Positions 1 to 64,000 of a DNA stretch of 64,000 bases are shown here, in pieces; positions within the stretch are counted from its first letter, which is position 1, and every line of letters starts with the position of its first letter. The notes under the pieces are model-generated. The model was not told the DNA's origin. It made no database searches and saw only the letters and a list, made by a program, of their open reading frames with translations. The position numbers were made by a program, and so were the translations under genes. Source of the DNA: Pseudonocardia broussonetiae (GTDB lineage Bacteria > Actinomycetota > Actinomycetes > Mycobacteriales > Pseudonocardiaceae); the NCBI RefSeq assembly GCF_013155125.1, contig NZ_CP053564.1, positions 2,859,501 to 2,923,500 of the forward strand, read 5' to 3'.

Positions 1-2
1 TC

Positions 3-1223
3 TTCTTCCCCGCGCTGGGCTCCACGGCCGGCATCGTCGCCTCGTTCGCGACGTTCGCGGTGGCGTTCTTCGCCCGCCCCGTCGGCGCGATCGTGTTCGG
101 CCACTACGGCGACCGCATCGGCCGCAAGCGCACCCTGATCTCGACGCTGCTGCTGATGGGCATCGCGACCGTCCTCATCGGGCTGCTGCCCGGCGCCGAG
201 ACCATCGGTGTGGCCGCGCCGATCATCCTGGTGGTGCTGCGGTTCGCGCAGGGCTTCGCCGTCGGCGGGGAGTGGGCCGGGGCGACGCTGCTCACGGCCG
301 AGTACGCCCCGAAGGAGAAGCGCGGGCTGTACGGGGTCTTCCCGCAGCTCGGCCCGGCGATCGCCTTCGCGCTGTCGTCGGCCACGTTCCTCATCACCGG
401 CCTCGTCATGGGCGACACCGACGAGGCGTTCCTGTCCTACGGCTGGCGGATCCCGTTCCTGCTCTCGATCCTGCTCGTCGGGGTCGGGCTGTGGGTGCGG
501 CTCTCGATCGAGGAGACCCCCGCGTTCAAGGAGCTCCAGCTGCGGGCGCAGGCCGAGGCGGCGTCGCCGGACCGGTCGCGACGCCTGCCGTTCCTGGACG
601 CCGTGCGCGCCCAGCCCCGCGAGGTGCTGCTCTCGGCCGGCGCGCTGGCCATGCTGTTCGCGTTCTTCTACATGGGCACCGCCTACCTGACCTCCTACGG
701 CACCAACCCCGACGGCGCGGCGCTCGCGCGCCCGGTCGTGCTGGGCATCGGGATCGTGGTGGCGGTGGTGTTCGGCATCGCGATCGTCGTGGCGGGCGTG
801 CTGTCGGACCGGTTCGGGCGGCGCAACGTCATCCGCACGTCCTGCGTCGCCGGGATCGTCTGGGCGCTCGTGCTGTTCCCGCTGCTGGACACCGGCAGCG
901 CGACGGCGTTCGCGATCGGCCTGTCGGTCACGATGGTGATCTTCGCGATCGCGTACGGCCCGGCCGGGTCCTACCTGCCCGAGCTGTTCGCCGCGCGCTA
1001 CCGCTACACCGGTGCCGGGCTGGGCTACAACCTCGCCGGCGTGCTGGGCGGGGCGATCCCGCCGCTGCTCGCCGCGAGCCTGGCGGCGTCGTTCGGCTCG
1101 TTCGCGATCGGCGTCATGCTCTCGCTGATCGGCGTGCTGTCGCTGGTCTGCGTGTCGCTGCTGCCCGAGACCCGCAACCGGGCGCTCGAGCACGAGCAGG
1201 TCGACGAGACCGTCCAGGCCTGA
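3..1223 (+). CDS. MFS transporter, metabolite:H+ symporter (MHS) type, 5' end missing
   Basis: Integral-membrane proton symporter for a small organic acid, betaine or similar solute; the substrate cannot be read from sequence. The reading frame is open from base 3, so the first residues (FFPALGSTAG) belong to the same protein and the true start lies before the window. The DRIGRK loop after an early helix and the segment RFAQGFAVGGEWAGA are the hallmark motifs of the MHS/ProP-KgtP branch of the MFS. About ten further hydrophobic helices follow, with a second DRFGRR loop near the middle, as expected for the two six-helix halves. It ends at a TGA and is followed by a strong hairpin shared with the convergent gene. 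Family assignment is firm, substrate is not. Confidence 0.88.
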   Translation, partial: FFPALGSTAGIVASFATFAVAFFARPVGAIVFGHYGDRIGRKRTLISTLLLMGIATVLIGLLPGAETIGVAAPIILVVLRFAQGFAVGGEWAGATLLTAEYAPKEKRGLYGVFPQLGPAIAFALSSATFLITGLVMGDTDEAFLSYGWRIPFLLSILLVGVGLWVRLSIEETPAFKELQLRAQAEAASPDRSRRLPFLDAVRAQPREVLLSAGALAMLFAFFYMGTAYLTSYGTNPDGAALARPVVLGIGIVVAVVFGIAIVVAGVLSDRFGRRNVIRTSCVAGIVWALVLFPLLDTGSATAFAIGLSVTMVIFAIAYGPAGSYLPELFAARYRYTGAGLGYNLAGVLGGAIPPLLAASLAASFGSFAIGVMLSLIGVLSLVCVSLLPETRNRALEHEQVDETVQA

Positions 1224-1248
1224 TCCACTCCCGACCGACCACCCTGCG

Positions 1249-1291
1249 GCGGTGGCGCGGCGCCTCGGCTCCCCGGGCGCCGCGCCACCGC
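1249..1291. terminator. Bidirectional hairpin terminator between convergent transporters
   Basis: A perfect 16-bp stem (1249-1264 with 1276-1291) encloses an 11-nt loop, immediately after the stop of the MHS transporter and just before the stop of the minus-strand MFS gene. There is no T-run, which is usual for hairpin terminators in very GC-rich actinobacteria. Its place between two convergent stops supports a role in ending both transcripts. Confidence 0.7.
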
Positions 1292-1301
1292 ACCCCCCCG
1301 T

Positions 1302-2441
1302 TCAGACGCCGGCGGACGAGCGCACCCGCGCCGGCAGGACGCCCGCCGCCGCCAGCAGGACCGCGGCGCTGACCCCGAACGCCGCCGGGGCGCCGACGCG
1401 CCCGGCCAGCGCACCCGTCGCCACCGCGCCGAGGGCCTGCCCGGCGGTCAGGGCGACGAACAGGACGGCCGTGGCCTCCCCGGCGGCCTGCGGGCGCAGC
1501 GCGCTGCCCCACGCGATGAGGACCCCGCTCATCGCGGTGTAGGCGCCCCCGAAGGCCGCCCCGGCCACGGCGGCGACGAGCACCGCACCGGGTGCGAGGG
1601 CGAGCGCGGCCGTGCCGGCGGCCGTCAGCGCCACCGTGAGCGCCCAGGCGCGCCGCAGGCCGAGCAGGCGGACGGCGTCGCCGCTCAGGGCGCCGAGCAC
1701 GGCCGCCGCGCCGAGCAGGACCCACAGCGCGGCGGTGGTCCGCCCGGGGAGGCCGCCGGTGGTCGTGACCAGGTCGCGCCCGAACGTCCACACCGCGGCG
1801 CTGCCGACGCCCGCGACGCCGGCGGCCAGCAGGGGCCGCAGCATCCCGGTCGTCGCTCCGTCCACGGGGCGCGGGCCGGCGGCGGGCCACCGCGCGAGGC
1901 GGTCGACGGCCGCGGCGGTGAGCAGGGCGGCCGCGGCGGCACCGAACCAGACCGGGCGCCAGACCTGGGGCGCGGCGAGCACCGCGGCGCCGGTGACCGC
2001 GACGCCCACGCCGGTGCCCGCGTTGACCACGGCCTGCGCGCGGGCGACCCGCGGCCCGCGCACCGTCGAGGCGACCGCGACGACCATCGCCGGGGACGCG
2101 GCGCCCGCCGCGCTGCCGGCCACCAGCACGCCGAGCGCCAGCACCGGGGCGGACCCGGCCGTCGCAACCACCAGTGCGCCGACCGCCGCCACCGCCGCGG
2201 CCAGCCACAGCACCGTGCGGGCCGAGCCCCGGGCGAGCAGGCGCTGCGCCGCCAGCGCGCTCACGCAGTAGGCGGCGAACCCGCCCGCCGCGACGGCCCC
2301 GGCCGCCGGCGCCGACAGCGCGAACTCCGCCGCGAGCTGGGGGAGTTGCAGCCCGTACCCGTAGCGGACCACTCCGTAGGTCACCGCGATGAGGCCCGTC
2401 CCGGACGCCACGAGCCCTGACTGTAACGATCGTTTCGCCAT
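1302..2441 (-). CDS. MFS transporter (drug-efflux-like), divergent from a TetR regulator
   Basis: A 379-residue protein with about twelve hydrophobic helices and short Arg-rich loops such as RLLARGSART, consistent with a major facilitator exporter of the CynX/YbfB-like type. I start it at the ATG at 2441 (MAKRSLQSG), because the longer upstream frame runs through the operator and into the divergent TetR gene. The protein is very Ala-rich, so no substrate-specific motif stands out. It sits head to head with a TetR regulator at 2464, with only 22 bp between starts and an inverted repeat covering both, so it is very likely the regulator's target and may export the regulator's ligand. The class is well supported; the cargo is unknown. 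Confidence 0.82.
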   Translation of the reverse strand: MAKRSLQSGLVASGTGLIAVTYGVVRYGYGLQLPQLAAEFALSAPAAGAVAAGGFAAYCVSALAAQRLLARGSARTVLWLAAAVAAVGALVVATAGSAPVLALGVLVAGSAAGAASPAMVVAVASTVRGPRVARAQAVVNAGTGVGVAVTGAAVLAAPQVWRPVWFGAAAAALLTAAAVDRLARWPAAGPRPVDGATTGMLRPLLAAGVAGVGSAAVWTFGRDLVTTTGGLPGRTTAALWVLLGAAAVLGALSGDAVRLLGLRRAWALTVALTAAGTAALALAPGAVLVAAVAGAAFGGAYTAMSGVLIAWGSALRPQAAGEATAVLFVALTAGQALGAVATGALAGRVGAPAAFGVSAAVLLAAAGVLPARVRSSAGV

Positions 2442-2456
2442 AGTGGTCGTTACAGT
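2421..2456. promoter_or_regulatory. TetR-type operator overlapping a leaderless promoter
   Basis: A perfect 9-bp inverted repeat, CTGTAACGA at 2421-2429 and TCGTTACAG at 2447-2455, fills the gap between the divergent MFS and TetR starts. The left arm also begins a near-palindrome, TGTAACGA/TCGTTTCG, of classic TetR-operator form. The right arm overlaps TACAGT (2451-2456), which has the spacing of a -10 box 7 nt before the TetR ATG. Repressor binding would therefore block the regulator's own promoter and probably also the MFS start region. Confidence 0.65.
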
Positions 2457-2463
2457 ACGGGTC

Positions 2464-3039
2464 ATGGGCGGACTCGGCGCGCGGGAGCGGCTCCTCGACG
2501 CGGCCGAGGAGCTGTTCGCCGAGCGCGGCATCGCCGCGACGGGCGTCGACGCGGTCCTCAAGCGCGCCCACGTCGCGCCGGCGACCCTCTACGCGCACTT
2601 CGGCGGCAAGGACGACCTCGTCGCCGCCGCCCTGCAGCGGCGGCACGAGCGGTGGCGCGCGATCTGGGACGAGGTGCTGCGGCGCTGCGGCGACGACGCC
2701 GTCGAGCGCGCTCTGTCGGTCTTCGACGCCCTCGACGAGCTGCACCGCCGGGAGGAGGCGGCGCGCGGCTGCGCGTTCCTGGCCGCCGCGGTCGAGGTCG
2801 TGGACCCGCGGCACCCCGCGCAGGAGTGGCTCGCCGCCGACACCCACCTGCTCGACGAGCGCCTGCGCGAGCTGGCCGCGGGCACGGGCGCGGCCGACCC
2901 GGACGCCCTCGCGACCGAGCTCCTCCTGCTCTACGACGGCGCCCTGGCCGCGAGAGCGCGGAGGGCGATCACGGGACCTCGCAAGAAGCCTGAGGTGCGA
3001 GCCCTGGCAGAGGCAGCGGTCACCCGCCACCTCCCCTGA
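2464..3039 (+). CDS. TetR/AcrR family transcriptional regulator
   Basis: A 191-residue DNA-binding repressor. The N-terminal helix-turn-helix is clear at residues 5-55: RERLLDAAEELFAERG, then ATGVDAVLKRAHVAPATLYAHF and GGKDDLVAAAL, the usual TetR recognition helix and trailing Tyr-Phe. The C-terminal two thirds are an all-helical ligand-binding region without a recognisable ligand signature. The ATG at 2464 is chosen over upstream in-frame codons because it begins the HTH at the usual distance and lies 7 nt after a TANNNT box. It probably controls itself and the divergent MFS exporter through the inverted repeat between them. The stop lies inside a hairpin shared with the convergent gene. Confidence 0.9.
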   Translation: MGGLGARERLLDAAEELFAERGIAATGVDAVLKRAHVAPATLYAHFGGKDDLVAAALQRRHERWRAIWDEVLRRCGDDAVERALSVFDALDELHRREEAARGCAFLAAAVEVVDPRHPAQEWLAADTHLLDERLRELAAGTGAADPDALATELLLLYDGALAARARRAITGPRKKPEVRALAEAAVTRHLP

Positions 3040-3053
3040 GAACCGCTCAGGGG
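3033..3053. terminator. Compact convergent terminator containing both stop codons
   Basis: CCCCTGAG (3033-3040) and CTCAGGGG (3046-3053) form a perfect 8-bp stem with a 5-nt loop. The stem holds the TGA of the TetR gene on one arm and the TGA of the minus-strand membrane protein on the other. A similar, weaker CTGAG/CTCAG pair lies between the convergent stops at 30929-30942. Confidence 0.5.
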
Positions 3054-3484
3054 TGAGTGCCCTCCTCCAGTGCCGCCTTCAGCGTCGCTCTCGTCCGCTC
3101 GTCGTGGATCAGGTACGCCCAGCCGTCGGTCGTCTCGAGGACCGTCGGGGTGCGTGACGACCGCAGCCTCGACGGCCGCACCGCCGTCACGGCGTCGACG
3201 CGGGTGTGCAGCGGCCCGCGCATCCGCCGCACGACGAGGGTGCCGTCGGCGTGCAGGACCACGTCGTGCGCGGTGTGCGCGACCTGCCGGCCGACGACCG
3301 CGCCGACCGCGAGCAGGACCAGCCCCGGCAGCGCCGCCGCCGGAGCCCCGCCGGCCAGGGCCAGCGCGACGAGCACCGCGCCGCCGGCGAGCAGGACCAG
3401 GCCGATGAGCGCGGACACCCGCAGCCACGTGCGCCAGGCCCCGCGCAACGGCCACCGCGCGACGCCCTCGACCCGCTCCGCCAT
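3047..3484 (-). CDS. Small two-helix membrane protein, PH-like C-terminal part
   Basis: A 145-residue protein. An Arg-rich N-terminus (residues 1-22) precedes two hydrophobic helices at roughly 22-45 and 48-66. The soluble tail carries the pattern HDVVLHADGTLVVRR...TRVDAVTAVRPSRLRSS..VLETTDG, a run of beta strands resembling actinobacterial bacterial-PH/YcxB-like membrane proteins. No catalytic residues are seen. The start is the ATG at 3484; the much longer open frame upstream crosses the tRNA gene and is not coding. It lies immediately downstream of tRNA-Arg on the same strand. Function is unknown and the PH-like label is inference from fold pattern only. Confidence 0.65.
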   Translation of the reverse strand: MAERVEGVARWPLRGAWRTWLRVSALIGLVLLAGGAVLVALALAGGAPAAALPGLVLLAVGAVVGRQVAHTAHDVVLHADGTLVVRRMRGPLHTRVDAVTAVRPSRLRSSRTPTVLETTDGWAYLIHDERTRATLKAALEEGTHP

Positions 3485-3561
3485 GTCCGGTCTCCGTCCG
3501 CCGACACCCGCGCACCGGCGAGTGTGGACGAGCGGACCGCACGGGGGAAGAGGAGAGGTGG

Positions 3562-3636
3562 TGGTGCCCCCGGCAGGATTCGAACCTGCGCTTTCGCCTC
3601 CGGAGGGCGACGCTCTATCCCCTGAGCTACGGGGGC
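3562..3636 (-). tRNA. tRNA-Arg (anticodon CCG), CCA encoded
   Basis: On the minus strand the acceptor arms GCCCCCG (from 3636) and CGGGGGC (to 3566) pair perfectly, followed by discriminator A (3565) and an encoded CCA (3564-3562). The D arm contains AGCTCAGGGGATAGAGC. The anticodon arm is TCGCC-CTCCGGA-GGCGA, giving anticodon CCG, which reads CGG. The T arm is GCAGG-TTCGAAT-CCTGC. All arms pair normally. CGG is a frequent Arg codon in this GC-rich genome. Confidence 0.97.
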
Positions 3637-3668
3637 TCGGGTGCGTCAAGCCTAGCGCACCCGGACCG

Positions 3669-4370
3669 TCACAGCGGCAGGGGCGTCCCGCCGCGGGCGA
3701 GCAGCAGCTGGCGCAGGTACTCGGCCTCCGAGGTCTGCGAGCCGAGCATCTGGGCGGCCAGGCTGCGGACCTGCGGGACCGACGCGCTCTCCGCGGCGTA
3801 GCGCAGCATCTCGGCACCGCCCTCGTGGTGGCGCAGCATCAGCTGCAGGAACAGGACGTCGAGCTCGGGGCCGGTGGCGGCGCGCAGGGCGTCGAGGTCG
3901 GCGGCGGTCGCCATCCCCGGCATCGTGGCGACGGGGCCGTCCGCGGTGCCCGTGCCCGTGCCCGCGTGGCCGTGCTCGCCGGTCATCCACGCCATGTAGC
4001 CGCCGATGGGCAGGGCCGGGGCGTCCCACAGCGCGAGCCAGCCCTGCATCTGGCCGACCTGGTTGTTCTGCGTCTTCTCGATGTCGGTGGCGAGCTGGGC
4101 GAGCACCGGGTCGGTGGTGTGGTCGCGCTCCCAGCTCGCCATGTCGACGCCCTGCAGGTGGTGCACCGACATGTCCTGGGAGAACCCGACGTCGACGGTG
4201 CCGGGCTCGGCCGTCGTCGACGAGCCCGGGACGCCCAGCAGCAGCCCGCCCGCGGCGCCGAGCAGGAGCAGCCCCACCACCGCGACGACCGCGACGAACG
4301 GGCGCACCCACCGGGCCTCGCCGTCGGCGGGGGACGGCGAGGTCGGCGGACGCTCCACCGAGACGGTCAC
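3669..4370 (-). CDS. DUF305 membrane-anchored His/Met-rich protein
   Basis: A 233-residue protein with one N-terminal membrane helix (about 23-46) and an extracytoplasmic DUF305 domain. The domain shows the family signatures FSQDMSVHHLQGVDMA and, near the C-terminus, LQLMLRHHEGGAEMLRYA, both rich in His and Met and often linked in the literature to metal, especially copper, handling. A His/Gly/Met-rich linker (GEHGHAGTGTG, PVATMPGMA) lies between them. Translation starts at a GTG (4370) that overlaps the TGA of the DUF3105 gene as GTGA, so the two are translationally coupled. Metal binding is inference; the family assignment is strong. Confidence 0.87.
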   Translation of the reverse strand: MTVSVERPPTSPSPADGEARWVRPFVAVVAVVGLLLLGAAGGLLLGVPGSSTTAEPGTVDVGFSQDMSVHHLQGVDMASWERDHTTDPVLAQLATDIEKTQNNQVGQMQGWLALWDAPALPIGGYMAWMTGEHGHAGTGTGTADGPVATMPGMATAADLDALRAATGPELDVLFLQLMLRHHEGGAEMLRYAAESASVPQVRSLAAQMLGSQTSEAEYLRQLLLARGGTPLPL

Positions 4371-5152
4371 GATCCCGCGTCGGGCGTGACCGGGTCGGCG
4401 CCCGCGGTGGTCTCGGCCTGCGTGCCGGGGGTGCCGGGCGCGGGGGCGGGGACGAAGGGCGGCGGGGAGGTGCGGACGAAGCCACCGGAGACCCCGACCT
4501 CGGCGCAGCTCGCGCCGGGCTCGGGGTGGGTGTTGCGGTTCACGCGCAGCGCGGCCACGAACTGGTCGATCCGGACGTCGTCGACGTCGGTCAGCTTGAG
4601 CTGGTGGCCCCAGGACTGCAGCGAGAACGGGGTGTCGAGGCCCGGGAACGGCGACATGACCATGTACTGCTGGCCCTCGACCTTCGCGCGCAGCGTGTCG
4701 AGCGCCGCGCCGCTGACCTGGTCGGGGTTGTAGGCGATCCACACCGCGCCGTGCTCCAGGGAGTGCACGAGGTTCTCGCTGCGCACGGCCTGGTCGTAGA
4801 CGACGCCGTTGCAGGCGGCCCAGACCGCGTCGTGCGCGCCGCCGAAGGGCGGGCTCTGGGTGTAGGCGACCTGCGTGACGGGGTCGACGTGCTGCCCGCC
4901 GGTGTACTCGATCGCCTGGACGCCCTCGATCTGCGTCGACGGGTCGGGGTTCTCCGCGCTGGGGGTGAACGGCGCGAGCGCGGACAGCCGCTCGGCGTTC
5001 TCCTCCCCGCGCAGGAACGCGTAGCCGAAGACGGCGCCGGCGAACAGCACGACGACGACCACCGCCGAGATGAGGCCCCACGGTGTCGACCGCCGGGTCA
5101 CGACCGCCGCGCGCGCGTTGCGCACCGCCTTGCTGTTCTTGCCGCTGACCAT
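4367..5152 (-). CDS. DUF3105 membrane-anchored protein
   Basis: A 261-residue protein with a basic N-terminus, one membrane helix at about 24-46 and a large extracytoplasmic domain. The domain contains the DUF3105 signatures VDPVTQVAYTQSPPFGGAHDAVWAACNG (not quoted further) and VHSLEHGAVWIAYNP. Conserved His residues in HVDP, GGAH and LEHGAV look like a possible metal site. I prefer the ATG at 5152, preceded by GGGACGG, to the GTG four codons upstream. It is the first gene of a two-gene unit with the DUF305 protein, stop and start overlapping. DUF3105-DUF305 neighbours are frequent in actinobacteria, which suggests a shared surface function that is not established. Confidence 0.85.
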   Translation of the reverse strand: MVSGKNSKAVRNARAAVVTRRSTPWGLISAVVVVVLFAGAVFGYAFLRGEENAERLSALAPFTPSAENPDPSTQIEGVQAIEYTGGQHVDPVTQVAYTQSPPFGGAHDAVWAACNGVVYDQAVRSENLVHSLEHGAVWIAYNPDQVSGAALDTLRAKVEGQQYMVMSPFPGLDTPFSLQSWGHQLKLTDVDDVRIDQFVAALRVNRNTHPEPGASCAEVGVSGGFVRTSPPPFVPAPAPGTPGTQAETTAGADPVTPDAGS

Positions 5153-5298
5153 GAACCGTCCCACCGTCGCGTCCGGGTGCCGTCACCCGGACGGCCCTTG
5201 CGGCCCCCGAGTCTAGGAGCGGTGCCTGAGAAACCCATGAGCAGCACCTCCTCGGGGGATGGAGGGGCCGACGGAGGAGGCCCCGGGGCGGGTGGACC

Positions 5299-5310
5299 TA
5301 GACTCTTGGA
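5299..5310 (+). promoter_or_regulatory. -10 box for a leaderless argS transcript
   Basis: TAGACT at 5299-5304 fits the actinobacterial -10 consensus TANNNT and lies exactly 6 nt before the GTG start at 5311. Transcription would begin at or next to the start codon. A clear -35 box is not visible. GGAG immediately before GTG is too close to act as a Shine-Dalgarno site, which favours the leaderless reading. Confidence 0.55.
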
Positions 5311-6954
5311 GTGACTCCCGCCCAGCTCGCCGACCTGGTCCGCGCCACTGCGACCGAGGTCCTCACGACGCGCGGCCTGGACGTCGCGGCGCTGCCCGAC
5401 GACGTCGGTGTCGAGCGCCCCCGCAACCCCGACCACGGCGACTACGCCACCAACGTCGCCATGCGCACGGCGAAGAAGGCGGGGGTCGCGCCGCGCGACC
5501 TGGCCGGCTGGCTCGTCGAGGCCCTCACCGGCCGCGACGGCATCGCCTCCGCCGAGATCGCCGGCCCCGGCTTCATCAACCTGCGCCTCGCGGCCGACGC
5601 CCAGGGCGCGGTCGTCGGCGAGGTGCTGGCGGCGGGGGAGGCCTACGGCACCGGCGACGAGTACGCCGACCGCGTCGTCAACCTCGAGTTCGTCTCGGCG
5701 AACCCGACGGGCCCGCTGCACCTGGGCCACACCCGCTGGGCCGCCGTCGGCGACGCCCTGGGCCGGGTGCTGGCCGCGCGCGGCGCGAAGGTCACCCGCG
5801 AGTACTACTTCAACGACGCGGGCGGCCAGATCGACCGCTTCGTCTCCTCCCTGGTGGCCGCGGCCGAGGGACGCCCGACGCCCGAGGGCGGCTACGGCGG
5901 CGCCTACATCGGCGAGATCGCGGCGCAGGTGCTGGCCGCCGAGCCCGGGGCGCTCACCGACCCGGACCGCGACGAGGTGTTCCGCAAGATCGGCGTCGAC
6001 CTCATGTTCGACGAGATCAAGCGCGCCCTGCACGCGTTCGGCACCGACTTCGACGTGTGGTTCCACGAGAGGACGCTGCACGACAACGGGGCCGTCGACA
6101 CCGCGGTGCAGCGGCTCAAGGACTCGGGCAACCTCTACTTCTCCGACGGCGCCTGGTGGCTGCGCAGCACCGACGAGGGCGACGACAAGGACCGGCCCGT
6201 CATCAAGAGCGACGGCAAGCCCGCCTACATCGCCGGCGACCTCGCCTACTACCTCGACAAGCGCGCCCGCGGCTTCGACCTGTGCATCTACATGCTCGGC
6301 GCCGACCACCACGGCTACATCGCCCGGCTCCGCGCGGCCGCGGCGGCGTTCGGCGACGACCCGAACACGGTCGAGGTGCTCATCGGGCAGATGGTGCGAC
6401 TGTTCAAGGACGGCCAGATGCTGAAGATGAGCAAGCGCGCCGGCACGGCGGTGAGCATGGACGACCTGGTCGGGTTCGTCGGCGTCGACGCCGCCCGCTA
6501 CTCGCTGATCCGCAGCTCGATCGACTCGGTGCTCGACCTCGACCTCGACATCCTGAGCCGCCGGACCAACGACAACCCCGTCTTCTACGTCCAGTACGCC
6601 CACGCGCGGCTCTCGTCGCTGGCGCGCAACGCCGCCGACGTCGGGCTGGAGCCCGGCACGGCGTTCGGCCTGCTGGAGCACCCGCGCGAGGGCGAGCTGA
6701 TCCGCACGATCGGCGAGTTCCCGGCCGTCGTCGCCACGGCGGCGGAGCTGCGCGAGCCGCACCGCGTCGCCCGCTACCTGGAGACGCTCGCCGCCACCTA
6801 CCACCGCTTCTACGACTCCTGCCGCGTCCTGCCGATGGGCGACGAGGAGATCTCCGACCTGCACCGCGCCCGCCTCGCGCTGTGCGTCGCCGCGCGGCAG
6901 GTGCTGGCCAACGGGCTGGGCCTGCTGGGCGTCAGCGCGCCGGAGCGGATGTGA
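5311..6954 (+). CDS. argS: Arginyl-tRNA synthetase
   Basis: Cytoplasmic class I synthetase that charges tRNA-Arg; 547 residues, normal for the family. Domain order is the N-terminal additional domain (about 1-110), the catalytic Rossmann fold with the HIGH-type motif HLGH at 137-140 and KMSKR at 372-376, then the all-helical DALR anticodon-binding domain to the C-terminus ([13 protein letters not shown]). GTG at 5311 is the only start that keeps the N-terminal domain intact. It heads an apparent operon with lysA, hom, thrC and thrB. Its TGA overlaps the GTG of a 13-codon ORF that ends on the lysA start. argS next to lysA is a common actinobacterial arrangement. Confidence 0.97.
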
Positions 6955-6992
6955 GCGCCGACGTGCTCTTCTCCGCGGAGGCGCAGTCATGA
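6951..6992 (+). CDS. Bridging micro-ORF between argS and lysA (13 aa)
   Basis: GTG at 6951 overlaps the argS stop as ATGTGA, and the frame encodes [13 protein letters not shown] before a TGA (6990-6992) that overlaps the lysA ATG as ATGA. A GGAGG (6977-6981) inside it sits correctly for lysA. No homology or product role is claimed. It may serve only to carry terminating ribosomes from argS to lysA. Its existence as a translated unit is inference; the overlaps themselves are directly visible. Confidence 0.35.
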
Positions 6993-8431
6993 GGGCGCAT
7001 CCGGCCGGGCCGCTGCACGCCGGCATCACGGCACCGCCCGAGACCGCAGGCCCGCGTCCCGTCGACGCCGCCGGGTTCGACGAGCTGGCCCCCTCGGTCT
7101 GGCCGCGCCACGCCGCGCGCGGGGAGACCGGCGCGCTGGAGGTGGCGGGCGTCGACGTCCGCGACCTCGCCGAGCGCTACGGCACCCCGCTGTTCGTCGT
7201 CGACGAGGACGACTTCCGCTCGCGCGCCGCGGAGTTCGCCGCCGCGTTCGGCGCCGCGTCGGTGCACTACGCGGCGAAGGCGTTCCTGTCGGTCGAGGTG
7301 GCGCGCTGGGTCGCGCAGGAGGGCCTCTCGCTCGACGTCGCGAGCGGCGGCGAGCTGGCCGTCGCCCTGCGCGCGGGCTTCCCGGCCGAGCGGATCGCGG
7401 TGCACGGCAACAACAAGTCCACCGAGGAGCTCACGGCCGCCGTCGAGGCGGGCGTGGGCCGGGTCGTGCTCGACTCCTTCCACGAGATCGCCCGCCTCGA
7501 CGCGATCGCCACCGCGCACGGTGTCGTCACGCCGGTGATGATCCGGCTGACGGTCGGGGTCGAGGCGCACACGCACGAGTTCATCGCCACCGCGCACGAG
7601 GACCAGAAGTTCGGCTTCTCGATCGCGGGGGGTGAGGCGAGCGCGGCGGCCGAGGCGGCGCGGCGGGTGCTGCGCTCCCCGGGGCTGTCGCTGGTCGGGC
7701 TGCACAGCCACATCGGCAGCCAGATCTTCGACACCGAGGGCTTCGAGGTCGCCGCGCACCGCGTCGTGCGGTTCCTGGCGGCGCTGCACAAGGAGCACGG
7801 CGGCGACGCGCTGACCGCGCTCACCACGCTCGACCTCGGCGGCGGCTTCGGCATCGCCTACCGGGCGGACGAGACCCCGCTCGACGTCGCCGAGCTGGCC
7901 GAGGAGCTGCGCGGCATCGTCAAGAAGGAGTGCCACGCCGAGGAGCTCGACGTGCCGGAGATCGCCGTCGAGCCCGGGCGCGCGATCGCCGGCCCGGGCA
8001 CCGTCACGCTCTACGAGGTCGGCACGCTCAAGGACGTCCCGCTGGGTACGTCGTCGGGCCGCCGCTACGTCAGCGTCGACGGCGGCATGAGCGACAACAT
8101 CCGCACCGCCCTCTACGACGCGGTCTACGACTGCAGGCTGGTGTCGCGGTCCTCGGAGCGCGACGGCACCGGCGAGGCCGTGCTCTCGCGCGTGGTCGGC
8201 AAGCACTGCGAGAGCGGCGACATCGTCGTGCGCGACTGCTGGCTGCCCGCCGACCTCGCCCCGGGCGACCTGCTCGGCGTCGCGGCCACGGGGGCGTACT
8301 GCTACTCGATGGCCAGCTCCTACAACCGCCTGCCGCGGCCCGCGGTGGTCGCGGTGCGCAACGGGGAGGCGCGGGTGCTGCTGCGCCGCGAGACCGTCGA
8401 GGACCAGTTCCGGCTGGAGGTCGGCCCGTGA
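6989..8431 (+). CDS. lysA: Diaminopimelate decarboxylase
   Basis: PLP enzyme converting meso-diaminopimelate to L-lysine and CO2, the last step of lysine synthesis. The protein has 480 residues, as in other actinobacteria. The alanine-racemase-like TIM barrel carries the PLP Lys in VHYAAKAF (K97), the HIGSQIF and LDLGGGFGI segments that hold the cofactor phosphate, and [11 protein letters not shown]. The C-terminal beta domain contains [10 protein letters not shown], with the substrate-facing Cys-Glu-Ser. The ATG at 6989 has GGAGG 8 nt upstream. It is joined on both sides by micro-ORFs, from argS and to hom. Its stop TGA overlaps the GTG of the second micro-ORF. Confidence 0.97.
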
Positions 8432-8511
8432 GTCGTGTCACGCGCGCGGGCGGCGGCGCGGGTCCGCACCGGAGCATGACCCCCACTGTCGTCAGCGAGG
8501 AGCGAGCGTGA
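8428..8511 (+). CDS. Bridging micro-ORF between lysA and hom (27 aa)
   Basis: GTG at 8428 overlaps the lysA stop as GTGA. The frame stays open for 27 codons, beginning [10 protein letters not shown] and ending VVSEERA, and stops at a TGA (8509-8511) that overlaps the hom GTG start as GTGA. The hom ribosome-binding site GAGGAG lies inside it. It contains three Thr codons but no run of them, so a classical attenuation leader peptide is not supported. It is recorded as a coupling element of unproven expression. Confidence 0.35.
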
Positions 8512-9851
8512 ACGGGAACGCGGTGCGGGTCGCACTGCTGGGCTGCGGCACCGTCGGGGGCGAGATCGTGCGGCTGCTGCGCGAGCAGGCGGGGGAGCTG
8601 GCCGCGCGGGCCGGGGCCCCGGTCGAGCTCGTCGGCGTGGCCGTGCGGCGCCCGCACAAGCACCCCGAGCTCGGCGACCTGCTCACCACCGACGCCACGG
8701 CGCTGGCCACGCGCGAGGACGTCGACGTGGTCGTCGAGGTGATCGGCGGCATCGAGCCCGCGCGCACCCTGCTGCTGGAGGCGCTCAAGGCCGGCAAGTC
8801 GGTGGTCACGGCCAACAAGGCGCTGCTCGCCGAGGAGGGCGCGGCGCTGGCCGAGGCCGCCGACGCGTCGGGCGTCGACCTGTTCTACGAGGCCTCGGTC
8901 GCCGGCGCGATCCCGCTGCTGCGGCCGCTGCGCGAGAGCCTGGCCGGCGACCGCATCACCCGCGTCGCCGGCATCGTCAACGGCACCACCAACTTCATCC
9001 TCTCCGCGATGACGGAGTCGGGCGCCGGCTACGCCGACGCGCTGGAGGAGGCCACCCGGCTCGGCTACGCCGAGGCCGACCCGAGCGCCGACGTCGATGG
9101 CTACGACGCCGCGTCCAAGGCCGCCATCCTCGCGACGCTGGCCTTCCACACCCGCGTCACGGCCGCCGACGTGCACTGCGAGGGCATCCGGCACGTCACC
9201 GCGTCGGACATCGCGGCCGCGCGCGGCATCGGCTGCGTGATCAAGCTGCTGGCGATCTGCGAGCGCACGCCCGCCACGCCCGACACCCCGGAGTCGGTGT
9301 CGGCCCGCGTCTACCCGGCGATGATCCCCGCCACGCACCCGCTGGCCGCCGTCGACGGCGCGTTCAACGCCGTGTTCGTCGAGGCCGAGGCCGCGGGGCA
9401 GCTCATGTTCTACGGCCAGGGCGCGGGCGGCGCGCCCACCGCGAGCGCCGTGCTCGGCGACCTCGTCGCCGTCGCGCGCAACCGCGTGCACGGCGGGCGC
9501 GGTGCGCGCGAGTCGGCCTACGCCCGCCTGCCCGTGCTGCCGATCGGCGCGGTCGCCACCCGCTACCACGTGAGCCTCGAGGTGGCCGACCGCGCGGGCG
9601 TGCTGGCGGCCATCGCGGGGGAGTTCTCCGCGCAGGGCGTCAGCATCGCCGCGGTGCGCCAGACCGGCGGTGTCGCCGACTCCGCCGGAGCCGACACGGT
9701 CAGCGCCGCGCGGCTCGTCGTCGTCACGCACGCGGCCCCGGAGGCGGCGCTCGCCGCCACGGTCCGGGTGCTGGCCGGGCTCGACGCCGTGCACGCCGTC
9801 GACAGCGTGCTGCGCGTCGAGGACCTCGGACGAAAGGGCGTTGCCCCGTGA
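8508..9851 (+). CDS. hom: Homoserine dehydrogenase
   Basis: Reduces aspartate semialdehyde to homoserine with NAD(P)H, at the branch to threonine and methionine. The 447-residue protein has a Rossmann nucleotide site LGCGTVGG at about 11-18, the catalytic region with [14 protein letters not shown] and [20 protein letters not shown], and a C-terminal ACT domain (about 355-447, beginning [21 protein letters not shown]). The ACT domain points to feedback control by threonine, as known for this family. GTG at 8508 follows GAGGAG. It is coupled upstream by a micro-ORF and downstream directly to thrC by a GTGA overlap. Confidence 0.96.
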
Positions 9852-10951
9852 CCTCCCCCTCCGCGACCACCCCGCTCGCCCCGGTGGGGCGGTCGACCCG
9901 CTGGCCGGGCGTCATCGAGGCGTTCCGCGACCGGATGCCGGTCGAGCCGGGCTGGACCGTCGTCACGCTCGGGGAGGGCGGCACGCCGCTGCTCCCGGCG
10001 CCGCACCTGTCGCAGCTGACCGGCTGCGAGGTGTTCCTCAAGGTCGACGGCGCCAACCCCACGGGCTCGTTCAAGGACCGCGGGATGACGATGGCGGTCA
10101 CCGACGCGCTCGCCCAGGGCAAACAGGGCGTGATCTGCGCGTCCACCGGCAACACCTCCGCGTCGGCCGCCGCGTACGCCGCCCGCGCGGGCATGACCTG
10201 CGCCGTCCTCGTGCCGCAGGGCAAGATCGCGCTCGGCAAGCTCGCGCAGGCCGTGGCGCACGGGGCGCGGATCGTGCAGGTCCAGGGCAACTTCGACGAC
10301 TGCCTGGAGCTCGCGCGCAAGACCGCGGCCGAGTACCCGGTGGCCGCGCTGGTCAACTCCGTGAACCCGACCCGGATCGCCGGGCAGGCGAGCGCGGCGT
10401 ACGAGATCTGCGACGAGCTCGGCCGCGCGCCCGACGTCCACTGCCTGCCGGTCGGCAACGCGGGCAACATCACCGCCTACTGGGCCGGCTACCGCGCCTA
10501 CGCCGCCGACGGGCTGATCGACTCCCCGCCGCGGATGTTCGGCTACCAGGCCGCGGGCGCCGCGCCCCTCGTGCACGGCGCGCCCGTGAAGAACCCGGAG
10601 ACGATCGCCACGGCCATCCGGATCGGGTCGCCCGCGTCCTGGGCGCAGGCGCAGACCGCCCGCGAGGAGTCCGACGGGCGCTTCGCCGCCGTCACCGACG
10701 AGGAGATCCTCGACGCCTACCTGCTGCTGTCCTCCCGCGAGGCGGTGTTCGTCGAGCCCGCGTCGGCGGCGAGCGTCGCGGGGCTGCTGCAGTCCGGCGC
10801 CGACGGAACGCTGCCGCGCGGCTCCCTGGTGGTGTGCACCGTCACGGGGCACGGTCTCAAGGACCCCGACACGGCGCTGCTCACGGCGCCCGCGCCGACG
10901 GTCATCCCCATCGACCCGAGCGCCGTCGCCGACGCGCTGGAGCTGCGTTGA
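9848..10951 (+). CDS. thrC: Threonine synthase
   Basis: PLP-dependent enzyme converting O-phosphohomoserine to threonine and phosphate. At 367 residues it is of the short actinobacterial type. The PLP Lys is K76 in [11 protein letters not shown]; the glycine-rich phosphate loop is PVGNAGN near residue 200; [17 protein letters not shown] also matches the fold-type II signature. The GTG start overlaps the hom stop as GTGA. Its own TGA overlaps the ATG of a 14-codon ORF that ends on the thrB start, so hom, thrC and thrB form one coupled translational series. Confidence 0.96.
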
Positions 10952-10995
10952 TGCGCCCTGCCCCGGTGTCCCGTCCGCTGACGGACCTCGTCTGA
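10951..10995 (+). CDS. Bridging micro-ORF between thrC and thrB (14 aa)
   Basis: ATG at 10951 shares its A with the thrC stop (TGATG). The frame encodes [14 protein letters not shown] and stops at TGA 10993-10995, whose A is the first base of the thrB ATG (again TGATG). thrB has only a weak purine-rich site before it, so reinitiation from this ORF would be a natural route for thrB translation. Expression is inferred, not shown. Confidence 0.38.
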   Translation: MRPAPVSRPLTDLV

Positions 10996-11897
10996 TGGGC
11001 AGGCCCCGTCAGGTCCGCGTCCGCGTGCCGGCGTCGTCGGCCAACCTCGGCCCCGGGTTCGACTCCCTCGGCCTCGCCCTGGGCCTCTACGACGAGGTCG
11101 AGGCGTGCGCGGCCGACGACGGCGTCGCCGTCGAGGTGGTCGGCGAGGGCGCGGGCCAGGTGCCCTGCGACGACCGGCACCTCGTCGTCCGCGCCATGCG
11201 CACCGCCTGGAACATCACCGGCGACGCGCCCGCGGGCTTGCGGCTGCGCTGCGTCAACGCCATCCCGCACTCGCGCGGGCTCGGCAGCTCCGCCGCGGCC
11301 GCGGTGGCCGGGGCCGTCGCCGCCGTCGTGCTCGCGGGCCGCGACGTCGAGCTCGAGCGCGACACGCTGCTGCAGGTCACGGCCGGTATGGAGGGGCACG
11401 CCGACAACGCGGCGGCCAGCCTGCTCGGCGGGTTCGTCATCGCCTGGGAGACCGTCGGGAATACCGCGGGGCGCTTCCACGCTGTACGGCTCGACGCGCA
11501 CCCGGGCATCCACCCCGTGGCGCTCGTCGCGGGGACGGAGTCGTCGACCTCGACGACCCGCGGCCTGCTGCCCGACCGGGTCCCCCTGGTCGACGCCGCC
11601 TTCACCGGCAGTCGCACCGCCCTGTCGGTGCTGGCGTTCACGCAGCGCCCCGAGCTGCTGCTTCCCGCCACCGAGGACCGCCTGCACCAGGGCTACCGGC
11701 GTCCGGCGTACCCGGACTCGGCCGACCTGGTCGACGCGCTGCGCGCCCACGGCGTCCCGGCCGCCATCTCCGGTGCCGGGCCCACCGTGCTCGCCCTCAC
11801 CACCGACGGCACCCTGCCCGCGGGCCTGGACCTGCACGGCTTCTCCACGCTGCCGCTGCCCGTCGACACGGTCGGTGCGCAGGTGGAGATCGACTGA
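10995..11897 (+). CDS. thrB: Homoserine kinase
   Basis: GHMP-family kinase that phosphorylates homoserine with ATP, feeding threonine synthase. The 300-residue protein has the N-terminal strand VRVPASSANLGPGFDSLG, the ATP-binding motif PHSRGLGSSAAAAVAGAVA near residue 92 and the C-terminal GHMP segment AAISGAGPTVLAL. It is the last gene of the argS-thrB run and is followed by the rho leader. A TTGCCG/TAGTCT promoter-like pair appears shortly after its stop. Confidence 0.96.
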   Translation: MGRPRQVRVRVPASSANLGPGFDSLGLALGLYDEVEACAADDGVAVEVVGEGAGQVPCDDRHLVVRAMRTAWNITGDAPAGLRLRCVNAIPHSRGLGSSAAAAVAGAVAAVVLAGRDVELERDTLLQVTAGMEGHADNAAASLLGGFVIAWETVGNTAGRFHAVRLDAHPGIHPVALVAGTESSTSTTRGLLPDRVPLVDAAFTGSRTALSVLAFTQRPELLLPATEDRLHQGYRRPAYPDSADLVDALRAHGVPAAISGAGPTVLALTTDGTLPAGLDLHGFSTLPLPVDTVGAQVEID

Positions 11898-12240
11898 GGG
11901 TCCGCCACGCCGGGGGTGGTGGTTGCCGTGACCAGCGGGGGAGTCTAGTCTCGGCCACGCAACGGCGATCCACGCGTCTTCCGCGTGGCCACTCGGGCCA
12001 TCTGCGCAACCCCGGCACCCAGGTCCACACCGGACCAGTGCTGGAGCCAGACCCGCGCCCGGCCCCGAGCGGCCGCCCCCGCGAACAGTCGCAGCGATCG
12101 TCGCCCCTGCCTGTCGGGGCGGCCGTGAGGTCCGATGGCCCTCGATCCGTAGACCGACATGTCGTCCGGCACACCGTCCGGGCGAGTGTGTGACATCCGC
12201 TGACCAGGGCATGAGACCCGGTCGGTCAGGAAGGACATCT
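11898..12240 (+). promoter_or_regulatory. rho promoter and long 5' leader
   Basis: This 343-bp gap contains no convincing gene. A promoter-like pair, TTGCCG (11923-11928) and TAGTCT (11946-11951) with a 17-bp spacer, would start transcription near 11958 and give a 5' leader of about 280 nt. Early in that leader CCACGCG (11970-11976) and CGCGTGG (11982-11988) form a perfect 7-bp hairpin with a TCTTC loop. Near the end CAGGAAGG (12229-12236) is the ribosome-binding site for rho. Long leaders are known for autoregulated rho genes in other bacteria; autoregulation here is inference. Confidence 0.45.
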
Positions 12241-14538
12241 GTGAGCGAGACCGATCTCGTCAGCACCGCGCCCGCCCGCAAGCGGGGCGGCCTCACCGGC
12301 ATGGTGCTGGCGGAGCTCCGCCAGCTGGCCGAGGAGCTGAACATCACCGGCACCACCGGGATGCGCAAGGGCGACCTCATCGCCGCCATCAAGGAGCGCC
12401 AGGGCGCGGCCCCGGCCCCCCAGCTGTCCCTCCCGGACAGCGCGGCCCCGGCCGCCACCCCGGCCACCCCGGCGCCCGCCGCCGAGGTCCCGGCCGCCGA
12501 GCCCGTGGTCGCCGAGGCCGCGCCCGCCGCGCCGGCGCCCACCACGCGCCGCCGCCGCACGGCGTCGCGCCCGGCCGGAGCGCCCGACGCGACGTCGGCG
12601 CCCGCCGCCGCGGCCCCGGTCGAGACCCCGGCCCCCGCGGCCGTCCCGGCCGCCGCCGAGCCGGCCCCGGTCGCCGAGCCGGCCCCGGTCGTGCCCGCCC
12701 CCGTCGCGGAGGCGCCGGTCGTCGAGGCCCCTGTGGTCGAGGCGCCGGTCGTCGAGGCTCCCGCCGTCGACCGGGCCCCGGCCACCAACGGGTCCGCCCC
12801 CGCGGCCGACACCGACGCCCCGTCCGAGGGCGGTGGCCGGCGCAGCCGCAGCCGCCGCGGCCGCGGCGCCGACCAGCAGGCCGAGCCCGTGGCCGCCGAC
12901 GCCGGCGAGTCCGGCGAGGTGGTGCGCGGCGGACGCAACCGCAACCGGCGCGACCAGAACGCCGGCCAGAACGCCGCGCAGAACACCGCGCAGAACGACG
13001 CCGTCCAGGCGCCCGCCGCCGCCGTCCAGGACGCCGCTCCCGCCACCACGCAGAACGGCAGCGCCGCGGCCCAGAACGGCGTGCAGAGCGGGCAGGGCGA
13101 CACCCGCGGCGACCGTGACCGGAACGACCGGGACCGTGCCGACCGCGACCGGGACCGCGACCGCGCCGACCGGGACCGCGCCGACCGCGACCGCGCCGAC
13201 CGCGACCGCGGCGGCAACGACAACCGCGGCCCGCGCGACAACCGTCCGGACGACGACGGCGACGAGGACGGCGACGGCCGCGGCCGCCGCGGTCGCCGCT
13301 TCCGCGACCGCCGGCGGGGCCGCGACCGCGACCGCACCGGGGGTGGCGCGGGCGGTGGCGGCGGCCAGGGCAACGTCGACACCGAGGTGCGCGACGACGA
13401 CGTGCTGCTGCCCGTCGCCGGCATCGTCGACATCCTGGACAACTACGCCTTCGTCCGGACCACGGGCTACCTCTCCGGCCCCACCGACTGCTACGTCTCG
13501 CTCTCGCTCGTGCGCAAGCACGGCCTGCGCCGCGGCGACGCGATCACCGGTGCGGTCCGCGAGAGCCGCGAGGGCGAGCAGTCGCGCCAGAAGTTCAACC
13601 CGCTCGTCCGCGTCGACACCATCAACGGGCAGGACCCGGAGGCGTCGCGCCACCGAGCGGAGTTCACCAAGCTCACGCCGCTCTACCCGAACGACCGGCT
13701 GCGCCTCGAGACCGAGTCGCACATCATGACCACGCGGATCATCGACCTGGTCATGCCGATCGGGAAGGGCCAGCGCGCGCTCATCGTCAGCCCGCCCAAG
13801 GCCGGCAAGACGATGGTGCTCCAGGCGATCGCCAACGCGATCACCACGAACAACCCGGAGTGCCACCTCATGGTCGTCCTCGTGGACGAGCGGCCGGAGG
13901 AGGTCACCGACATGACCCGGTCGGTGAAGGGCGAGGTCATCGCCTCCACCTTCGACCGCCCGGCCACCGACCACACCACGGTCGCCGAGCTCGCCATCGA
14001 GCGCGCGAAGCGCCTGGTGGAGATGGGCCACGACGTCGTCGTGCTGCTCGACTCGATCACCCGCCTGGGCCGCGCCTACAACCTGGCCGCACCCGCGTCG
14101 GGCCGGATCCTGTCCGGTGGTGTCGACTCCACGGCGCTCTACCCGCCCAAGCGCTTCCTCGGCGCCGCGCGCAACATCGAGAACGGTGGCTCGCTCACCA
14201 TCCTCGCCACCGCGCTCGTCGAGACCGGGTCCACGATGGACACGGTGATCTTCGAGGAGTTCAAGGGCACCGGCAACGCCGAGCTCAAGCTCGACCGCCG
14301 CATCGCCGACAAGCGCGTCTTCCCCGCCGTCGACGTCGGCGACTCGGGCACCCGCAAGGAGGAGCTGCTGCTCTCGCCCGACGAGCTGGCCGTCATGGTC
14401 AAGCTGCGCCGCGTGCTCTCGGCGCTGGACGACCAGCAGGCCATCGACCTGCTGCTCACCCAGCTCAAGAAGACCCGCACCAACATCGAGTTCCTCATGC
14501 AGGTCGCCAAGGGCCTGCCGGTCGGGAACGACGACTGA
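12241..14538 (+). CDS. rho: Transcription termination factor Rho with long RD/AP-rich insertion
   Basis: Hexameric RNA helicase that ends transcription; 765 residues from the GTG at 12241, which follows a good ribosome-binding site. A Rho_N domain (about 19-60, [12 protein letters not shown]) is followed by some 310 residues of low complexity: Ala/Pro-rich, then VEAP repeats, Gln/Asn-rich, and a charged run of DRDRAD-type repeats to about 370. Next come the RNA-binding cold-shock-like domain ([16 protein letters not shown]) and the RecA-like ATPase with Walker A SPPKAGKT near 517-524 and Walker [11 protein letters not shown]. Such insertions are known in high-GC actinobacterial Rho proteins and add RNA affinity. 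The motor core is intact to GLPVGNDD. Confidence 0.96.
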
Positions 14539-14545
14539 CCCGCTG

Positions 14546-14571
14546 GGAATCAGGGGCCGGGGTGGATGGTT
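14546..14571 (+). promoter_or_regulatory. Sigma-R-type promoter of rpmE
   Basis: GGAAT (14546-14550), exactly 18 bp, then GTT (14569-14571) is a perfect match to the Streptomyces sigma-R consensus GGAAT-N18-GTT. Transcription would start near 14580, about 80 nt before the rpmE GTG. rpmE is a reported member of the S. coelicolor sigma-R disulfide-stress regulon, so site and target agree. The sigma factor itself is not in this window. Confidence 0.62.
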
Positions 14572-14614
14572 GAATGCTCTGTCTGGTTCAAGGACAGAGT
14601 CACGCTCCGGCCCC
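14553..14614 (+). other. Nested inverted repeats in the rho-rpmE gap
   Basis: An outer 8-bp pair, GGGGCCGG (14553-14560) and CCGGCCCC (14607-14614), encloses an inner 7-bp hairpin CTCTGTC (14577-14583) / GACAGAG (14593-14599). It can act as the rho terminator, or its 3' part can fold in the rpmE leader. The outer left arm lies within the spacer of the sigma-R-type promoter, so a transcript started there would keep only the inner hairpin. Confidence 0.45.
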
Positions 14615-14662
14615 GGTTCACCTCGTCAGCGAGGACCCGGCGCCACTTCGAGAGGAACCACC

Positions 14663-14878
14663 GTGCGATCTGGCATCCACCCCGAGTACGTCACCACCCA
14701 GGTGACCTGCAGCTGCGGCAACTCGTTCACCACGCGCAGCACCAAGACTAGCGGCTCGATCGTCGCCGAGACCTGCTCCGCCTGCCACCCGTTCTACACG
14801 GGCAAGCAGCGGATCCTGGACTCCGGTGGCCGCGTGGCGCGCTTCGAGGCGCGCTACGGCAAGCGGGCCGGCAAGTAG
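14663..14878 (+). CDS. rpmE: 50S ribosomal protein L31, zinc-binding type
   Basis: A 71-residue ribosomal protein. The start is the GTG at 14663, giving M-R-S-G-I-H-P-E-Y, the standard L31 N-terminus; longer frames upstream run through the promoter. The zinc ribbon is present as CSCGNSF (Cys-x-Cys) and later [12 protein letters not shown] (Cys-x-x-Cys), so this is the C+ form, which can be swapped for a C- paralog under zinc limitation in some bacteria. It sits between rho and prfA, the normal actinobacterial order, behind a sigma-R-type promoter and ahead of a strong terminator. Confidence 0.96.
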
Positions 14879-14886
14879 CTCCGCCG

Positions 14887-14917
14887 ACGGCGCCCACCCG
14901 ATCCGGGTGGGCGCCGT
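14887..14917 (+). terminator. Strong hairpin terminator after rpmE
   Basis: A perfect 13-bp stem (14887-14899 with 14905-14917) with a GATCC loop starts 8 nt after the rpmE stop. It is followed by GTTCG and no T-run. It separates rpmE from prfA. Confidence 0.75.
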
Positions 14918-14957
14918 TCGCATGTCACGAGGGACCGAGCCAGAGAGGGAGGCGACG

Positions 14958-16022
14958 ATGCCGGCACCGGCCGTCGACGCGCTGCTCGCCGAGCACGCCG
15001 AGCTGGAGCTGCGCCTCGCCGACCCGTCGATCCACGCCGACGCCGCGCTGGCCCGCAAGCTGGGCCGCCGCTACGCCGAGCTGGGCCCGGTGGTCGCCGC
15101 CGCGCGCGCTCTCGACGCCGCCCGCGACGACCTCGCCGCCGCCCGCGAGCTGGCGGCCGACGAGCCGTCCTTCGCCGCCGAGGCCGACGAGATCGCGGCC
15201 CACCTCCCCGCGCTGGAGACGCGCCTGGCCGAGCTGCTCGTGCCGCGCGACCCGCACGACGGCGACGACGTCGTCATGGAGGTCAAGTCCGGGGAGGGCG
15301 GCGAGGAGTCGGCGCTGTTCGCGGGCGACCTCGTCCGCATGTACACCCGGTACGCGGAGAAGCGCGGCTGGAAGACCGAGGTGCTCGACGCCACCGTCTC
15401 CGACCTCGGCGGCTACAAGGACATCACGCTGATCCTGCGCTCCCGGACCCCCGAGCCCGACGGCGTGTGGAGCGCGCTGAAGTTCGAGGGCGGCGTGCAC
15501 CGCGTGCAGCGGGTGCCGGTCACCGAGTCGCAGGGCCGCATCCACACCTCCGCGGCCGGCGTGCTCGTGTACCCCGACACCGGCGAGGACGCCGACGTCG
15601 AGATCGACGAGAAGGACCTGCGCGTCGACGTCTTCCGCTCCTCGGGGCACGGCGGCCAGAGCGTCAACACCACCGACTCGGCCGTGCGCATCACGCACCA
15701 GCCCAGCGGCATCGTCGTGAGCTGCCAGAACGAGCGCAGCCAGCTGCAGAACCGCGCCCGCGCGATGGAGGTGCTCCGCTCGCGGCTGCAGGCGCAGCAC
15801 GAGGCGGAGCTCGCCGCGGAGGCGTCGGCGGAGCGGCGGTCGCAGGTGCGCACGGTCGACCGCTCGGAGCGCATCCGCACCTACAACTTCCCGGAGAACC
15901 GCATCTCCGACCACCGCGTCGGCTACAAGGCGCACAACCTGAGCACGGTGCTCGACGGCGAGCTCGACGACCTGCTCACCGCGCTCACGGCGGCCGACCG
16001 CGCGGATCAGCTCAGCTCGTGA
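14958..16022 (+). CDS. prfA: Peptide chain release factor 1
   Basis: Recognises UAA and UAG stop codons and triggers peptide release. The 354-residue protein starts at ATG 14958 after GGGAGG. The GGQ loop ([14 protein letters not shown]) is intact, and the codon-recognition tripeptide is PVT in [14 protein letters not shown], the variant of PAT seen in RF1 rather than the SPF of RF2. The C-terminus [19 protein letters not shown] is also typical. It is followed by prmC, whose product methylates the GGQ glutamine. The gap between them holds a perfect hairpin and a bridging micro-ORF. Confidence 0.97.
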
Positions 16023-16108
16023 TCTCGCCGGCGCACTGCAGGAAAGCCACGTTCACGCCATCTGGTTGCGTGAACGTGGCTTTCCTGCAACGGAGGGCGG
16101 CCCGGTGA
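16019..16108 (+). CDS. Bridging micro-ORF between prfA and prmC (29 aa), through a hairpin
   Basis: GTG at 16019 overlaps the prfA stop as GTGA. The frame is open for 29 codons, starting [12 protein letters not shown] and ending FLQRRAAR, and stops at TGA 16106-16108, which overlaps the prmC GTG as GTGA. The prmC ribosome-binding site GGAGGG (16092-16097) lies inside. The whole 22-bp inverted repeat is read through in frame. Whether it is translated is unknown; the geometry repeats that seen three times in the threonine operon. Confidence 0.33.
16037..16089. repeat. Perfect 22-bp inverted repeat between prfA and prmC
   Basis: The arms 16037-16058 and 16068-16089 are exact reverse complements, 22 bp each, with a 9-nt loop CATCTGGTT. 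The arm reads TGCAGGAAAGCCACG and continues TTCACGC. It is AT-richer than its surroundings and lies wholly between the prfA stop and the prmC ribosome-binding site. It could be an intrinsic terminator or attenuator, or one copy of a dispersed palindromic element. I found no second copy in this window. Confidence 0.75.
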
Positions 16109-16968
16109 GCCGTCAGCCGCTGCGACTGGCCATCGCCGAGGCCGAGCGCCTGCTGGCCGCCGCGGGGGTGTCCTCGCCCCGGGTCGACGCGGAGCTCCTC
16201 GCCGCGCACGTCGTCGGCGTCGAGCGCGGGCGGCTGATGCTGCACCCGCTCGTCGACCCGCCGGTGGTGGAGGCGCTGCGGCAGCTCGTCGTCCGCCGGG
16301 CCGCCCGCGAGCCGCTGCAGCACCTGCTGGGCACCGCGGTGCTGGGCCCGGTCGAGGTGGCCGTCGGGCCGGGCGTGTTCACCCCGCGCCCGGAGACCGA
16401 GCTGCTGCTGGAGTGGGGGCTCCGGGCGATCGCCGGCGTCGCGTCGCCGCTGGTCGTCGACCTGTGCACCGGCACCGGCGCGCTCGCGCTGGCCGTGGCC
16501 GCGAGCCGGCCGGACGCGCAGGTGCACGCCGTCGAGGCCGACCCCGGTGCGCTGGTGTGGGCGCGGCACAACATCGCCGCGCACGGCGGCACGGTCACGC
16601 TGCACGCCGGTGACGTCCGGTGGAGCGACCTGCTGCTCGACCTGGAGTCCCACGTCGACCTCGTGCTGTGCAACCCGCCCTACGTCCCCGACGACACGGA
16701 GCTGCCGCCCGAGGTCACCGAGTGGGACCCGCCCGGCGCGGTGTTCGGCGGGCCGGACGGCCTGGAGATCATCCGCGCGGTGATCGCCACCTCGGCGGGT
16801 CTGCTGCGCTACGGCGGCCACCTCGCGATCGAGCACGACGACACCCACGGCGAGGCCGTGCCCGCGCTGCTGCGCCGCCGCCGGGTGCTCACCGACGTCA
16901 CCGAGCACACCGACCTCACCGGCCGCCCCCGCTTCGCCACCGCCCGCCGGGTCGACGCCCCCGCCTGA
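16105..16968 (+). CDS. prmC: Release factor glutamine methyltransferase
   Basis: SAM-dependent enzyme that N5-methylates the glutamine of the GGQ loop of release factors. The 287-residue protein has an N-terminal helical domain (1-75) that docks the release factor. The Rossmann methyltransferase domain follows with FTPRPETELLLEW, the SAM site DLCTGTGALALAVA and the catalytic NPPY at 190-193. I start it at GTG 16105 after GGAGGG; an upstream in-frame ATG would begin inside the hairpin. It follows prfA, its substrate gene, as in most bacteria. Confidence 0.95.
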   Translation: MSRQPLRLAIAEAERLLAAAGVSSPRVDAELLAAHVVGVERGRLMLHPLVDPPVVEALRQLVVRRAAREPLQHLLGTAVLGPVEVAVGPGVFTPRPETELLLEWGLRAIAGVASPLVVDLCTGTGALALAVAASRPDAQVHAVEADPGALVWARHNIAAHGGTVTLHAGDVRWSDLLLDLESHVDLVLCNPPYVPDDTELPPEVTEWDPPGAVFGGPDGLEIIRAVIATSAGLLRYGGHLAIEHDDTHGEAVPALLRRRRVLTDVTEHTDLTGRPRFATARRVDAPA

Positions 16969-16998
16969 GGCCGCGGGCGCCCCTCGTAGGCTCGCGCC

Positions 16999-17646
16999 GT
17001 GCCTCCCACCTACGACTGCGCCGACGCGGACGCCCGCCGCGACGGCCTCGCCGCCGCCGCCCGAGCCGTCCGCGCCGGGCGCCTGGTCGTGCTCCCCACC
17101 GACACCGTCTACGGCCTGGGCTGCGACGCGTTCTCCGCCACGGCCGTGCGCTCCCTGCTCAAGGCCAAGAACCGCGGCCCGGACATGCCCGTGCCGGTGC
17201 TCGTGGGCTCCTGGTCCACGATCGACGGCCTCGTGCTCGGCGTCCCGCGCACCGCCCGGCAGCTGATCGAGGCGTTCTGGCCGGGTGGCCTGTCCCTGGT
17301 CCTGCCGCACGCCCCCTCGCTGGCCTGGGACCTCGGCTCCACCAAGGGCACGGTGATGCTGCGGATGCCGCTGCACCCGGTGGCCCTGGAGCTGCTGCGC
17401 GACGTCGGCCCGATGGCCGTGTCCAGCGCCAACATCTCCGGCTCGCCCGCCCCCGCCACCATGGGCGGGGCGCTGGAGCAGCTGGGTGAGAAGGTCGCGG
17501 TCTACCTCGACGGCGGCGACTCCGGCGACCCCGTCGCGAGCACCATCGTCGACCTCACCGGCGACGAGCCCCTGGTCCTCCGGCAGGGTGCGGTGACGAT
17601 CGACGAGGTGCGTGAGGTGCTGGGGCGGACGGTCCTCACGGCCTGA
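16999..17646 (+). CDS. tsaC: L-threonylcarbamoyladenylate synthase (Sua5/YrdC/TsaC)
   Basis: Makes threonylcarbamoyl-AMP from Thr, bicarbonate and ATP for the t6A37 modification of ANN-decoding tRNAs. The 215-residue protein is a single YrdC domain with PTDTVYGLGCDAFS, the KxR-type LLKAKNRGPDMP segment and the SSANISG loop. A Sua5 C-terminal domain is absent. The start is GTG 16999, which lies 6 nt after TAGGCT (16987-16992), a good -10 box, so the mRNA may be leaderless. After its stop begins a 743-bp repeat-filled region. Confidence 0.94.
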   Translation: MPPTYDCADADARRDGLAAAARAVRAGRLVVLPTDTVYGLGCDAFSATAVRSLLKAKNRGPDMPVPVLVGSWSTIDGLVLGVPRTARQLIEAFWPGGLSLVLPHAPSLAWDLGSTKGTVMLRMPLHPVALELLRDVGPMAVSSANISGSPAPATMGGALEQLGEKVAVYLDGGDSGDPVASTIVDLTGDEPLVLRQGAVTIDEVREVLGRTVLTA

Positions 17647-17653
17647 CCTCCCG

Positions 17654-18389
17654 GATCGTCGGGGGTGTGAGTCGCGGTGACGGCGCCGGTGTCACATTCC
17701 TGAAGCGGTCGGGCTGGTGATCGCCGGGAGTGTGCGCTCAGGGTCGCTGGGACGGCTGCAGTGTCACGTTCTCGGTGATCACAGGGCTGTGCCCCGGGGC
17801 CCCCGCCGGTGATCGCCGGGAGTGTGACGTGAGCGCCGCGGGGACGACCATGGTGTCGCGGTTCCGGTGATCACCGGCATCCGGTCGGCGGCCGTTCGGC
17901 AGCGTCGGCGCGGGACCGGTGATCGTCGGGAGTGCGCCGCGTTGGTCGCTGGGAGGGCGCTCGTGTCACATTCCTGCCGCGGTCGGGCTGGTGATCGCGG
18001 GGAGTGTGCGCTCAGGGTCGCGGGGACGACCGTGGTGTCGCGGTTCCGGTGATCACCGGCATCCGGTCGGCGGCCGTTCGGCAGCGTCGGCGCGGGACCG
18101 GTGATCGTCGGGAGTGCGCCGTGGTGGTCGTCGTGAGGGCGCTGGTGTCGCAGTCCTGCCGCGGCCGGCCGGTGATCGCCGGGAGTGTGCGCTCAGGGTC
18201 GCTGCGACGGCCGTGTTGTCACGGTTCCGGTGATCACCTAGATCTGGCCGGCGGCCGTCCTGCGGCCGCGGCACTGGATCGGTGATCGTCGGGAGTGTGA
18301 CCTGGTTGGTGGTCGCCGGGGGTGGGCTCTGCTGTCGCAGTCATGATCGTCGGGGGTGCGACGTCAGGGTCGCGCGCACGACCGTGGCG
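17654..18389. repeat. Tandem array of 182-bp units made of hairpin-forming motifs
   Basis: The 743-bp gap 17647-18389 holds no gene. The motif GATCGYCGGGRGTGYG (one copy GATCGCGGGGAGTGTG) begins at 17654, 17719, 17811, 17921, 17993, 18103, 18174, 18284 and 18345. From 17811 the spacings alternate 110 and 71-72, giving a 182-bp period for nearly three units. The best-preserved part, 17851-17939, is identical over 89 bp to 18033-18121. Each motif is faced by a rough reverse complement, GTGTCRCRNTTCC-GGTGATC, so single strands can fold. The palindrome CCGGTGATCACCGG occurs at 17864-17877 and 18046-18059. It is neither coding nor CRISPR-like. Confidence 0.8.
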
Positions 18390-19115
18390 TCACGTTCCAG
18401 CGTGATGGACGGGATGGCCGGGATGGGCGGGAAGGCCGAGCAGGTCGGCCAGGTGGTCGGCGCCGTCCCGGAAGAACCGCTCGTGGTCGGCCACCACGTT
18501 GTGCGTGTGGCCGAACAGCTCGAAGCTGATCATGCCGAACACGCTGGTCCAGGCCAGGATCGAGCGGGCGGCGAGTGAGGAGCCGGGGTCGTCGGCCGAC
18601 AGGCCGACCCGCTCCGCGACGCCGGGGGCAAGCACCGCGTCGCCGCCGCCCTGCGGCACCGGGACGGTCCCGGCGGCCAGGCCATCGGCGACGAGCCGGC
18701 ACAGCACCTCGCCCACCCGGGACGCCGGGCCGATCGTGGTCTGCGGGGCGGCGTAGCCGGGCACGGGGGAGCCGTAGACCAGCGCGTACTCGTGCGGGTG
18801 CGCGAGCGCCCACTCCCGCGCCGACCGGCAGACGGCGTGCCAGCGGCCGCGCAGGCCGGAGTCCGCAGCGGCCGCGTCGGCCTGCTCCGCGGCGGCGCCC
18901 AGGGCGTCGTAGGCCTCGACGATCAGGGCGGTCAGCAGGTCGTCGCGGCTGGGGAAGTACCGGTAGACCGCCGACGACGCCATGCCCAGCTCGCGCGCGA
19001 CGGCCCGCAGCGACAGCGCGCCCGCGCCGCCGGTGGCGAGGTGGCGGCGCGCCGCCTCGGTGATCTCGCGGGTGAGCTCGGCGCGGACGCGGGCGCGGGT
19101 TCCGGAGGCGGTCAC
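18390..19115 (-). CDS. TetR family regulator, with TetR_C-type ligand domain
   Basis: A 241-residue repressor-type protein. The start is the GTG at 19115, giving MTASGTRARVRAELTREI; the longer open frame upstream crosses the divergent promoter. The HTH spans about residues 12-60 (LTREITEAARRHLATGG, LSLRAVARELGMASSAVYRYF, PSRDDLLTALI). The C-terminal half, with WALAHPHEYALVYGSPVPGY and FGMISFELFGH, resembles the WHG/TetR_C_33-type domain common in actinobacterial regulators. It is divergent from an epimerase-like gene at 19222, and two matching 11-bp palindromes lie between them. Control of that gene and itself is the natural inference. Confidence 0.88.
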   Translation of the reverse strand: MTASGTRARVRAELTREITEAARRHLATGGAGALSLRAVARELGMASSAVYRYFPSRDDLLTALIVEAYDALGAAAEQADAAAADSGLRGRWHAVCRSAREWALAHPHEYALVYGSPVPGYAAPQTTIGPASRVGEVLCRLVADGLAAGTVPVPQGGGDAVLAPGVAERVGLSADDPGSSLAARSILAWTSVFGMISFELFGHTHNVVADHERFFRDGADHLADLLGLPAHPGHPVHHAGT

Positions 19116-19139
19116 CGGGGGAGTGTCGCACAGGAACGA

Positions 19140-19202
19140 GAGCAGTGCTCTTGACGCGGAGCACCGAAGCGTGAACAGTGTGCGGAACAGAGAGCACTGC
19201 TC
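19140..19202. promoter_or_regulatory. Paired TetR operator sites in a divergent promoter region
   Basis: GAGCA-G-TGCTC (19140-19150) and GAGCA-C-TGCTC (19192-19202) are near-identical 11-bp palindromes, and with their flanks they form a perfect 12-bp inverted repeat (19140-19151 with 19191-19202). TTGACG (19151-19156) and AACAGT (19174-19179), 17 bp apart, lie between the two sites and could be the promoter of the epimerase gene. Two sites 52 bp apart suggest binding by two repressor dimers or looping. Confidence 0.65.
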
Positions 19203-19221
19203 GCACAACGAGGAGAACCCT

Positions 19222-20172
19222 ATGGCACAGCACGTGATCGTCGGAGCCGGAACGATCGGCAACGGCCTCGCCCGGCTCCTGGCCGGGCAGGGCCACGACG
19301 TCCGCATCGTCTCCCGCAGCGGATCGGGCCCGGTGGGCGAGCGCATCGAGCGGGTCGCGGCCGACGCCTCCGACGGCGCCATCCTGAGCGACCTGACGGC
19401 CGGCGCCGCCGCGCTCTACAACTGCGCCAACCCGCCCTACCACCGCTGGGCCACCGACTGGCCGCCGCTCGCGGCCGCCCTGCTGCTGGCGGCCGAGCGC
19501 TCCGGTGCCGTCCTCACGACGATGTCGAGCCTCTACGGCTACGGCCCCGTCGACGGCCCGATGACCGAGGACACCCCGCTGGGCTCGGCGCCCGGCACGA
19601 AGGGCGCGATCCGCAACCGGATGTGGTCCGACGCGCTCGCCCTGCACGAGGCCGGGCGGATCCGGATGACCGAGGCGCGGGCGTCGGACTTCTACGGCCC
19701 GGGTCTGCGCACCACCGGCCACCTCGCCGAGTACGCCGTGCCCCGCCTCCTCGCCGGCAAGCGGCCGCGCCTGGTGCAGGGCGACCCGGACGCCCTGCAC
19801 TCGTGGACCTACGTCGGCGACGTCGTGGAGACCCTCGCGGTGCTGGCCTCCGACGAGCGGGCGTGGGGCCGGGCGTGGCACGTCCCGACCGGCCCCGCGC
19901 TGTCGGTGAACGGGATGCTGTCGCGGATGGCGCGCACGGCGGGTGTGCCCGAGCGGCCGGTCCAGGTGATCCCGGTGCTCGCCGTGCGCCTGGGCGGGCT
20001 CGCGGTGCCGTTCCTGCGGGAGCTGGCCGAGGTCCGCTACCAGTTCGCGGAGCCGTTCGTCCTCGACTCCTCGGCGGCACAGCGGACCTTCGGGCTGGAG
20101 CCCACCCCGCTCGAGGAGGGCCTCGCTGCGACGGTCGACTGGTGGCGGGAGCAGGCGCGGGCGGCGGCCTGA
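19222..20172 (+). CDS. NAD(P)-dependent epimerase/dehydratase family protein (extended SDR)
   Basis: A 316-residue extended short-chain dehydrogenase. The N-terminal Rossmann motif is HVIVGAGTIGNGLARLLA, and the NAD-binding fold continues with DASDGAILSDLTAGAAALYNCANPPYHRW. The usual active-site YxxxK is not obvious: after TTMSSLYGYG comes GTKGAIRNRMWSDAL, where a Met replaces the expected Tyr of YxxxK, so catalysis as a classic dehydratase is doubtful. A C-terminal substrate-binding part follows (DALHSWTYVGDVVETLAVLA). AGGAG precedes the ATG. It is divergent from a TetR gene and probably repressed by it, unlike the constitutive genes around it. The substrate is unknown. Confidence 0.83.
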   Translation: MAQHVIVGAGTIGNGLARLLAGQGHDVRIVSRSGSGPVGERIERVAADASDGAILSDLTAGAAALYNCANPPYHRWATDWPPLAAALLLAAERSGAVLTTMSSLYGYGPVDGPMTEDTPLGSAPGTKGAIRNRMWSDALALHEAGRIRMTEARASDFYGPGLRTTGHLAEYAVPRLLAGKRPRLVQGDPDALHSWTYVGDVVETLAVLASDERAWGRAWHVPTGPALSVNGMLSRMARTAGVPERPVQVIPVLAVRLGGLAVPFLRELAEVRYQFAEPFVLDSSAAQRTFGLEPTPLEEGLAATVDWWREQARAAA

Positions 20173-20193
20173 GCGGCGGGTACCGTAGTCGCC

Positions 20194-21474
20194 GTGACGA
20201 CACCGTTCTGGGGCCCGGACTTCGACGCACTGCAGCAGCAGGACCCCGAGATCGCGGGAGTGGTGCTCGCCGAGCTGGACCGCCTGCGCGGCGGCCTCCA
20301 GCTCATCGCGAGCGAGAACCTCACCAGCCCCGCGGTGCTCGCGGCCCTGGGATCCACGCTGTCGAACAAGTACGCCGAGGGCTACCCCGGCAAGCGGTAC
20401 TACGGCGGCTGCGAGGTCGTCGACCAGGCCGAGGAGATCGGCAACGCGCGCACGCGCGAGCTGTTCGGCGCCGAGCACGCCAACCTGCAGCCGCACTCGG
20501 GCGCGTCGGCCAACTTCGCGGTCTACGGCGCCTTCACCCAGCCCGGCGACACGGTGCTCGCGATGGACCTCAAGCAGGGCGGCCACCTGACCCACGGGTC
20601 CAAGGTGAGCTTCTCGGGCAAGTGGTTCAACAACATCAGCTACTCGGTCCGCCAGGACACCGAGCTGATCGACTACGACGAGGTCCGCGACCTCGCCCGG
20701 CAGCACCGGCCCAAGATGGTCATCGCCGGGGCCACGGCGTACCCGCGCCTGATCGACTTCGCGGCGTTCCGCGAGATCTGCGACGAGGTCGGCGCGATCC
20801 TGTGGGTCGACGCGGCGCACTTCATCGGCCTGGTCGCGGGCCGGGCGATCCCGTCGCCGGTGCCCTACGCCGACGTCGTCTCGGCCACCACGCACAAGGT
20901 CCTGCGCGGCCCGCGCGGCGGCATGCTCCTGTCGAAGGCCGAGCACGCCAAGGCGCTCGACAAGGCCGTGTTCCCGTTCTCCCAGGGCGGGCCGCTGATG
21001 CACGCCGTCGCCGCCAAGGCCGTGGCGATGAAGGAGGCGGCGCAGCCCGCGTACCGGTCGTACGCGCACCAGGTCGTCGCCAACGCGCAGGCGCTGTCCA
21101 AGAGCCTCGAGGCCGAGGGGATGCGGGCCACCTCCGGCGGCACCGACACGCACCTCGCGCTCATCGACCTGCGCCCGATCGGCGTCACCGGCGCCGACGC
21201 CGAGACCCGCTGCGACGCCGCGCGCATCACGCTCAACAAGAACGCGATCCCGTACGACCCGGCGCCGCCGCTCAAGCCCTCGGGCGTGCGCGTCGGCTCG
21301 CCCAGCCTCACCACGCAGGGCATGACCGAGGCCGACATGGCCGAGGTCGGGTCGCTGCTCGCGCGGGCGATCAAGGCGGAGCACGGCACGCAGGCGGGCG
21401 ACGCCGAGCTCGCCTCGGTCGCCGAGGGCGTGGGTGCGCTCGTGGCCCGCGCGCCCGCCTACCCGCGCCCCTGA
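20194..21474 (+). CDS. glyA: Serine hydroxymethyltransferase
   Basis: PLP enzyme interconverting serine and glycine while loading tetrahydrofolate with a one-carbon unit. It has 426 residues, typical length. Conserved segments include LIASENLTSPAVLAALGSTLSNKYAEGYPGKRYY (first 20: LIASENLTSPAVLAALGSTL), the PLP lysine in SATTHKVLRGPRGG near residue 234, and NKNAIPYDP. GTG 20194 lies 7 nt after TACCGT (20181-20186), a leaderless-type promoter. It is followed at 15 bp by a WecA-like gene and then the ATP synthase region, a familiar actinobacterial order. Confidence 0.96.
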   Translation: MTTPFWGPDFDALQQQDPEIAGVVLAELDRLRGGLQLIASENLTSPAVLAALGSTLSNKYAEGYPGKRYYGGCEVVDQAEEIGNARTRELFGAEHANLQPHSGASANFAVYGAFTQPGDTVLAMDLKQGGHLTHGSKVSFSGKWFNNISYSVRQDTELIDYDEVRDLARQHRPKMVIAGATAYPRLIDFAAFREICDEVGAILWVDAAHFIGLVAGRAIPSPVPYADVVSATTHKVLRGPRGGMLLSKAEHAKALDKAVFPFSQGGPLMHAVAAKAVAMKEAAQPAYRSYAHQVVANAQALSKSLEAEGMRATSGGTDTHLALIDLRPIGVTGADAETRCDAARITLNKNAIPYDPAPPLKPSGVRVGSPSLTTQGMTEADMAEVGSLLARAIKAEHGTQAGDAELASVAEGVGALVARAPAYPRP

Positions 21475-21488
21475 GCCCCTCCGCCGCC

Positions 21489-22640
21489 GTGCTCGCCCAC
21501 GCCGTGCTCGCCCAGGCGCTGCCGGCGCAGATCCTCCCGATCAAGGAGTACCTGCTCTCCGGCATGACGGCCGCGGTCGTCACGTTCCTGCTGGTCGGGC
21601 CGGTGCGGGTGCTCGCGCTGCAGGTCGGCGCGGTGGCCTGGCCCCGCGGCCGCGACGTGCACGTCACGCCGACGGCCCGCTGGGGCGGGCTCGCGATGCT
21701 GGCCGGGGTGCTGGCGGGGGTCGCCATGGCCTACCAGCTCCCGGCGATGCGCCTGGCGTTCGCGTACTCCGAGGAGATGGTCGGGGTCGTGCTGGCCTCG
21801 CTGATCCTCGTGCTGGTCGGCGCGCTCGACGACCGCTACGAGCTCGACGCGCTCACCAAGCTGGCCGGCCAGACCACCGCGGCCGGGGTGATGACGCTGT
21901 TCGGCGTGCAGTGGACCGTGCTGCCGGACGTGTTCCTCGGCGGCCAGGTCGGGCTCGGGCGCGAGCAGGGCGTGCTGCTGACGGTGCTGCTCACCGTCGC
22001 GCTGGTGAACGCCATGAACTTCGTCGACGGCCTCGACGGGCTCGCCGCCGGGATCGGGCTGATCGCCGCCGGGGCCACCGCGCTGTTCACGATGGGCCTG
22101 GTGCTGCGCAACGGCAACGACCCCTTCGTCTTCACGCCGGCGCTCATCGCGTTCGTGCTGGCCGGCGCGTGCCTGGGCTTCCTGCCGCACAACTTCAACC
22201 CCGCGCGCATCTTCATGGGCGACTCCGGCTCCATGCTGATCGGCCTGCTGCTCGCCGCGGCCACCACGATGGCGTCCGGCCGGCTCACCGACGTCACCAC
22301 CGGCGGCGACCTGCTGGCGCTGTTCGCCCCGCTGATCGTGCTCGCCGCGGTCGTGTTCATCCCGGTCCTGGACCTGCTGATGGCCGTCGTCCGGCGCACC
22401 CGGGCCGGACGCAGCCCGTTCGCGCCGGACAAGATGCACCTGCACCACCGGCTGCTGGAGATCGGGCACAGCCAGCGCCGCGCGGTGCTCCTGATCTACC
22501 TCTGGGCGGGCGTGCTCGCGTTCGGCGCCGTGGCGCTGGCGCTGATCGACGACCCGTTCGTCGTCCTGTGGACGGTGGGGGTCGGCCTCGTCGTGGCCGT
22601 GCTCGCCTCGTCCGTACCGAGAGCGAGGACCACCCGGTGA
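21489..22640 (+). CDS. wecA: Undecaprenyl-phosphate GlcNAc-1-phosphate transferase (WecA/Rfe-like)
   Basis: Polytopic membrane enzyme of the MraY/WecA family that moves a sugar-1-phosphate from a UDP-sugar to the decaprenyl/undecaprenyl phosphate carrier, starting cell-wall linker or polysaccharide synthesis. The 383-residue protein has about eleven hydrophobic helices. Catalytic loops are LVGALDDRYELDALTKL, NAMNFVDGLDGLAAG and FMGDSGSMLIG, and the WecA-specific His motif is DKMHLHHRLLEIGH. The start is uncertain: GTG 21489 or GTG 21504 are both possible, with no clear ribosome-binding site. Its stop overlaps the start of the next gene as GTGA. This gene precedes the atp operon in many actinobacteria. 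Confidence 0.92.
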   Translation: MLAHAVLAQALPAQILPIKEYLLSGMTAAVVTFLLVGPVRVLALQVGAVAWPRGRDVHVTPTARWGGLAMLAGVLAGVAMAYQLPAMRLAFAYSEEMVGVVLASLILVLVGALDDRYELDALTKLAGQTTAAGVMTLFGVQWTVLPDVFLGGQVGLGREQGVLLTVLLTVALVNAMNFVDGLDGLAAGIGLIAAGATALFTMGLVLRNGNDPFVFTPALIAFVLAGACLGFLPHNFNPARIFMGDSGSMLIGLLLAAATTMASGRLTDVTTGGDLLALFAPLIVLAAVVFIPVLDLLMAVVRRTRAGRSPFAPDKMHLHHRLLEIGHSQRRAVLLIYLWAGVLAFGAVALALIDDPFVVLWTVGVGLVVAVLASSVPRARTTR

Positions 22641-23182
22641 TCCGCACCCTCCCCGAGGGCCAGGAGCAGACGCTGCTCGCGCTGGCCTCGTCCATGCGCC
22701 GCGGGGTGCTCGTGGCCACCGCCGTCGCGGGCGTCCCGACGGTCGTCGTCGCGGGCGTGCTGGTCGGGCTGCGGGGCGCGGTCAGCGCGTTCGCGGGCAT
22801 CGCGCTCGCGCTGCTGGCCGCGCTGTTCACGCTCTGGCTCATGCACCGCACGGCCGGCAAGGAGCCGAAGGCTGTGATGATGGCCTCACTGGGCGGCTTC
22901 GTGCAGAAGATGATCTTCCTGTTGATCGCGCTCTTCGGACTCGCGTCCGTACCCGATGTGCACCGGATGTCGCTCGCCGTGGCGACGATCGTGGGCCTGC
23001 TCGCCACCACCGCGGCCGAGGGGTGGGCCGGGTACCGGCTGCGCACGCTGCTCGTCGTGCCGGACACCACGCCCGCGACCAGCGGTTCGCCGACCGGTAT
23101 GTCCGGGTCGGCCGCGGACGCGGCCGGCGGGCCCGGCGGTGGCGCCTCCCCGGCGCCCGGGCGGCCCGAGACCTCCCCGTGA
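22637..23182 (+). CDS. atpI: ATP synthase subunit I-like membrane protein
   Basis: A 181-residue protein with four hydrophobic helices, in two pairs (about 28-47, 52-72, then 83-104 and 110-132), and a disordered Gly/Pro/Ala-rich tail. Segments MRRGVLVATAVAGVPTVVVAGVL and MHRTAGKEPKAVMMASLGGFVQKM (first 20 residues suffice) fit actinobacterial AtpI-type proteins, which help assemble the c-ring. The GTG start overlaps the wecA stop as GTGA. It lies 187 bp before atpB with a promoter-like site between, so it may be transcribed with wecA. The assignment rests on topology and position more than on motifs. Confidence 0.72.
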   Translation: MIRTLPEGQEQTLLALASSMRRGVLVATAVAGVPTVVVAGVLVGLRGAVSAFAGIALALLAALFTLWLMHRTAGKEPKAVMMASLGGFVQKMIFLLIALFGLASVPDVHRMSLAVATIVGLLATTAAEGWAGYRLRTLLVVPDTTPATSGSPTGMSGSAADAAGGPGGGASPAPGRPETSP

Positions 23183-23249
23183 TCCACTCGCGGGCGCGTC
23201 GCCGCTGGTGACGTGCGAGGTAGGGCCGTCGGAGCAGCGCCGACCGGCT

Positions 23250-23255
23250 GATAAT
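23250..23255 (+). promoter_or_regulatory. Possible atp operon -10 box
   Basis: GATAAT in the context GGCTGATAATGTG is the most AT-rich hexamer in the 187-bp gap before atpB and is close to the consensus TANNNT. No recognisable -35 box lies 17 bp upstream. Transcription would start near 23262, leaving a leader of about 108 nt. Confidence 0.4.
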
Positions 23256-23369
23256 GTGCGCAACGTGAGCGAAACGCGGTGCTGATACCGCGGGATCGCG
23301 GCACAACGCAGGTCATGGCGATCTCCCGAACAGCCTCCGTCGAGGCCGGGAGCACCGGAAGGATCCCCA

Positions 23370-24143
23370 TTGGGCGAGTTCGTACTGGCGGCCGAGGAGT
23401 TCACGCCCCCGGGCGTCGGCACCTTCATCTACCCCCCCATCTTCGGGGAGATCACGAAGCCGATCTTCCAGGTCGTCCTCGCCGCGGTGATCGTGATGGC
23501 GTACTTCACCTTCGTCACGCGCAAGCTGACGCTCGTGCCGAGCCGGTCGCAGTTCGCGGCCGAGACGATCTACGGCCTCGCGCGCAACACCATGGCCCGT
23601 GACCAGATCGGCGGGGCGGAGTTCAAGCCGTTCATCCCGCTGGTGCTGGGCCTGTTCAGCTTCGTGCTGGTGAACAACCTGTTCGGGATCATCCCGTTCA
23701 TCCAGTTCCCCTCGATGTCGCGCATCGGCTTCCCGATCGCGCTCGCGCTGTTCGTGTACGTCACGTACCACTACGCGGGCTTCCGGAAGCACGGCTTCGT
23801 CGGCTACATCAAGCACGCGGCGCTGCCGCCGGGCGTCCCGATCTTCGTGGCGCCGCTGATCGTGGTCATCGAGCTGTTCACGAAGTTCATCTTCCAGCCG
23901 CTGTCGCTGGCCCTCCGAGTCTTCGCCGCCATGTTCGCGGGGCACCTGATCCTGGTGCTGGCCGTCGTCGGTGGCGAGTTCCTGCTGTTCTCCGGGAGCG
24001 CGCTGGTCGTGGCCGCACCGTTCGCGTTCGTCGCGGCCATCGCCTTCACCTTCCTCGAGGTGCTGGTCATGTCCATCCAGGCGTACGTGTTCGCGCTGCT
24101 CGCCGCGGTCTACATCGGCGCGGCGGTCTCCTCGGAACACTGA
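23370..24143 (+). CDS. atpB: ATP synthase Fo subunit a
   Basis: Membrane stator subunit forming the two proton half-channels beside the c-ring. The 257-residue protein starts at TTG 23370 after GGAAGG. It has about six hydrophobic helices. The essential arginine is R183 in SLALRVFAAMFAGHL, the segment that faces the c-subunit glutamate. FIQFPSMSRIGFPIALALFVY and the C-terminal VLVMSIQAYVFALLAAVYIG are also family-typical. It is the first gene of atpBEFHAGDC. Confidence 0.95.
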   Translation: MGEFVLAAEEFTPPGVGTFIYPPIFGEITKPIFQVVLAAVIVMAYFTFVTRKLTLVPSRSQFAAETIYGLARNTMARDQIGGAEFKPFIPLVLGLFSFVLVNNLFGIIPFIQFPSMSRIGFPIALALFVYVTYHYAGFRKHGFVGYIKHAALPPGVPIFVAPLIVVIELFTKFIFQPLSLALRVFAAMFAGHLILVLAVVGGEFLLFSGSALVVAAPFAFVAAIAFTFLEVLVMSIQAYVFALLAAVYIGAAVSSEH

Positions 24144-24226
24144 CCCACCCGGCCCCCACGGGCCGGCAGGCTCCCCCCACGAACGATCCGCTCCCCGGGG
24201 CGGACCCAATGGAAGGAACACCGAAC

Positions 24227-24484
24227 GTGAGCACCGACATCGTCCTCGCCCAGGCCGCCGAGGCCGTGAACATCAACCCGGGCCTCGCGGCCATCGGGTA
24301 CGGCACCAGCGCCATCGGCGCGGCCATCGGCGTGGGCATGATCTGGGCCGCCGTCATCAGCGGCACCGCCCGCCAGCCCGAGGCCCGCGGCACCCTGATG
24401 GGCATCGCGTGGACCACCTTCGTCCTCGTCGAGCTGCTCGCCCTGATCGGCCTGGTCGTCTTCTTCATCGCGTCGGCCGGCTGA
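24227..24484 (+). CDS. atpE: ATP synthase Fo subunit c
   Basis: Proteolipid that forms the rotating proton-driven ring. From GTG 24227 (ribosome-binding site GGAAGGA at 24211-24217) it is 85 residues; an in-frame ATG at 24209 would add six residues but lies before that site. Two helices form a hairpin joined by the polar RQPE loop (49-52). The proton-binding carboxylate is E69 in FVLVELLALIG. The glycine-rich first helix is AAIGYGTSAIGAAIGVG. Confidence 0.95.
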   Translation: MSTDIVLAQAAEAVNINPGLAAIGYGTSAIGAAIGVGMIWAAVISGTARQPEARGTLMGIAWTTFVLVELLALIGLVVFFIASAG

Positions 24485-24536
24485 TCCCGCTCACCGCGGC
24501 CGCACCTGCCGAGCCGCTCCGTAGAAAGGAAACACG

Positions 24537-25088
24537 GTGGACACTGTGATCCTCGCCGCCGAGGAGCCGCTCCCGGTCCTTCCGCTGCCCGGTGAGCTGA
24601 TCGTCGGCATCGTCGCCTTCGCCATCCTGCTCTTCGTGCTCAACAAGTACGCCGTGCCGCGCTTCGAGGCGATGTACGCGGAGCGCACCGACGCCATCGA
24701 GGGCGGCATCAAGCGCGCCCAGGACGCCCAGGAGCAGGCCGAGCGGCTCAAGGCCGAGTACGAGGAGCAGATCGCCGGGCTCCGCGCCGAGGCCGCCCGC
24801 ATCCGCGACGACGCCCGTGCCGAGGGGGCGCAGATCAAGGCCGAGCTGCGCGCCCAGGCCGAGGAGGAGGCCGCGCGGATCAAGCAGCGCGGCGAGGAGC
24901 AGATCGTCGCGTCCCGCGAGCAGGCCGTGCGCCAGCTCCGGGGCGAGATCGGCGGCCTGTCCGTCCAGCTCGCCTCCCGGCTGATCGGCGCCGAGCTGGC
25001 CGACACCGAGGCCCGCCGCGGCACGGTCGACTCCTTCCTCGCCGAGCTCGACGGCATGGCGCCCCGGCAGACCACCGGAGCGAGCTGA
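24537..25088 (+). CDS. atpF: ATP synthase Fo subunit b
   Basis: Peripheral-stalk subunit; 183 residues from GTG 24537 after GAAAGGAAA. One N-terminal membrane helix (about 16-40, PGELIVGIVAFAILLFVLNK) leads into a long charged coiled coil (KRAQDAQEQAERLKAEYEEQ). Unlike mycobacteria, where a second b is fused to delta, b and delta are separate genes here. Its TGA overlaps the atpH ATG (TGATG). Confidence 0.94.
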   Translation: MDTVILAAEEPLPVLPLPGELIVGIVAFAILLFVLNKYAVPRFEAMYAERTDAIEGGIKRAQDAQEQAERLKAEYEEQIAGLRAEAARIRDDARAEGAQIKAELRAQAEEEAARIKQRGEEQIVASREQAVRQLRGEIGGLSVQLASRLIGAELADTEARRGTVDSFLAELDGMAPRQTTGAS

Positions 25089-25918
25089 TGGCCGTGGTCC
25101 TCCAGGCCGCGAGCCGGGAGTCCCTGCGCGCGGCGGGCGAGCGGCTCGACGCGATCGTCGACTCCGCCTCCGCCCGCGACCTCTCGACGCTCGGCGACGA
25201 GCTGTTCGCGATCACGCGGCTGGTCGTGGCGCAGACGGCGCTGCGCCGGGCGCTGGGCGACCCCGCCGTCCCCGAGGAGGCCCGCACCGGCCTGCTGCGC
25301 AACGTCGTGGGCACGCAGGTGGGGGAGACGACCCTCGGGGTCGTCGACGGCCTGGTCGGCTCGCGCTGGTCCAAGGCGTCCGACCTGGTCGAGGCGCTGG
25401 AGACCATCGCGCGGCGGGCCACGCTCGCCGTCGCGGAGAAGGACGGCAGCCTCGACGACGTCGAGGACCAGCTGTTCCGCTTCGGCCGCATCCTCGACCG
25501 CGAGCCCGAGCTCAAGACGCTGCTCTCCGACACGGGGCAGCCGGAGGAGAAGCGCGCCGCGCTGCTCGACACCGTGCTGGGGGACCGGGTCTCCCCGGTC
25601 ACCGCCGCACTGCTGCGCCAGACCGTCCGCATCCCGCGGGGCCGCCACCTCGACCTCGCGGCCGAGGAGCTGGCCGAGCTGGCCGCCGCCCGGCGCGACC
25701 GGTACGTCGCCCGGGTCACCACCGCCGTCGCGCTCACCGACGAGCAGGAGCGCCGGCTCGCCGACTCGCTCACGCGCCTCTACGGGCGTCCGATGTCGCT
25801 GCAGGTCGAGCTGGACGAATCCCTGCTCGGCGGACTGGTCGTCGCGGTCGGCGGAGAGGTCATCGACGGCAGCGTCGCGGGCCGGCTCGCCGCCGCCGGC
25901 CGCCACCTCCCGAGCTGA
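25088..25918 (+). CDS. atpH: ATP synthase F1 subunit delta
   Basis: Links the peripheral stalk to the top of the F1 head. At 276 residues it is longer than the E. coli protein (177) but normal for actinobacteria, which carry an N-terminal helical extension. The C-terminal part has the family segment VTTAVALTDEQERRLADSLTRLYGRPMSLQ (first 20: VTTAVALTDEQERRLADSLT) followed by [20 protein letters not shown]. Start overlaps the atpF stop. Confidence 0.94.
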   Translation: MAVVLQAASRESLRAAGERLDAIVDSASARDLSTLGDELFAITRLVVAQTALRRALGDPAVPEEARTGLLRNVVGTQVGETTLGVVDGLVGSRWSKASDLVEALETIARRATLAVAEKDGSLDDVEDQLFRFGRILDREPELKTLLSDTGQPEEKRAALLDTVLGDRVSPVTAALLRQTVRIPRGRHLDLAAEELAELAAARRDRYVARVTTAVALTDEQERRLADSLTRLYGRPMSLQVELDESLLGGLVVAVGGEVIDGSVAGRLAAAGRHLPS

Positions 25919-25954
25919 CACCCCTTCTTACAGAGATAAGGACAGACGACAGCC

Positions 25955-27613
<1,659 letters not shown>

Positions 27614-27625
27614 GCGGGCGGACAC

Positions 27626-30081
<2,456 letters not shown>

Positions 30082-30086
30082 CCCGG

Positions 30087-30464
30087 ATGGCTGAGATGAC
30101 GGTCGACCTGGTCGCGGTCGAGCGGAAGATCTGGTCCGGTCAGGCCACCTTCCTCAAGGCCCGCACCACGGTCGGCGAGATCGGTGTCCTGCCGGGCCAC
30201 CAGGCCCTGCTGGCGCAGCTCGAGGACGCCGGTGTCGTGCGCGTCGACGGCACCGACGGCACGTCCACCACGCTGGCCGTGCGCGGCGGCTTCCTGCACA
30301 TCACCGCCGAGAACGTGACGGTGCTGGCGGAGTTCGCGGAGCTGGCCGACGAGATCGACGTCGCGGGGGCGCGCGCCGCCCGCGACAAGGCCGACACCTC
30401 GGACCCACAGGGCGCGGCCGACGCCGCGTGGGCCGAGGCGCGCCTGCAGGCCGCGGGCGAGTAG
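30087..30464 (+). CDS. atpC: ATP synthase F1 subunit epsilon
   Basis: Rotor subunit that couples gamma to the c-ring and regulates hydrolysis. The 125-residue protein has the N-terminal beta barrel (VDLVAVERKIWSGQATFLKA, GEIGVLPGHQALLAQL) and a short C-terminal helix pair that is Ala/Asp-rich (AGARAARDKADTSDPQGAAD). The helical part is shorter than in E. coli, as in other actinobacteria. It closes the atp operon. Confidence 0.94.
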   Translation: MAEMTVDLVAVERKIWSGQATFLKARTTVGEIGVLPGHQALLAQLEDAGVVRVDGTDGTSTTLAVRGGFLHITAENVTVLAEFAELADEIDVAGARAARDKADTSDPQGAADAAWAEARLQAAGE

Positions 30465-30473
30465 CGGCCGACC

Positions 30474-30932
30474 ATGGCGGCCACGGCGCTCGGCATCGTC
30501 CTGATCGCCGCGTGCCTGTGCCTCGGATACCTCGCCTTCCGGCGAGTGCGCCTCATGCGGGGCGGTGGTGTGGACCTCAATCTGCGCCGCCGCCCCGCAG
30601 GCGTCTCCCGGTTCGCCTCCCGCGACGCCTCGGCCGGATGGCACTCCGGGGTCGCCCGCTACCGCGGCGACGAGCTGGCCTGGTTCCGGCTCACCTCGTT
30701 CCGCCCCGGCGCGTCCCTGCAGCTCGACCGCAACCAGCTCGAGATCGTCGACCGGCGGCTGCCGGCCGACGCCGAGGCGTACGTCATGCCCACGACGTCG
30801 GCCGTGCTGCGCTGCCGCAGCCACGGCGTCGACGTGGAGCTGGCGATGACCCCCGGCGTCCTCATGGGCTTCCTGGCCTGGCTGGAGGCCGCTCCGCCCG
30901 GGCGGAGCACCGGGTACCGCCAGGCCTCCTGA
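30474..30932 (+). CDS. DUF2550 single-helix membrane protein
   Basis: A 152-residue protein with one N-terminal membrane helix (about 4-24) followed by a basic stretch and a soluble domain with the pattern WHSGVARYRGDELAWFRLTS and MTPGVLMGFLAWLEAAPPGR. It matches the actinobacterial DUF2550 family, which is normally found right after atpC. Spacing from atpC is 9 bp, so it is probably cotranscribed with the ATP synthase. Its function is unknown. Its stop and that of the convergent gene sit in a small CTGAG/CTCAG hairpin. Confidence 0.86.
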   Translation: MAATALGIVLIAACLCLGYLAFRRVRLMRGGGVDLNLRRRPAGVSRFASRDASAGWHSGVARYRGDELAWFRLTSFRPGASLQLDRNQLEIVDRRLPADAEAYVMPTTSAVLRCRSHGVDVELAMTPGVLMGFLAWLEAAPPGRSTGYRQAS

Positions 30933-30938
30933 GGCCCC

Positions 30939-31520
30939 TCAGCCGCCCGCCTGCGGGCCGCCCGGCTGCCACAGCACGTCGCCGTCGGGGTTGGCGGCGC
31001 GGCCCAGGATGAACAGCAGGTCCGACAGGCGGTTGAGGTACTGCGCGGTGAGCGGGTTCGTGCGCTCCGGGTCGTCGTCGAGCAGGGCCCACACGCTGCG
31101 CTCCGCCCGCCGGGTCACGGTGCGGGCCACGTGCAGGTACGCCGCCCCCGGGGTGCCGCCGGGCAGGATGAACGACGCCAGCTTGGGCAGGTCCTCGTTG
31201 AACTCGTCGCACCAGCCCTCCAGCCGCGTCACGTACTCCTCGGTGACGCGCAGCGGCGGGTACTCGGGGTCCAGGGCGATGGGGGAGCACAGGTCGGCCC
31301 CCACGTCGAACAGGTCGTTCTGCACCTGCGCCAGCGGCACCAGCAGCGCGTCCGACAGCCCCCCGACCGTGACGGCGACGCCGATGGCCGCGTTGGCCTC
31401 GTCGGTGTCGGCGTACGCGGCGAGGCGGACGTCGGTCTTGCGCACGCGGCTGAAGTCGCCGAGCGCGGTGGTCCCGTCGTCGCCGGTCTTGGTGTAGATC
31501 CTCGTCAGGTGCACGGCCAT
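30939..31520 (-). CDS. Cob(I)alamin adenosyltransferase, PduO type
   Basis: Transfers the adenosyl group of ATP to cob(I)alamin, making adenosylcobalamin. The 193-residue helical-bundle enzyme shows [21 protein letters not shown] at its N-terminus (ATP-binding TKTGDDGTT) and the signature [16 protein letters not shown] and [20 protein letters not shown] in the C-terminal half. ATG 31520 lies 6 nt after TAGATT, a leaderless-type promoter. In this window it can supply cofactor to the mutase at 34144; methylmalonyl-CoA mutase and other AdoCbl enzymes elsewhere may also depend on it. Confidence 0.94.
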
Positions 31521-31526
31521 GGGTCG

Positions 31527-31557
31527 AATCTAGCCGGGATGGCGGGGCGGCTACCGT
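31527..31557. promoter_or_regulatory. Divergent leaderless-type promoters of adenosyltransferase and murA
   Basis: On the minus strand TAGATT (31532-31527) is 6 nt before the adenosyltransferase ATG. On the plus strand TACCGT (31552-31557) is 8 nt before the murA GTG. The 45-bp gap therefore contains two back-to-back -10 boxes and no room for ordinary leaders or Shine-Dalgarno sites. Confidence 0.5.
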
Positions 31558-31565
31558 CGTCGCTC

Positions 31566-32834
31566 GTGGCTGAGCATTTCGCGGTGGACGGCGGCGCGCG
31601 CCTGCAGGGCACCGTCGACGTGGTGGGCGCCAAGAACAGCGTGTTGAAGCTCATGGCGGCGGCGCTGCTGGCCGAGGGCACCACGACGCTCACCAACTGT
31701 CCCGAGATCCTCGACGTGCCGCTGATGGCCGACGTGCTGCGCAGCCTGGGCTGCACGGTCACCGTCGACCACGGCACGGTGACGATCGACGTCCCCGCCC
31801 ACCCGAGCGCGGAGGCCGACTACCGGTCGGTGTCGAAGCTGCGCGCGTCGGTGTGCGTGCTGGGCCCGCTGGTGGCCCGCTGCCGCCGCGCGGTCGTGCC
31901 GCTGCCCGGTGGCGACGCGATCGGCTCGCGGCCCCTGGACATGCACCAGGCCGGGCTGCGCAAGCTGGGCGCCACCACCGAGATCGCGCACGGGCGCGTC
32001 GTCGCCTCGGCGGAGACGCTGCGGGGCGCGCAGATCTGGCTCGACTTCCCCAGCGTCGGCGCCACGGAGAACATCCTCATGGCCGCGGTGCTGGCCGAGG
32101 GCACCACGGTGATCGACAACGCCGCGCGCGAGCCGGAGATGGTCGACCTCTGCCGGATGCTGCAGCAGATGGGCGCCAAGATCGACGGCGTCGGCAGCTC
32201 CACGCTCACCGTGCACGGCGTCACCGGGCTGGAGCCCACGCAGCACCGCGTGATCGGCGACCGGATCGTCGGGGCGACGTGGGCGTTCGCGGCGGTGATG
32301 ACGCGCGGCGAGGTCACCGTGCGCGGCGTCGACCCGCACCACATCGACCTGGTCCTCGACAAGCTGCGCAGCGCCGGCGCCACCACCGACATCGGCCCCG
32401 AGGGGTTCACCGTCGCGATGGACGGGCGGCCGCGCGCCGTCGACTTCGTGACGCTGCCCTACCCGGGCTTCCCCACCGACCTGCAGCCCATGGCGATCGC
32501 GCTGTCCGCGGTGGCCGACGGCACGTCGATGATCACCGAGAACGTGTTCGAGGCGCGCTTCCGCTTCGTCGACGAGATGGTGCGCCTGGGCGCCGACGCC
32601 CGCACCGACGGCCACCACGCCGTCGTCCGCGGCGTGGAGCGGCTGTCCAGCGCGCCGGTGTGGGCCAGCGACATCCGCGCCGGCGCCGGGCTCGTGCTGG
32701 CCGGTCTGTGCGCCGAGGGCCGCACGGCCGTCTGGGACGTCGACCACATCGACCGCGGCTACCCGCGGTTCGTGGAGAACCTCGGCGGACTGGGCGCCGC
32801 CATCTCCCGCGTGGTGGGCGAACCGGCCGCGTGA
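31566..32834 (+). CDS. murA: UDP-N-acetylglucosamine 1-carboxyvinyltransferase, Asp-type active site
   Basis: First committed enzyme of peptidoglycan synthesis, adding enolpyruvate from PEP to UDP-GlcNAc. The 422-residue protein starts at GTG 31566 ([10 protein letters not shown]). It has the inside-out alpha/beta barrel pattern with [15 protein letters not shown] near residue 21 and the C-terminal [11 protein letters not shown]. In the active-site loop the motif is [16 protein letters not shown], so residue 117 is Asp where E. coli has the catalytic Cys115. The same Cys-to-Asp change in Mycobacterium tuberculosis MurA (Asp117) gives fosfomycin insensitivity, which is expected here too. Confidence 0.96.
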
Positions 32835-32873
32835 GGCGCGTGTGAAGCGTCACCCGATCGGGTACACCCGCGG

Positions 32874-33692
32874 ATGACCAGCGCAGCACGATCCGCGAAC
32901 GACTCGGCCCGCCAGGCCGCGAACAGCAGGCCCCTCAAGATCGCCGCCCGCGGCGGCATCCTGGCCTACGGCATCACGCACCTCATCATCGGCGGCCTCG
33001 CTCTGCAGGTCGCGTTCGGCCAGGGCGGCCAGCAGGCCGACCAGACCGGGGCCTTCCAGGCGCTGGCCCAGCAGCCGTTCGGACAGGTCCTGCTCTGGCT
33101 GCTGGCGGTCGGCTTCGTCGCCGCCGCGCTGTGGCGCGCGGAGCAGGCCGTCTGGGGCTTCTCCTACGAGTCCGACCGCACGAAGATGATCCGCAAGAAG
33201 GTCACCAGCGCGGTCAAGGCCGTCATCTTCGTCGTGCTGGCCGTCCTGGCCGGGCGCACCGCGTCGGGCGGCGGGGGCGGTGGCGGGCAGCAGCAGGCCA
33301 CCGCGGGCGTGTTCGGGCTCCCGGGCGGCCAGTGGCTCGTCGGGCTGGCCGGCCTCGTCGTGCTCGTCGTCGGCGTCGTGAAGGTCTACGAGGGCTACAA
33401 GAAGAAGTTCCTCGAGGACATGTCGGCGCCGTCGGACCACCGCGCGCGGATGGTGCTGGAGCGCGTCGGGCAGGTCGGCAACATCGCCAAGGGCGTCGCG
33501 ATCGGCCTGATCGGCATCCTGCTGGCCGTCGCCGCGATCCAGCGGCGCCCGGACGAGGCGACCGGGCTGGACGCGGCGCTCAAGGGCCTCGCGGCCCAGC
33601 CCTACGGGCCCTACCTGCTGATCGCGGTGGCGGTCGGGCTCGTCGCGTACGGCGTCTTCTGCTTCTTCGACGCCCGCTACCACCGGGTCTGA
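32874..33692 (+). CDS. DUF1206 integral membrane protein
   Basis: A 272-residue protein with six hydrophobic helices arranged as three repeats of two. Each repeat begins with a basic stretch then GILAYGITHLIIGG, KAVIFVVLAVLAGR or KGVAIGLIGILLAV, the DUF1206 pattern. A Gly/Gln-rich loop (GGGGGGGQQQATAG) separates the first and second thirds. No transport or catalytic motif is recognisable. It lies 39 bp after murA and may be cotranscribed. Function unknown. Confidence 0.87.
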   Translation: MTSAARSANDSARQAANSRPLKIAARGGILAYGITHLIIGGLALQVAFGQGGQQADQTGAFQALAQQPFGQVLLWLLAVGFVAAALWRAEQAVWGFSYESDRTKMIRKKVTSAVKAVIFVVLAVLAGRTASGGGGGGGQQQATAGVFGLPGGQWLVGLAGLVVLVVGVVKVYEGYKKKFLEDMSAPSDHRARMVLERVGQVGNIAKGVAIGLIGILLAVAAIQRRPDEATGLDAALKGLAAQPYGPYLLIAVAVGLVAYGVFCFFDARYHRV

Positions 33693-33693
33693 G

Positions 33694-34014
33694 CTACCGC
33701 CCGGAGAGCACGAGCTTCGCGTCGACCAGGTCCTGCGGGAACACGAGCAGCCGGTAGCCGTCGGGCGTGCGACCGACCGTCGCACGGATCCCGGCGGCCA
33801 CCAGCCGCCCCCGCAGGACCTGCGCGGCGGCCTCGGTGGGCACCCGGGAGACCTCCTCGAGCAGCCCGTCGCCGGTGGGGTCGTCGGGGTCGGGGATGCG
33901 CGGCCCGGGCTGGTCCTTCCCGGTGCCGAACGTCCACCGCAGGGCCAGCGCCATGACCCCCATCATGATCAACCCGCCGAAGAGGGCGAAGAAGCGCGTC
34001 GCCTGGTCGGCCAT
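33694..34014 (-). CDS. Small membrane-anchored hypothetical protein
   Basis: A 106-residue protein. One helix at about 9-27 (FALFGGLIMMGVMALALRWTFG) is followed by a Pro/Asp-rich linker and a compact domain LLEEVSRVPTEAAAQVLRGR...GIRATVGRTPDGYRLLVFPQD, which resembles the DUF2007/putative signal-transducing small-domain pattern. The ATG at 34014 is used; frames continuing upstream are antisense to the mutase. It is divergent from the mutase at 34144. Function unknown. Confidence 0.65.
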   Translation of the reverse strand: MADQATRFFALFGGLIMMGVMALALRWTFGTGKDQPGPRIPDPDDPTGDGLLEEVSRVPTEAAAQVLRGRLVAAGIRATVGRTPDGYRLLVFPQDLVDAKLVLSGR

Positions 34015-34143
34015 GGCCCCATCTTCACCCGCTGGATCGATCCGCGCATGTGACGACCGTCGTGCGGACCGGGTGTGAGCGCTACGCGACAGTAGGCTGC
34101 GCTGAACTTCGATCGGCCGCAACCAACGTGGCGGAGGTGTCCG

Positions 34144-36135
<1,992 letters not shown>

Positions 36136-36147
36136 CCGGTGCGCTGA

Positions 36148-37158
36148 CTACCGCGTCCCGGCCTCGTCGCGCTCGATCTCCTCGCGCTCCCGCTCCTCGC
36201 CGCGCCGGCGGAACATCCGGAAGCCGGGGACGCCCTGGATCGCGTGGCGGACGTCCTGGAGCACGTCGAGCAGCTCGTGGACGTCGGGACCGACGCGGTC
36301 GAGCGTGACGAGGATCGGCATGATGTCGTTCTCGAGGTGCAGCGTGAGCTGCGGGAGCTGGTCGATGAGCCGGATCGCGGCCTGCAGCTCGACCTCGGTG
36401 AAGTCCGCGACGAAGCGCTGCGCGAGGGGTGCGGCCTTCGTGGCCACGGGCCGGTAGAGCTCGAGGATGTGCATCGCCCCGTCGCTGAGGCCGTCGGCCT
36501 TCGTGATCAGGTCGCCGGCGTCGTCGGCGACGCCACCGGCGCGCCCGACCAGGCCGGACGCGTCCTGCGCCACGACGTCGGCCCGGCCGACGAGCTCGGC
36601 GGCCTTGCCCGCGACGTCGTCGGCCCGGCCCACCAGCTCGGCCGCCTTGCCCGCGACGCCGTCGGCGCGGCCCACGAGACCGGAGGCGTCGTCGGCCACG
36701 CTGCCCGCGCGCGCGACGAGCTGCGCGGCGTCGCCGGCGACCCCGTCGGCGCGGGAGACCAGGTGCGCGGCGCCGGCGGCGACGTCGCCCGCGTCGGCGA
36801 CCAGGCCGGCCGCCTTCCCGGCCACCTCGCGGACCTCGCCGAGCAGCGGGTCGACCTTCTGCACCATGCCGTCGGCGTCGCGCACGACGGCGTCGATGTC
36901 GGTGACGGCGCGGCGCGCCGAGACCAGCACGCCCTCGATCTCGCCGACGATCCCGTCGGCCCGGCCGAGGATCTGCTCGACCGAGCCCGCGATCGTCGAG
37001 ATGCGCCCGACCAGCGACTCCACCTCGCCGAGCAGGTCGTCGACGCGGCCGGGGAGGGCGGCGACGACCCCCACCGCCTCGTCGGTCCACCCGAGGACGG
37101 CACGAGTGGCCGAGATCATGTCGGAGGGACCCCACACGGGTAGCCCGGCGATGCGCAT
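36148..37158 (-). CDS. Protein with seven 14-residue amphipathic repeats
   Basis: A 336-residue protein without recognisable domain. Between about residues 122 and 220 there are seven 14-residue repeats of the form (A/S)xxLVxRADxVAxx, for example AAELVGRADDVAGK. The flanking regions have similar but looser heptads (VDDLLGEVESLVGR, SVEQILGRADGIVGEIEG), so most of the chain should be an amphipathic helix or helical bundle, much like membrane-surface or apolipoprotein-type helices. The C-terminus is highly charged (RRRGEEREREEIERDEAGTR). ATG 37158 is preferred; upstream frame continues only as low-complexity sequence. Function unknown. Confidence 0.72.
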   Translation of the reverse strand: MRIAGLPVWGPSDMISATRAVLGWTDEAVGVVAALPGRVDDLLGEVESLVGRISTIAGSVEQILGRADGIVGEIEGVLVSARRAVTDIDAVVRDADGMVQKVDPLLGEVREVAGKAAGLVADAGDVAAGAAHLVSRADGVAGDAAQLVARAGSVADDASGLVGRADGVAGKAAELVGRADDVAGKAAELVGRADVVAQDASGLVGRAGGVADDAGDLITKADGLSDGAMHILELYRPVATKAAPLAQRFVADFTEVELQAAIRLIDQLPQLTLHLENDIMPILVTLDRVGPDVHELLDVLQDVRHAIQGVPGFRMFRRRGEEREREEIERDEAGTR

Positions 37159-37283
37159 GGAGCCGATAGTGCCCTGCGCGGCCGCCGGGCGCCGCGTTGC
37201 AGTCCCGTAACGCGCCCAGCGGGGTCGCCGCAGGTCGCCTACCTTCGCTGCCGTCGTCATCGTCGTCCGGAGGGGGTCCGGGT

Positions 37284-38195
37284 ATGACCGACCGAACGTG
37301 GAGCCGTCGTGACTTCCTGCGGCGCGGCGCCGTGGCGGGGGCGGTGGCCCTCGGCGGGCCGGCGCTGCTGTCGGCCTGCACCGCCGCCACACCACCGCCG
37401 GGCGCGCCCGGCAGCAACGCGCTCGAGGCCGCGCGCAGCGCCGGCAGCATCCGCATCGGCATCGCGGGGGAGCAGCCCTACGGCTTCACCACGCCGGAGG
37501 GCGAGACCACCGGCGAGGCGCCCGAGGTGGCCCGCGCGGTGCTGTCGGCACTGGGCATCGGCGAGGTGGTCGCCACGCAGGTGCCGGAGTTCAGCGCCCT
37601 CATCCCGTCGCTCAACGCCGGCAACTACGACATGGTCTGCGCGGGCATGAACATCACGCCCGAGCGCTGCGGCCAGGCGGCGTTCTCGGTGCCGGACTAC
37701 TCGGCGAAGACGGCGTTCCTGGTCCCGACGGGCAACCCGCAGGGCATCGCGACGTTCGAGGACGTCGCCGCGCAGGGCCTGGGCATCGCGGTGCTGAGCG
37801 CGGCGGTCGAGCAGGGCTACGCCGAGACCGCGGGCGTCACCGACATCCAGGCCTTCGACTCGCAGAACGCGCTGCTGCAGGCCGTCACCGACGGGCGCGT
37901 CGCCTGCGCCGCGCTCACCGACATCTCGCTGCGCTGGCTCACCGGCACGCTGAACCCGGGCGCGCCCGTGGAGGTCACCGAGAGCTTCGACCCGCTGGTC
38001 GACGGCCAGCCGGTGGTGTCGGCGGGCGGCTTCGTGTTCCGCACCGCCGACACCCCGCTGCGCGAGGCGTTCGACGCGGAGCTGCTGGCGCTGCAGCAGA
38101 GCGGGCGCTGGGTGGAGATCGCGTCGCCGTTCGGGTTCTCCGAGGCCAACCTGCCCGCGGAGGGGCTCACCACCGAGCAGCTCTGCTCCGCCTGA
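37284..38195 (+). CDS. ABC transporter substrate-binding lipoprotein, EhuB/amino-acid type
   Basis: Extracytoplasmic solute-binding protein; 303 residues. Tat-type signal with twin Arg at 8-9 (SRRDFLRRGAVAGAVALGG) and a lipobox LSAC, Cys32 being the lipidated residue. The mature part is a family 3 binding protein: IRIGIAGEQPYGFTTPEG and NAGNYDMVCAGMNITPERC closely follow the EhuB (ectoine/hydroxyectoine) pattern. The operon order binding protein, permease, permease, ATPase matches ehuBCDA. Stop and permease start overlap (TGATG). An ectoine ligand is inference; polar amino acids are the alternative. Confidence 0.85.
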   Translation: MTDRTWSRRDFLRRGAVAGAVALGGPALLSACTAATPPPGAPGSNALEAARSAGSIRIGIAGEQPYGFTTPEGETTGEAPEVARAVLSALGIGEVVATQVPEFSALIPSLNAGNYDMVCAGMNITPERCGQAAFSVPDYSAKTAFLVPTGNPQGIATFEDVAAQGLGIAVLSAAVEQGYAETAGVTDIQAFDSQNALLQAVTDGRVACAALTDISLRWLTGTLNPGAPVEVTESFDPLVDGQPVVSAGGFVFRTADTPLREAFDAELLALQQSGRWVEIASPFGFSEANLPAEGLTTEQLCSA

Positions 38196-38899
38196 TGTCC
38201 GGTGACCTCGGGCTGTTCCTGCGGGTGATCCTGCAGGGACTGCCCGTCACGGTCGGCGCGACGGTCGGCGGCATCGCGCTGACCATCGTGCTGTCGTTCG
38301 TGGCGGGGCTGGCCCTGCTGTCGGCCTCGCGGGCGGTGCGGGTGGTCGCGCGGATCTACGTCGAGGGGCTGCGCGGCACGTCGGAGGTCGTGCAGCTGTT
38401 CTGGGTGTTCTTCGCGCTGCCGCTGCTCGTCGGCTTCCAGATCGTGCCGATCTGGGCCGGCATCCTCGTGCTGGGGCTCAACCACGGCGCGTACGGGGCG
38501 GAGATCGTGCGCGGCGCGGTGCAGTCGGTGCCGCGCGCGCAGATCGAGGGGGCGATGGCGCTCTCGCTGACGCCCGCGCAGCGGATGCGGCGGGTCGTGC
38601 TGCCGCAGGCGGTGGTGGAGATGCTGCCGCCGTTCAACACCCTGTTCATCCAGCTGCTCAAGAGCACCGCGCTGCTGTCGTTCGTGTCGGTCCTCGACAT
38701 CACCGGCATCACCCAGCAGCGGCTCATCCCCAACTTCGGCTCGCAGGACCTCGTCATCTGGCTCGTCGTGCTGGTGATCTACCTGCTGCTCTCGCTGGTG
38801 ATCACCGGCGTGATGCGGGCGCTGGAGCGCGTGGGCGCGCGGCGCCTCGGCAGGCGTCCGCCGAAGCGCACCCGGCTGAGCACGGCGGGTGTCGCGTGA
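38195..38899 (+). CDS. ABC transporter permease, EhuC/HisM family
   Basis: A 234-residue inner-membrane permease with about five helices. The start is conserved for the family (LFLRVILQGLPVTVGATVGG), and the ATPase-coupling EAA loop is present as IEGAMALSLTPAQRMRRVVLPQAV. It belongs to the polar amino-acid/ectoine permease class. It overlaps the upstream binding protein by TGATG and the second permease by GTGA, so all four genes are tightly coupled. Confidence 0.9.
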   Translation: MSGDLGLFLRVILQGLPVTVGATVGGIALTIVLSFVAGLALLSASRAVRVVARIYVEGLRGTSEVVQLFWVFFALPLLVGFQIVPIWAGILVLGLNHGAYGAEIVRGAVQSVPRAQIEGAMALSLTPAQRMRRVVLPQAVVEMLPPFNTLFIQLLKSTALLSFVSVLDITGITQQRLIPNFGSQDLVIWLVVLVIYLLLSLVITGVMRALERVGARRLGRRPPKRTRLSTAGVA

Positions 38900-39558
38900 A
38901 CCCCGTCTGGGACTGGGGGTTCGCGTTCTCGATCCTGCCCGAGCTGCTGTCCGGGCTCGTCCTGACGCTGCAGATCACGGTGCTCGGCTCGCTCGTCGCG
39001 TTCAGCCTCGGGCTGGTGCTCGCGCTCGCGCTGCGCGGGCCGCGGGTGCTCGCGGTCGTCGTGCGCGGGTTCGTCGAGTTCGTCCGGAGCACGCCGCTGC
39101 TCGTGCAGATCTTCTTCCTGTACTTCGTGCTGCCCGACTTCGGGATCCTGCTGTCGACGCTCGCGGTCGGCGTCATCGCGCTGGGGGTGCACTACGCCAC
39201 CTACACCGCCGACATCTACCGCGCCGGCATCGACGCCGTCCCGGTCGGGCAGTGGGAGGCGGCGGCCGCGCTGAGCCTGCCGCGCTCGCGGGTGTGGACC
39301 GGCGTGATCCTGCCCCAGGCGGTCCCGCGGGTGCTGCCGGCGCTGGGCAACTACGTGATCTCGATGTTCAAGGAGACCCCGCTGCTGATCGGGATCAGCG
39401 TGCTGGAGATCGTCGGGCAGGCGCGGGAGGTCGGCGGTGTGTCGTTCCGCTACGTCGAGGCCTACACGCTGGCCGGCCTGCTGTTCCTGCTGCTGAGCTA
39501 CCCGGCCGCGCTCGCGGTGCGGAGATTGGAGCGCCGTGCCGGTGTCGGGACCCTCTGA
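38896..39558 (+). CDS. ABC transporter permease, EhuD/HisQ family
   Basis: A 220-residue permease, second of the pair. About five helices; the EAA loop reads WEAAAALSLPRSRVWTGVILPQAVPR. The segment SGLVLTLQITVLGSLVAFSLG is the standard family N-terminus. It presumably forms a heterodimer with the product of the preceding gene. GTG start overlaps the previous stop; its 3' end overlaps the ATPase start by 23 bp. Confidence 0.9.
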   Translation: MNPVWDWGFAFSILPELLSGLVLTLQITVLGSLVAFSLGLVLALALRGPRVLAVVVRGFVEFVRSTPLLVQIFFLYFVLPDFGILLSTLAVGVIALGVHYATYTADIYRAGIDAVPVGQWEAAAALSLPRSRVWTGVILPQAVPRVLPALGNYVISMFKETPLLIGISVLEIVGQAREVGGVSFRYVEAYTLAGLLFLLLSYPAALAVRRLERRAGVGTL

Positions 39559-40294
39559 GCCCATGATCGTGTTCGACGGCGTGGAGAAGCGCTACGGCGA
39601 CGCCGTCGTGCTGTCGGACCTGCACTTCACCGTCGCGCCGGGGGAGCACGTCACGCTGATCGGGCCGTCGGGGTCGGGGAAGACCACGATCCTGCGGCTG
39701 CTCATGTGCCTGGAGACGGTCACGTCCGGGACCATCCGCGTCGCGGGGCAGGAGCTCACCGGCGACGAGCGGCGCTCGCGCGAGGTGCGCCGGCGCATCG
39801 GGATGGTGTTCCAGCAGTTCAACCTGTTCCCGAACATGACGGTGCGCGGGAACCTCGTCGAGGCGCCGACGCGGGTGCTGGGGCTGTCGAAGGACGAGGC
39901 GAACGCGCGGGCCGTCGAGCTGCTGGACCTCGTCGGGCTCGGGGAGAAGATCGACGAGCACCCCTCGCGGTTGTCCGGTGGGCAGCAGCAGCGGGTGGCG
40001 ATCGCGCGGGCCCTGGCGATGCGGCCCGACGTCCTGCTGCTGGACGAGGTGACGTCGGCGCTGGATCCGGAGCTCGTGGCCGGGGTTCTCGCCCTCCTGC
40101 AGGACATCGGGTCGTCGACCGACATCACGATCTTGTGCGTCACGCACGAGATGGGGTTCGCCCGCGACTTCTCGGACCGGGTGATGATGTTCGACAAGGG
40201 GCGGATCGTGGAGGACGGGCCTCCTTCCTCCTTGTTCACGGCCCCTGTTCAGCCTCGGACTCAGGAGTTCCTCAAGGCGGTGCTGGGGCGCTGA
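39536..40294 (+). CDS. ABC transporter ATP-binding protein, amino-acid/EhuA type
   Basis: Cytoplasmic ATPase that powers the importer; 252 residues. Walker A GPSGSGKTT at 43-51, Q loop MVFQQFNLFPNMTV, signature LSGGQQQRVAIARALA near 145 and Walker B VLLLDEVTSALDPE are all intact, with the switch His in VTHEMGFA. GTG 39536 has GGAG at a good distance; ATG 39563 would shorten it by nine residues. It ends the operon and is followed by hairpins. Confidence 0.93.
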   Translation: MPVSGPSEPMIVFDGVEKRYGDAVVLSDLHFTVAPGEHVTLIGPSGSGKTTILRLLMCLETVTSGTIRVAGQELTGDERRSREVRRRIGMVFQQFNLFPNMTVRGNLVEAPTRVLGLSKDEANARAVELLDLVGLGEKIDEHPSRLSGGQQQRVAIARALAMRPDVLLLDEVTSALDPELVAGVLALLQDIGSSTDITILCVTHEMGFARDFSDRVMMFDKGRIVEDGPPSSLFTAPVQPRTQEFLKAVLGR

Positions 40295-40313
40295 TCGCCT
40301 GCTGTGAAGAACG

Positions 40314-40381
40314 TGTACCGGGTCGATGGCCGTCGTGGTCCCGATGCCTCCGGACCCGGGTACAGAACGGTCCCCGTTCTG
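40314..40381 (+). terminator. Double hairpin after the ABC importer operon
   Basis: An imperfect long stem pairs TGTACCGGGTC (40314-40324) with GACCCGGGTACA (40353-40364), differing by one C. It is directly followed by a perfect 8-bp hairpin CAGAACGG-TCC-CCGTTCTG (40363-40381). Their position just after the ATPase stop suggests termination of the importer mRNA. Confidence 0.55.
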
Positions 40382-40418
40382 AGTGCTGCGACTAGCTTGT
40401 GGTGCTGTTTGCCCTGGC

Positions 40419-41678
40419 ATGGCTCCGGGTCCACTTCTCGCTGATGCACTCGACGAGCTCGCGTCGGTCGCGGCCACCGGATCCGAGACCGAGCTCCTCG
40501 CGTTGTTGAGCCTGTGCGAGGGCGCTGTCCGTCGCGTGGATGCGATCTCCACCTCTGCCATCGCCACGCTCGACGACCAAGGCGCTTTCCTCACCCGCGG
40601 CTACCGGTCCGCCGCCCGTGCCCTCTCCGATCTGCTGTCGTGGGACTACGTCGAGGCCCGGCGTCGTGCAGCCGTGGCTGCCGATGTCCACGCCCGGACC
40701 ACGCTCGACGGGACCCCTCTGCCCGCTCGCCTGCCGTCCGCTGCGGCCGCGTTTTCTGCGGGTGACATGGCGCTGCGGCACGTCGAGGTGATCGGGCGGA
40801 TCCTGTCCACCGACGCCGCCTTCCGGCTCTCGCCCGAGCAGTGGGCCGGAGTCGAGACCCAGCTCGCCGCCGACGCCGCCCGCCTCAACCCCTCCGAGCT
40901 CCAGACCCTCGGTGCCGCCCTGGTCGCGCTGCTCGACCAGGACGGCGCCGAACCCGACGACCACACCCCGGCACCGGTGAACGAACTGCGCCTCACCCGC
41001 CACGCGTCCGGTGGGTCGATCAAGGGCCGGTTCGAGGACCCCGCCCTCTACGACGCCATCGCCGCGGTCATCGACGCCAAAGCCGCACCACTGACCGCCG
41101 ACGACGACCGCCTTGCGCCGCAACGCCACGCCGAAGCCCTCGCCGACATCTGCGGGTACGTCCTCGACCACGGCGACCTCCCCGACACCGGCGGCCGCCG
41201 ACCCCTGCTCACCGTCACCGTCCGACTCGAAGACCTCGAGCACCGGGCCCGCTCCGCCATGCTGGAGTTCGGCGGCACGCTGACGCCCGCCGCGCTGCGG
41301 ACGCTGGCCTGCGACGCCGGCGTCATCCCGGTGGTCATGAACGGCGCCGGACAACCCCTCGACATCGGACGCGCCACCCGCACCATCCCCGACGGCCTCC
41401 GGCGCGCGGTCACCGCCCGCGACCGCGGCTGCGCCCACCCCGGCTGCGACCGACCCCCCTCCTGGTCCGAGATCCACCACATCCACCACTGGGAACACGG
41501 CGGACCCACCAGGCTCGACAACCTGGTGATGCTCTGCAAGGCCCACCACCGCCAGATCCACCACACCGACTGGCAGGTTCGGATCCGGGACGGCCTCCCC
41601 GAGTTCCTGCCCCCGAAGTGGATCGACCCGCACCAGACCCCCCGCCGCAAACCCCACGCCCACCTCGTAGCGGCCTGA
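40419..41678 (+). CDS. DUF222 / HNH endonuclease domain protein (13E12-repeat family)
   Basis: A 419-residue protein of the actinobacterial DUF222-HNH family. The N-terminal two thirds are the helical DUF222 domain (ALSDLLSWDYVEARRRAAVA, RHVEVIGRIL). The C-terminal HNH nuclease motif reads CAHPGCDRPPSWSEIHHIHH followed by NLVMLCKAHHRQIH, with the zinc Cys pair and catalytic His residues present, so it is potentially active. These genes are multicopy in many actinobacteria, and their role, possibly mobile or defence-related, is not established. ATG 40419 is preferred; GTG 40383 is possible. Repeats lie on both sides: hairpins at 40314-40381 and 41882-42100. Confidence 0.9.
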   Translation: MAPGPLLADALDELASVAATGSETELLALLSLCEGAVRRVDAISTSAIATLDDQGAFLTRGYRSAARALSDLLSWDYVEARRRAAVAADVHARTTLDGTPLPARLPSAAAAFSAGDMALRHVEVIGRILSTDAAFRLSPEQWAGVETQLAADAARLNPSELQTLGAALVALLDQDGAEPDDHTPAPVNELRLTRHASGGSIKGRFEDPALYDAIAAVIDAKAAPLTADDDRLAPQRHAEALADICGYVLDHGDLPDTGGRRPLLTVTVRLEDLEHRARSAMLEFGGTLTPAALRTLACDAGVIPVVMNGAGQPLDIGRATRTIPDGLRRAVTARDRGCAHPGCDRPPSWSEIHHIHHWEHGGPTRLDNLVMLCKAHHRQIHHTDWQVRIRDGLPEFLPPKWIDPHQTPRRKPHAHLVAA

Positions 41679-41881
41679 ACCGGCCCAAGATCACCAAGAA
41701 TGGTGCGAGGCGGTCACCGATGACCGCCTGGCGCCACTCCTGACGATCATGGAGCGCTGCGTGTCCGAGGGCGGTTGCGTTCGGCCCCGCGCCCGCCCCC
41801 AGCCCGCCGTCACCCCGCACCGCCTCCCCGCCCGCGTCGCCCCCCCCGGCTCGCATCACCCCGCCCCGCCTCCCGACTCGC

Positions 41882-41939
41882 TGATCAAGGGCAAGAGGTC
41901 GCTAGTGGATCACCGAGCACGACCATCTGCCCTTGATCA
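41882..41939. repeat. Perfect 12-bp inverted repeat downstream of the DUF222-HNH gene
   Basis: TGATCAAGGGCA (41882-41893) and TGCCCTTGATCA (41928-41939) pair perfectly, with an inner GGTCG/CGACC pair in the 34-nt loop. It lies in the 469-bp gap (41679-42147) between convergent genes, in which I see no gene. It may be a shared terminator or a copy of a dispersed palindromic element. Confidence 0.6.
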
Positions 41940-41997
41940 CCGCGGGGGCGCGCGCTGGGGCTCGCGCCGGGGAGGGCGCCGGGAAGGGCGCCGCGCC

Positions 41998-42100
41998 GGC
42001 CCGCTCGCCCGCGCCGGCCCGCTCGCCCGCGCGGGCCCGCTCGCCCGCGCCGGCCCGCTCGCCCGCGCGGGCCCGCTCGCCCGCCCGGCCCGCTCGCCAC
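41998..42100. repeat. 18-bp GC-only tandem repeat
   Basis: Four exact-length 18-bp units, GGCCCGCTCGCCCGCGCC alternating with the same ending in GCG, start at 41998, 42016, 42034 and 42052. A 17-bp variant (42070) and a partial unit (42087) follow. Because the last base alternates C/G, the true period is 36 bp in its best form. It lies in the intergenic gap before the minus-strand binding-protein gene. No frame through it looks like a real protein. Confidence 0.75.
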
Positions 42101-42147
42101 CACCGGCCGGCACCGCGAGGGTCCCCGTCGCCCGGCCCCACAGGCCG

Positions 42148-42999
42148 TCAGGGCTGGGCGCAGAGGCGGGCGGTGGTGAGGTCGGGGTCGGGGAGGTTGC
42201 GGGCGTCGAGGCCGAAGGGCTCCGTCAGCTCCAGCCACTCGCCGGACGCCTGCAGGTCGGCGAGGGCGGCATCGAACGCGGCCAGCAGGTCGTCCTCGCC
42301 CAGGCGGACGGCGAACGCGGCGGCCGGGACGACCGTGCGGCCGTCGACGGTGGGCTCGACCGGCTGGGTGATCTCCACGCCCGAGCCGGGGTTGCGGCGC
42401 AGCTCGTCGGCCAGCGAGACGGCGGTGAGCGCACCGGCCTGCGCCCGGCCGCCGACGACGTCGCGGAACAGCGAGCCCTGGGAGTCGCTCCGCAGCAGGC
42501 GGTCGTCCGGGATGCCCGCGGCGCGCGCGTAGGTCAGCTCCGACGATCCCTCCAGCACCGCCAGCCGGACGCCCGAGCGGCGGACGCCCTGGAACGTCCC
42601 GATCCCGCGCGGGTTGCCGTCGGGCACCAGGAACGCGGGCGGGGCCACGAAGTCGGGACGGGAGAACGCGATCTCCGTGCAGCGCTGCGGCGTGACCGTC
42701 AGGCCGGCCGCGACCATGTCGAACCGGCCCTCGCGCAGGCCGGGGATCAGGTCGGCGAACCGCACCTGCACGGCCTCCAGCCCGCCGACGCCGATCCGGG
42801 AGAGCACGGCGCGCGCCACGACCGGCTGCGCGCCGGTGACCTCGCCGGCTCCGCCGACGTAGCCGTAGGGCCGCTCGCCGGAGATCCCGATGCGCAGCAC
42901 GCCGGACTGCCGCGCCCGCTCCAGCGTGGTGCCCGTCGGCTGCGCGCACGCGGCCAGCGCGAGCGGCGCGAGCAGGAGCAGGTCACGGCGGGAGAGCAT
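42148..42999 (-). CDS. Orphan ABC substrate-binding lipoprotein, EhuB-like
   Basis: A 283-residue solute-binding protein with a twin-Arg signal MLSRRDLLLLAPLALAAC, Cys18 lipidated. The mature domain parallels the product of 37284: LRIGISGERPYGYVGGAGE, EGRFDMVAAGLTVTPQRC, LTEPFGLDARNLPDPDLTT. They are therefore paralogs. No permease or ATPase accompanies it, so it may share the importer encoded at 38195-40294 or act as a sensor. It lies upstream of nothing on its strand; the next minus-strand gene is 48 bp before its start. Confidence 0.85.
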   Translation of the reverse strand: MLSRRDLLLLAPLALAACAQPTGTTLERARQSGVLRIGISGERPYGYVGGAGEVTGAQPVVARAVLSRIGVGGLEAVQVRFADLIPGLREGRFDMVAAGLTVTPQRCTEIAFSRPDFVAPPAFLVPDGNPRGIGTFQGVRRSGVRLAVLEGSSELTYARAAGIPDDRLLRSDSQGSLFRDVVGGRAQAGALTAVSLADELRRNPGSGVEITQPVEPTVDGRTVVPAAAFAVRLGEDDLLAAFDAALADLQASGEWLELTEPFGLDARNLPDPDLTTARLCAQP

Positions 43000-43047
43000 C
43001 GCCGAGCAGGCTAGGCGGGCCAGGCGGGGCCCGCCGGACCGGGCGGG

Positions 43048-43821
43048 TCAGTCCGTCCAGACCGGCTTGCGCTTCTCCAGGAACGACGCCATGCCCTCGC
43101 GGGCGCCCGGGCTCTGCGACATCGCCGTCATCACCTCGACGGCGATCGCGTACGCGTCGGCCTCGGGGCGGTCGAGGTGCGCGTAGAGGGTCTGCTTGCC
43201 GACGCCCTTGCCGTAGCGGGAGCCGCGGGTGGCGCGGGCGAGCAGCTCGTCGGTGCGGGCGTCGAGCTCGTCGTCGGGGACGGCGTAGTTGACGAGCCCC
43301 CACTCGACGGCGGTGCGGGCGTCGATCGCGTCGCCCGTCAGCGTCATCTCCATCAGGCGCTTGCGGCCGATGTTCCGGGCGACGGGCACGGCGGGGGTGT
43401 GGCAGAACCAGCCGCCCTTGCCGCCGGGCAGCGAGAACGACGCCGACTCCGCGGCGACGGCGAGGTCGCAGGTGGCCACGAGCTGGCAGCCGGCCGCGGT
43501 GGCGATCGACGCGACCTTGGCGACGACGACCTGCGGCACCTGCTGCACCGTGGTCATGACGCGCGTGCACAGCCGGAGCAGGTCGCGGACGCCCCCCACG
43601 TCGCGCGCGGCGACGTCGGCGAAGTCGTGGCCCGCGGAGAACGCCCTGCCCTCGCCGGAGAGCACGATGCCGGTGGCGTCGGAGTCGCCCGCCTCGGTGA
43701 ACGCGCGCAGCAGCTCCCGCATGTGCGGCTCGGAGAGCGCGTTGCGGCGCTCGGGACGGTTCATCGTGATCCGCACGGTGTCACCGTCGTGCTTGACCAG
43801 GAGGTACTCGTAGTCGCCCAT
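43048..43821 (-). CDS. Enoyl-CoA hydratase/isomerase family protein
   Basis: Crotonase-fold enzyme; 257 residues. The N-terminal VRITMNRPERRNALSEPHM and the oxyanion-hole segments EGRAFSAGHDFADV and VASIATAAGCQLVATCDLAVA fit the family. The second catalytic Glu of true hydratases is not clear: the helix after GGKGGWFCHTPAVPVARNIG has no obvious GxxPxxG, so isomerase or another crotonase reaction is possible. ATG 43821 lies 6 nt after TACCGT. An in-frame GTG at 43884, overlapping the FHA gene stop, would add 21 residues and is an alternative. Confidence 0.87.
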   Translation of the reverse strand: MGDYEYLLVKHDGDTVRITMNRPERRNALSEPHMRELLRAFTEAGDSDATGIVLSGEGRAFSAGHDFADVAARDVGGVRDLLRLCTRVMTTVQQVPQVVVAKVASIATAAGCQLVATCDLAVAAESASFSLPGGKGGWFCHTPAVPVARNIGRKRLMEMTLTGDAIDARTAVEWGLVNYAVPDDELDARTDELLARATRGSRYGKGVGKQTLYAHLDRPEADAYAIAVEVMTAMSQSPGAREGMASFLEKRKPVWTD

Positions 43822-43880
43822 GGTCTGACGGTAACCGCCGCGCGGCCCGACCGGCAGCCCCGGCGGGCCCGTGGGTTCGC

Positions 43881-44672
43881 TCACGTGTCGCCGAGCATCT
43901 CCAGGTCCGGCGGGACGAGGGTCGTGGAGAGCACGAGCTCGCGGATGAGGTTGTCGTTGAGCGCGTTGCCGACCGGCTCGCCGACCTCCTCGCGCGTCAG
44001 CCCCGGCACCCCGCCGCGCGACATGCGGGTGCGGATCGCGGTGACGGCGTGCTCGACGCGCTTGGGCGTCCAGCCGGCGTCGGGCTGCAGCTCGGCGAGC
44101 TGGTCGGCGGCCTGGCGCCAGGACAGCGGCTGCGGGCGGTGCTCGTGGAGCAGGTAGCGCTGGCCCAGGACGACGAGGACGAGGCGCTCGTCGTCGTCGA
44201 GGCGCCAGAGGACGGGCTGCTGGGTGGCGTCGCGGTGCCGGGCCGCGGGGCGCCCGCCGTCGGCGCCGGTGACGAACAGCTCCAGCAGGTGCTCGCGCCC
44301 GCTCGACCCCCGCACGAACACCGGCGTGTAGCCCTCCGCGAGCGGCACCGGCTCCTCCTCGGCGAACAGCAGCCGCCCGCCGGGCAGCCGCACCGGCAGC
44401 CGGCCGGTGTTGCGGATCCACCAGCGCTCGCCGGTGTGGGTCAGCACGCCGTGCTGACGGCTCACCCGCGGGTCGTCCTCGCCGACGCACACGTGCACCT
44501 CGGGCCGGTTGCGCCCGAACACGAGCGTGCGCCCCTCCTTGGGGCCGACCGAGATGCCGCCGGCCACCGACAGCGCGAAGATCGTCGCGCGCGCCGCGGG
44601 CGGCACGCCGTGCGCGAGGCTCGCGTGGGTGGTCGGCAGGTGCCGGTCCTGGTCGGGGGCCACGTCCCGCAT
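43881..44672 (-). CDS. FHA-domain protein
   Basis: A 263-residue cytoplasmic protein with a forkhead-associated domain at about 45-135. The phosphothreonine-binding elements are LVFGRNRPEVHV, DDPRVSRQHGVLTHTG and WWIRNTGRLPV (the Gly-Arg, Ser-x-x-His and Asn). It probably reads out Ser/Thr kinase signalling. The C-terminal half (RYLLHEHRPQPLSWRQAADQ, TPKRVEHAVTAIRTRM) resembles a winged-helix DNA-binding segment found in some actinobacterial FHA proteins. It lies 4 nt after the acyl-CoA dehydrogenase stop and is cotranscribed with it. Confidence 0.87.
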   Translation of the reverse strand: MRDVAPDQDRHLPTTHASLAHGVPPAARATIFALSVAGGISVGPKEGRTLVFGRNRPEVHVCVGEDDPRVSRQHGVLTHTGERWWIRNTGRLPVRLPGGRLLFAEEEPVPLAEGYTPVFVRGSSGREHLLELFVTGADGGRPAARHRDATQQPVLWRLDDDERLVLVVLGQRYLLHEHRPQPLSWRQAADQLAELQPDAGWTPKRVEHAVTAIRTRMSRGGVPGLTREEVGEPVGNALNDNLIRELVLSTTLVPPDLEMLGDT

Positions 44673-44676
44673 CCTG

Positions 44677-45837
44677 TCAGTAGCTGCGCGGCAGGCCCAA
44701 CGTGTGCTGGGCGACGAAGTTGAGGATCATCTCCCGGCTGACGGGCGCGATCCGGGCGGTGCGGACCGCGCCGACGAGCGTGCCGACGCCGTACTCCACC
44801 GACATCCCGTTGCCGCCGTGCGCCTGCACCGCCGCGTCGACGGCGCCGATCGCGGCCTCGGCCGCCGCGTACTTGGCGATGTTCGCGGCCTCGGCGGCCG
44901 CCGTCATGTCGCCCGCGTCGTAGAACCAGGCTGCCCGCGTCGTCGCCATCCGGGCGAGCTCGACCTCGATGTGCGCCTTGGCCAGCGGGTGCGCGATCGC
45001 CTGGTGCGCGCCGATCGGGGTCTTCCAGACGGTGCGGTCGCGCGCGTAGTCGGTGCCCTTGCGCAGGGCGTAGCGGGCGAGGCCGTTGGAGTACGCGGCC
45101 ACCGTGATGCGCTCGGGGTTGAGCCCGGCGAACAGCGCGGCGAGCCCGGCCTCCTCGCCGCCGACCAGGGCGTCGTCGGGGAGCAGCGCGTCGTCGAAGA
45201 AGACGGTGAACTGCTTCTCCGGCGAGTGGATCGCCATCTCGATGGGCTGGTAGGTCATCCCCGGCGTGTCGGTGGGGACGATGAACATGGCCGGGCGCAG
45301 CGTCCCGCCCGCGCCCTCCAGCCGCGCGACGACGAGCGTCGCCTCGGTCTCGTCGACGCCGGAGATGTAGTACTTGGTGCCCGAGAGCCGCCAGCCCTTC
45401 CCGTCCGGGTCGCGCCGCGCCGTCGTGGTGATGTTGTGGGAGTTCGAGCCCGCGTCCGGCTCGGTGATCGCGAACGACACCTTCGCGCTGCCGTCGGCGA
45501 AGCGGGGGAGCCAGCGCTCCTTCTGGTCGACGGTGCCGCTGGTGGCGATCACCGTCGCCGCGATGGCCGGGGAGACGACGATGAGCAGCAGCGGGCAGCC
45601 CGCGGCCGCGATCTCCTCGGCGACGATCGCCAGCTCCACCATCCCCGCGCCGCCGCCGCCGTACTCGGCGGGGACGGCCACGCCGAGGTAGCCGTTGTCG
45701 CCGGCCTCCTTCCACAGCTCGGTGGTCTTGCCGCCGGTGCGGGCCTTCTCCACGAGGTAGTCGTGGCCGTACTTCGACGCCATCGAGGCGACGGACCTCC
45801 GCAGCAGCTGCTGCTCGTCGGTCTCGCGCAGGTCCAT
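44677..45837 (-). CDS. Acyl-CoA dehydrogenase
   Basis: FAD flavoprotein oxidising an acyl-CoA to its 2-enoyl-CoA; 386 residues. The N-terminal helical domain, middle beta domain (FAITEPDAGSNSHNITTTAR, LSGTKYYISG) and C-terminal helical domain (QAHGGNGMSVEYGVGTLV) are complete. The start at 45837 has GGAGG. In the C-terminal part the catalytic base position is not certain from inspection. It is followed by the FHA gene and then an enoyl-CoA hydratase, giving a short fatty-acid-degradation-like unit. Substrate chain length is unknown. Confidence 0.93.
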   Translation of the reverse strand: MDLRETDEQQLLRRSVASMASKYGHDYLVEKARTGGKTTELWKEAGDNGYLGVAVPAEYGGGGAGMVELAIVAEEIAAAGCPLLLIVVSPAIAATVIATSGTVDQKERWLPRFADGSAKVSFAITEPDAGSNSHNITTTARRDPDGKGWRLSGTKYYISGVDETEATLVVARLEGAGGTLRPAMFIVPTDTPGMTYQPIEMAIHSPEKQFTVFFDDALLPDDALVGGEEAGLAALFAGLNPERITVAAYSNGLARYALRKGTDYARDRTVWKTPIGAHQAIAHPLAKAHIEVELARMATTRAAWFYDAGDMTAAAEAANIAKYAAAEAAIGAVDAAVQAHGGNGMSVEYGVGTLVGAVRTARIAPVSREMILNFVAQHTLGLPRSY

Positions 45838-45892
45838 CTCGTGCCTCCAGGCGTCGGTCGGTGCCGTACGCGCGTTTCTACCGCAGACGCAG

Positions 45893-46414
45893 CTACCTCA
45901 GGCGCAGCAGCAGGTAGGCCGCGAGCGTCTGGGCGTCGACGATCTCCCCGTCGCGCACCCGCCGCTCGAACTCCGCCGTCGTGCACCACTCCGCCCGCAT
46001 GTCCTGCTCCTGGTGCTCCCGGCTCGGCGGGCCCTCGGTCAGCTCGGTCGCCAGGAACACGTGCTCGCGCTGGCTCGACATGCCCGGCGCGATGTCCAGG
46101 CGCCCCAGGAGCTCCATCCGCCCGGCGACGAGCCCGGTCTCCTCGGCCAGCTCGCGCGCGGCCAGCTCGGCGGGGTCGATCTCGGCGCGCTCGGGCGCGG
46201 TGCCCATCGGGAACTCCCAGCGCCGCTCGCCGACCGGGTAGCGGAACTGCTCGACGAGGTGCAGGCGGTCGCCGTCGAGCGGGATCACGACGGCCGCCGT
46301 GGGCTTGTCGACGACGCCGAAGATGCCGTCGGAGCCGTCGGGGCGGCGGATCGCGTCCTCGCGGACGGTCATCCAGCTGTTCGCGTAGACCTGGCGGGTG
46401 CTGATCGTCTCCAC
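45893..46414 (-). CDS. NUDIX hydrolase, ADP-sugar pyrophosphatase-like
   Basis: A 173-residue hydrolase of nucleoside diphosphate derivatives. The Nudix core is present as AARELAEETGLV, preceded by RRWEFPMGTAPERAEIDP; the spacing to the first Glu looks one residue longer than the standard box. VVIPLDGDRLHLVEQFRYPVGERRW is typical of the ADP-ribose pyrophosphatase branch. GTG 46414 lies 6 nt after GATACT on the minus strand, suggesting a leaderless mRNA. It is divergent from the WYL regulator with an 17-bp gap. Confidence 0.9.
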   Translation of the reverse strand: METISTRQVYANSWMTVREDAIRRPDGSDGIFGVVDKPTAAVVIPLDGDRLHLVEQFRYPVGERRWEFPMGTAPERAEIDPAELAARELAEETGLVAGRMELLGRLDIAPGMSSQREHVFLATELTEGPPSREHQEQDMRAEWCTTAEFERRVRDGEIVDAQTLAAYLLLRLR

Positions 46415-46431
46415 CGGGGCAGTATCGCGGG

Positions 46432-47406
46432 GTGCGCGCGTCCCGCCTCGTGACCCTGCTCTTCACGCTGCAGCGCCGCCGCGGGGCGACGGCGGCCGAG
46501 CTCGCGCGCGAGCTGGAGGTCTCCGAGCGCACGATCTACCGCGACGTCGCCGCGCTCGCCGACGCGGGCGTGCCGCTGTTCACCGAGACCGGGCCCGGCG
46601 GCGGCATCCGGCTCGTCGACGGCTGGCGCACCCGCCTCGACGGCCTCACCGCGCAGGAGGCCGCCGCGCTGTTCGCCGTCGGCGCGCCGCAGGTGCTGGC
46701 CGAGCTGGGGATGAGCGCGGCGCTGGCCGGGGCGCAGGCGAAGCTGCTGGCGACCCTGCCCGACGGGCTGCGCGAGCACGCCCGCACCGTCGCCGAGCGC
46801 TTCCACCTCGACGCGCCCGGCTGGTTCCACACGACCCAGGAGGTCACGCAGCTCGCCGCGGTGTCTGACGCCGTCTGGGCCGACCGGCGGCTGCGGATCA
46901 CCTACCGCCGCCGCGACGGGGAGGTCGAGCGGACCGTCGACCCGCTGGGGCTCGTGGTCAAGGGCGGCACCTGGTACCTGGCCGCGCGCGGCGGCGAGCG
47001 GATCCTCACCTACCGCGTCGACCGGATCACCGGCGCCGAGCCCACCGGCGAGGTGTTCGTGCGGCCCGAGGGGTTCGACCTGGTCAAGTGGTGGGCGGAG
47101 TCCTCGGCGGGCTTCGAGGCCACGATGCTGCGCACCACGGTCCGGCTGCGGCTGGGCCCGCACGGGCGGCGGTGGCTGGCTCACGTCACCGACACCGAGG
47201 CCGCGCTGCGGGCCCTGGACGGGGCCGGCCCGCCCGACGCCGACGGCTGGTGCGTCGTCGAGCTGGCCGTCGAGGACGTCCGGGTGGCCGCGGGTCAGCT
47301 CGTCGGGCTGGCCGGGGAGGTCGAGGCGCTCGACCCGCCCGAGCTGCGGGCGGCGCTGTACGAGGCCGGGTCCGCGCTGGCCGCCCACAACCAGGGCGAC
47401 GGGTAG
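46432..47406 (+). CDS. WYL-domain helix-turn-helix transcriptional regulator
   Basis: A 324-residue regulator. The N-terminal HTH_11 (1-55) reads [20 protein letters not shown], then [20 protein letters not shown]. The WYL domain in the middle contains [20 protein letters not shown] and [20 protein letters not shown], the Trp-Tyr-Leu motif being exact. A WCX-type C-terminal part follows. Such proteins bind nucleotides or nucleic-acid ligands and are common near DNA-repair and defence genes, but no defence gene is seen here. It is divergent from the NUDIX gene. Confidence 0.92.
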
Positions 47407-47485
47407 CCGTACCAGAGCCCCAGCCGGCCGTCGGCCTCACCGAGGTGCCGCACGAACGCGGAGCCCCACCGGAGCAGCACGGCCA

Positions 47486-48676
47486 TCACGCCGCCACCGC
47501 CCCGGACACGACGACCGTCCCGGCCACCAGCACGGCGACCGGCGAGGTCAGCGCGGTGATGTCGGTCGTCGGGTCGCCGGCGACGGCGAGCAGGTCGGCG
47601 TCCATCCCCGGGGCGACGCGGCCCTTGCGGTCGGCCACCCCGCAGACCTGCGCCGCCGTCGCCGTGCCCGCGACCAGCGCCTGCAGCGGGGTCATCCCCA
47701 GCGAGACCAGCTCGGCAAGCCCGTGCGGCAGGACGCCGTGCGGCTTGGGCGGGGCGATGCCGGCGTCCGTGCCCGCGACGACCAGCGCACCGGCGCGGAC
47801 CAGCTCGGCGAGGGTGAGGCGCAGGCCGGGCAGCAGGCGGGCGAGCTCCGGGGGCGGTGCGAGGCCGGCGAAGGCCGGCGACAGCCCGACGGTCGCGCCG
47901 ACCGCGATCCGGCGGGTCACCAGCGCGTCGGCGACGTCCGGGGGCAGCACGACCTTCCCGCCCTCGACGCAGGTGCAGTGCTCGATCCCGTCGACCCGCG
48001 CGGCGATCGCGTCGCGCACGGCGGCCAGCGCGTGCGCGTGGGCCGTGACCGGCAGCCCGTGCCGGTGCGCCTCCTCGACGACGATCCGCAGCTCCGCCGG
48101 GCCGAACTGCGTCCCCTCGACGTCGGTGCCGGGCGTCAGGATGCCGCCGCTGGCCATCACCTTGATGACGTCGGCCCCGCGCTCGGCGTGCTCGCGCACG
48201 GCGGCGCGCACCCCCGCCGTTCCCGTCGCGGCGCCACCCAGGAAGTGGCAGTGCCCGCCGGCGGACGTGATCGGGGGACCGGCCGCGACGATCGTGGGCA
48301 GCGGCCCGCGGCCCGAGGCGCGCAGGGTGAGCGCGGAGTAGTCGCGGTCGCCGAGGTCGCGCACCGTCGTCACGCCCGCGGCCAGCTGCGCCGCCGCGGC
48401 CTGCTCCATCGCGTCCAGCAGCGCGTCGTCGTCGCGCTCCGCGAGCGCGGCCACCGGGTCCCAGCCGCCGTCGAAGGACAGGTGGACGTGGGTGTCGACG
48501 AGCCCGGGCAGCAGCGTGGCGCCGGGCAGGTCGACCAGTTCGGCGTCGTCGGGCACGGCGGCGCCCCGGCCGTGGCGGACCTCGGTGATCCGGCCGTCCT
48601 CGACCAGGACGACCGGGTCGTCGGTGCAGGTGGTGCCGTCGAAGAGGCGGGCGGCGCGCAGTGCGGTTCGGCTCAT
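47486..48676 (-). CDS. Metal-dependent amidohydrolase, imidazolonepropionase/prolidase-like
   Basis: A 396-residue TIM-barrel hydrolase. Metal ligands are visible in order: [14 protein letters not shown], the likely carboxylated Lys in [28 protein letters not shown] and VVAGTDAG, ending with [20 protein letters not shown]. The set defines the amidohydrolase subclass that acts on Xaa-Pro-type dipeptides or cyclic amides; the substrate cannot be read. ATG 48676; a TAGACA box lies 7 nt upstream. Divergent from the large LuxR-type regulator with a palindrome between them. Confidence 0.92.
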
Positions 48677-48719
48677 GGCGGGATGTCTACGATCATCCGG
48701 AGCTCGGGCCATCGTGGGA

Positions 48720-48735
48720 ACCACGTATCCGTGGT
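48720..48735. promoter_or_regulatory. Short palindrome between amidohydrolase and LAL regulator genes
   Basis: ACCACG (48720-48725), a TATC centre and CGTGGT (48730-48735) form a 6-bp-arm palindrome in the 91-bp divergent gap. It sits about 33 nt before the regulator's GTG. It could be the binding site of the LuxR-type regulator or of another factor. Confidence 0.35.
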
Positions 48736-48767
48736 ACGGGTACGCACTCCGTCGTGCGGGAGGTGCC

Positions 48768-51509
48768 GTGGAACCGAGGTTCGCCGGACGCGCGGCCGAG
48801 CTGGAGGAGCTCGTCGCGCGGCTGGACGACGCCCTCGACGGCCGCGCCGGCGTCGTCTGCCTGGCCGGCGAGCCGGGCATCGGGAAATCGCGCCTCGCGG
48901 CGGAGTTCGCGCGGCTGGCGAGCGCCCGTGCGGTGCCGGTGCTGGCGGGCGGCTGCAGCGACGCCCCCGGGGTGCCGGTGTACTGGCCGTGGCGGCGCGC
49001 CCTGCGGAGCTGGCCGGGGGAGCTGCCCGCCGAGCTCGCGGCGCTCGCGTCCGGCACCGGCCCGGTCGCCCGGCCCGAGGGGCGGTTCGCCCTCGCCGAC
49101 GCCGTGACGCGCTTCCTGGCGGCCGCGGCGGCGGGCACCGGCCTCGTGGTCGTGCTCGACGACCTCCAGTGGGCGGACGCGCCGTCGCTGGAGCTGCTCG
49201 GCCACCTCGCCCGGGACGCCGCCGACGCGCGCCTGCTCGTCGTCGGGGCGTACCGGCCCGCGGAGCTGACCTCGCGGCTGCCCGGCACGCGGCTGGAGCT
49301 GCGCGGGCTGACCCCGGACGAGGTGGGCACCGCGCTGCCCGGTGTGCCGCCCGAACGGGCCGCCGCCGTCGTCGCGCGGGCCGAGGGCAACCCGTTCCTG
49401 GTCGGGGAGCTGGTGCGGGCGTGGCGGGCGGGGATGCCCGACGACGCCGTGCCCTCGGCCGTCCGCGACGTCGTGCGCGCCCGCCTGGACCACCTCCCGT
49501 CCGGCTGCCGGGCGCGGCTGTCCGAGGCCGCGGTGCTCGGCCGCGAGATCGACGCCGACCTCCTCGGGGCCGTCGCGGGGGTACCGGCGGGCCGCGCGCT
49601 CGACGACCTGGCCCCGGCCGTCGCCGACGGCCTGCTGGAGCGTCCCGTGGGCCGCACCGGGCTGCGCTTCGCCCACGACCTGGTCCGCGAGGCCGTGCTC
49701 GTCGACGTCGACGCCGGACGGGTGCACGCGCGGGCCGCCGCCGCGCTCGCCGACCGGGCCGGCGACCCCGACGTCCTGCCCGTCCTCGCCGCCCACGCGC
49801 TCGCCGCGGGGCCGCACGGCGACCGGGCCGACGCGGTGGGCTGGGCGGTGCGGGCGGCCGAGCTCGCGACGGACCGGCGCGCCCACGAGGACGCCGCCCG
49901 GCTCTACGACGGCGCGGTCGAGGCGGCGCGGGGCGTGCTCGGGCCGGACGAGCGGCGGACGCTGCTGCTCGCCGCGGCGCGCGCCCGGGCCGGCGGGCAC
50001 GACGTCCCGGGCGCGATGGCGCTCTGCCGCGCCGCGGCCGACCTGGCCCGCCACGCCGGCGACGCCGCGGCGCTGGGCGAGGTCGCGCTCGTGCTGCCCG
50101 GGGTGACCGAGATCGACTGGCTCGACCTCACCCGCGGCTGGTGCACCGAGGCGCTCGCCGCGCTGGACCCCGCCGACTCCGTGCTGCGCAGCCGGCTGCT
50201 CGCCCAGCTCGCGCACACCGCGGTGCTGGCCGTCGACACCGAGGTGCTGACGCGCGCCAGCGCGGAGTCCCTCACCATGGCCGAGCGGCTCGACGACCCC
50301 GCGGCGCTCCGCGAGGCGCTGCGGGCCCGCCAGCTCGCGCGGTCGGGTGCCGGGGGAGCGGCGGAGCGGCTCGTGCTGGGCGGGCGGCTGCTCGCCGTGG
50401 CGCAGCGGTCCGCCGACCCCGTGGACGTGCTCTGGGGCCACCTCTGGCGCTTCGACGCCCTGATGCAGCTCGGCCGCGTCACCGAGGCGGAGGCCGAGCT
50501 CGACCGCGTCGACCCGGTGGTCGCGCGCCTGCGCAGCCCGCTGCCCCGGCTGCACCTGCTGCGCGGGCGGTTCGCGCTGCTGTTCGGCCGCGGCCGGTTC
50601 GCCGAGGCGGAGCGGCTCAACGAGGAGGCCGTCGAGCTGGCCGGGCGGGCCGGCGACATCGGCGCGTTCGCGACGGCCAAGTCCATCCGGATCATCGTCG
50701 CCCGCTGCACGGGCGGCTCGGCGGGCGACCTCACCTGGTTCCGGCAGGACCCGCAGACGGCGTCGCCGTTCACGGCGCTGGCCCGGGCCGCGTACGCGCG
50801 GCTGGCGCTCGACCGGGGAGACGCCGACGACGCCCGCGCCTGGTACGCCGGGCTGCCGGAGGCGGGCTCGCCGCGGATCCCGCCGTTCGTCGCACTGCCG
50901 CTGGAGGCGTGGCGCACGGAGCTGGCCGTCGACCTGGGCGACACCGCGACCGCCGCCACCTGCTACCGCCTGCTGCTCCCGCACGCCGAGCTGCACGTCA
51001 CGGGCGGGGCGGGCGCGATCACGACCCACGGGTCGGTGCACGGCCCGCTCGGTGTCGCCGCGCTGGCCACCGGGCGTCCGGACCTGGCGGTGCGCCACCA
51101 GGAGGCCGCCGTCGCCGAGAACGACGCCACGGGGCTGGCGCCGTGGGCGGCGCAGGCGCGGTTCCGGCTGGCGGGGGCGCTGCGGGCGCGCGGGCGGCGC
51201 GGCGACACCGACACCGCGCTCGCCGCCGCGCGCGAGGCCCGGACGGGCGCGGAGCGGCTCGGGATGGTCCCGCTCGCGCAGGCGGCCGCGGACCTGGCCA
51301 CCGGGCTGTGCGACGGCGGGGTGCTCAGCCCGCGCGAGACCGAGATCGCCCGGCTGGTGGGCGCCGGGCTCACCAACCGGCAGATCGCGGCGCAGGCCCA
51401 CATCTCCGAGCGCACGGTGGAGACGCACGTGCAGCACGTGCTGGCCAAGCTCGGTTTCACCGGCCGGAGCCAGATCGCCGCGTGGGTCGCCCGGCAGGGG
51501 CTCGGCTGA
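48768..51509 (+). CDS. LuxR-family large ATP-binding regulator (LAL)
   Basis: A 913-residue transcriptional activator. The N-terminal AAA-type ATPase (MalT/LAL) has Walker [15 protein letters not shown] at 34-47 and Walker [14 protein letters not shown] near 127-139. A long helical, TPR-like region follows with many Ala-rich repeats. The C-terminal LuxR HTH reads [20 protein letters not shown] and [22 protein letters not shown] 48768 follows GGGAGG. LAL proteins often activate nearby genes in response to ATP and an inducer; the divergent amidohydrolase is a candidate target. Confidence 0.93.
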
Positions 51510-51544
51510 CCCGCTCCTCCCGCCCCCGGCTAGGGTCGCTCGCC

Positions 51545-52204
51545 GTGCGTCTCGTCATCGCCCGTTGCCAGGTCGACTACGTCGGCCGACTCACCGCCCA
51601 CCTGCCGATGGCGCCCCGGCTGCTGCTGGTCAAGGCCGACGGGTCGGTGTCGGTGCACGCCGACGACCGCGCCTACAAGCCGTTGAACTGGATGAGCCCG
51701 CCGTGCTGGCTGGAGGAGCAGCCCGGCGTCTGGACCGTCCGCAACAAGGCCGACGAGTCGCTCGTCATCACCATCGAGGAGGTGCTGCACGACTCGCGCC
51801 ACGAGCTCGGCGTCGACCCCGGCCTGGTCAAGGACGGCGTCGAGGCGCACCTGCAGGAGCTGCTCGCCGCGCACCCCACGGTGCTGGGTGACGACTTCAC
51901 GCTGGTCCGCCGCGAGTACATGACGGCGATCGGCCCCGTCGACCTGCTCTGCCGCGACCCCGCCGGTCGCCACGTCGCCATCGAGGTCAAGCGCCGCGGT
52001 GAGATCGACGGCGTCGAGCAGCTCACCCGCTACCTCGAGCTCATGAACCGCGACCCGCTGCTCGCCCCCGTCACCGGCGTCTACGCGGCGCAGCAGATCA
52101 AGCCGCAGGCCCGGACGCTGGCCGAGGACCGCGGCATCCGCTGCGTCGTCGTCGACTACGACGCGCTGCGCGGCACGGAGTCGAAGGACCTGCGGCTGTT
52201 CTGA
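51545..52204 (+). CDS. nucS: Endonuclease NucS/EndoMS (mismatch repair)
   Basis: Mismatch-specific endonuclease that replaces MutS-MutL in actinobacteria. The 219-residue protein has an N-terminal DNA-binding half ([20 protein letters not shown]) and a C-terminal RecB-like nuclease half with the catalytic set D133, E147 and K149 in [20 protein letters not shown]. It ends in KDLRLF, a beta-clamp-binding type tail. GTG 51545 lies 8 nt after TAGGGT, a leaderless-type promoter. No mutS or mutL is seen in this window. Confidence 0.95.
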
Positions 52205-52207
52205 GCG

Positions 52208-52870
52208 TCAGTCGCGCCCCTGCCAGGTCGTGACGCAGGCCTTGTTGCCCTGGGGGTCGGCCAGCACGACGAAGGCGGGGGCGGCGGAGTCGTCGACCAG
52301 GACTCCGCCCGCGGCCAGCGCCGCCCCGATGCGCCCGGCCGCGACCTCCGGCGGCACGCGGACGTCGAGGTGCCAGCGCTGCGGAGCCTCCCCGCCGTCG
52401 GCGGACCGCTGGAACCAGATCGTCGGACGCGTCCCGGTCGGGTCGCTGATCTCGTCGTCGCCCGGGCCCGGTTCGTAGCCCAGCACCGCGGCCCAGAACG
52501 GGCGGACGGCCGCGACGTCGGGGGTGTCGAGCGCGAGCTCCAGCGCGGTGAGGCCGTCGGTCGAGGCCGTGGCGCCCAGGTCGGCGGCGATGCCGGAGAT
52601 CGTGCGGGCGAGGCGGACGTCGCGCCGGGTCAGCCCGCCGACGTCGTGCGAGGACAGCCGGACGTCGACCCGGCCCCAGGTCAGGCCCAGGTCCGGGTGG
52701 TGGTCCGCCTCCTCCGCCGCGGCCCCGATCCGGTCGACCAGCTCCAGTGCGGAGGCGAAGTCGGCCGTCCGGAACCGGGCGTGCAGCTCGTCGAACACCG
52801 GCCGCCAGTCGGCGAGTCCCTCGCCGTCGACGTCCCGGCCGGTCAGCAGCTCCCTGTCCGCACCCGTCAT
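52208..52870 (-). CDS. Fusion of pterin-4a-carbinolamine dehydratase (PCD/DCoH) and VOC domains
   Basis: A 220-residue two-domain protein. Residues 1-100 match the PCD/DCoH fold: WRPVFDELHARFRTADFASA, the signature EEADHHPDLGLTWGRVDVRL (two adjacent His and Asp), then SHDVGGLTRRDVRLA. Residues 105-220 form a VOC/glyoxalase-like half (LELALDTPDVAAVRPFWAAV, RWHLDVRVP, VLADPQGNKACVT). The dehydratase recycles oxidised pterin cofactor; the VOC ligand is unknown. ATG 52870 lies 7 nt after TACGGT. Its stop nearly abuts that of nucS. Confidence 0.87.
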   Translation of the reverse strand: MTGADRELLTGRDVDGEGLADWRPVFDELHARFRTADFASALELVDRIGAAAEEADHHPDLGLTWGRVDVRLSSHDVGGLTRRDVRLARTISGIAADLGATASTDGLTALELALDTPDVAAVRPFWAAVLGYEPGPGDDEISDPTGTRPTIWFQRSADGGEAPQRWHLDVRVPPEVAAGRIGAALAAGGVLVDDSAAPAFVVLADPQGNKACVTTWQGRD

Positions 52871-52944
52871 GGCGGCGACCGTACCGGCCCCCGTGGGCCG
52901 CGCACGGCCTGTGCGGGCCGGGGCCCACGGCCTACTCTTCGGTA

Positions 52945-54420
52945 ATGACCACGACGCAGGCGCCCGTCCAGGCCACGTTCGAGTCCCTCGACCCGCGCAC
53001 GGGCGCGGTCGTCGGCACGTACCCGGTGCACACCGCCGCCGACGTCGAGGCCGCCGTGACCCGCGCCGCCGACGCCGCGACCTGGTGGGCCGAGCTCGGC
53101 TTCGACGGCCGCCGCGCGCTGCTGGTGCAGTGGCGCCGCGCGCTCGTGAAGGGCCTCGACGCCCTCGCGCGCATCGTCGTCGAGGAGACCGGGAAGCCGT
53201 TCGACGACGCCCGCCTCGAGCTCGTGCTGGCGATCGACCACCTCGACTGGGCCGCCAAGCACGCGGAGAAGGTGCTCGGCAGGCGGAAGGTCTCCTCGGG
53301 GCTGCTGATGGCCAACCAGGCCGCGACGCTCACCTACGCGCCGCTCGGCGTCGTCGGCGTCATCGGGCCGTGGAACTACCCGGTGTTCACGCCGATGGGC
53401 TCGATCGCCTACGCGCTGGCCGCCGGCAACGCGGTCGTGTTCAAGCCCAGCGAGCTGACGCCCGGCGTCGGGGTGGCGCTGGCCGACTCGCTCGCCGAGA
53501 TCGTCGGCGGCCGCCCGGTGCTCCAGGTCGTCACCGGGTCGGGTGAGACGGGCGCGGCGCTCTGCCGCGCGGCCGGCGTCTCCAAGATCGCGTTCACCGG
53601 CTCGACGGCCACCGGCAAGCGCGTGATGGCCACCTGCGCCGAGACCCTCACGCCGGTGCTGATCGAGTGCGGCGGCAAGGACCCGCTGATCGTCGACGCC
53701 GACGCCGACCTGGAGGCCGCCGCCGACGCCGCCGTCTGGGGCGGGATGTCCAACGCCGGCCAGACCTGCGTCGGCGTGGAGCGCGTGTACGTGCTCGATT
53801 CGGTGGCGCAGGAGTTCACCGACAAGGTGGTCGCCAAGGCGAACGCGCTGACGGCGGGGGCGGAGTTCGGGCCGATGACGATGGCGTCGCAGACCGAGGT
53901 GGTGCGCCGCCACGTCGCCGACGCGCTGGAGAAGGGCGGCACGGCCGTCGTCGGCGGGGCCGACAGCGCCGCCACCGGGTTCGTCAAGCCGGTCGTGATC
54001 CTGGACGTGCCCGAGGACTCCACCGCCGTCACCGAGGAGACGTTCGGGCCGCTGCTCGTCGTCAACCGGGTGCCCGACGTCGACGAGGCCGTGCGCCGCG
54101 CCAACGCCACCGGCTACGGACTGGGCGCCACGGTGTTCTCGAAGGCCCGCGGCGCCGAGATCGCCGCCCGGCTGCGCTGCGGCATGGTCTCGGTCAACTC
54201 CGTCATCTCCTTCGCCGGCATCCCCGCCCTGCCCTTCGGGGGAGTGGGCGACTCCGGGTTCGGGCGCATCCACGGCGAGGACGGGCTGCGCGAGTTCACC
54301 CGCCCGCAGGCCGTGGCGCGCCAGCGGTTCGCCCTGCCGATCGCGGTCACGAGCTTCCGGCGGACGTCCGCGGGGATGGGTGCGCTGCTCGGGCTGGTGC
54401 GGGTGCTGCGGGGGCGCTGA
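52945..54420 (+). CDS. NAD(P)-dependent aldehyde dehydrogenase
   Basis: Oxidises an aldehyde to the acid; 491 residues. The catalytic Cys is C275 in [13 protein letters not shown] and the general base E241 in [10 protein letters not shown]. The coenzyme loop is [12 protein letters not shown] and the entry motif is [21 protein letters not shown] hydrophobic, basic C-terminal extension ([22 protein letters not shown]) suggests membrane association, as in fatty-aldehyde dehydrogenases. ATG 52945 lies 6 nt after TACTCT. Its last 74 bp overlap the 3' end of the convergent hydrolase gene. Confidence 0.94.
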
Positions 54421-55207
54421 CCCCCCACAGTTCGAGGACGAGGTCGCCGAAGGCGTCCGGGGCCTCCAGCGGCGGCAGGTGCCCCGCCCCGGCGACGCCG
54501 GCGGCCGTGGCGCGGGGCATCCGGGCCGCGGCGGCCGCGGCGCGGGGGGGTGACCAGATCGGGTCCGCCGCCCCGGCGACAAGCAGGGTCGGCGCGGCGA
54601 TCCGCGAGACCTCGTCGGTCAGGTCCGGCCGGCGCAGCATCATCTCCGTCATCACCCGGTGCATCCCGGTGCGCGGGGCCGCGGCGAACGCACTGGTCAC
54701 CAGGTCGAGGGCCTCGGGGTCGTCCGCCGCGGTCGCGGGCGACAGCAGGCTCGCCGCCACGGCCGAGCGCAGGGGCCGGGCCGCGCCGAGCACCCGGTAG
54801 GCGGCGACGAGGGTGCCGATCCGGCGCCGCTGCGCGGGCGGCAGCGGCGCGGGCGGAGCCGCGGCGGCGGTCAGCGTGCGGCACAGGTGCGGGTGCCGGG
54901 CGGCGAGGACGAGGCCCACGTGCCCGCCCCAGGCGTTGCCGACCCAGTCCACCGCGCCGAGCCCCAGCGCCGCCAGGACCTGCGACGCGGCGGTCGCGCA
55001 GTCGGCGAGGCCGGTTCCCCGCGGCGGCGGGCCGCTGCGGCCGTGGCCCGGCCCGTCGACGAGCACCAGCGTGCGGTGCTCCGCGAGCCGCCCCGTGACG
55101 CGGGACCACTGCCGGGAGTCGACCAGCATGGAGTGCCACAGCAGTGCGGGCGGGCCGGAGCCGAGCGTCGTGACGTGCAGCCGACCGGCGTCGGTGGTGA
55201 TGTCCAC
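54347..55207 (-). CDS. Alpha/beta-hydrolase-fold protein lacking the nucleophilic Ser
   Basis: A 286-residue alpha/beta hydrolase. The fold markers are clear: LLWHSMLVDSRQWSRV, LVDGPGHGRSG, the elbow region VDWVGNAWGGHVGLVLA and the late His in GAGHLPPLEAPDAF. In the nucleophile elbow G-x-S-x-G the central residue is Ala (G-N-A-W-G, codon GCC), so ordinary serine hydrolysis is not possible unless another residue substitutes. It may be a non-hydrolytic member or a binding protein. The start at 55207 faces a MarR regulator with an operator between. Its 3' end overlaps the aldehyde dehydrogenase gene. Confidence 0.85.
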   Translation of the reverse strand: MDITTDAGRLHVTTLGSGPPALLWHSMLVDSRQWSRVTGRLAEHRTLVLVDGPGHGRSGPPPRGTGLADCATAASQVLAALGLGAVDWVGNAWGGHVGLVLAARHPHLCRTLTAAAAPPAPLPPAQRRRIGTLVAAYRVLGAARPLRSAVAASLLSPATAADDPEALDLVTSAFAAAPRTGMHRVMTEMMLRRPDLTDEVSRIAAPTLLVAGAADPIWSPPRAAAAAARMPRATAAGVAGAGHLPPLEAPDAFGDLVLELWGVSAPAAPAPARAAHPSPRTSAGSS

Positions 55208-55243
55208 GGTCCTTCTTCCCCGATGTGTCGGTGCAGATGCGCA

Positions 55244-55275
55244 GGTTTCCGAAGTTTCGGAAACCGTTGTATAGT
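55244..55275. promoter_or_regulatory. MarR operator within a divergent promoter
   Basis: GGTTTCCGAA (55244-55253) and TTCGGAAACC (55256-55265) form a perfect 10-bp-arm palindrome with a 2-nt centre, a typical MarR site. TATAGT (55270-55275) follows at once and is 7 nt before the MarR GTG, so the operator occupies the space between -35 and -10 of that promoter. It also lies 37 bp before the hydrolase start on the other strand. Confidence 0.75.
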
Positions 55276-55282
55276 GCCGGTC

Positions 55283-55786
55283 GTGGATCCGTCAAGCGCC
55301 GTCCGGCCGCTGCCCGCCGACCGCCCCGCGATCGGCCAGCTGCTCGGGCGGCTGCTCCAGCACTTCCGGCTGGAGGTGTTCGCCGCTTCGCACGACGCCG
55401 GCTTCGACGACATCCGCGAGGCGCACCTGCAGGTCTTCGGCAACCTGCGCGGGGAGAACGTCCGCCTCACCACGCTGGCCGCCCGGGCGCACCTGAGCCG
55501 GGCCGCCACCGCCGAGCTGGTCGACGACCTGCAGCGGCGCGGCTACCTGGAGCGCGTCCCGGACCCCACCGACGGGCGCGCGCGGCTGATCCGGCCCACC
55601 GCGCGGGGGGAGCGGGCGCTGCGGGCCGCGGCGGTGCGGGTCGCGGAGATCGAGACGGCCTGGGGCGACCTCGTCGGGCCGGCGGCGTTCGAGGAGGCCT
55701 GCCGCACGCTCGACCGCCTGCTGTCCGCCGTGGACGCGGGCCGTGTTCCCGGCGACACGGACGGGGCGGGGAGCGCCGCCGGATGA
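55283..55786 (+). CDS. MarR family transcriptional regulator
   Basis: A 167-residue winged-helix repressor. The DNA-binding part is RLTTLAARAHLSRAATAELVDDL followed by the wing RRGYLERVPDPTDGRARLIR and PTARGERALR (pieces each under twenty residues in the chain). Start GTG 55283 sits 7 nt after TATAGT, predicting a leaderless mRNA. A perfect palindrome over its promoter suggests autorepression and control of the divergent alpha/beta-hydrolase gene. The ligand is unknown. Confidence 0.92.
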   Translation: MDPSSAVRPLPADRPAIGQLLGRLLQHFRLEVFAASHDAGFDDIREAHLQVFGNLRGENVRLTTLAARAHLSRAATAELVDDLQRRGYLERVPDPTDGRARLIRPTARGERALRAAAVRVAEIETAWGDLVGPAAFEEACRTLDRLLSAVDAGRVPGDTDGAGSAAG

Positions 55787-55832
55787 CAGGATGCTCGGCG
55801 ACCCGAATCCCCCAACGTCGGAGGCTGTGACT

Positions 55833-57632
55833 TTGAACGGCGGCAGCGTGGCACGCGAGTTCCGGACGGTCGGAGTGGTCGGCCTGGGCACCATGGGTGC
55901 GGGCATCGTCGAGGTGTTCGCCCGCAAGGGCCTGCAGGTGATCGCCGTCGAGACCGACGCCGAGGCCGTCGAGCGCGGGCGCAGCCACCTCGAGACCTCC
56001 ACGTCCCGCGCCGTGGGCCGCGGCAAGCTCACCCAGGAGGACGCCGACGCGCTGCTGGCCCGCATCACGACCAGCACGTCGCTGGCCGACCTGGCCGACG
56101 CCGACCTCGTCATCGAGGCCGTGCCCGAGAGCCTGGACCTCAAGGCGAAGGTGTTCGCCGAGCTCGACACGGTGTGCCGCCCCGAGGTGATCCTCGCGTC
56201 GAACACGTCCTCGCTGTCGGTCACCGAGCTGGCCGTGCGCACCGGGCGTCCCGGCAAGGTCGTCGGCCTGCACTTCTTCAACCCGGCGCCGGTCCAGAAG
56301 CTCGTCGAGATCGTGCGCACCGTCGTCACCGAGCAGGACGTGGCCGACGACGTGGCGGCGTTCGCGGCCACGCTCGACAAGGTCCCGGTCGTGATCGGCG
56401 ACCGCGCCGGCTTCATCGCCAACGCGCTGCTGTTCGGCTACCTCAACCACGCCGCGAAGATGTACGAGCAGCGCTACGCCAGCCGCGAGGACCTCGACGC
56501 CGCCATGCGCTACGGCTGCGGCTACCCGATGGGCCCGCTCGCGCTGCTCGACCTGATCGGGCTCGACACGAGCTACGAGATCCTCGACACGATGTACAAG
56601 CAGTCGCGCAACCAGCAGCACGCGCCGGCGCCGGTGCTCAAGCAGATGATCACCGCCGGGCTGCTCGGCCGGAAGACCGGGCGCGGCTTCTACACCTACG
56701 CCGGCGCGCACAGCTCCGAGGTCGTGCCCGACGCCCTCACGCCGTCGGGCACCGTCCCCGAGGACGTCGCGATCCGCGAGATCGCCCGGGTCGGCGTCGT
56801 CGGCACCGGGACGATGGCCTCGGGCATCGTCCAGGTCCTCGCCACGGCGGGGCTCGACGTGGTCGTGCGCGGGCGCAGCGACTCCAAGGTGTCCGCGTCG
56901 ATCGCGGGGATCAAGAAGTCCCTGGAGAAGGCCGTCGTGCGCGGCAAGGTCACCGAGGAGGACAAGGACGCCACGCTGGCCCGGATCACCGGCACCACGC
57001 GCCTGGAGGACTTCGCCGACGTCGACCTCGTCGTGGAGGCCATCGCCGAGGAGCTCGACGTCAAGCGCGCCGTGTTCTCCGCGCTCGACGACATCTGCAA
57101 GCCCGGCGCGATCCTGGCCACGACCACGTCGTCGCTGCCCGTCGTGGAGTGCGCGGCGGCCACGACGCGGCCCCAGGACGTCATCGGCATGCACTTCTTC
57201 AACCCCGCGCCCGCGATGAAGCTGGTCGAGGTCGTCTCCACGATCACGACCGCGCCCGAGGTGGCGGCGTCGGTGCTGGCGCTGTGCGAGCGGATCGGGA
57301 AGGTGCCGGTGAGCTGCGGCGACCGCGCCGGGTTCATCGTCAACGCGCTGCTGTTCCCGTACCTGAACGACGCGGTGAAGATGCTGGAGGCGCACTACGC
57401 CACCGCCGACGACATCGACTCCGCGATGAAGACCGGCTGCGCCCTGCCGATGGGTCCGTTCGAGCTGCTCGACGTCGTCGGGCTGGACGTCTCGCTGGCC
57501 ATCGAGCGGTCGCTCTACCAGGAGTTCCGCGAGTCCGGCTTCGCCCCCGCCCCGCTGCTGGAGCACCTCGTCACGGCCGGGCGCCTCGGGCGCAAGACCG
57601 GGCACGGGTTCCGGGACTACGCGGCGCGCTGA
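55833..57632 (+). CDS. Tandem-fused 3-hydroxyacyl-CoA dehydrogenase (two complete modules)
   Basis: NAD-dependent dehydrogenase of 3-hydroxyacyl-CoA, here two paralogous copies in one 599-residue chain. Module 1 (about 10-295) has VGVVGLGTMGAGIVEVFARK, HFFNPAPVQKLVEIV and MGPLALLDLIGLDTS. Module 2 (about 315-599) has VGVVGTGTMASGIVQVLATA, HFFNPAPAMKLVEVV and MGPFELLDVVGLDVS. Each keeps its catalytic His in HFFNPAP. It lacks a fused hydratase. The start is probably TTG 55833, 8 nt after GGAGG; GTG 55827 is too close to that site. It could provide the 3-hydroxybutyryl-CoA step for the crotonyl-CoA route encoded downstream. Confidence 0.92.
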   Translation: MNGGSVAREFRTVGVVGLGTMGAGIVEVFARKGLQVIAVETDAEAVERGRSHLETSTSRAVGRGKLTQEDADALLARITTSTSLADLADADLVIEAVPESLDLKAKVFAELDTVCRPEVILASNTSSLSVTELAVRTGRPGKVVGLHFFNPAPVQKLVEIVRTVVTEQDVADDVAAFAATLDKVPVVIGDRAGFIANALLFGYLNHAAKMYEQRYASREDLDAAMRYGCGYPMGPLALLDLIGLDTSYEILDTMYKQSRNQQHAPAPVLKQMITAGLLGRKTGRGFYTYAGAHSSEVVPDALTPSGTVPEDVAIREIARVGVVGTGTMASGIVQVLATAGLDVVVRGRSDSKVSASIAGIKKSLEKAVVRGKVTEEDKDATLARITGTTRLEDFADVDLVVEAIAEELDVKRAVFSALDDICKPGAILATTTSSLPVVECAAATTRPQDVIGMHFFNPAPAMKLVEVVSTITTAPEVAASVLALCERIGKVPVSCGDRAGFIVNALLFPYLNDAVKMLEAHYATADDIDSAMKTGCALPMGPFELLDVVGLDVSLAIERSLYQEFRESGFAPAPLLEHLVTAGRLGRKTGHGFRDYAAR

Positions 57633-57654
57633 TCCGGAGACGGGCCGACACCTG

Positions 57655-57933
57655 ATGGCCAGGGGACGCCGACCGCAGCGGCCGCCGCACGTGCCGCTGC
57701 GGTCGGCGACCTACACCCGCGTCGAGGGCGAGTGGATCGTCCGCAGCGTGCCCGGGTCGACGGCGTCGGACCGCTCCTACCGCTGCCCGGGGTGCGACCA
57801 CGCGATCCCGGGCACGGCGCCGCACGTCGTCGCCTGGCCCGCGGGGGAGTACGGCTCGGTCGAGGACCGGCGGCACTGGCACGCCGGCTGCTGGGCCGCG
57901 CGCGACCGGCGGGGGCCCGGGCGGCGGCGCTGA
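57655..57933 (+). CDS. Small Cys/His zinc-ribbon-like hypothetical protein
   Basis: A 92-residue basic protein. A CPGCDH pair in the middle (YRCPGCDHAIPGTAPHVV) and HWHAGCW near the C-terminus give Cys-x-x-Cys plus His/Cys, a likely zinc site. Both ends are Arg-rich (MARGRRPQRPP; DRRGPGRRR), suggesting nucleic-acid contact. Proteins of this shape are annotated as conserved hypothetical or ATP/GTP-binding in actinobacteria without proof. It starts 22 bp after the dehydrogenase and may be cotranscribed. Function unknown. Confidence 0.7.
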   Translation: MARGRRPQRPPHVPLRSATYTRVEGEWIVRSVPGSTASDRSYRCPGCDHAIPGTAPHVVAWPAGEYGSVEDRRHWHAGCWAARDRRGPGRRR

Positions 57934-57980
57934 CGCTCGCGCTGCCGGTTCGCCCGACGGTGACCTGCTCGGGCGGTGTG

Positions 57981-58004
57981 CCCGTCCTCGTCCCTCGGGA
58001 CGGG
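57981..58004. terminator. Hairpin between convergent genes
   Basis: CCCGTCC (57981-57987) and GGACGGG (57998-58004) form a 7-bp stem with a 10-nt loop, between the small zinc-ribbon gene and the convergent FilP-like gene. Confidence 0.4.
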
Positions 58005-58036
58005 TCAGGGTCGTCGACGGGTCAGCGTTCGACGGG

Positions 58037-59620
58037 TCAGCGGCGGCCGGCGGCGGCGCGGGCGCGGCGGCGGTCGCGCCGCCGGGGGCTGGGCCGGGTG
58101 TCGGCCGTGCCGTCCGGCGCGTCGGCCGTGCCGTCGTCCGGGGTGCTGTCGTCCGGGGTGCTGTCGTCCGGGGTGCTGTCGTCCGGGGTGCTGTCGTCCG
58201 GGGTGCTGTCAGCCGGGGTGCTGTCGGCCGCGCCGGTGGTGGCGGGGTCCGTCGCACCGTTCGTCGTGGTGCCGGCCGGGGCCTCGGCCGCTGCGCCGTT
58301 CCTCGCGCCGTCCCCGGCCCCGACGGCCGGCGCGGCCGTCGAGCCGTTCGGCGCCGGGACGGGCTCGAGATCGGTCAGGGTGTCGGGCTTGAGCTGCACG
58401 GTCGGCGGCTCGGTCTGGGCGCGGGGGGCGGGCGGCGCGGTCCGGGCAGTCGGCGCCGGCGCGGTCTGGGCGGCCGGCGCCGGGGTGACCGGCGCGGGGG
58501 CGGCCGGAGCGGGGGTGACCGGCGCAGCCGGGGCCTGGGCGGGCGTGGGGGACGGGGTGCGGCCGTTGGTGCGCGCGCCCGGCTCGCCCTCGACGGGGGC
58601 GAGCGAGGCGAGGGCCCGGCTCAGCACGTACTGCGTGCCGCCGAGCTGCTCGGCGATCCGGCCGCGCAGGGTGGTGAGCTCGGCGACGCGGCGCTCCGCG
58701 GCGGCGACGATGCGGTGGGCGTGCTCCTCGGCGCGCAGGACCTCGACGCGGACGCGCTCGGCGTGGGCCTGGTGCAATCCGTCGATCTCCCGACGCGTCG
58801 ACGCGCGCTCGGCGGCGAGGGCGGCCAGCGCCTCGGTGCGGCGCTGGTCCATTGCGATGGCGAAGTCCTGCTCCACCTCGTCGCGCTGCGCCTGCGCCTG
58901 CGCCCAGAGGCGGGCGCGCTCCTCCTCGGAGCGGCGCGTCAGCTCGGCGACCTCGCGCTCGACCCCGGCCCGCTGCGCGGCGAGCGCCTGCTCGACCGTG
59001 GCGCGCTCCTCGGCCAGCCGGGCCTCGGTGGTGGCGCGCAGCTCGGCGATCTCGCGCTCCATCGCCTCGCGGTCGGCGGCGACGGCGCGCTCCATCGCGA
59101 TCCGGTCGGTGACCAGCCGGGCCTTCTCGCGGGCCGTGCGCTCGGCGAGCTCGGTCGCCTCGACCTGCGCCGGGCCCAGGTAGGACGCCGCCTCGTCGCG
59201 GGCGGCGGTGAGGGTGCGCTCGGCCTCCTCCTTCGCGGCGGCCAGCGTCCGCTCGGCCTCCTGCTCCGCCTCCTCGCGGCGGCGGGCGGCGTCCTTCTCC
59301 GCGCCGGCGAGCATGTCGGAGACCTCGTCCTCGGCGAGGCGCAGCATCGACCGCATGCGCTCGCTCATGCCCTGCACGCTCTGCGGCGGCCCGGCGAGCG
59401 TCCGGACCTGCGCCCGCAGCTTCTCGGCACGGGCCCGCGCATCCTCCAGCTCGCGCCCCAGCTGGGTCGCCTGGTCGACGGCGGCGTCACGGTCGGCGGC
59501 CAGGATGCTGATCTCCGCGTCGATCCGGCGGAGGTGCATGTCGACCTGGCCCTGGTCGTAGCCCCGGCGCACGACGTCGAATCCGGCGTCCGGCATGGCC
59601 TCAGCGGGGTCGACTGGCAT
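58037..59620 (-). CDS. FilP-like coiled-coil cytoskeletal protein
   Basis: A 527-residue protein. The N-terminus [22 protein letters not shown] is a DivIVA/FilP-type beginning, and [20 protein letters not shown] matches the conserved FilP segment. A long Ala/Glu/Arg coiled coil runs to about 330, ending [19 protein letters not shown] as in FilP. The last 190 residues are disordered, Pro/Ala-rich, then five DSTPD repeats and a basic tail. In Streptomyces FilP and Scy are encoded next to the methylmalonyl-CoA epimerase gene, which also lies close by here. The expected role is intermediate-filament-like support of polar growth. Confidence 0.8.
58132..58226. repeat. 15-bp minisatellite inside the FilP-like gene
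   Basis: The unit GTCGTCCGGGGTGCT repeats in perfect tandem from about 58133, with diverged last copies (GTCAGCC, GTCGGCC). On the coding strand it specifies DSTPD repeated five times plus variants. The exact identity of the units suggests recent slippage, so copy number probably varies between strains. Confidence 0.85.
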
Positions 59621-59697
59621 GCACCTCACCGTACCGGGCCCACCACGGGCGCTTCAGACGTGCTCGGCCCGTGGTGGGCTTCCTCACTCGGACGAGG

Positions 59698-61029
59698 TCA
59701 GACGCCGCGGAAGCGGTTGATGCCCTCGAGGTGGCGGGCGCGCTTGTCGGGGTCGGTGACGCCGAGGCCTTCTTCGGGGGCGAGGGCGAGGACGCCGACC
59801 TTGCCCTGGTGGCTGTTGGTGTGGACGTCGAGGGCGGCCTGTCCGGTGTCGGCGAGGGGGTAGACCTGGGACAGGGTGGGGTGGATCAGGCCCTTGTCGA
59901 TGAGCCGGTTGGCCTCATACGACTCGCGGTAGTTCGCGAAGTGCGAGCCGATGATGCGCTTGAGGTTCATCCACAGGTAGCGGTTGTCGTAGGTGTGCTC
60001 GTAGCCGGAGGTGGAGGCGCAGGTGACGATGGTGCCGCCCTTGCGGGCGACGTAGACCGAGGCGCCGAAGGTCTCCCGGCCGGGGTGCTCGAACACGATG
60101 TCGGGGTCCTCACCGCCGGTGAGCTCGCGGATCTTCGCCCCGAGGCGCTTCCACTCCTTGGGGTCCTGGTGGTGCTCGTCGCTCCAGAACCGGTAGCCCT
60201 CCGCGGAGCGGTCGATGATCAGCTCGGCGCCCATCCTGCGGCAGACCTCGGCCTTCTCCGGGGAGGACACCACGCAGATCGGGGTGGCGCCGCCGTTGAG
60301 GGCGAACTGGGTGGCGTAGGAGCCCAGGCCGCCCGAGGCGCCCCAGATCAGGACGTTGTCGCCCTGCTTCATCCCGGCCCCGTTGCGCGAGACCAGCTGG
60401 CGGTAGGCGGTGGAGTTGACCAGCCCGGGCGCGGCGGCCTCCTCCCAGGTCAGGTGGGCGGGCTTGGGCATCAGCTGGTTGGACTTGACCAGCGCCAGCT
60501 CGGCCAGCCCACCGAAGTTGGTCTCGAACCCCCAGATCCGCTGCTCGGGGTCCATCATCGAGTCCCCGTGCCCGTCGGGGCTCTCCATCTCCACCGACAG
60601 GCAGTGCGCCACGACCTGGTCACCGGGCTTCCAGGCGTTCACCCCGGGCCCGGTGCGCAGCACCACACCGGCCAGGTCCGAGCCGACCACGTGGTAGGGC
60701 AGGTCGTGCCGGGCGGTGAGCGGGGAGATCCGGCCGTAGCGGCGCAGGAAGCTGAACGTCGACACCGGCTCGAAGATCGAGGTCCACACGGTGTTGTAGT
60801 TGATCGCCGAGGCCATCACCGCCACGACCGCCTCACCCGGGCCCAGCTCCGGGGTGGCCACGTCCTCCACGTGCAGGGACTTGCGCGGGTCCTTCTCCTT
60901 CGACGGGATACCGGCGAACATCTCCGCCTCGTCGGCGTGCACGGTGACCCCGCGGTAGTGGTCGGGGACATCGAGCCCGCCGACGGCGTCGAACTGCCCG
61001 GCGAGGATGGCGTCGCGGATCTCCAGCAC
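59698..61029 (-). CDS. ccrA: Crotonyl-CoA carboxylase/reductase
   Basis: Reductively carboxylates crotonyl-CoA with NADPH and CO2 to (2S)-ethylmalonyl-CoA, the key step of the ethylmalonyl-CoA pathway and a source of polyketide extender units. The 443-residue MDR-type enzyme matches the family throughout. Residues equivalent to the CO2-binding set of Kitasatospora setae CCR (Asn81, Phe170, Glu171, His365) are present as N79 in INYNTVW, F168-E169 in IWGFETNFGG and the His in IGSHFANYRE. NADPH loop: IWGASGGLGSYATQFAL. GTG 61029 follows GGAGG. It lies between the FilP-like gene and the epimerase gene. Confidence 0.95.
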   Translation of the reverse strand: MLEIRDAILAGQFDAVGGLDVPDHYRGVTVHADEAEMFAGIPSKEKDPRKSLHVEDVATPELGPGEAVVAVMASAINYNTVWTSIFEPVSTFSFLRRYGRISPLTARHDLPYHVVGSDLAGVVLRTGPGVNAWKPGDQVVAHCLSVEMESPDGHGDSMMDPEQRIWGFETNFGGLAELALVKSNQLMPKPAHLTWEEAAAPGLVNSTAYRQLVSRNGAGMKQGDNVLIWGASGGLGSYATQFALNGGATPICVVSSPEKAEVCRRMGAELIIDRSAEGYRFWSDEHHQDPKEWKRLGAKIRELTGGEDPDIVFEHPGRETFGASVYVARKGGTIVTCASTSGYEHTYDNRYLWMNLKRIIGSHFANYRESYEANRLIDKGLIHPTLSQVYPLADTGQAALDVHTNSHQGKVGVLALAPEEGLGVTDPDKRARHLEGINRFRGV

Positions 61030-61232
61030 GGCTGGCCTCCGATGGCTGAGTCGTGGGTTAGATGCTTGGCATCCCGAAAGTTACTGCGCGGTATGGTACC
61101 CGTTCGGGTGCTTCCGCACCCCGTCCACGTGGCCAGGACCACTCGCCCGAGGGACCGGGCCCGACCTGTCCTGCTGGACCGGCCCGTCGGACCCGGCCCG
61201 TCGTGACCCGATCCGTCGGACCCGCCCTCGGA

Positions 61233-61685
61233 TCAGTGCCCCGAGGCCGCCGGCTCCACGAGCTCGACGAGCACGCCGCCCGCGTCCTTGGGGTGCAGGA
61301 AGTTGATGCGCGAGTCGGCGGTGCCGCGCCGCGGCTCGTCGTAGAGCAGGCGGACGCCCTTGGCCCGGAGCGCGGCGCTGGTGGCGTCGATGTCGGTGAC
61401 CCGGTAGGCCATCTGCTGGATGCCGGGGCCGTTGCGGTCGAGGAACTTGCCGATCGGCGAGTCGGGCCGCAGGGGGGCGAGGAGCTGGATGGCCGCGCCG
61501 GCGTCGCCCGGTGCGGACAGCATCGCCTCGCGGACGCCCTGCTCCTCGTTGGTCTCGACGTGCGTCGCGACCAGCCCGAGCGTGTCGGCGTACCAGGCGA
61601 TCGCCTCGTCGAGGTCGGCGACGGCGATGCCGACGTGGTCGACCGCGGTGATCGTGTGCTCTCCCGAAGGTGCGTGCTCAGCCAT
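61233..61685 (-). CDS. mce: Methylmalonyl-CoA/ethylmalonyl-CoA epimerase
   Basis: VOC-fold metal enzyme that interconverts the 2S and 2R forms of methylmalonyl-CoA and, in this pathway, ethylmalonyl-CoA. The 150-residue protein shows [20 protein letters not shown] with the first metal His, [13 protein letters not shown], and [19 protein letters not shown] with later ligands. ATG 61685 lies 6 nt after TACATT, a leaderless-type promoter. It is divergent from the thiolase gene. It links the carboxylase product (2S) to the mutase substrate (2R). Confidence 0.94.
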
Positions 61686-61849
61686 GGCGGGAATGTAGCC
61701 GCCCCGGGCCGCTGACGTGCGGTTGTGTGCCGGGTCACGCCGTGGACGGCGTCACGGGGGCCGGTCGGGCACGCCGACGGCGGGTATGTTCGCAGCAACT
61801 CAGGGTCACTCGCACCATCTCGACCGCATCGCAGCTGCTGGAGGTCTCC

Positions 61850-63043
61850 GTGTCCGGATCCGTCATCGTCGCCGGCGCCCGCACCCCGATGGGGCGCCTG
61901 CTCGGCCAACTGAAGGACTTCACCGGCGCGCAGCTCGGCGGCGTCGCGATCAAGGGCGCGCTCGAGCGCGCCGGCGTGTCGCCGGACCAGGTCGAATACG
62001 TGATCATGGGCCAGGTGCTCACGGCCGGCGCCGGCCAGATCCCCGCCCGCCAGGCCGCGACGGCCGCAGGCATCGGGATGGACGTGCCCGCGCTCACGAT
62101 CAACAAGGTCTGCCTCTCCGGCCTCAACGCGATCGCGCTGGCCGACCAGCTGATCCGCGCCGGGGAGTACGACGTCATCGTGGCCGGCGGCCAGGAGTCG
62201 ATGACGCAGGCGCCGCACCTGCTCTCGAAGTCCCGCTCGGGCTTCAAGTACGGCGACGTCACCATGCTCGACCACATGGCCCACGACGGCCTCTACGACT
62301 CCTTCGACCAGGTCTCGATGGGCGCCTCCACGGAGAAGCACAACGCCCGCTACGAGATCACGCGCGCCGACCAGGACGAGTTCGCCGCGCAGTCGCACCA
62401 GCGCGCCGGCAAGGCCGTGGAGAGCGGGCTGTTCGGCGACGAGATCACGCCGGTGCACGTGCCCCAGCGCAAGGGCGACGCGCTGGTCGTCGACGCCGAC
62501 GAGGGCATCCGCCCCGAGACCACCGCCGAGGGCCTGGGCAAGCTCCGCCCGGCGTTCTCCGCCGACGGCACCATCACGGCGGGCTCCTCCTCGCCGATCT
62601 CCGACGGTGCCGCGGCCGTCGTGGTGATGAGCAAGGCCAAGGCCGAGGAGCTGGGCCTCACCTGGCTCGCCGAGATCGGCGCCCAGGGCATGGTGGCCGG
62701 CCCGGACGACTCCAGCCTGCACGAGCAGCCCGCCAACGCGATCGCCGCCGCGTGCCGCAAGGAGGGCATCGAGGTCGGCGACCTCGACATCATCGAGATC
62801 AACGAGGCGTTCGCCGCCGTGGGCGTGGTGTCGACCCGCAAGCTCGGCGTCGACCCGGCGATCGTCAACCCGAACGGCGGCGCCATCGCGCTCGGCCACC
62901 CCATCGGCGCCTCGGGCGCGCGCCTCGCGCTGCACCTGGCGCTGGAGCTCCAGCGCCGCGGTGGCGGCGTCGGCGCGGCGGCCCTGTGCGGCGGCGGTGG
63001 CCAGGGTGACGCGCTGATCCTGCGCGTGCCCGCCACGAGCTGA
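61850..63043 (+). CDS. Acetyl-CoA C-acetyltransferase (thiolase)
   Basis: Condenses or cleaves acetoacetyl-CoA; 397 residues. GTG 61850 follows GGAGG. The nucleophile is C88 in [15 protein letters not shown], followed by NEAFAAV, the His in [16 protein letters not shown] and the second Cys in [12 protein letters not shown]. It belongs to the biosynthetic-type acetoacetyl-CoA thiolases and is predicted to start the crotonyl-CoA route. The order epimerase, thiolase, meaB recalls Streptomyces. meaB starts 12 bp downstream, so the two are probably cotranscribed. Confidence 0.95.
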
Positions 63044-63055
63044 CCGGTACCGGCG

Positions 63056-64000
63056 ATGCCCCGCCCCGACGTGCCCGATCTCGTGGAGCGGGCCCGCCGC
63101 GGCGAGGCCCGCGCCGTCGCCCGCCTGATCTCCCTGGTGGAGAACGGGATGGACGGTGCGGGTGACGCTGCCACCGCCGACCTGCGCGCCGTGGCGGCCG
63201 CGCTCGCCCCGCACACGGGGCGGGCGCACGTCGTGGGCCTGACCGGACCTCCGGGCGTGGGGAAGTCGACGTCGACCTCGGTGCTCGTGGGCGCGCTGCG
63301 CGCCCGGGGGCGGCGGGTCGGCGTGCTGGCCGTGGACCCGTCGTCGCCGTTCTCCGGTGGCGCCCTGCTCGGGGACCGCGTGCGGATGGGCGAGCACGCC
63401 ACCGATGAGGGCGTCTTCATCCGGTCGATGGCCACGCGCGGGCACCTGGGCGGCCTCGCCTGGGCCACGCCGCAGGCGCTGCGTGTGCTCGATGCCGCCG
63501 GCTGCGACGTCGTCCTCGTGGAGACCGTCGGCGTCGGCCAGAGCGAGGTGGAGGTCGTGGCGCTCGCCGACACCACCGTGGTGCTGCTCGCCCCCGGCAT
63601 GGGTGACGGCGTGCAGGCCGCGAAGGCCGGGATCCTGGAGATCGCCGACGTGTTCGTGGTGAACAAGGCCGACCGCGACGGCGCTGCGCAGACCGTGCGC
63701 GACCTGCGGCACATGATGTCGCTCGACGGCGACGAGCGCGGGTGGGAGCGGCCGGTGGTGCCGACGGTGGCCGCCCGCGCCGAGGGCGTGGAGGAGCTGG
63801 TGGCGGCCCTGGACGCGCACCGCGACTGGATGGACGCCGGGGGCGAGCGGCGGCGGCGGCGCCTGGCCCGCGCCCGCTCGGAGATCCAGGCGATCACGCT
63901 GGAGCGGGTGCGCGCGCGCATCGGCGACGTGTCCGGCGCCGACGGCCTCGCCACGCTCGCGGAGCGCGTCGTGGACGGCGAGCTCGACCCCTACGGCGCG
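63056..64000 (+). CDS. meaB: MeaB/ArgK-type GTPase, B12 mutase chaperone (3' end cut by window)
   Basis: G-protein chaperone that loads and protects adenosylcobalamin on acyl-CoA mutases. The frame opens at ATG 63056 and is open to the end of the window, 315 codons. Walker A GPPGVGKS is at 64-71, with the family segments LAVDPSSPFSGGALLGDRVR, FIRSMATRGHLGG, CDVVLVETVGVGQSEVEV and the GTP-specific VVNKADRDG. Only a short C-terminal dimerisation segment is missing. Its partner could be the MeaA-type mutase at 34144 or a methylmalonyl-CoA mutase outside the window. Confidence 0.94.
   Translation, partial: MPRPDVPDLVERARRGEARAVARLISLVENGMDGAGDAATADLRAVAAALAPHTGRAHVVGLTGPPGVGKSTSTSVLVGALRARGRRVGVLAVDPSSPFSGGALLGDRVRMGEHATDEGVFIRSMATRGHLGGLAWATPQALRVLDAAGCDVVLVETVGVGQSEVEVVALADTTVVLLAPGMGDGVQAAKAGILEIADVFVVNKADRDGAAQTVRDLRHMMSLDGDERGWERPVVPTVAARAEGVEELVAALDAHRDWMDAGGERRRRRLARARSEIQAITLERVRARIGDVSGADGLATLAERVVDGELDPYGA

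Follow-up and report, generated by a model that had tools for sequence, protein, structure and literature searches.

The gaps between successive genes of the argS-lysA-hom-thrC-thrB operon of Pseudonocardia broussonetiae are closed by micro-ORFs, each of which begins over the stop codon of the upstream gene and ends over the start codon of the downstream gene. Judged from sequence, these micro-ORFs are likely to be translated spacers through which a ribosome that has terminated reaches the following gene. In a broader proposal, on which our own judgement is evenly divided, closed translation across the operon would be a selected trait in Pseudonocardia: gaps would accept any sequence that keeps a relay of one to five links in phase, and a mobile 38-nt repeat would serve as a ready-made link that multiplies in RTGA-joined tandem arrays.

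Organization of the operon

The features considered here (Table 1) lie in the window, by which we mean the whole 64,000-nt stretch of DNA that was analysed. The first ORF is presumably argS, a name that we take from its family and from the first-pass annotation. That annotation described bridges of 13, 27 and 14 codons across the argS-lysA, lysA-hom and thrC-thrB gaps and a direct GTGA overlap of hom with thrC; both observations are confirmed, and its coordinates are exact.

Table 1. Genes, micro-ORFs and repeat core of the argS-thrB region (window coordinates)
Feature	Position	Strand	Details
argS	5311..6954	+	ORF, 547 aa; stop TGA 6952-6954
Micro-ORF 1	6951..6992	+	GTG 6951, 13 codons, TGA 6990-6992; overlaps lysA ATG 6989
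Repeat core with predicted hairpin GCC-GA-CG / CG-GA-GGC	6957..6983	+	From position table and folds of 147 units
lysA	6989..8431	+	ORF, 480 aa; stop TGA 8429-8431
Micro-ORF 2	8428..8511	+	GTG 8428, 27 codons, TGA 8509-8511; overlaps hom GTG 8508
hom	8508..9851	+	ORF, 447 aa
thrC	9848..10951	+	ORF, 367 aa; overlaps hom by GTGA 9848-9851; stop TGA 10949-10951
Micro-ORF 3	10951..10995	+	ATG 10951, 14 codons, TGA 10993-10995; overlaps thrB ATG 10995
thrB	10995..11897	+	ORF, 300 aa

The bridges differ in kind. Micro-ORF 1 is a copy of a 38-nt repeat that is dispersed through the genome; the inserted stretch can be read equally well as 6952-6989 or as 6955-6992, with TGA at both ends, and GGAGG (6977-6981) falls inside the predicted stem of this copy. 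The thrC-thrB bridge is a spacer without any other match: micro-ORF 3, which has TGATG at each end, matched only itself in our own-genome sample (81 sequences, 1.664 Mb). In the same sample micro-ORF 2 matched itself and ten GC-rich stretches of 16-18 nt, which we judged to be noise, and a repeat origin of the second and third bridges was rejected on these results. The sample comprises the window and 80 further stretches, covers 1.664 of 7.29 Mb, and holds 1532 called genes and 949 codirectional pairs.

Strong ribosome-binding sites precede lysA and hom, so these genes need not depend on coupling. GAGGAG (8497-8502) lies within micro-ORF 2, ahead of hom. No ribosome-binding site is evident ahead of thrB in the sequence of micro-ORF 3.

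Orthologous junctions keep phase while spacers change

We compared the same junctions in the window and in 40 genomes of the genus, the nearest of which (G059) has a Hom protein 98% identical. Orthologues of argS were located by tblastn, and gene starts were set by homology or by a home-made caller, which once misplaced the thrB start. In these related genomes, with kinship ignored in the counts, argS and lysA overlap directly in 17 cases, are bridged in 19 and are open in four, with one junction not evaluable. The corresponding numbers of direct overlaps, bridges and open junctions are 4, 33 and 4 at lysA-hom and 23, 15 and 3 at thrC-thrB. In 29 of the 40 genomes evaluable at all four junctions, every one of them, hom-thrC among them, is closed, whether the genes overlap directly or a chain of one to five micro-ORFs lies between them. 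Chains of five links occur at lysA-hom in two genomes (L083 and L088).

Phase-shifted copies of the gaps provide the control. At argS-lysA 19 of the 23 gapped junctions are bridged, and the two phase shifts leave 1 and 0 (the control run counts 18 bridged, as one 4-nt gap drops out); at thrC-thrB the count is 15 of 18, against 2 and 5 in shifted copies. The lysA-hom junction is bridged in 33 of 37 gapped cases, but it is the least certain of the bridges because its shifted copies also score high (14 and 21). The four unbridged gapped argS-lysA junctions have a lysA start no more than 11 nt from the first base of the stop. Where thrC-thrB is open (three cases), thrB starts with GTG, and the micro-ORF that begins at the thrC stop terminates 5 nt into thrB. 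The thrC frame of L092, which is counted as bridged at thrC-thrB, looks broken.

Spacer sequence and length differ between genomes of the genus, yet at argS-lysA and thrC-thrB the phase and both overlaps are nearly always kept. The first-pass annotation had named breakage of the micro-ORFs at the neutral rate in relatives as the sign of a mistaken reading; at these two junctions the micro-ORFs are not broken in that way. Phase that is kept despite free change of length supports a constraint on ribosome passage at argS-lysA and thrC-thrB, and to this extent the earlier reading, in which a ribosome could in principle pass from argS to thrB, is partly supported. Translation of the micro-ORFs might instead be of benefit by retaining ribosomes on the RNA as a guard against decay or Rho-dependent termination, rather than by delivering them to the next start. 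Such protection would favour closed gaps even ahead of genes with strong ribosome-binding sites, such as lysA and hom, but it needs no exact start/stop overlap at both ends, and overlap is what is kept; we regard it as quite improbable.

Bridges in the genome and the contribution of chance

The genome is GC-rich, stops are rare and stop/start overlaps are common, and bridges might arise from these properties by chance. When gap interiors were shuffled with gap length and boundaries kept, the bridge count was not reduced at this GC content. As shuffled interiors bridge as often, an open frame in a short gap is no evidence, and it is phase that is informative; interior shuffling was dropped as a null model, being uninformative at this GC content.

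Both boundary overlaps are present in 45 of 410 gaps of 13-150 nt in the own-genome sample, with 31, 10 and 4 in phases 0, 2 and 1, respectively (p = 0.0007 for phase 0 versus phase 2). Phase 1 is depleted because the gene caller then takes an upstream start. When starts were called leniently, 27 of 204 gaps of 13-60 nt were bridged, versus 5 and 2 after shifts of +1 and +2, the shift by one being the fairer control. There was no clear excess in this sample among gaps of 61-120 nt (10 of 150 bridged; shifts, 6 and 7) or of 121-300 nt (9 of 108; shifts, 6 and 4). Under lenient starts, 49 of the 568 non-overlapping codirectional junctions of the sample are bridged and 519 are not. The phases of 84 gaps in G092, which belongs to another genus, were 7/5/4, with no excess. 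The genome-wide excess of bridges is real but modest, and occurs in short gaps only. Two palindromic repeats are also present in gaps.

The first-pass annotation had considered each double overlap uncommon by chance. Two things speak against chance: the bias towards one phase, which is seen among orthologues as well as in the short gaps of the genome, and the dispersed repeat at one junction. The equal performance of shuffled interiors, the many unbridged gaps and the high lysA-hom control pull the other way. On balance chance is a very improbable account of the whole. It is disfavoured for argS-lysA and thrC-thrB and may still account for lysA-hom when the window is considered alone.

A dispersed 38-nt repeat at unrelated junctions

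Twenty-four nucleotides of the argS-lysA spacer recur once more in the genome, with two mismatches, in the recC-recB gap, which is bridged there too; a looser pattern of the spacer led to three more bridged junctions in the same genome. Gene names at repeat sites, such as recC-recB, were read from translations, without a database result. Micro-ORFs ahead of amino-acid biosynthesis genes might be thought to encode attenuator-type leader peptides that sense an amino acid, but the repeat also occurs at unrelated junctions such as recC-recB, and we consider this reading extremely improbable. It was rejected on codon content, as none of the three micro-ORFs contains a run of Lys, Thr, Ile or Met codons.

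Searched with a profile built from 12 copies, the own genome gave nine strong matches at eight places. Seven of these places are bridges; at the eighth (L171) the end of the unit is lost and its frame runs into the next gene. Two weaker matches are a bridge (L175) and a copy without nearby gene ends (L174). Among 40 profile loci scored, 33 bridge, six have no gene on one side and one is unbridged, in a test for which the profile columns include the ends of the unit and some scored copies were in the profile. Profile matches were found in 52 of 60 genomes of the genus (E 0.01; up to 57 copies), in 46 of 120 of the family (E 0.001) and in 17 of 200 of the order (E 1e-4), the last comprising 15 from the window's family and two from other families. 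Three of 246 genomes of the phylum had matches, two of them by one weak partial match each. Among 24 family- and order-level loci, 14 bridge, nine are without a gene and one (L240), with six units between two genes, is unbridged.

For an independent test we used an exact 27-nt core pattern from which the RTGA ends and boundary bases were excluded, and it matched at least 119 stretches. The matches listed come from Pseudonocardia, Amycolatopsis, Prauserella, Gandjariella, Qaidamihabitans, a Pseudonocardiales genome and one Rhodococcus rhodnii contig. With eight at locus edges and two duplicates set aside, 109 of the 119 copies or arrays listed could be evaluated. Among these listed matches, 75 bridge two coding frames exactly, and two (L331 and L341) lie between coding frames without bridging; exact bridging is thus seen in 75 of the 77 listed copies or arrays that have genes on both sides. 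In the remaining 32 of the 109 listed, no coding frame was detected on one or both sides, and at least three of the 21 of these that were examined (L263, L267 and L318) lie inside an open coding frame.

Filled and empty alleles and tandem arrays

Compared with the GTGA allele of L062, the filled argS-lysA junction shows a difference of exactly 38 nt; compared with the TGATG allele carried by L060, the difference is 35 nt. At recC-recB the own genome has exactly 38 nt, flush with TGA, that its closest relative lacks, and since the junction is empty in that relative the insertion there appears to be recent. In 20 relatives, recC and recB overlap directly by RTGA in 19, and in L416 the start, at 10 nt, is reached by a micro-ORF. 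Because 38 equals 2 modulo 3, the unit preserves phase. Tandem units spaced 38 nt are joined by RTGA in 48 of 48 links, and units spaced 36, 39 or 45 nt lack RTGA in 24 of 27 links and have it in three; links that belong to the same array are not independent. L066, L067, L083 and L281 show fusion into a single reading frame.

A preference for the insertion site, without selection for ribosome passage, might explain this pattern, as a repeat whose length is always 38 nt (2 modulo 3) and that enters RTGA bridges automatically; the single units of 38 nt flush with TGA and the apparently recent insertion at recC-recB speak for it. We nevertheless think it unlikely, since phase is also kept by spacers that are not repeats and that vary widely in length, both at thrC-thrB and in the short gaps of the genome, and since array spacing and RTGA links change together.

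Proposed mechanism and relation to known systems

We propose that a terminating ribosome would be carried from gene to gene by repeated termination and reinitiation on the micro-ORFs, which would be translated and so preserve coupling. The repeat may spread by a transposition-like step that leaves TGA at both ends. An insertion at RTGA would keep the path closed only if its length is 2 modulo 3, no earlier in-frame stop occurs and a new stop/start overlap is formed at its end, and selection would retain insertions that keep the path and lose others. In the reporters of PMC10666635 reinitiation falls steeply with distance: in E. coli a 38-nt gap either lowered it by 80-90% or abolished it altogether, and in Haloferax it was abolished at about 22 nt. 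Given this steep dependence, a junction should lose its coupling on gaining an untranslated insertion, and should recover overlaps at both ends through a micro-ORF.

If coupling is correct, some of the sequence annotated as untranslated spacer in these operons is translated, as a relay of links, and coupling survives the spread of a tiny repeat through operons. Counting against it are the majority of gapped junctions that are unbridged, the lack of a clear excess in longer gaps, the absence of an excess in G092, the occurrence of the repeat without genes on both sides and the unbridged array of L240.

The nearest precedent is the mycobacterial interspersed repetitive unit (MIRU), to which the Pseudonocardia repeat is likened by description rather than by sequence. 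MIRUs are presumably longer (about 50-100 nt) and presumably target DTGA sites. The Pseudonocardia repeat works like a MIRU in that a short repeat is present in many dispersed copies (nine strong matches at eight places in the own genome) and carries an ORF coupled by start/stop overlap to the adjoining gene (75 of 77 among the matches listed). In contrast, the unit described here is 38 nt long, is found in Pseudonocardiaceae and follows a tandem chain/fusion rule, and non-repeat spacers bridge too. MIRUs are said to be mobile (PMC12548453); for the present repeat, exactly 38 nt are present or absent at two junctions, and neither an enzyme nor movement was seen.

RTGA-coupled leaderless small ORFs of mycobacteria have a stop that overlaps the next start, and this linkage is kept while the peptide diverges, as stated in PMC4633059. 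These ORFs start at the 5' end of the transcript and are coupled on one side, whereas the micro-ORFs described here lie inside an operon and overlap a gene at each end. Termination-reinitiation is also described for overlapping gene pairs, with ATGA/GTGA and TGATG overlaps like those seen here and a steep dependence on distance (PMC10666635); here, unlike in such pairs, one to five micro-ORFs intervene and the genes do not overlap directly. The earlier remark that micro-ORF spacers are an undescribed device must be narrowed in the light of MIRUs and the mycobacterial small ORFs (PMC12548453 and PMC4633059). Of two-sided bridging the open-licence literature, as far as accessible, gave no instance apart from the statement on MIRUs. 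That literature likewise yielded no report of the 38-nt repeat, of the chain/fusion rule or of a phase constraint on non-repeat spacers.

Structure of the repeat unit

A position table was compiled from 147 distinct units, all of them selected because RTGA stands at either end. In these units the bases of the predicted hairpin (GCC-GA-CG / CG-GA-GGC) show almost no variation, even at third codon positions, and the loop positions vary; the conservation tracks nucleic acid more than peptide. The folding energy is barely below that of mononucleotide shuffles (mean z -0.94, a weak effect). The hairpin might hide the ribosome-binding site of the next gene until a ribosome crosses it. If coupling is correct, the natural filled and empty alleles at recC-recB, in this strain and its closest relative, make multi-step termination-reinitiation testable, and ribosome delivery could be tested against RNA unfolding with the same alleles. 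The GGAGG in the predicted stem has a mean pairing of 0.61 in 60 units, and the stem hardly varies among copies.

Copies of the 38-nt repeat beyond gene junctions and beyond the family

The 38-nt repeat whose 27-nt core and RTGA ends form the argS-lysA bridge also occurs in genomes from other families of the same order, with 16 matches to the repeat profile in one (G185, locus L246; family f12) and seven in another (G187, locus L244; family f14). Among the matches listed, one exact core match lies on a contig of Rhodococcus rhodnii, again outside the family of Pseudonocardia broussonetiae (L363).

Three loci (L240, L245 and L281) carry tandem arrays of five and six repeat units at a spacing near 39 nt. 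The arrays at L245 and L281 each read as one long micro-ORF; the L240 array does not bridge. A shorter array of two units, which does bridge, is located on a record titled as a plasmid of Pseudonocardia alaniniphila (L253).

The repeat core is also found within open coding frames at L263, L267 (antisense) and L318 (sense), and therefore the repeat is not restricted to junctions. A degenerate copy in the same genome as the window (L171, G000:C1:4825209) has lost the terminal RTGA, and its start codon shares the frame of the downstream gene.

Other repeats and motifs in gaps

Two palindromic repeats recur between genes, the first of them at several intergenic sites of the window's own genome. 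One micro-ORF bridges the gap at window position 16019 that holds the first repeat, and the gaps holding the second are bridged in L105 and L141.

Locations of two palindromic repeats
Repeat	Positions	Further loci
GGAAAGCCACGTTCA...TGAACGTGGCTTTCC	window ~16041-16084	L115, L124, L131, L374, L385
GTGAGTGGCGATCGTG...	L105 ~8754; L141 ~11248	L102, L106, L118, L158

Tandem repeats of 9 nt and 15 nt built from GTGA units are present at a recC-recB junction (L423) and a thrC-thrB junction (L072), and their sequences read as if start/stop overlaps were multiplying by slippage. In the lysA-hom gap (window 8431-8508) and its orthologues (L066-L098), inspection by eye revealed a GATGAT- or GAGGAT-like hexamer approximately 6 bases upstream of a hom GTG in many relatives, which looks like the -10 box of a putative leaderless transcript.
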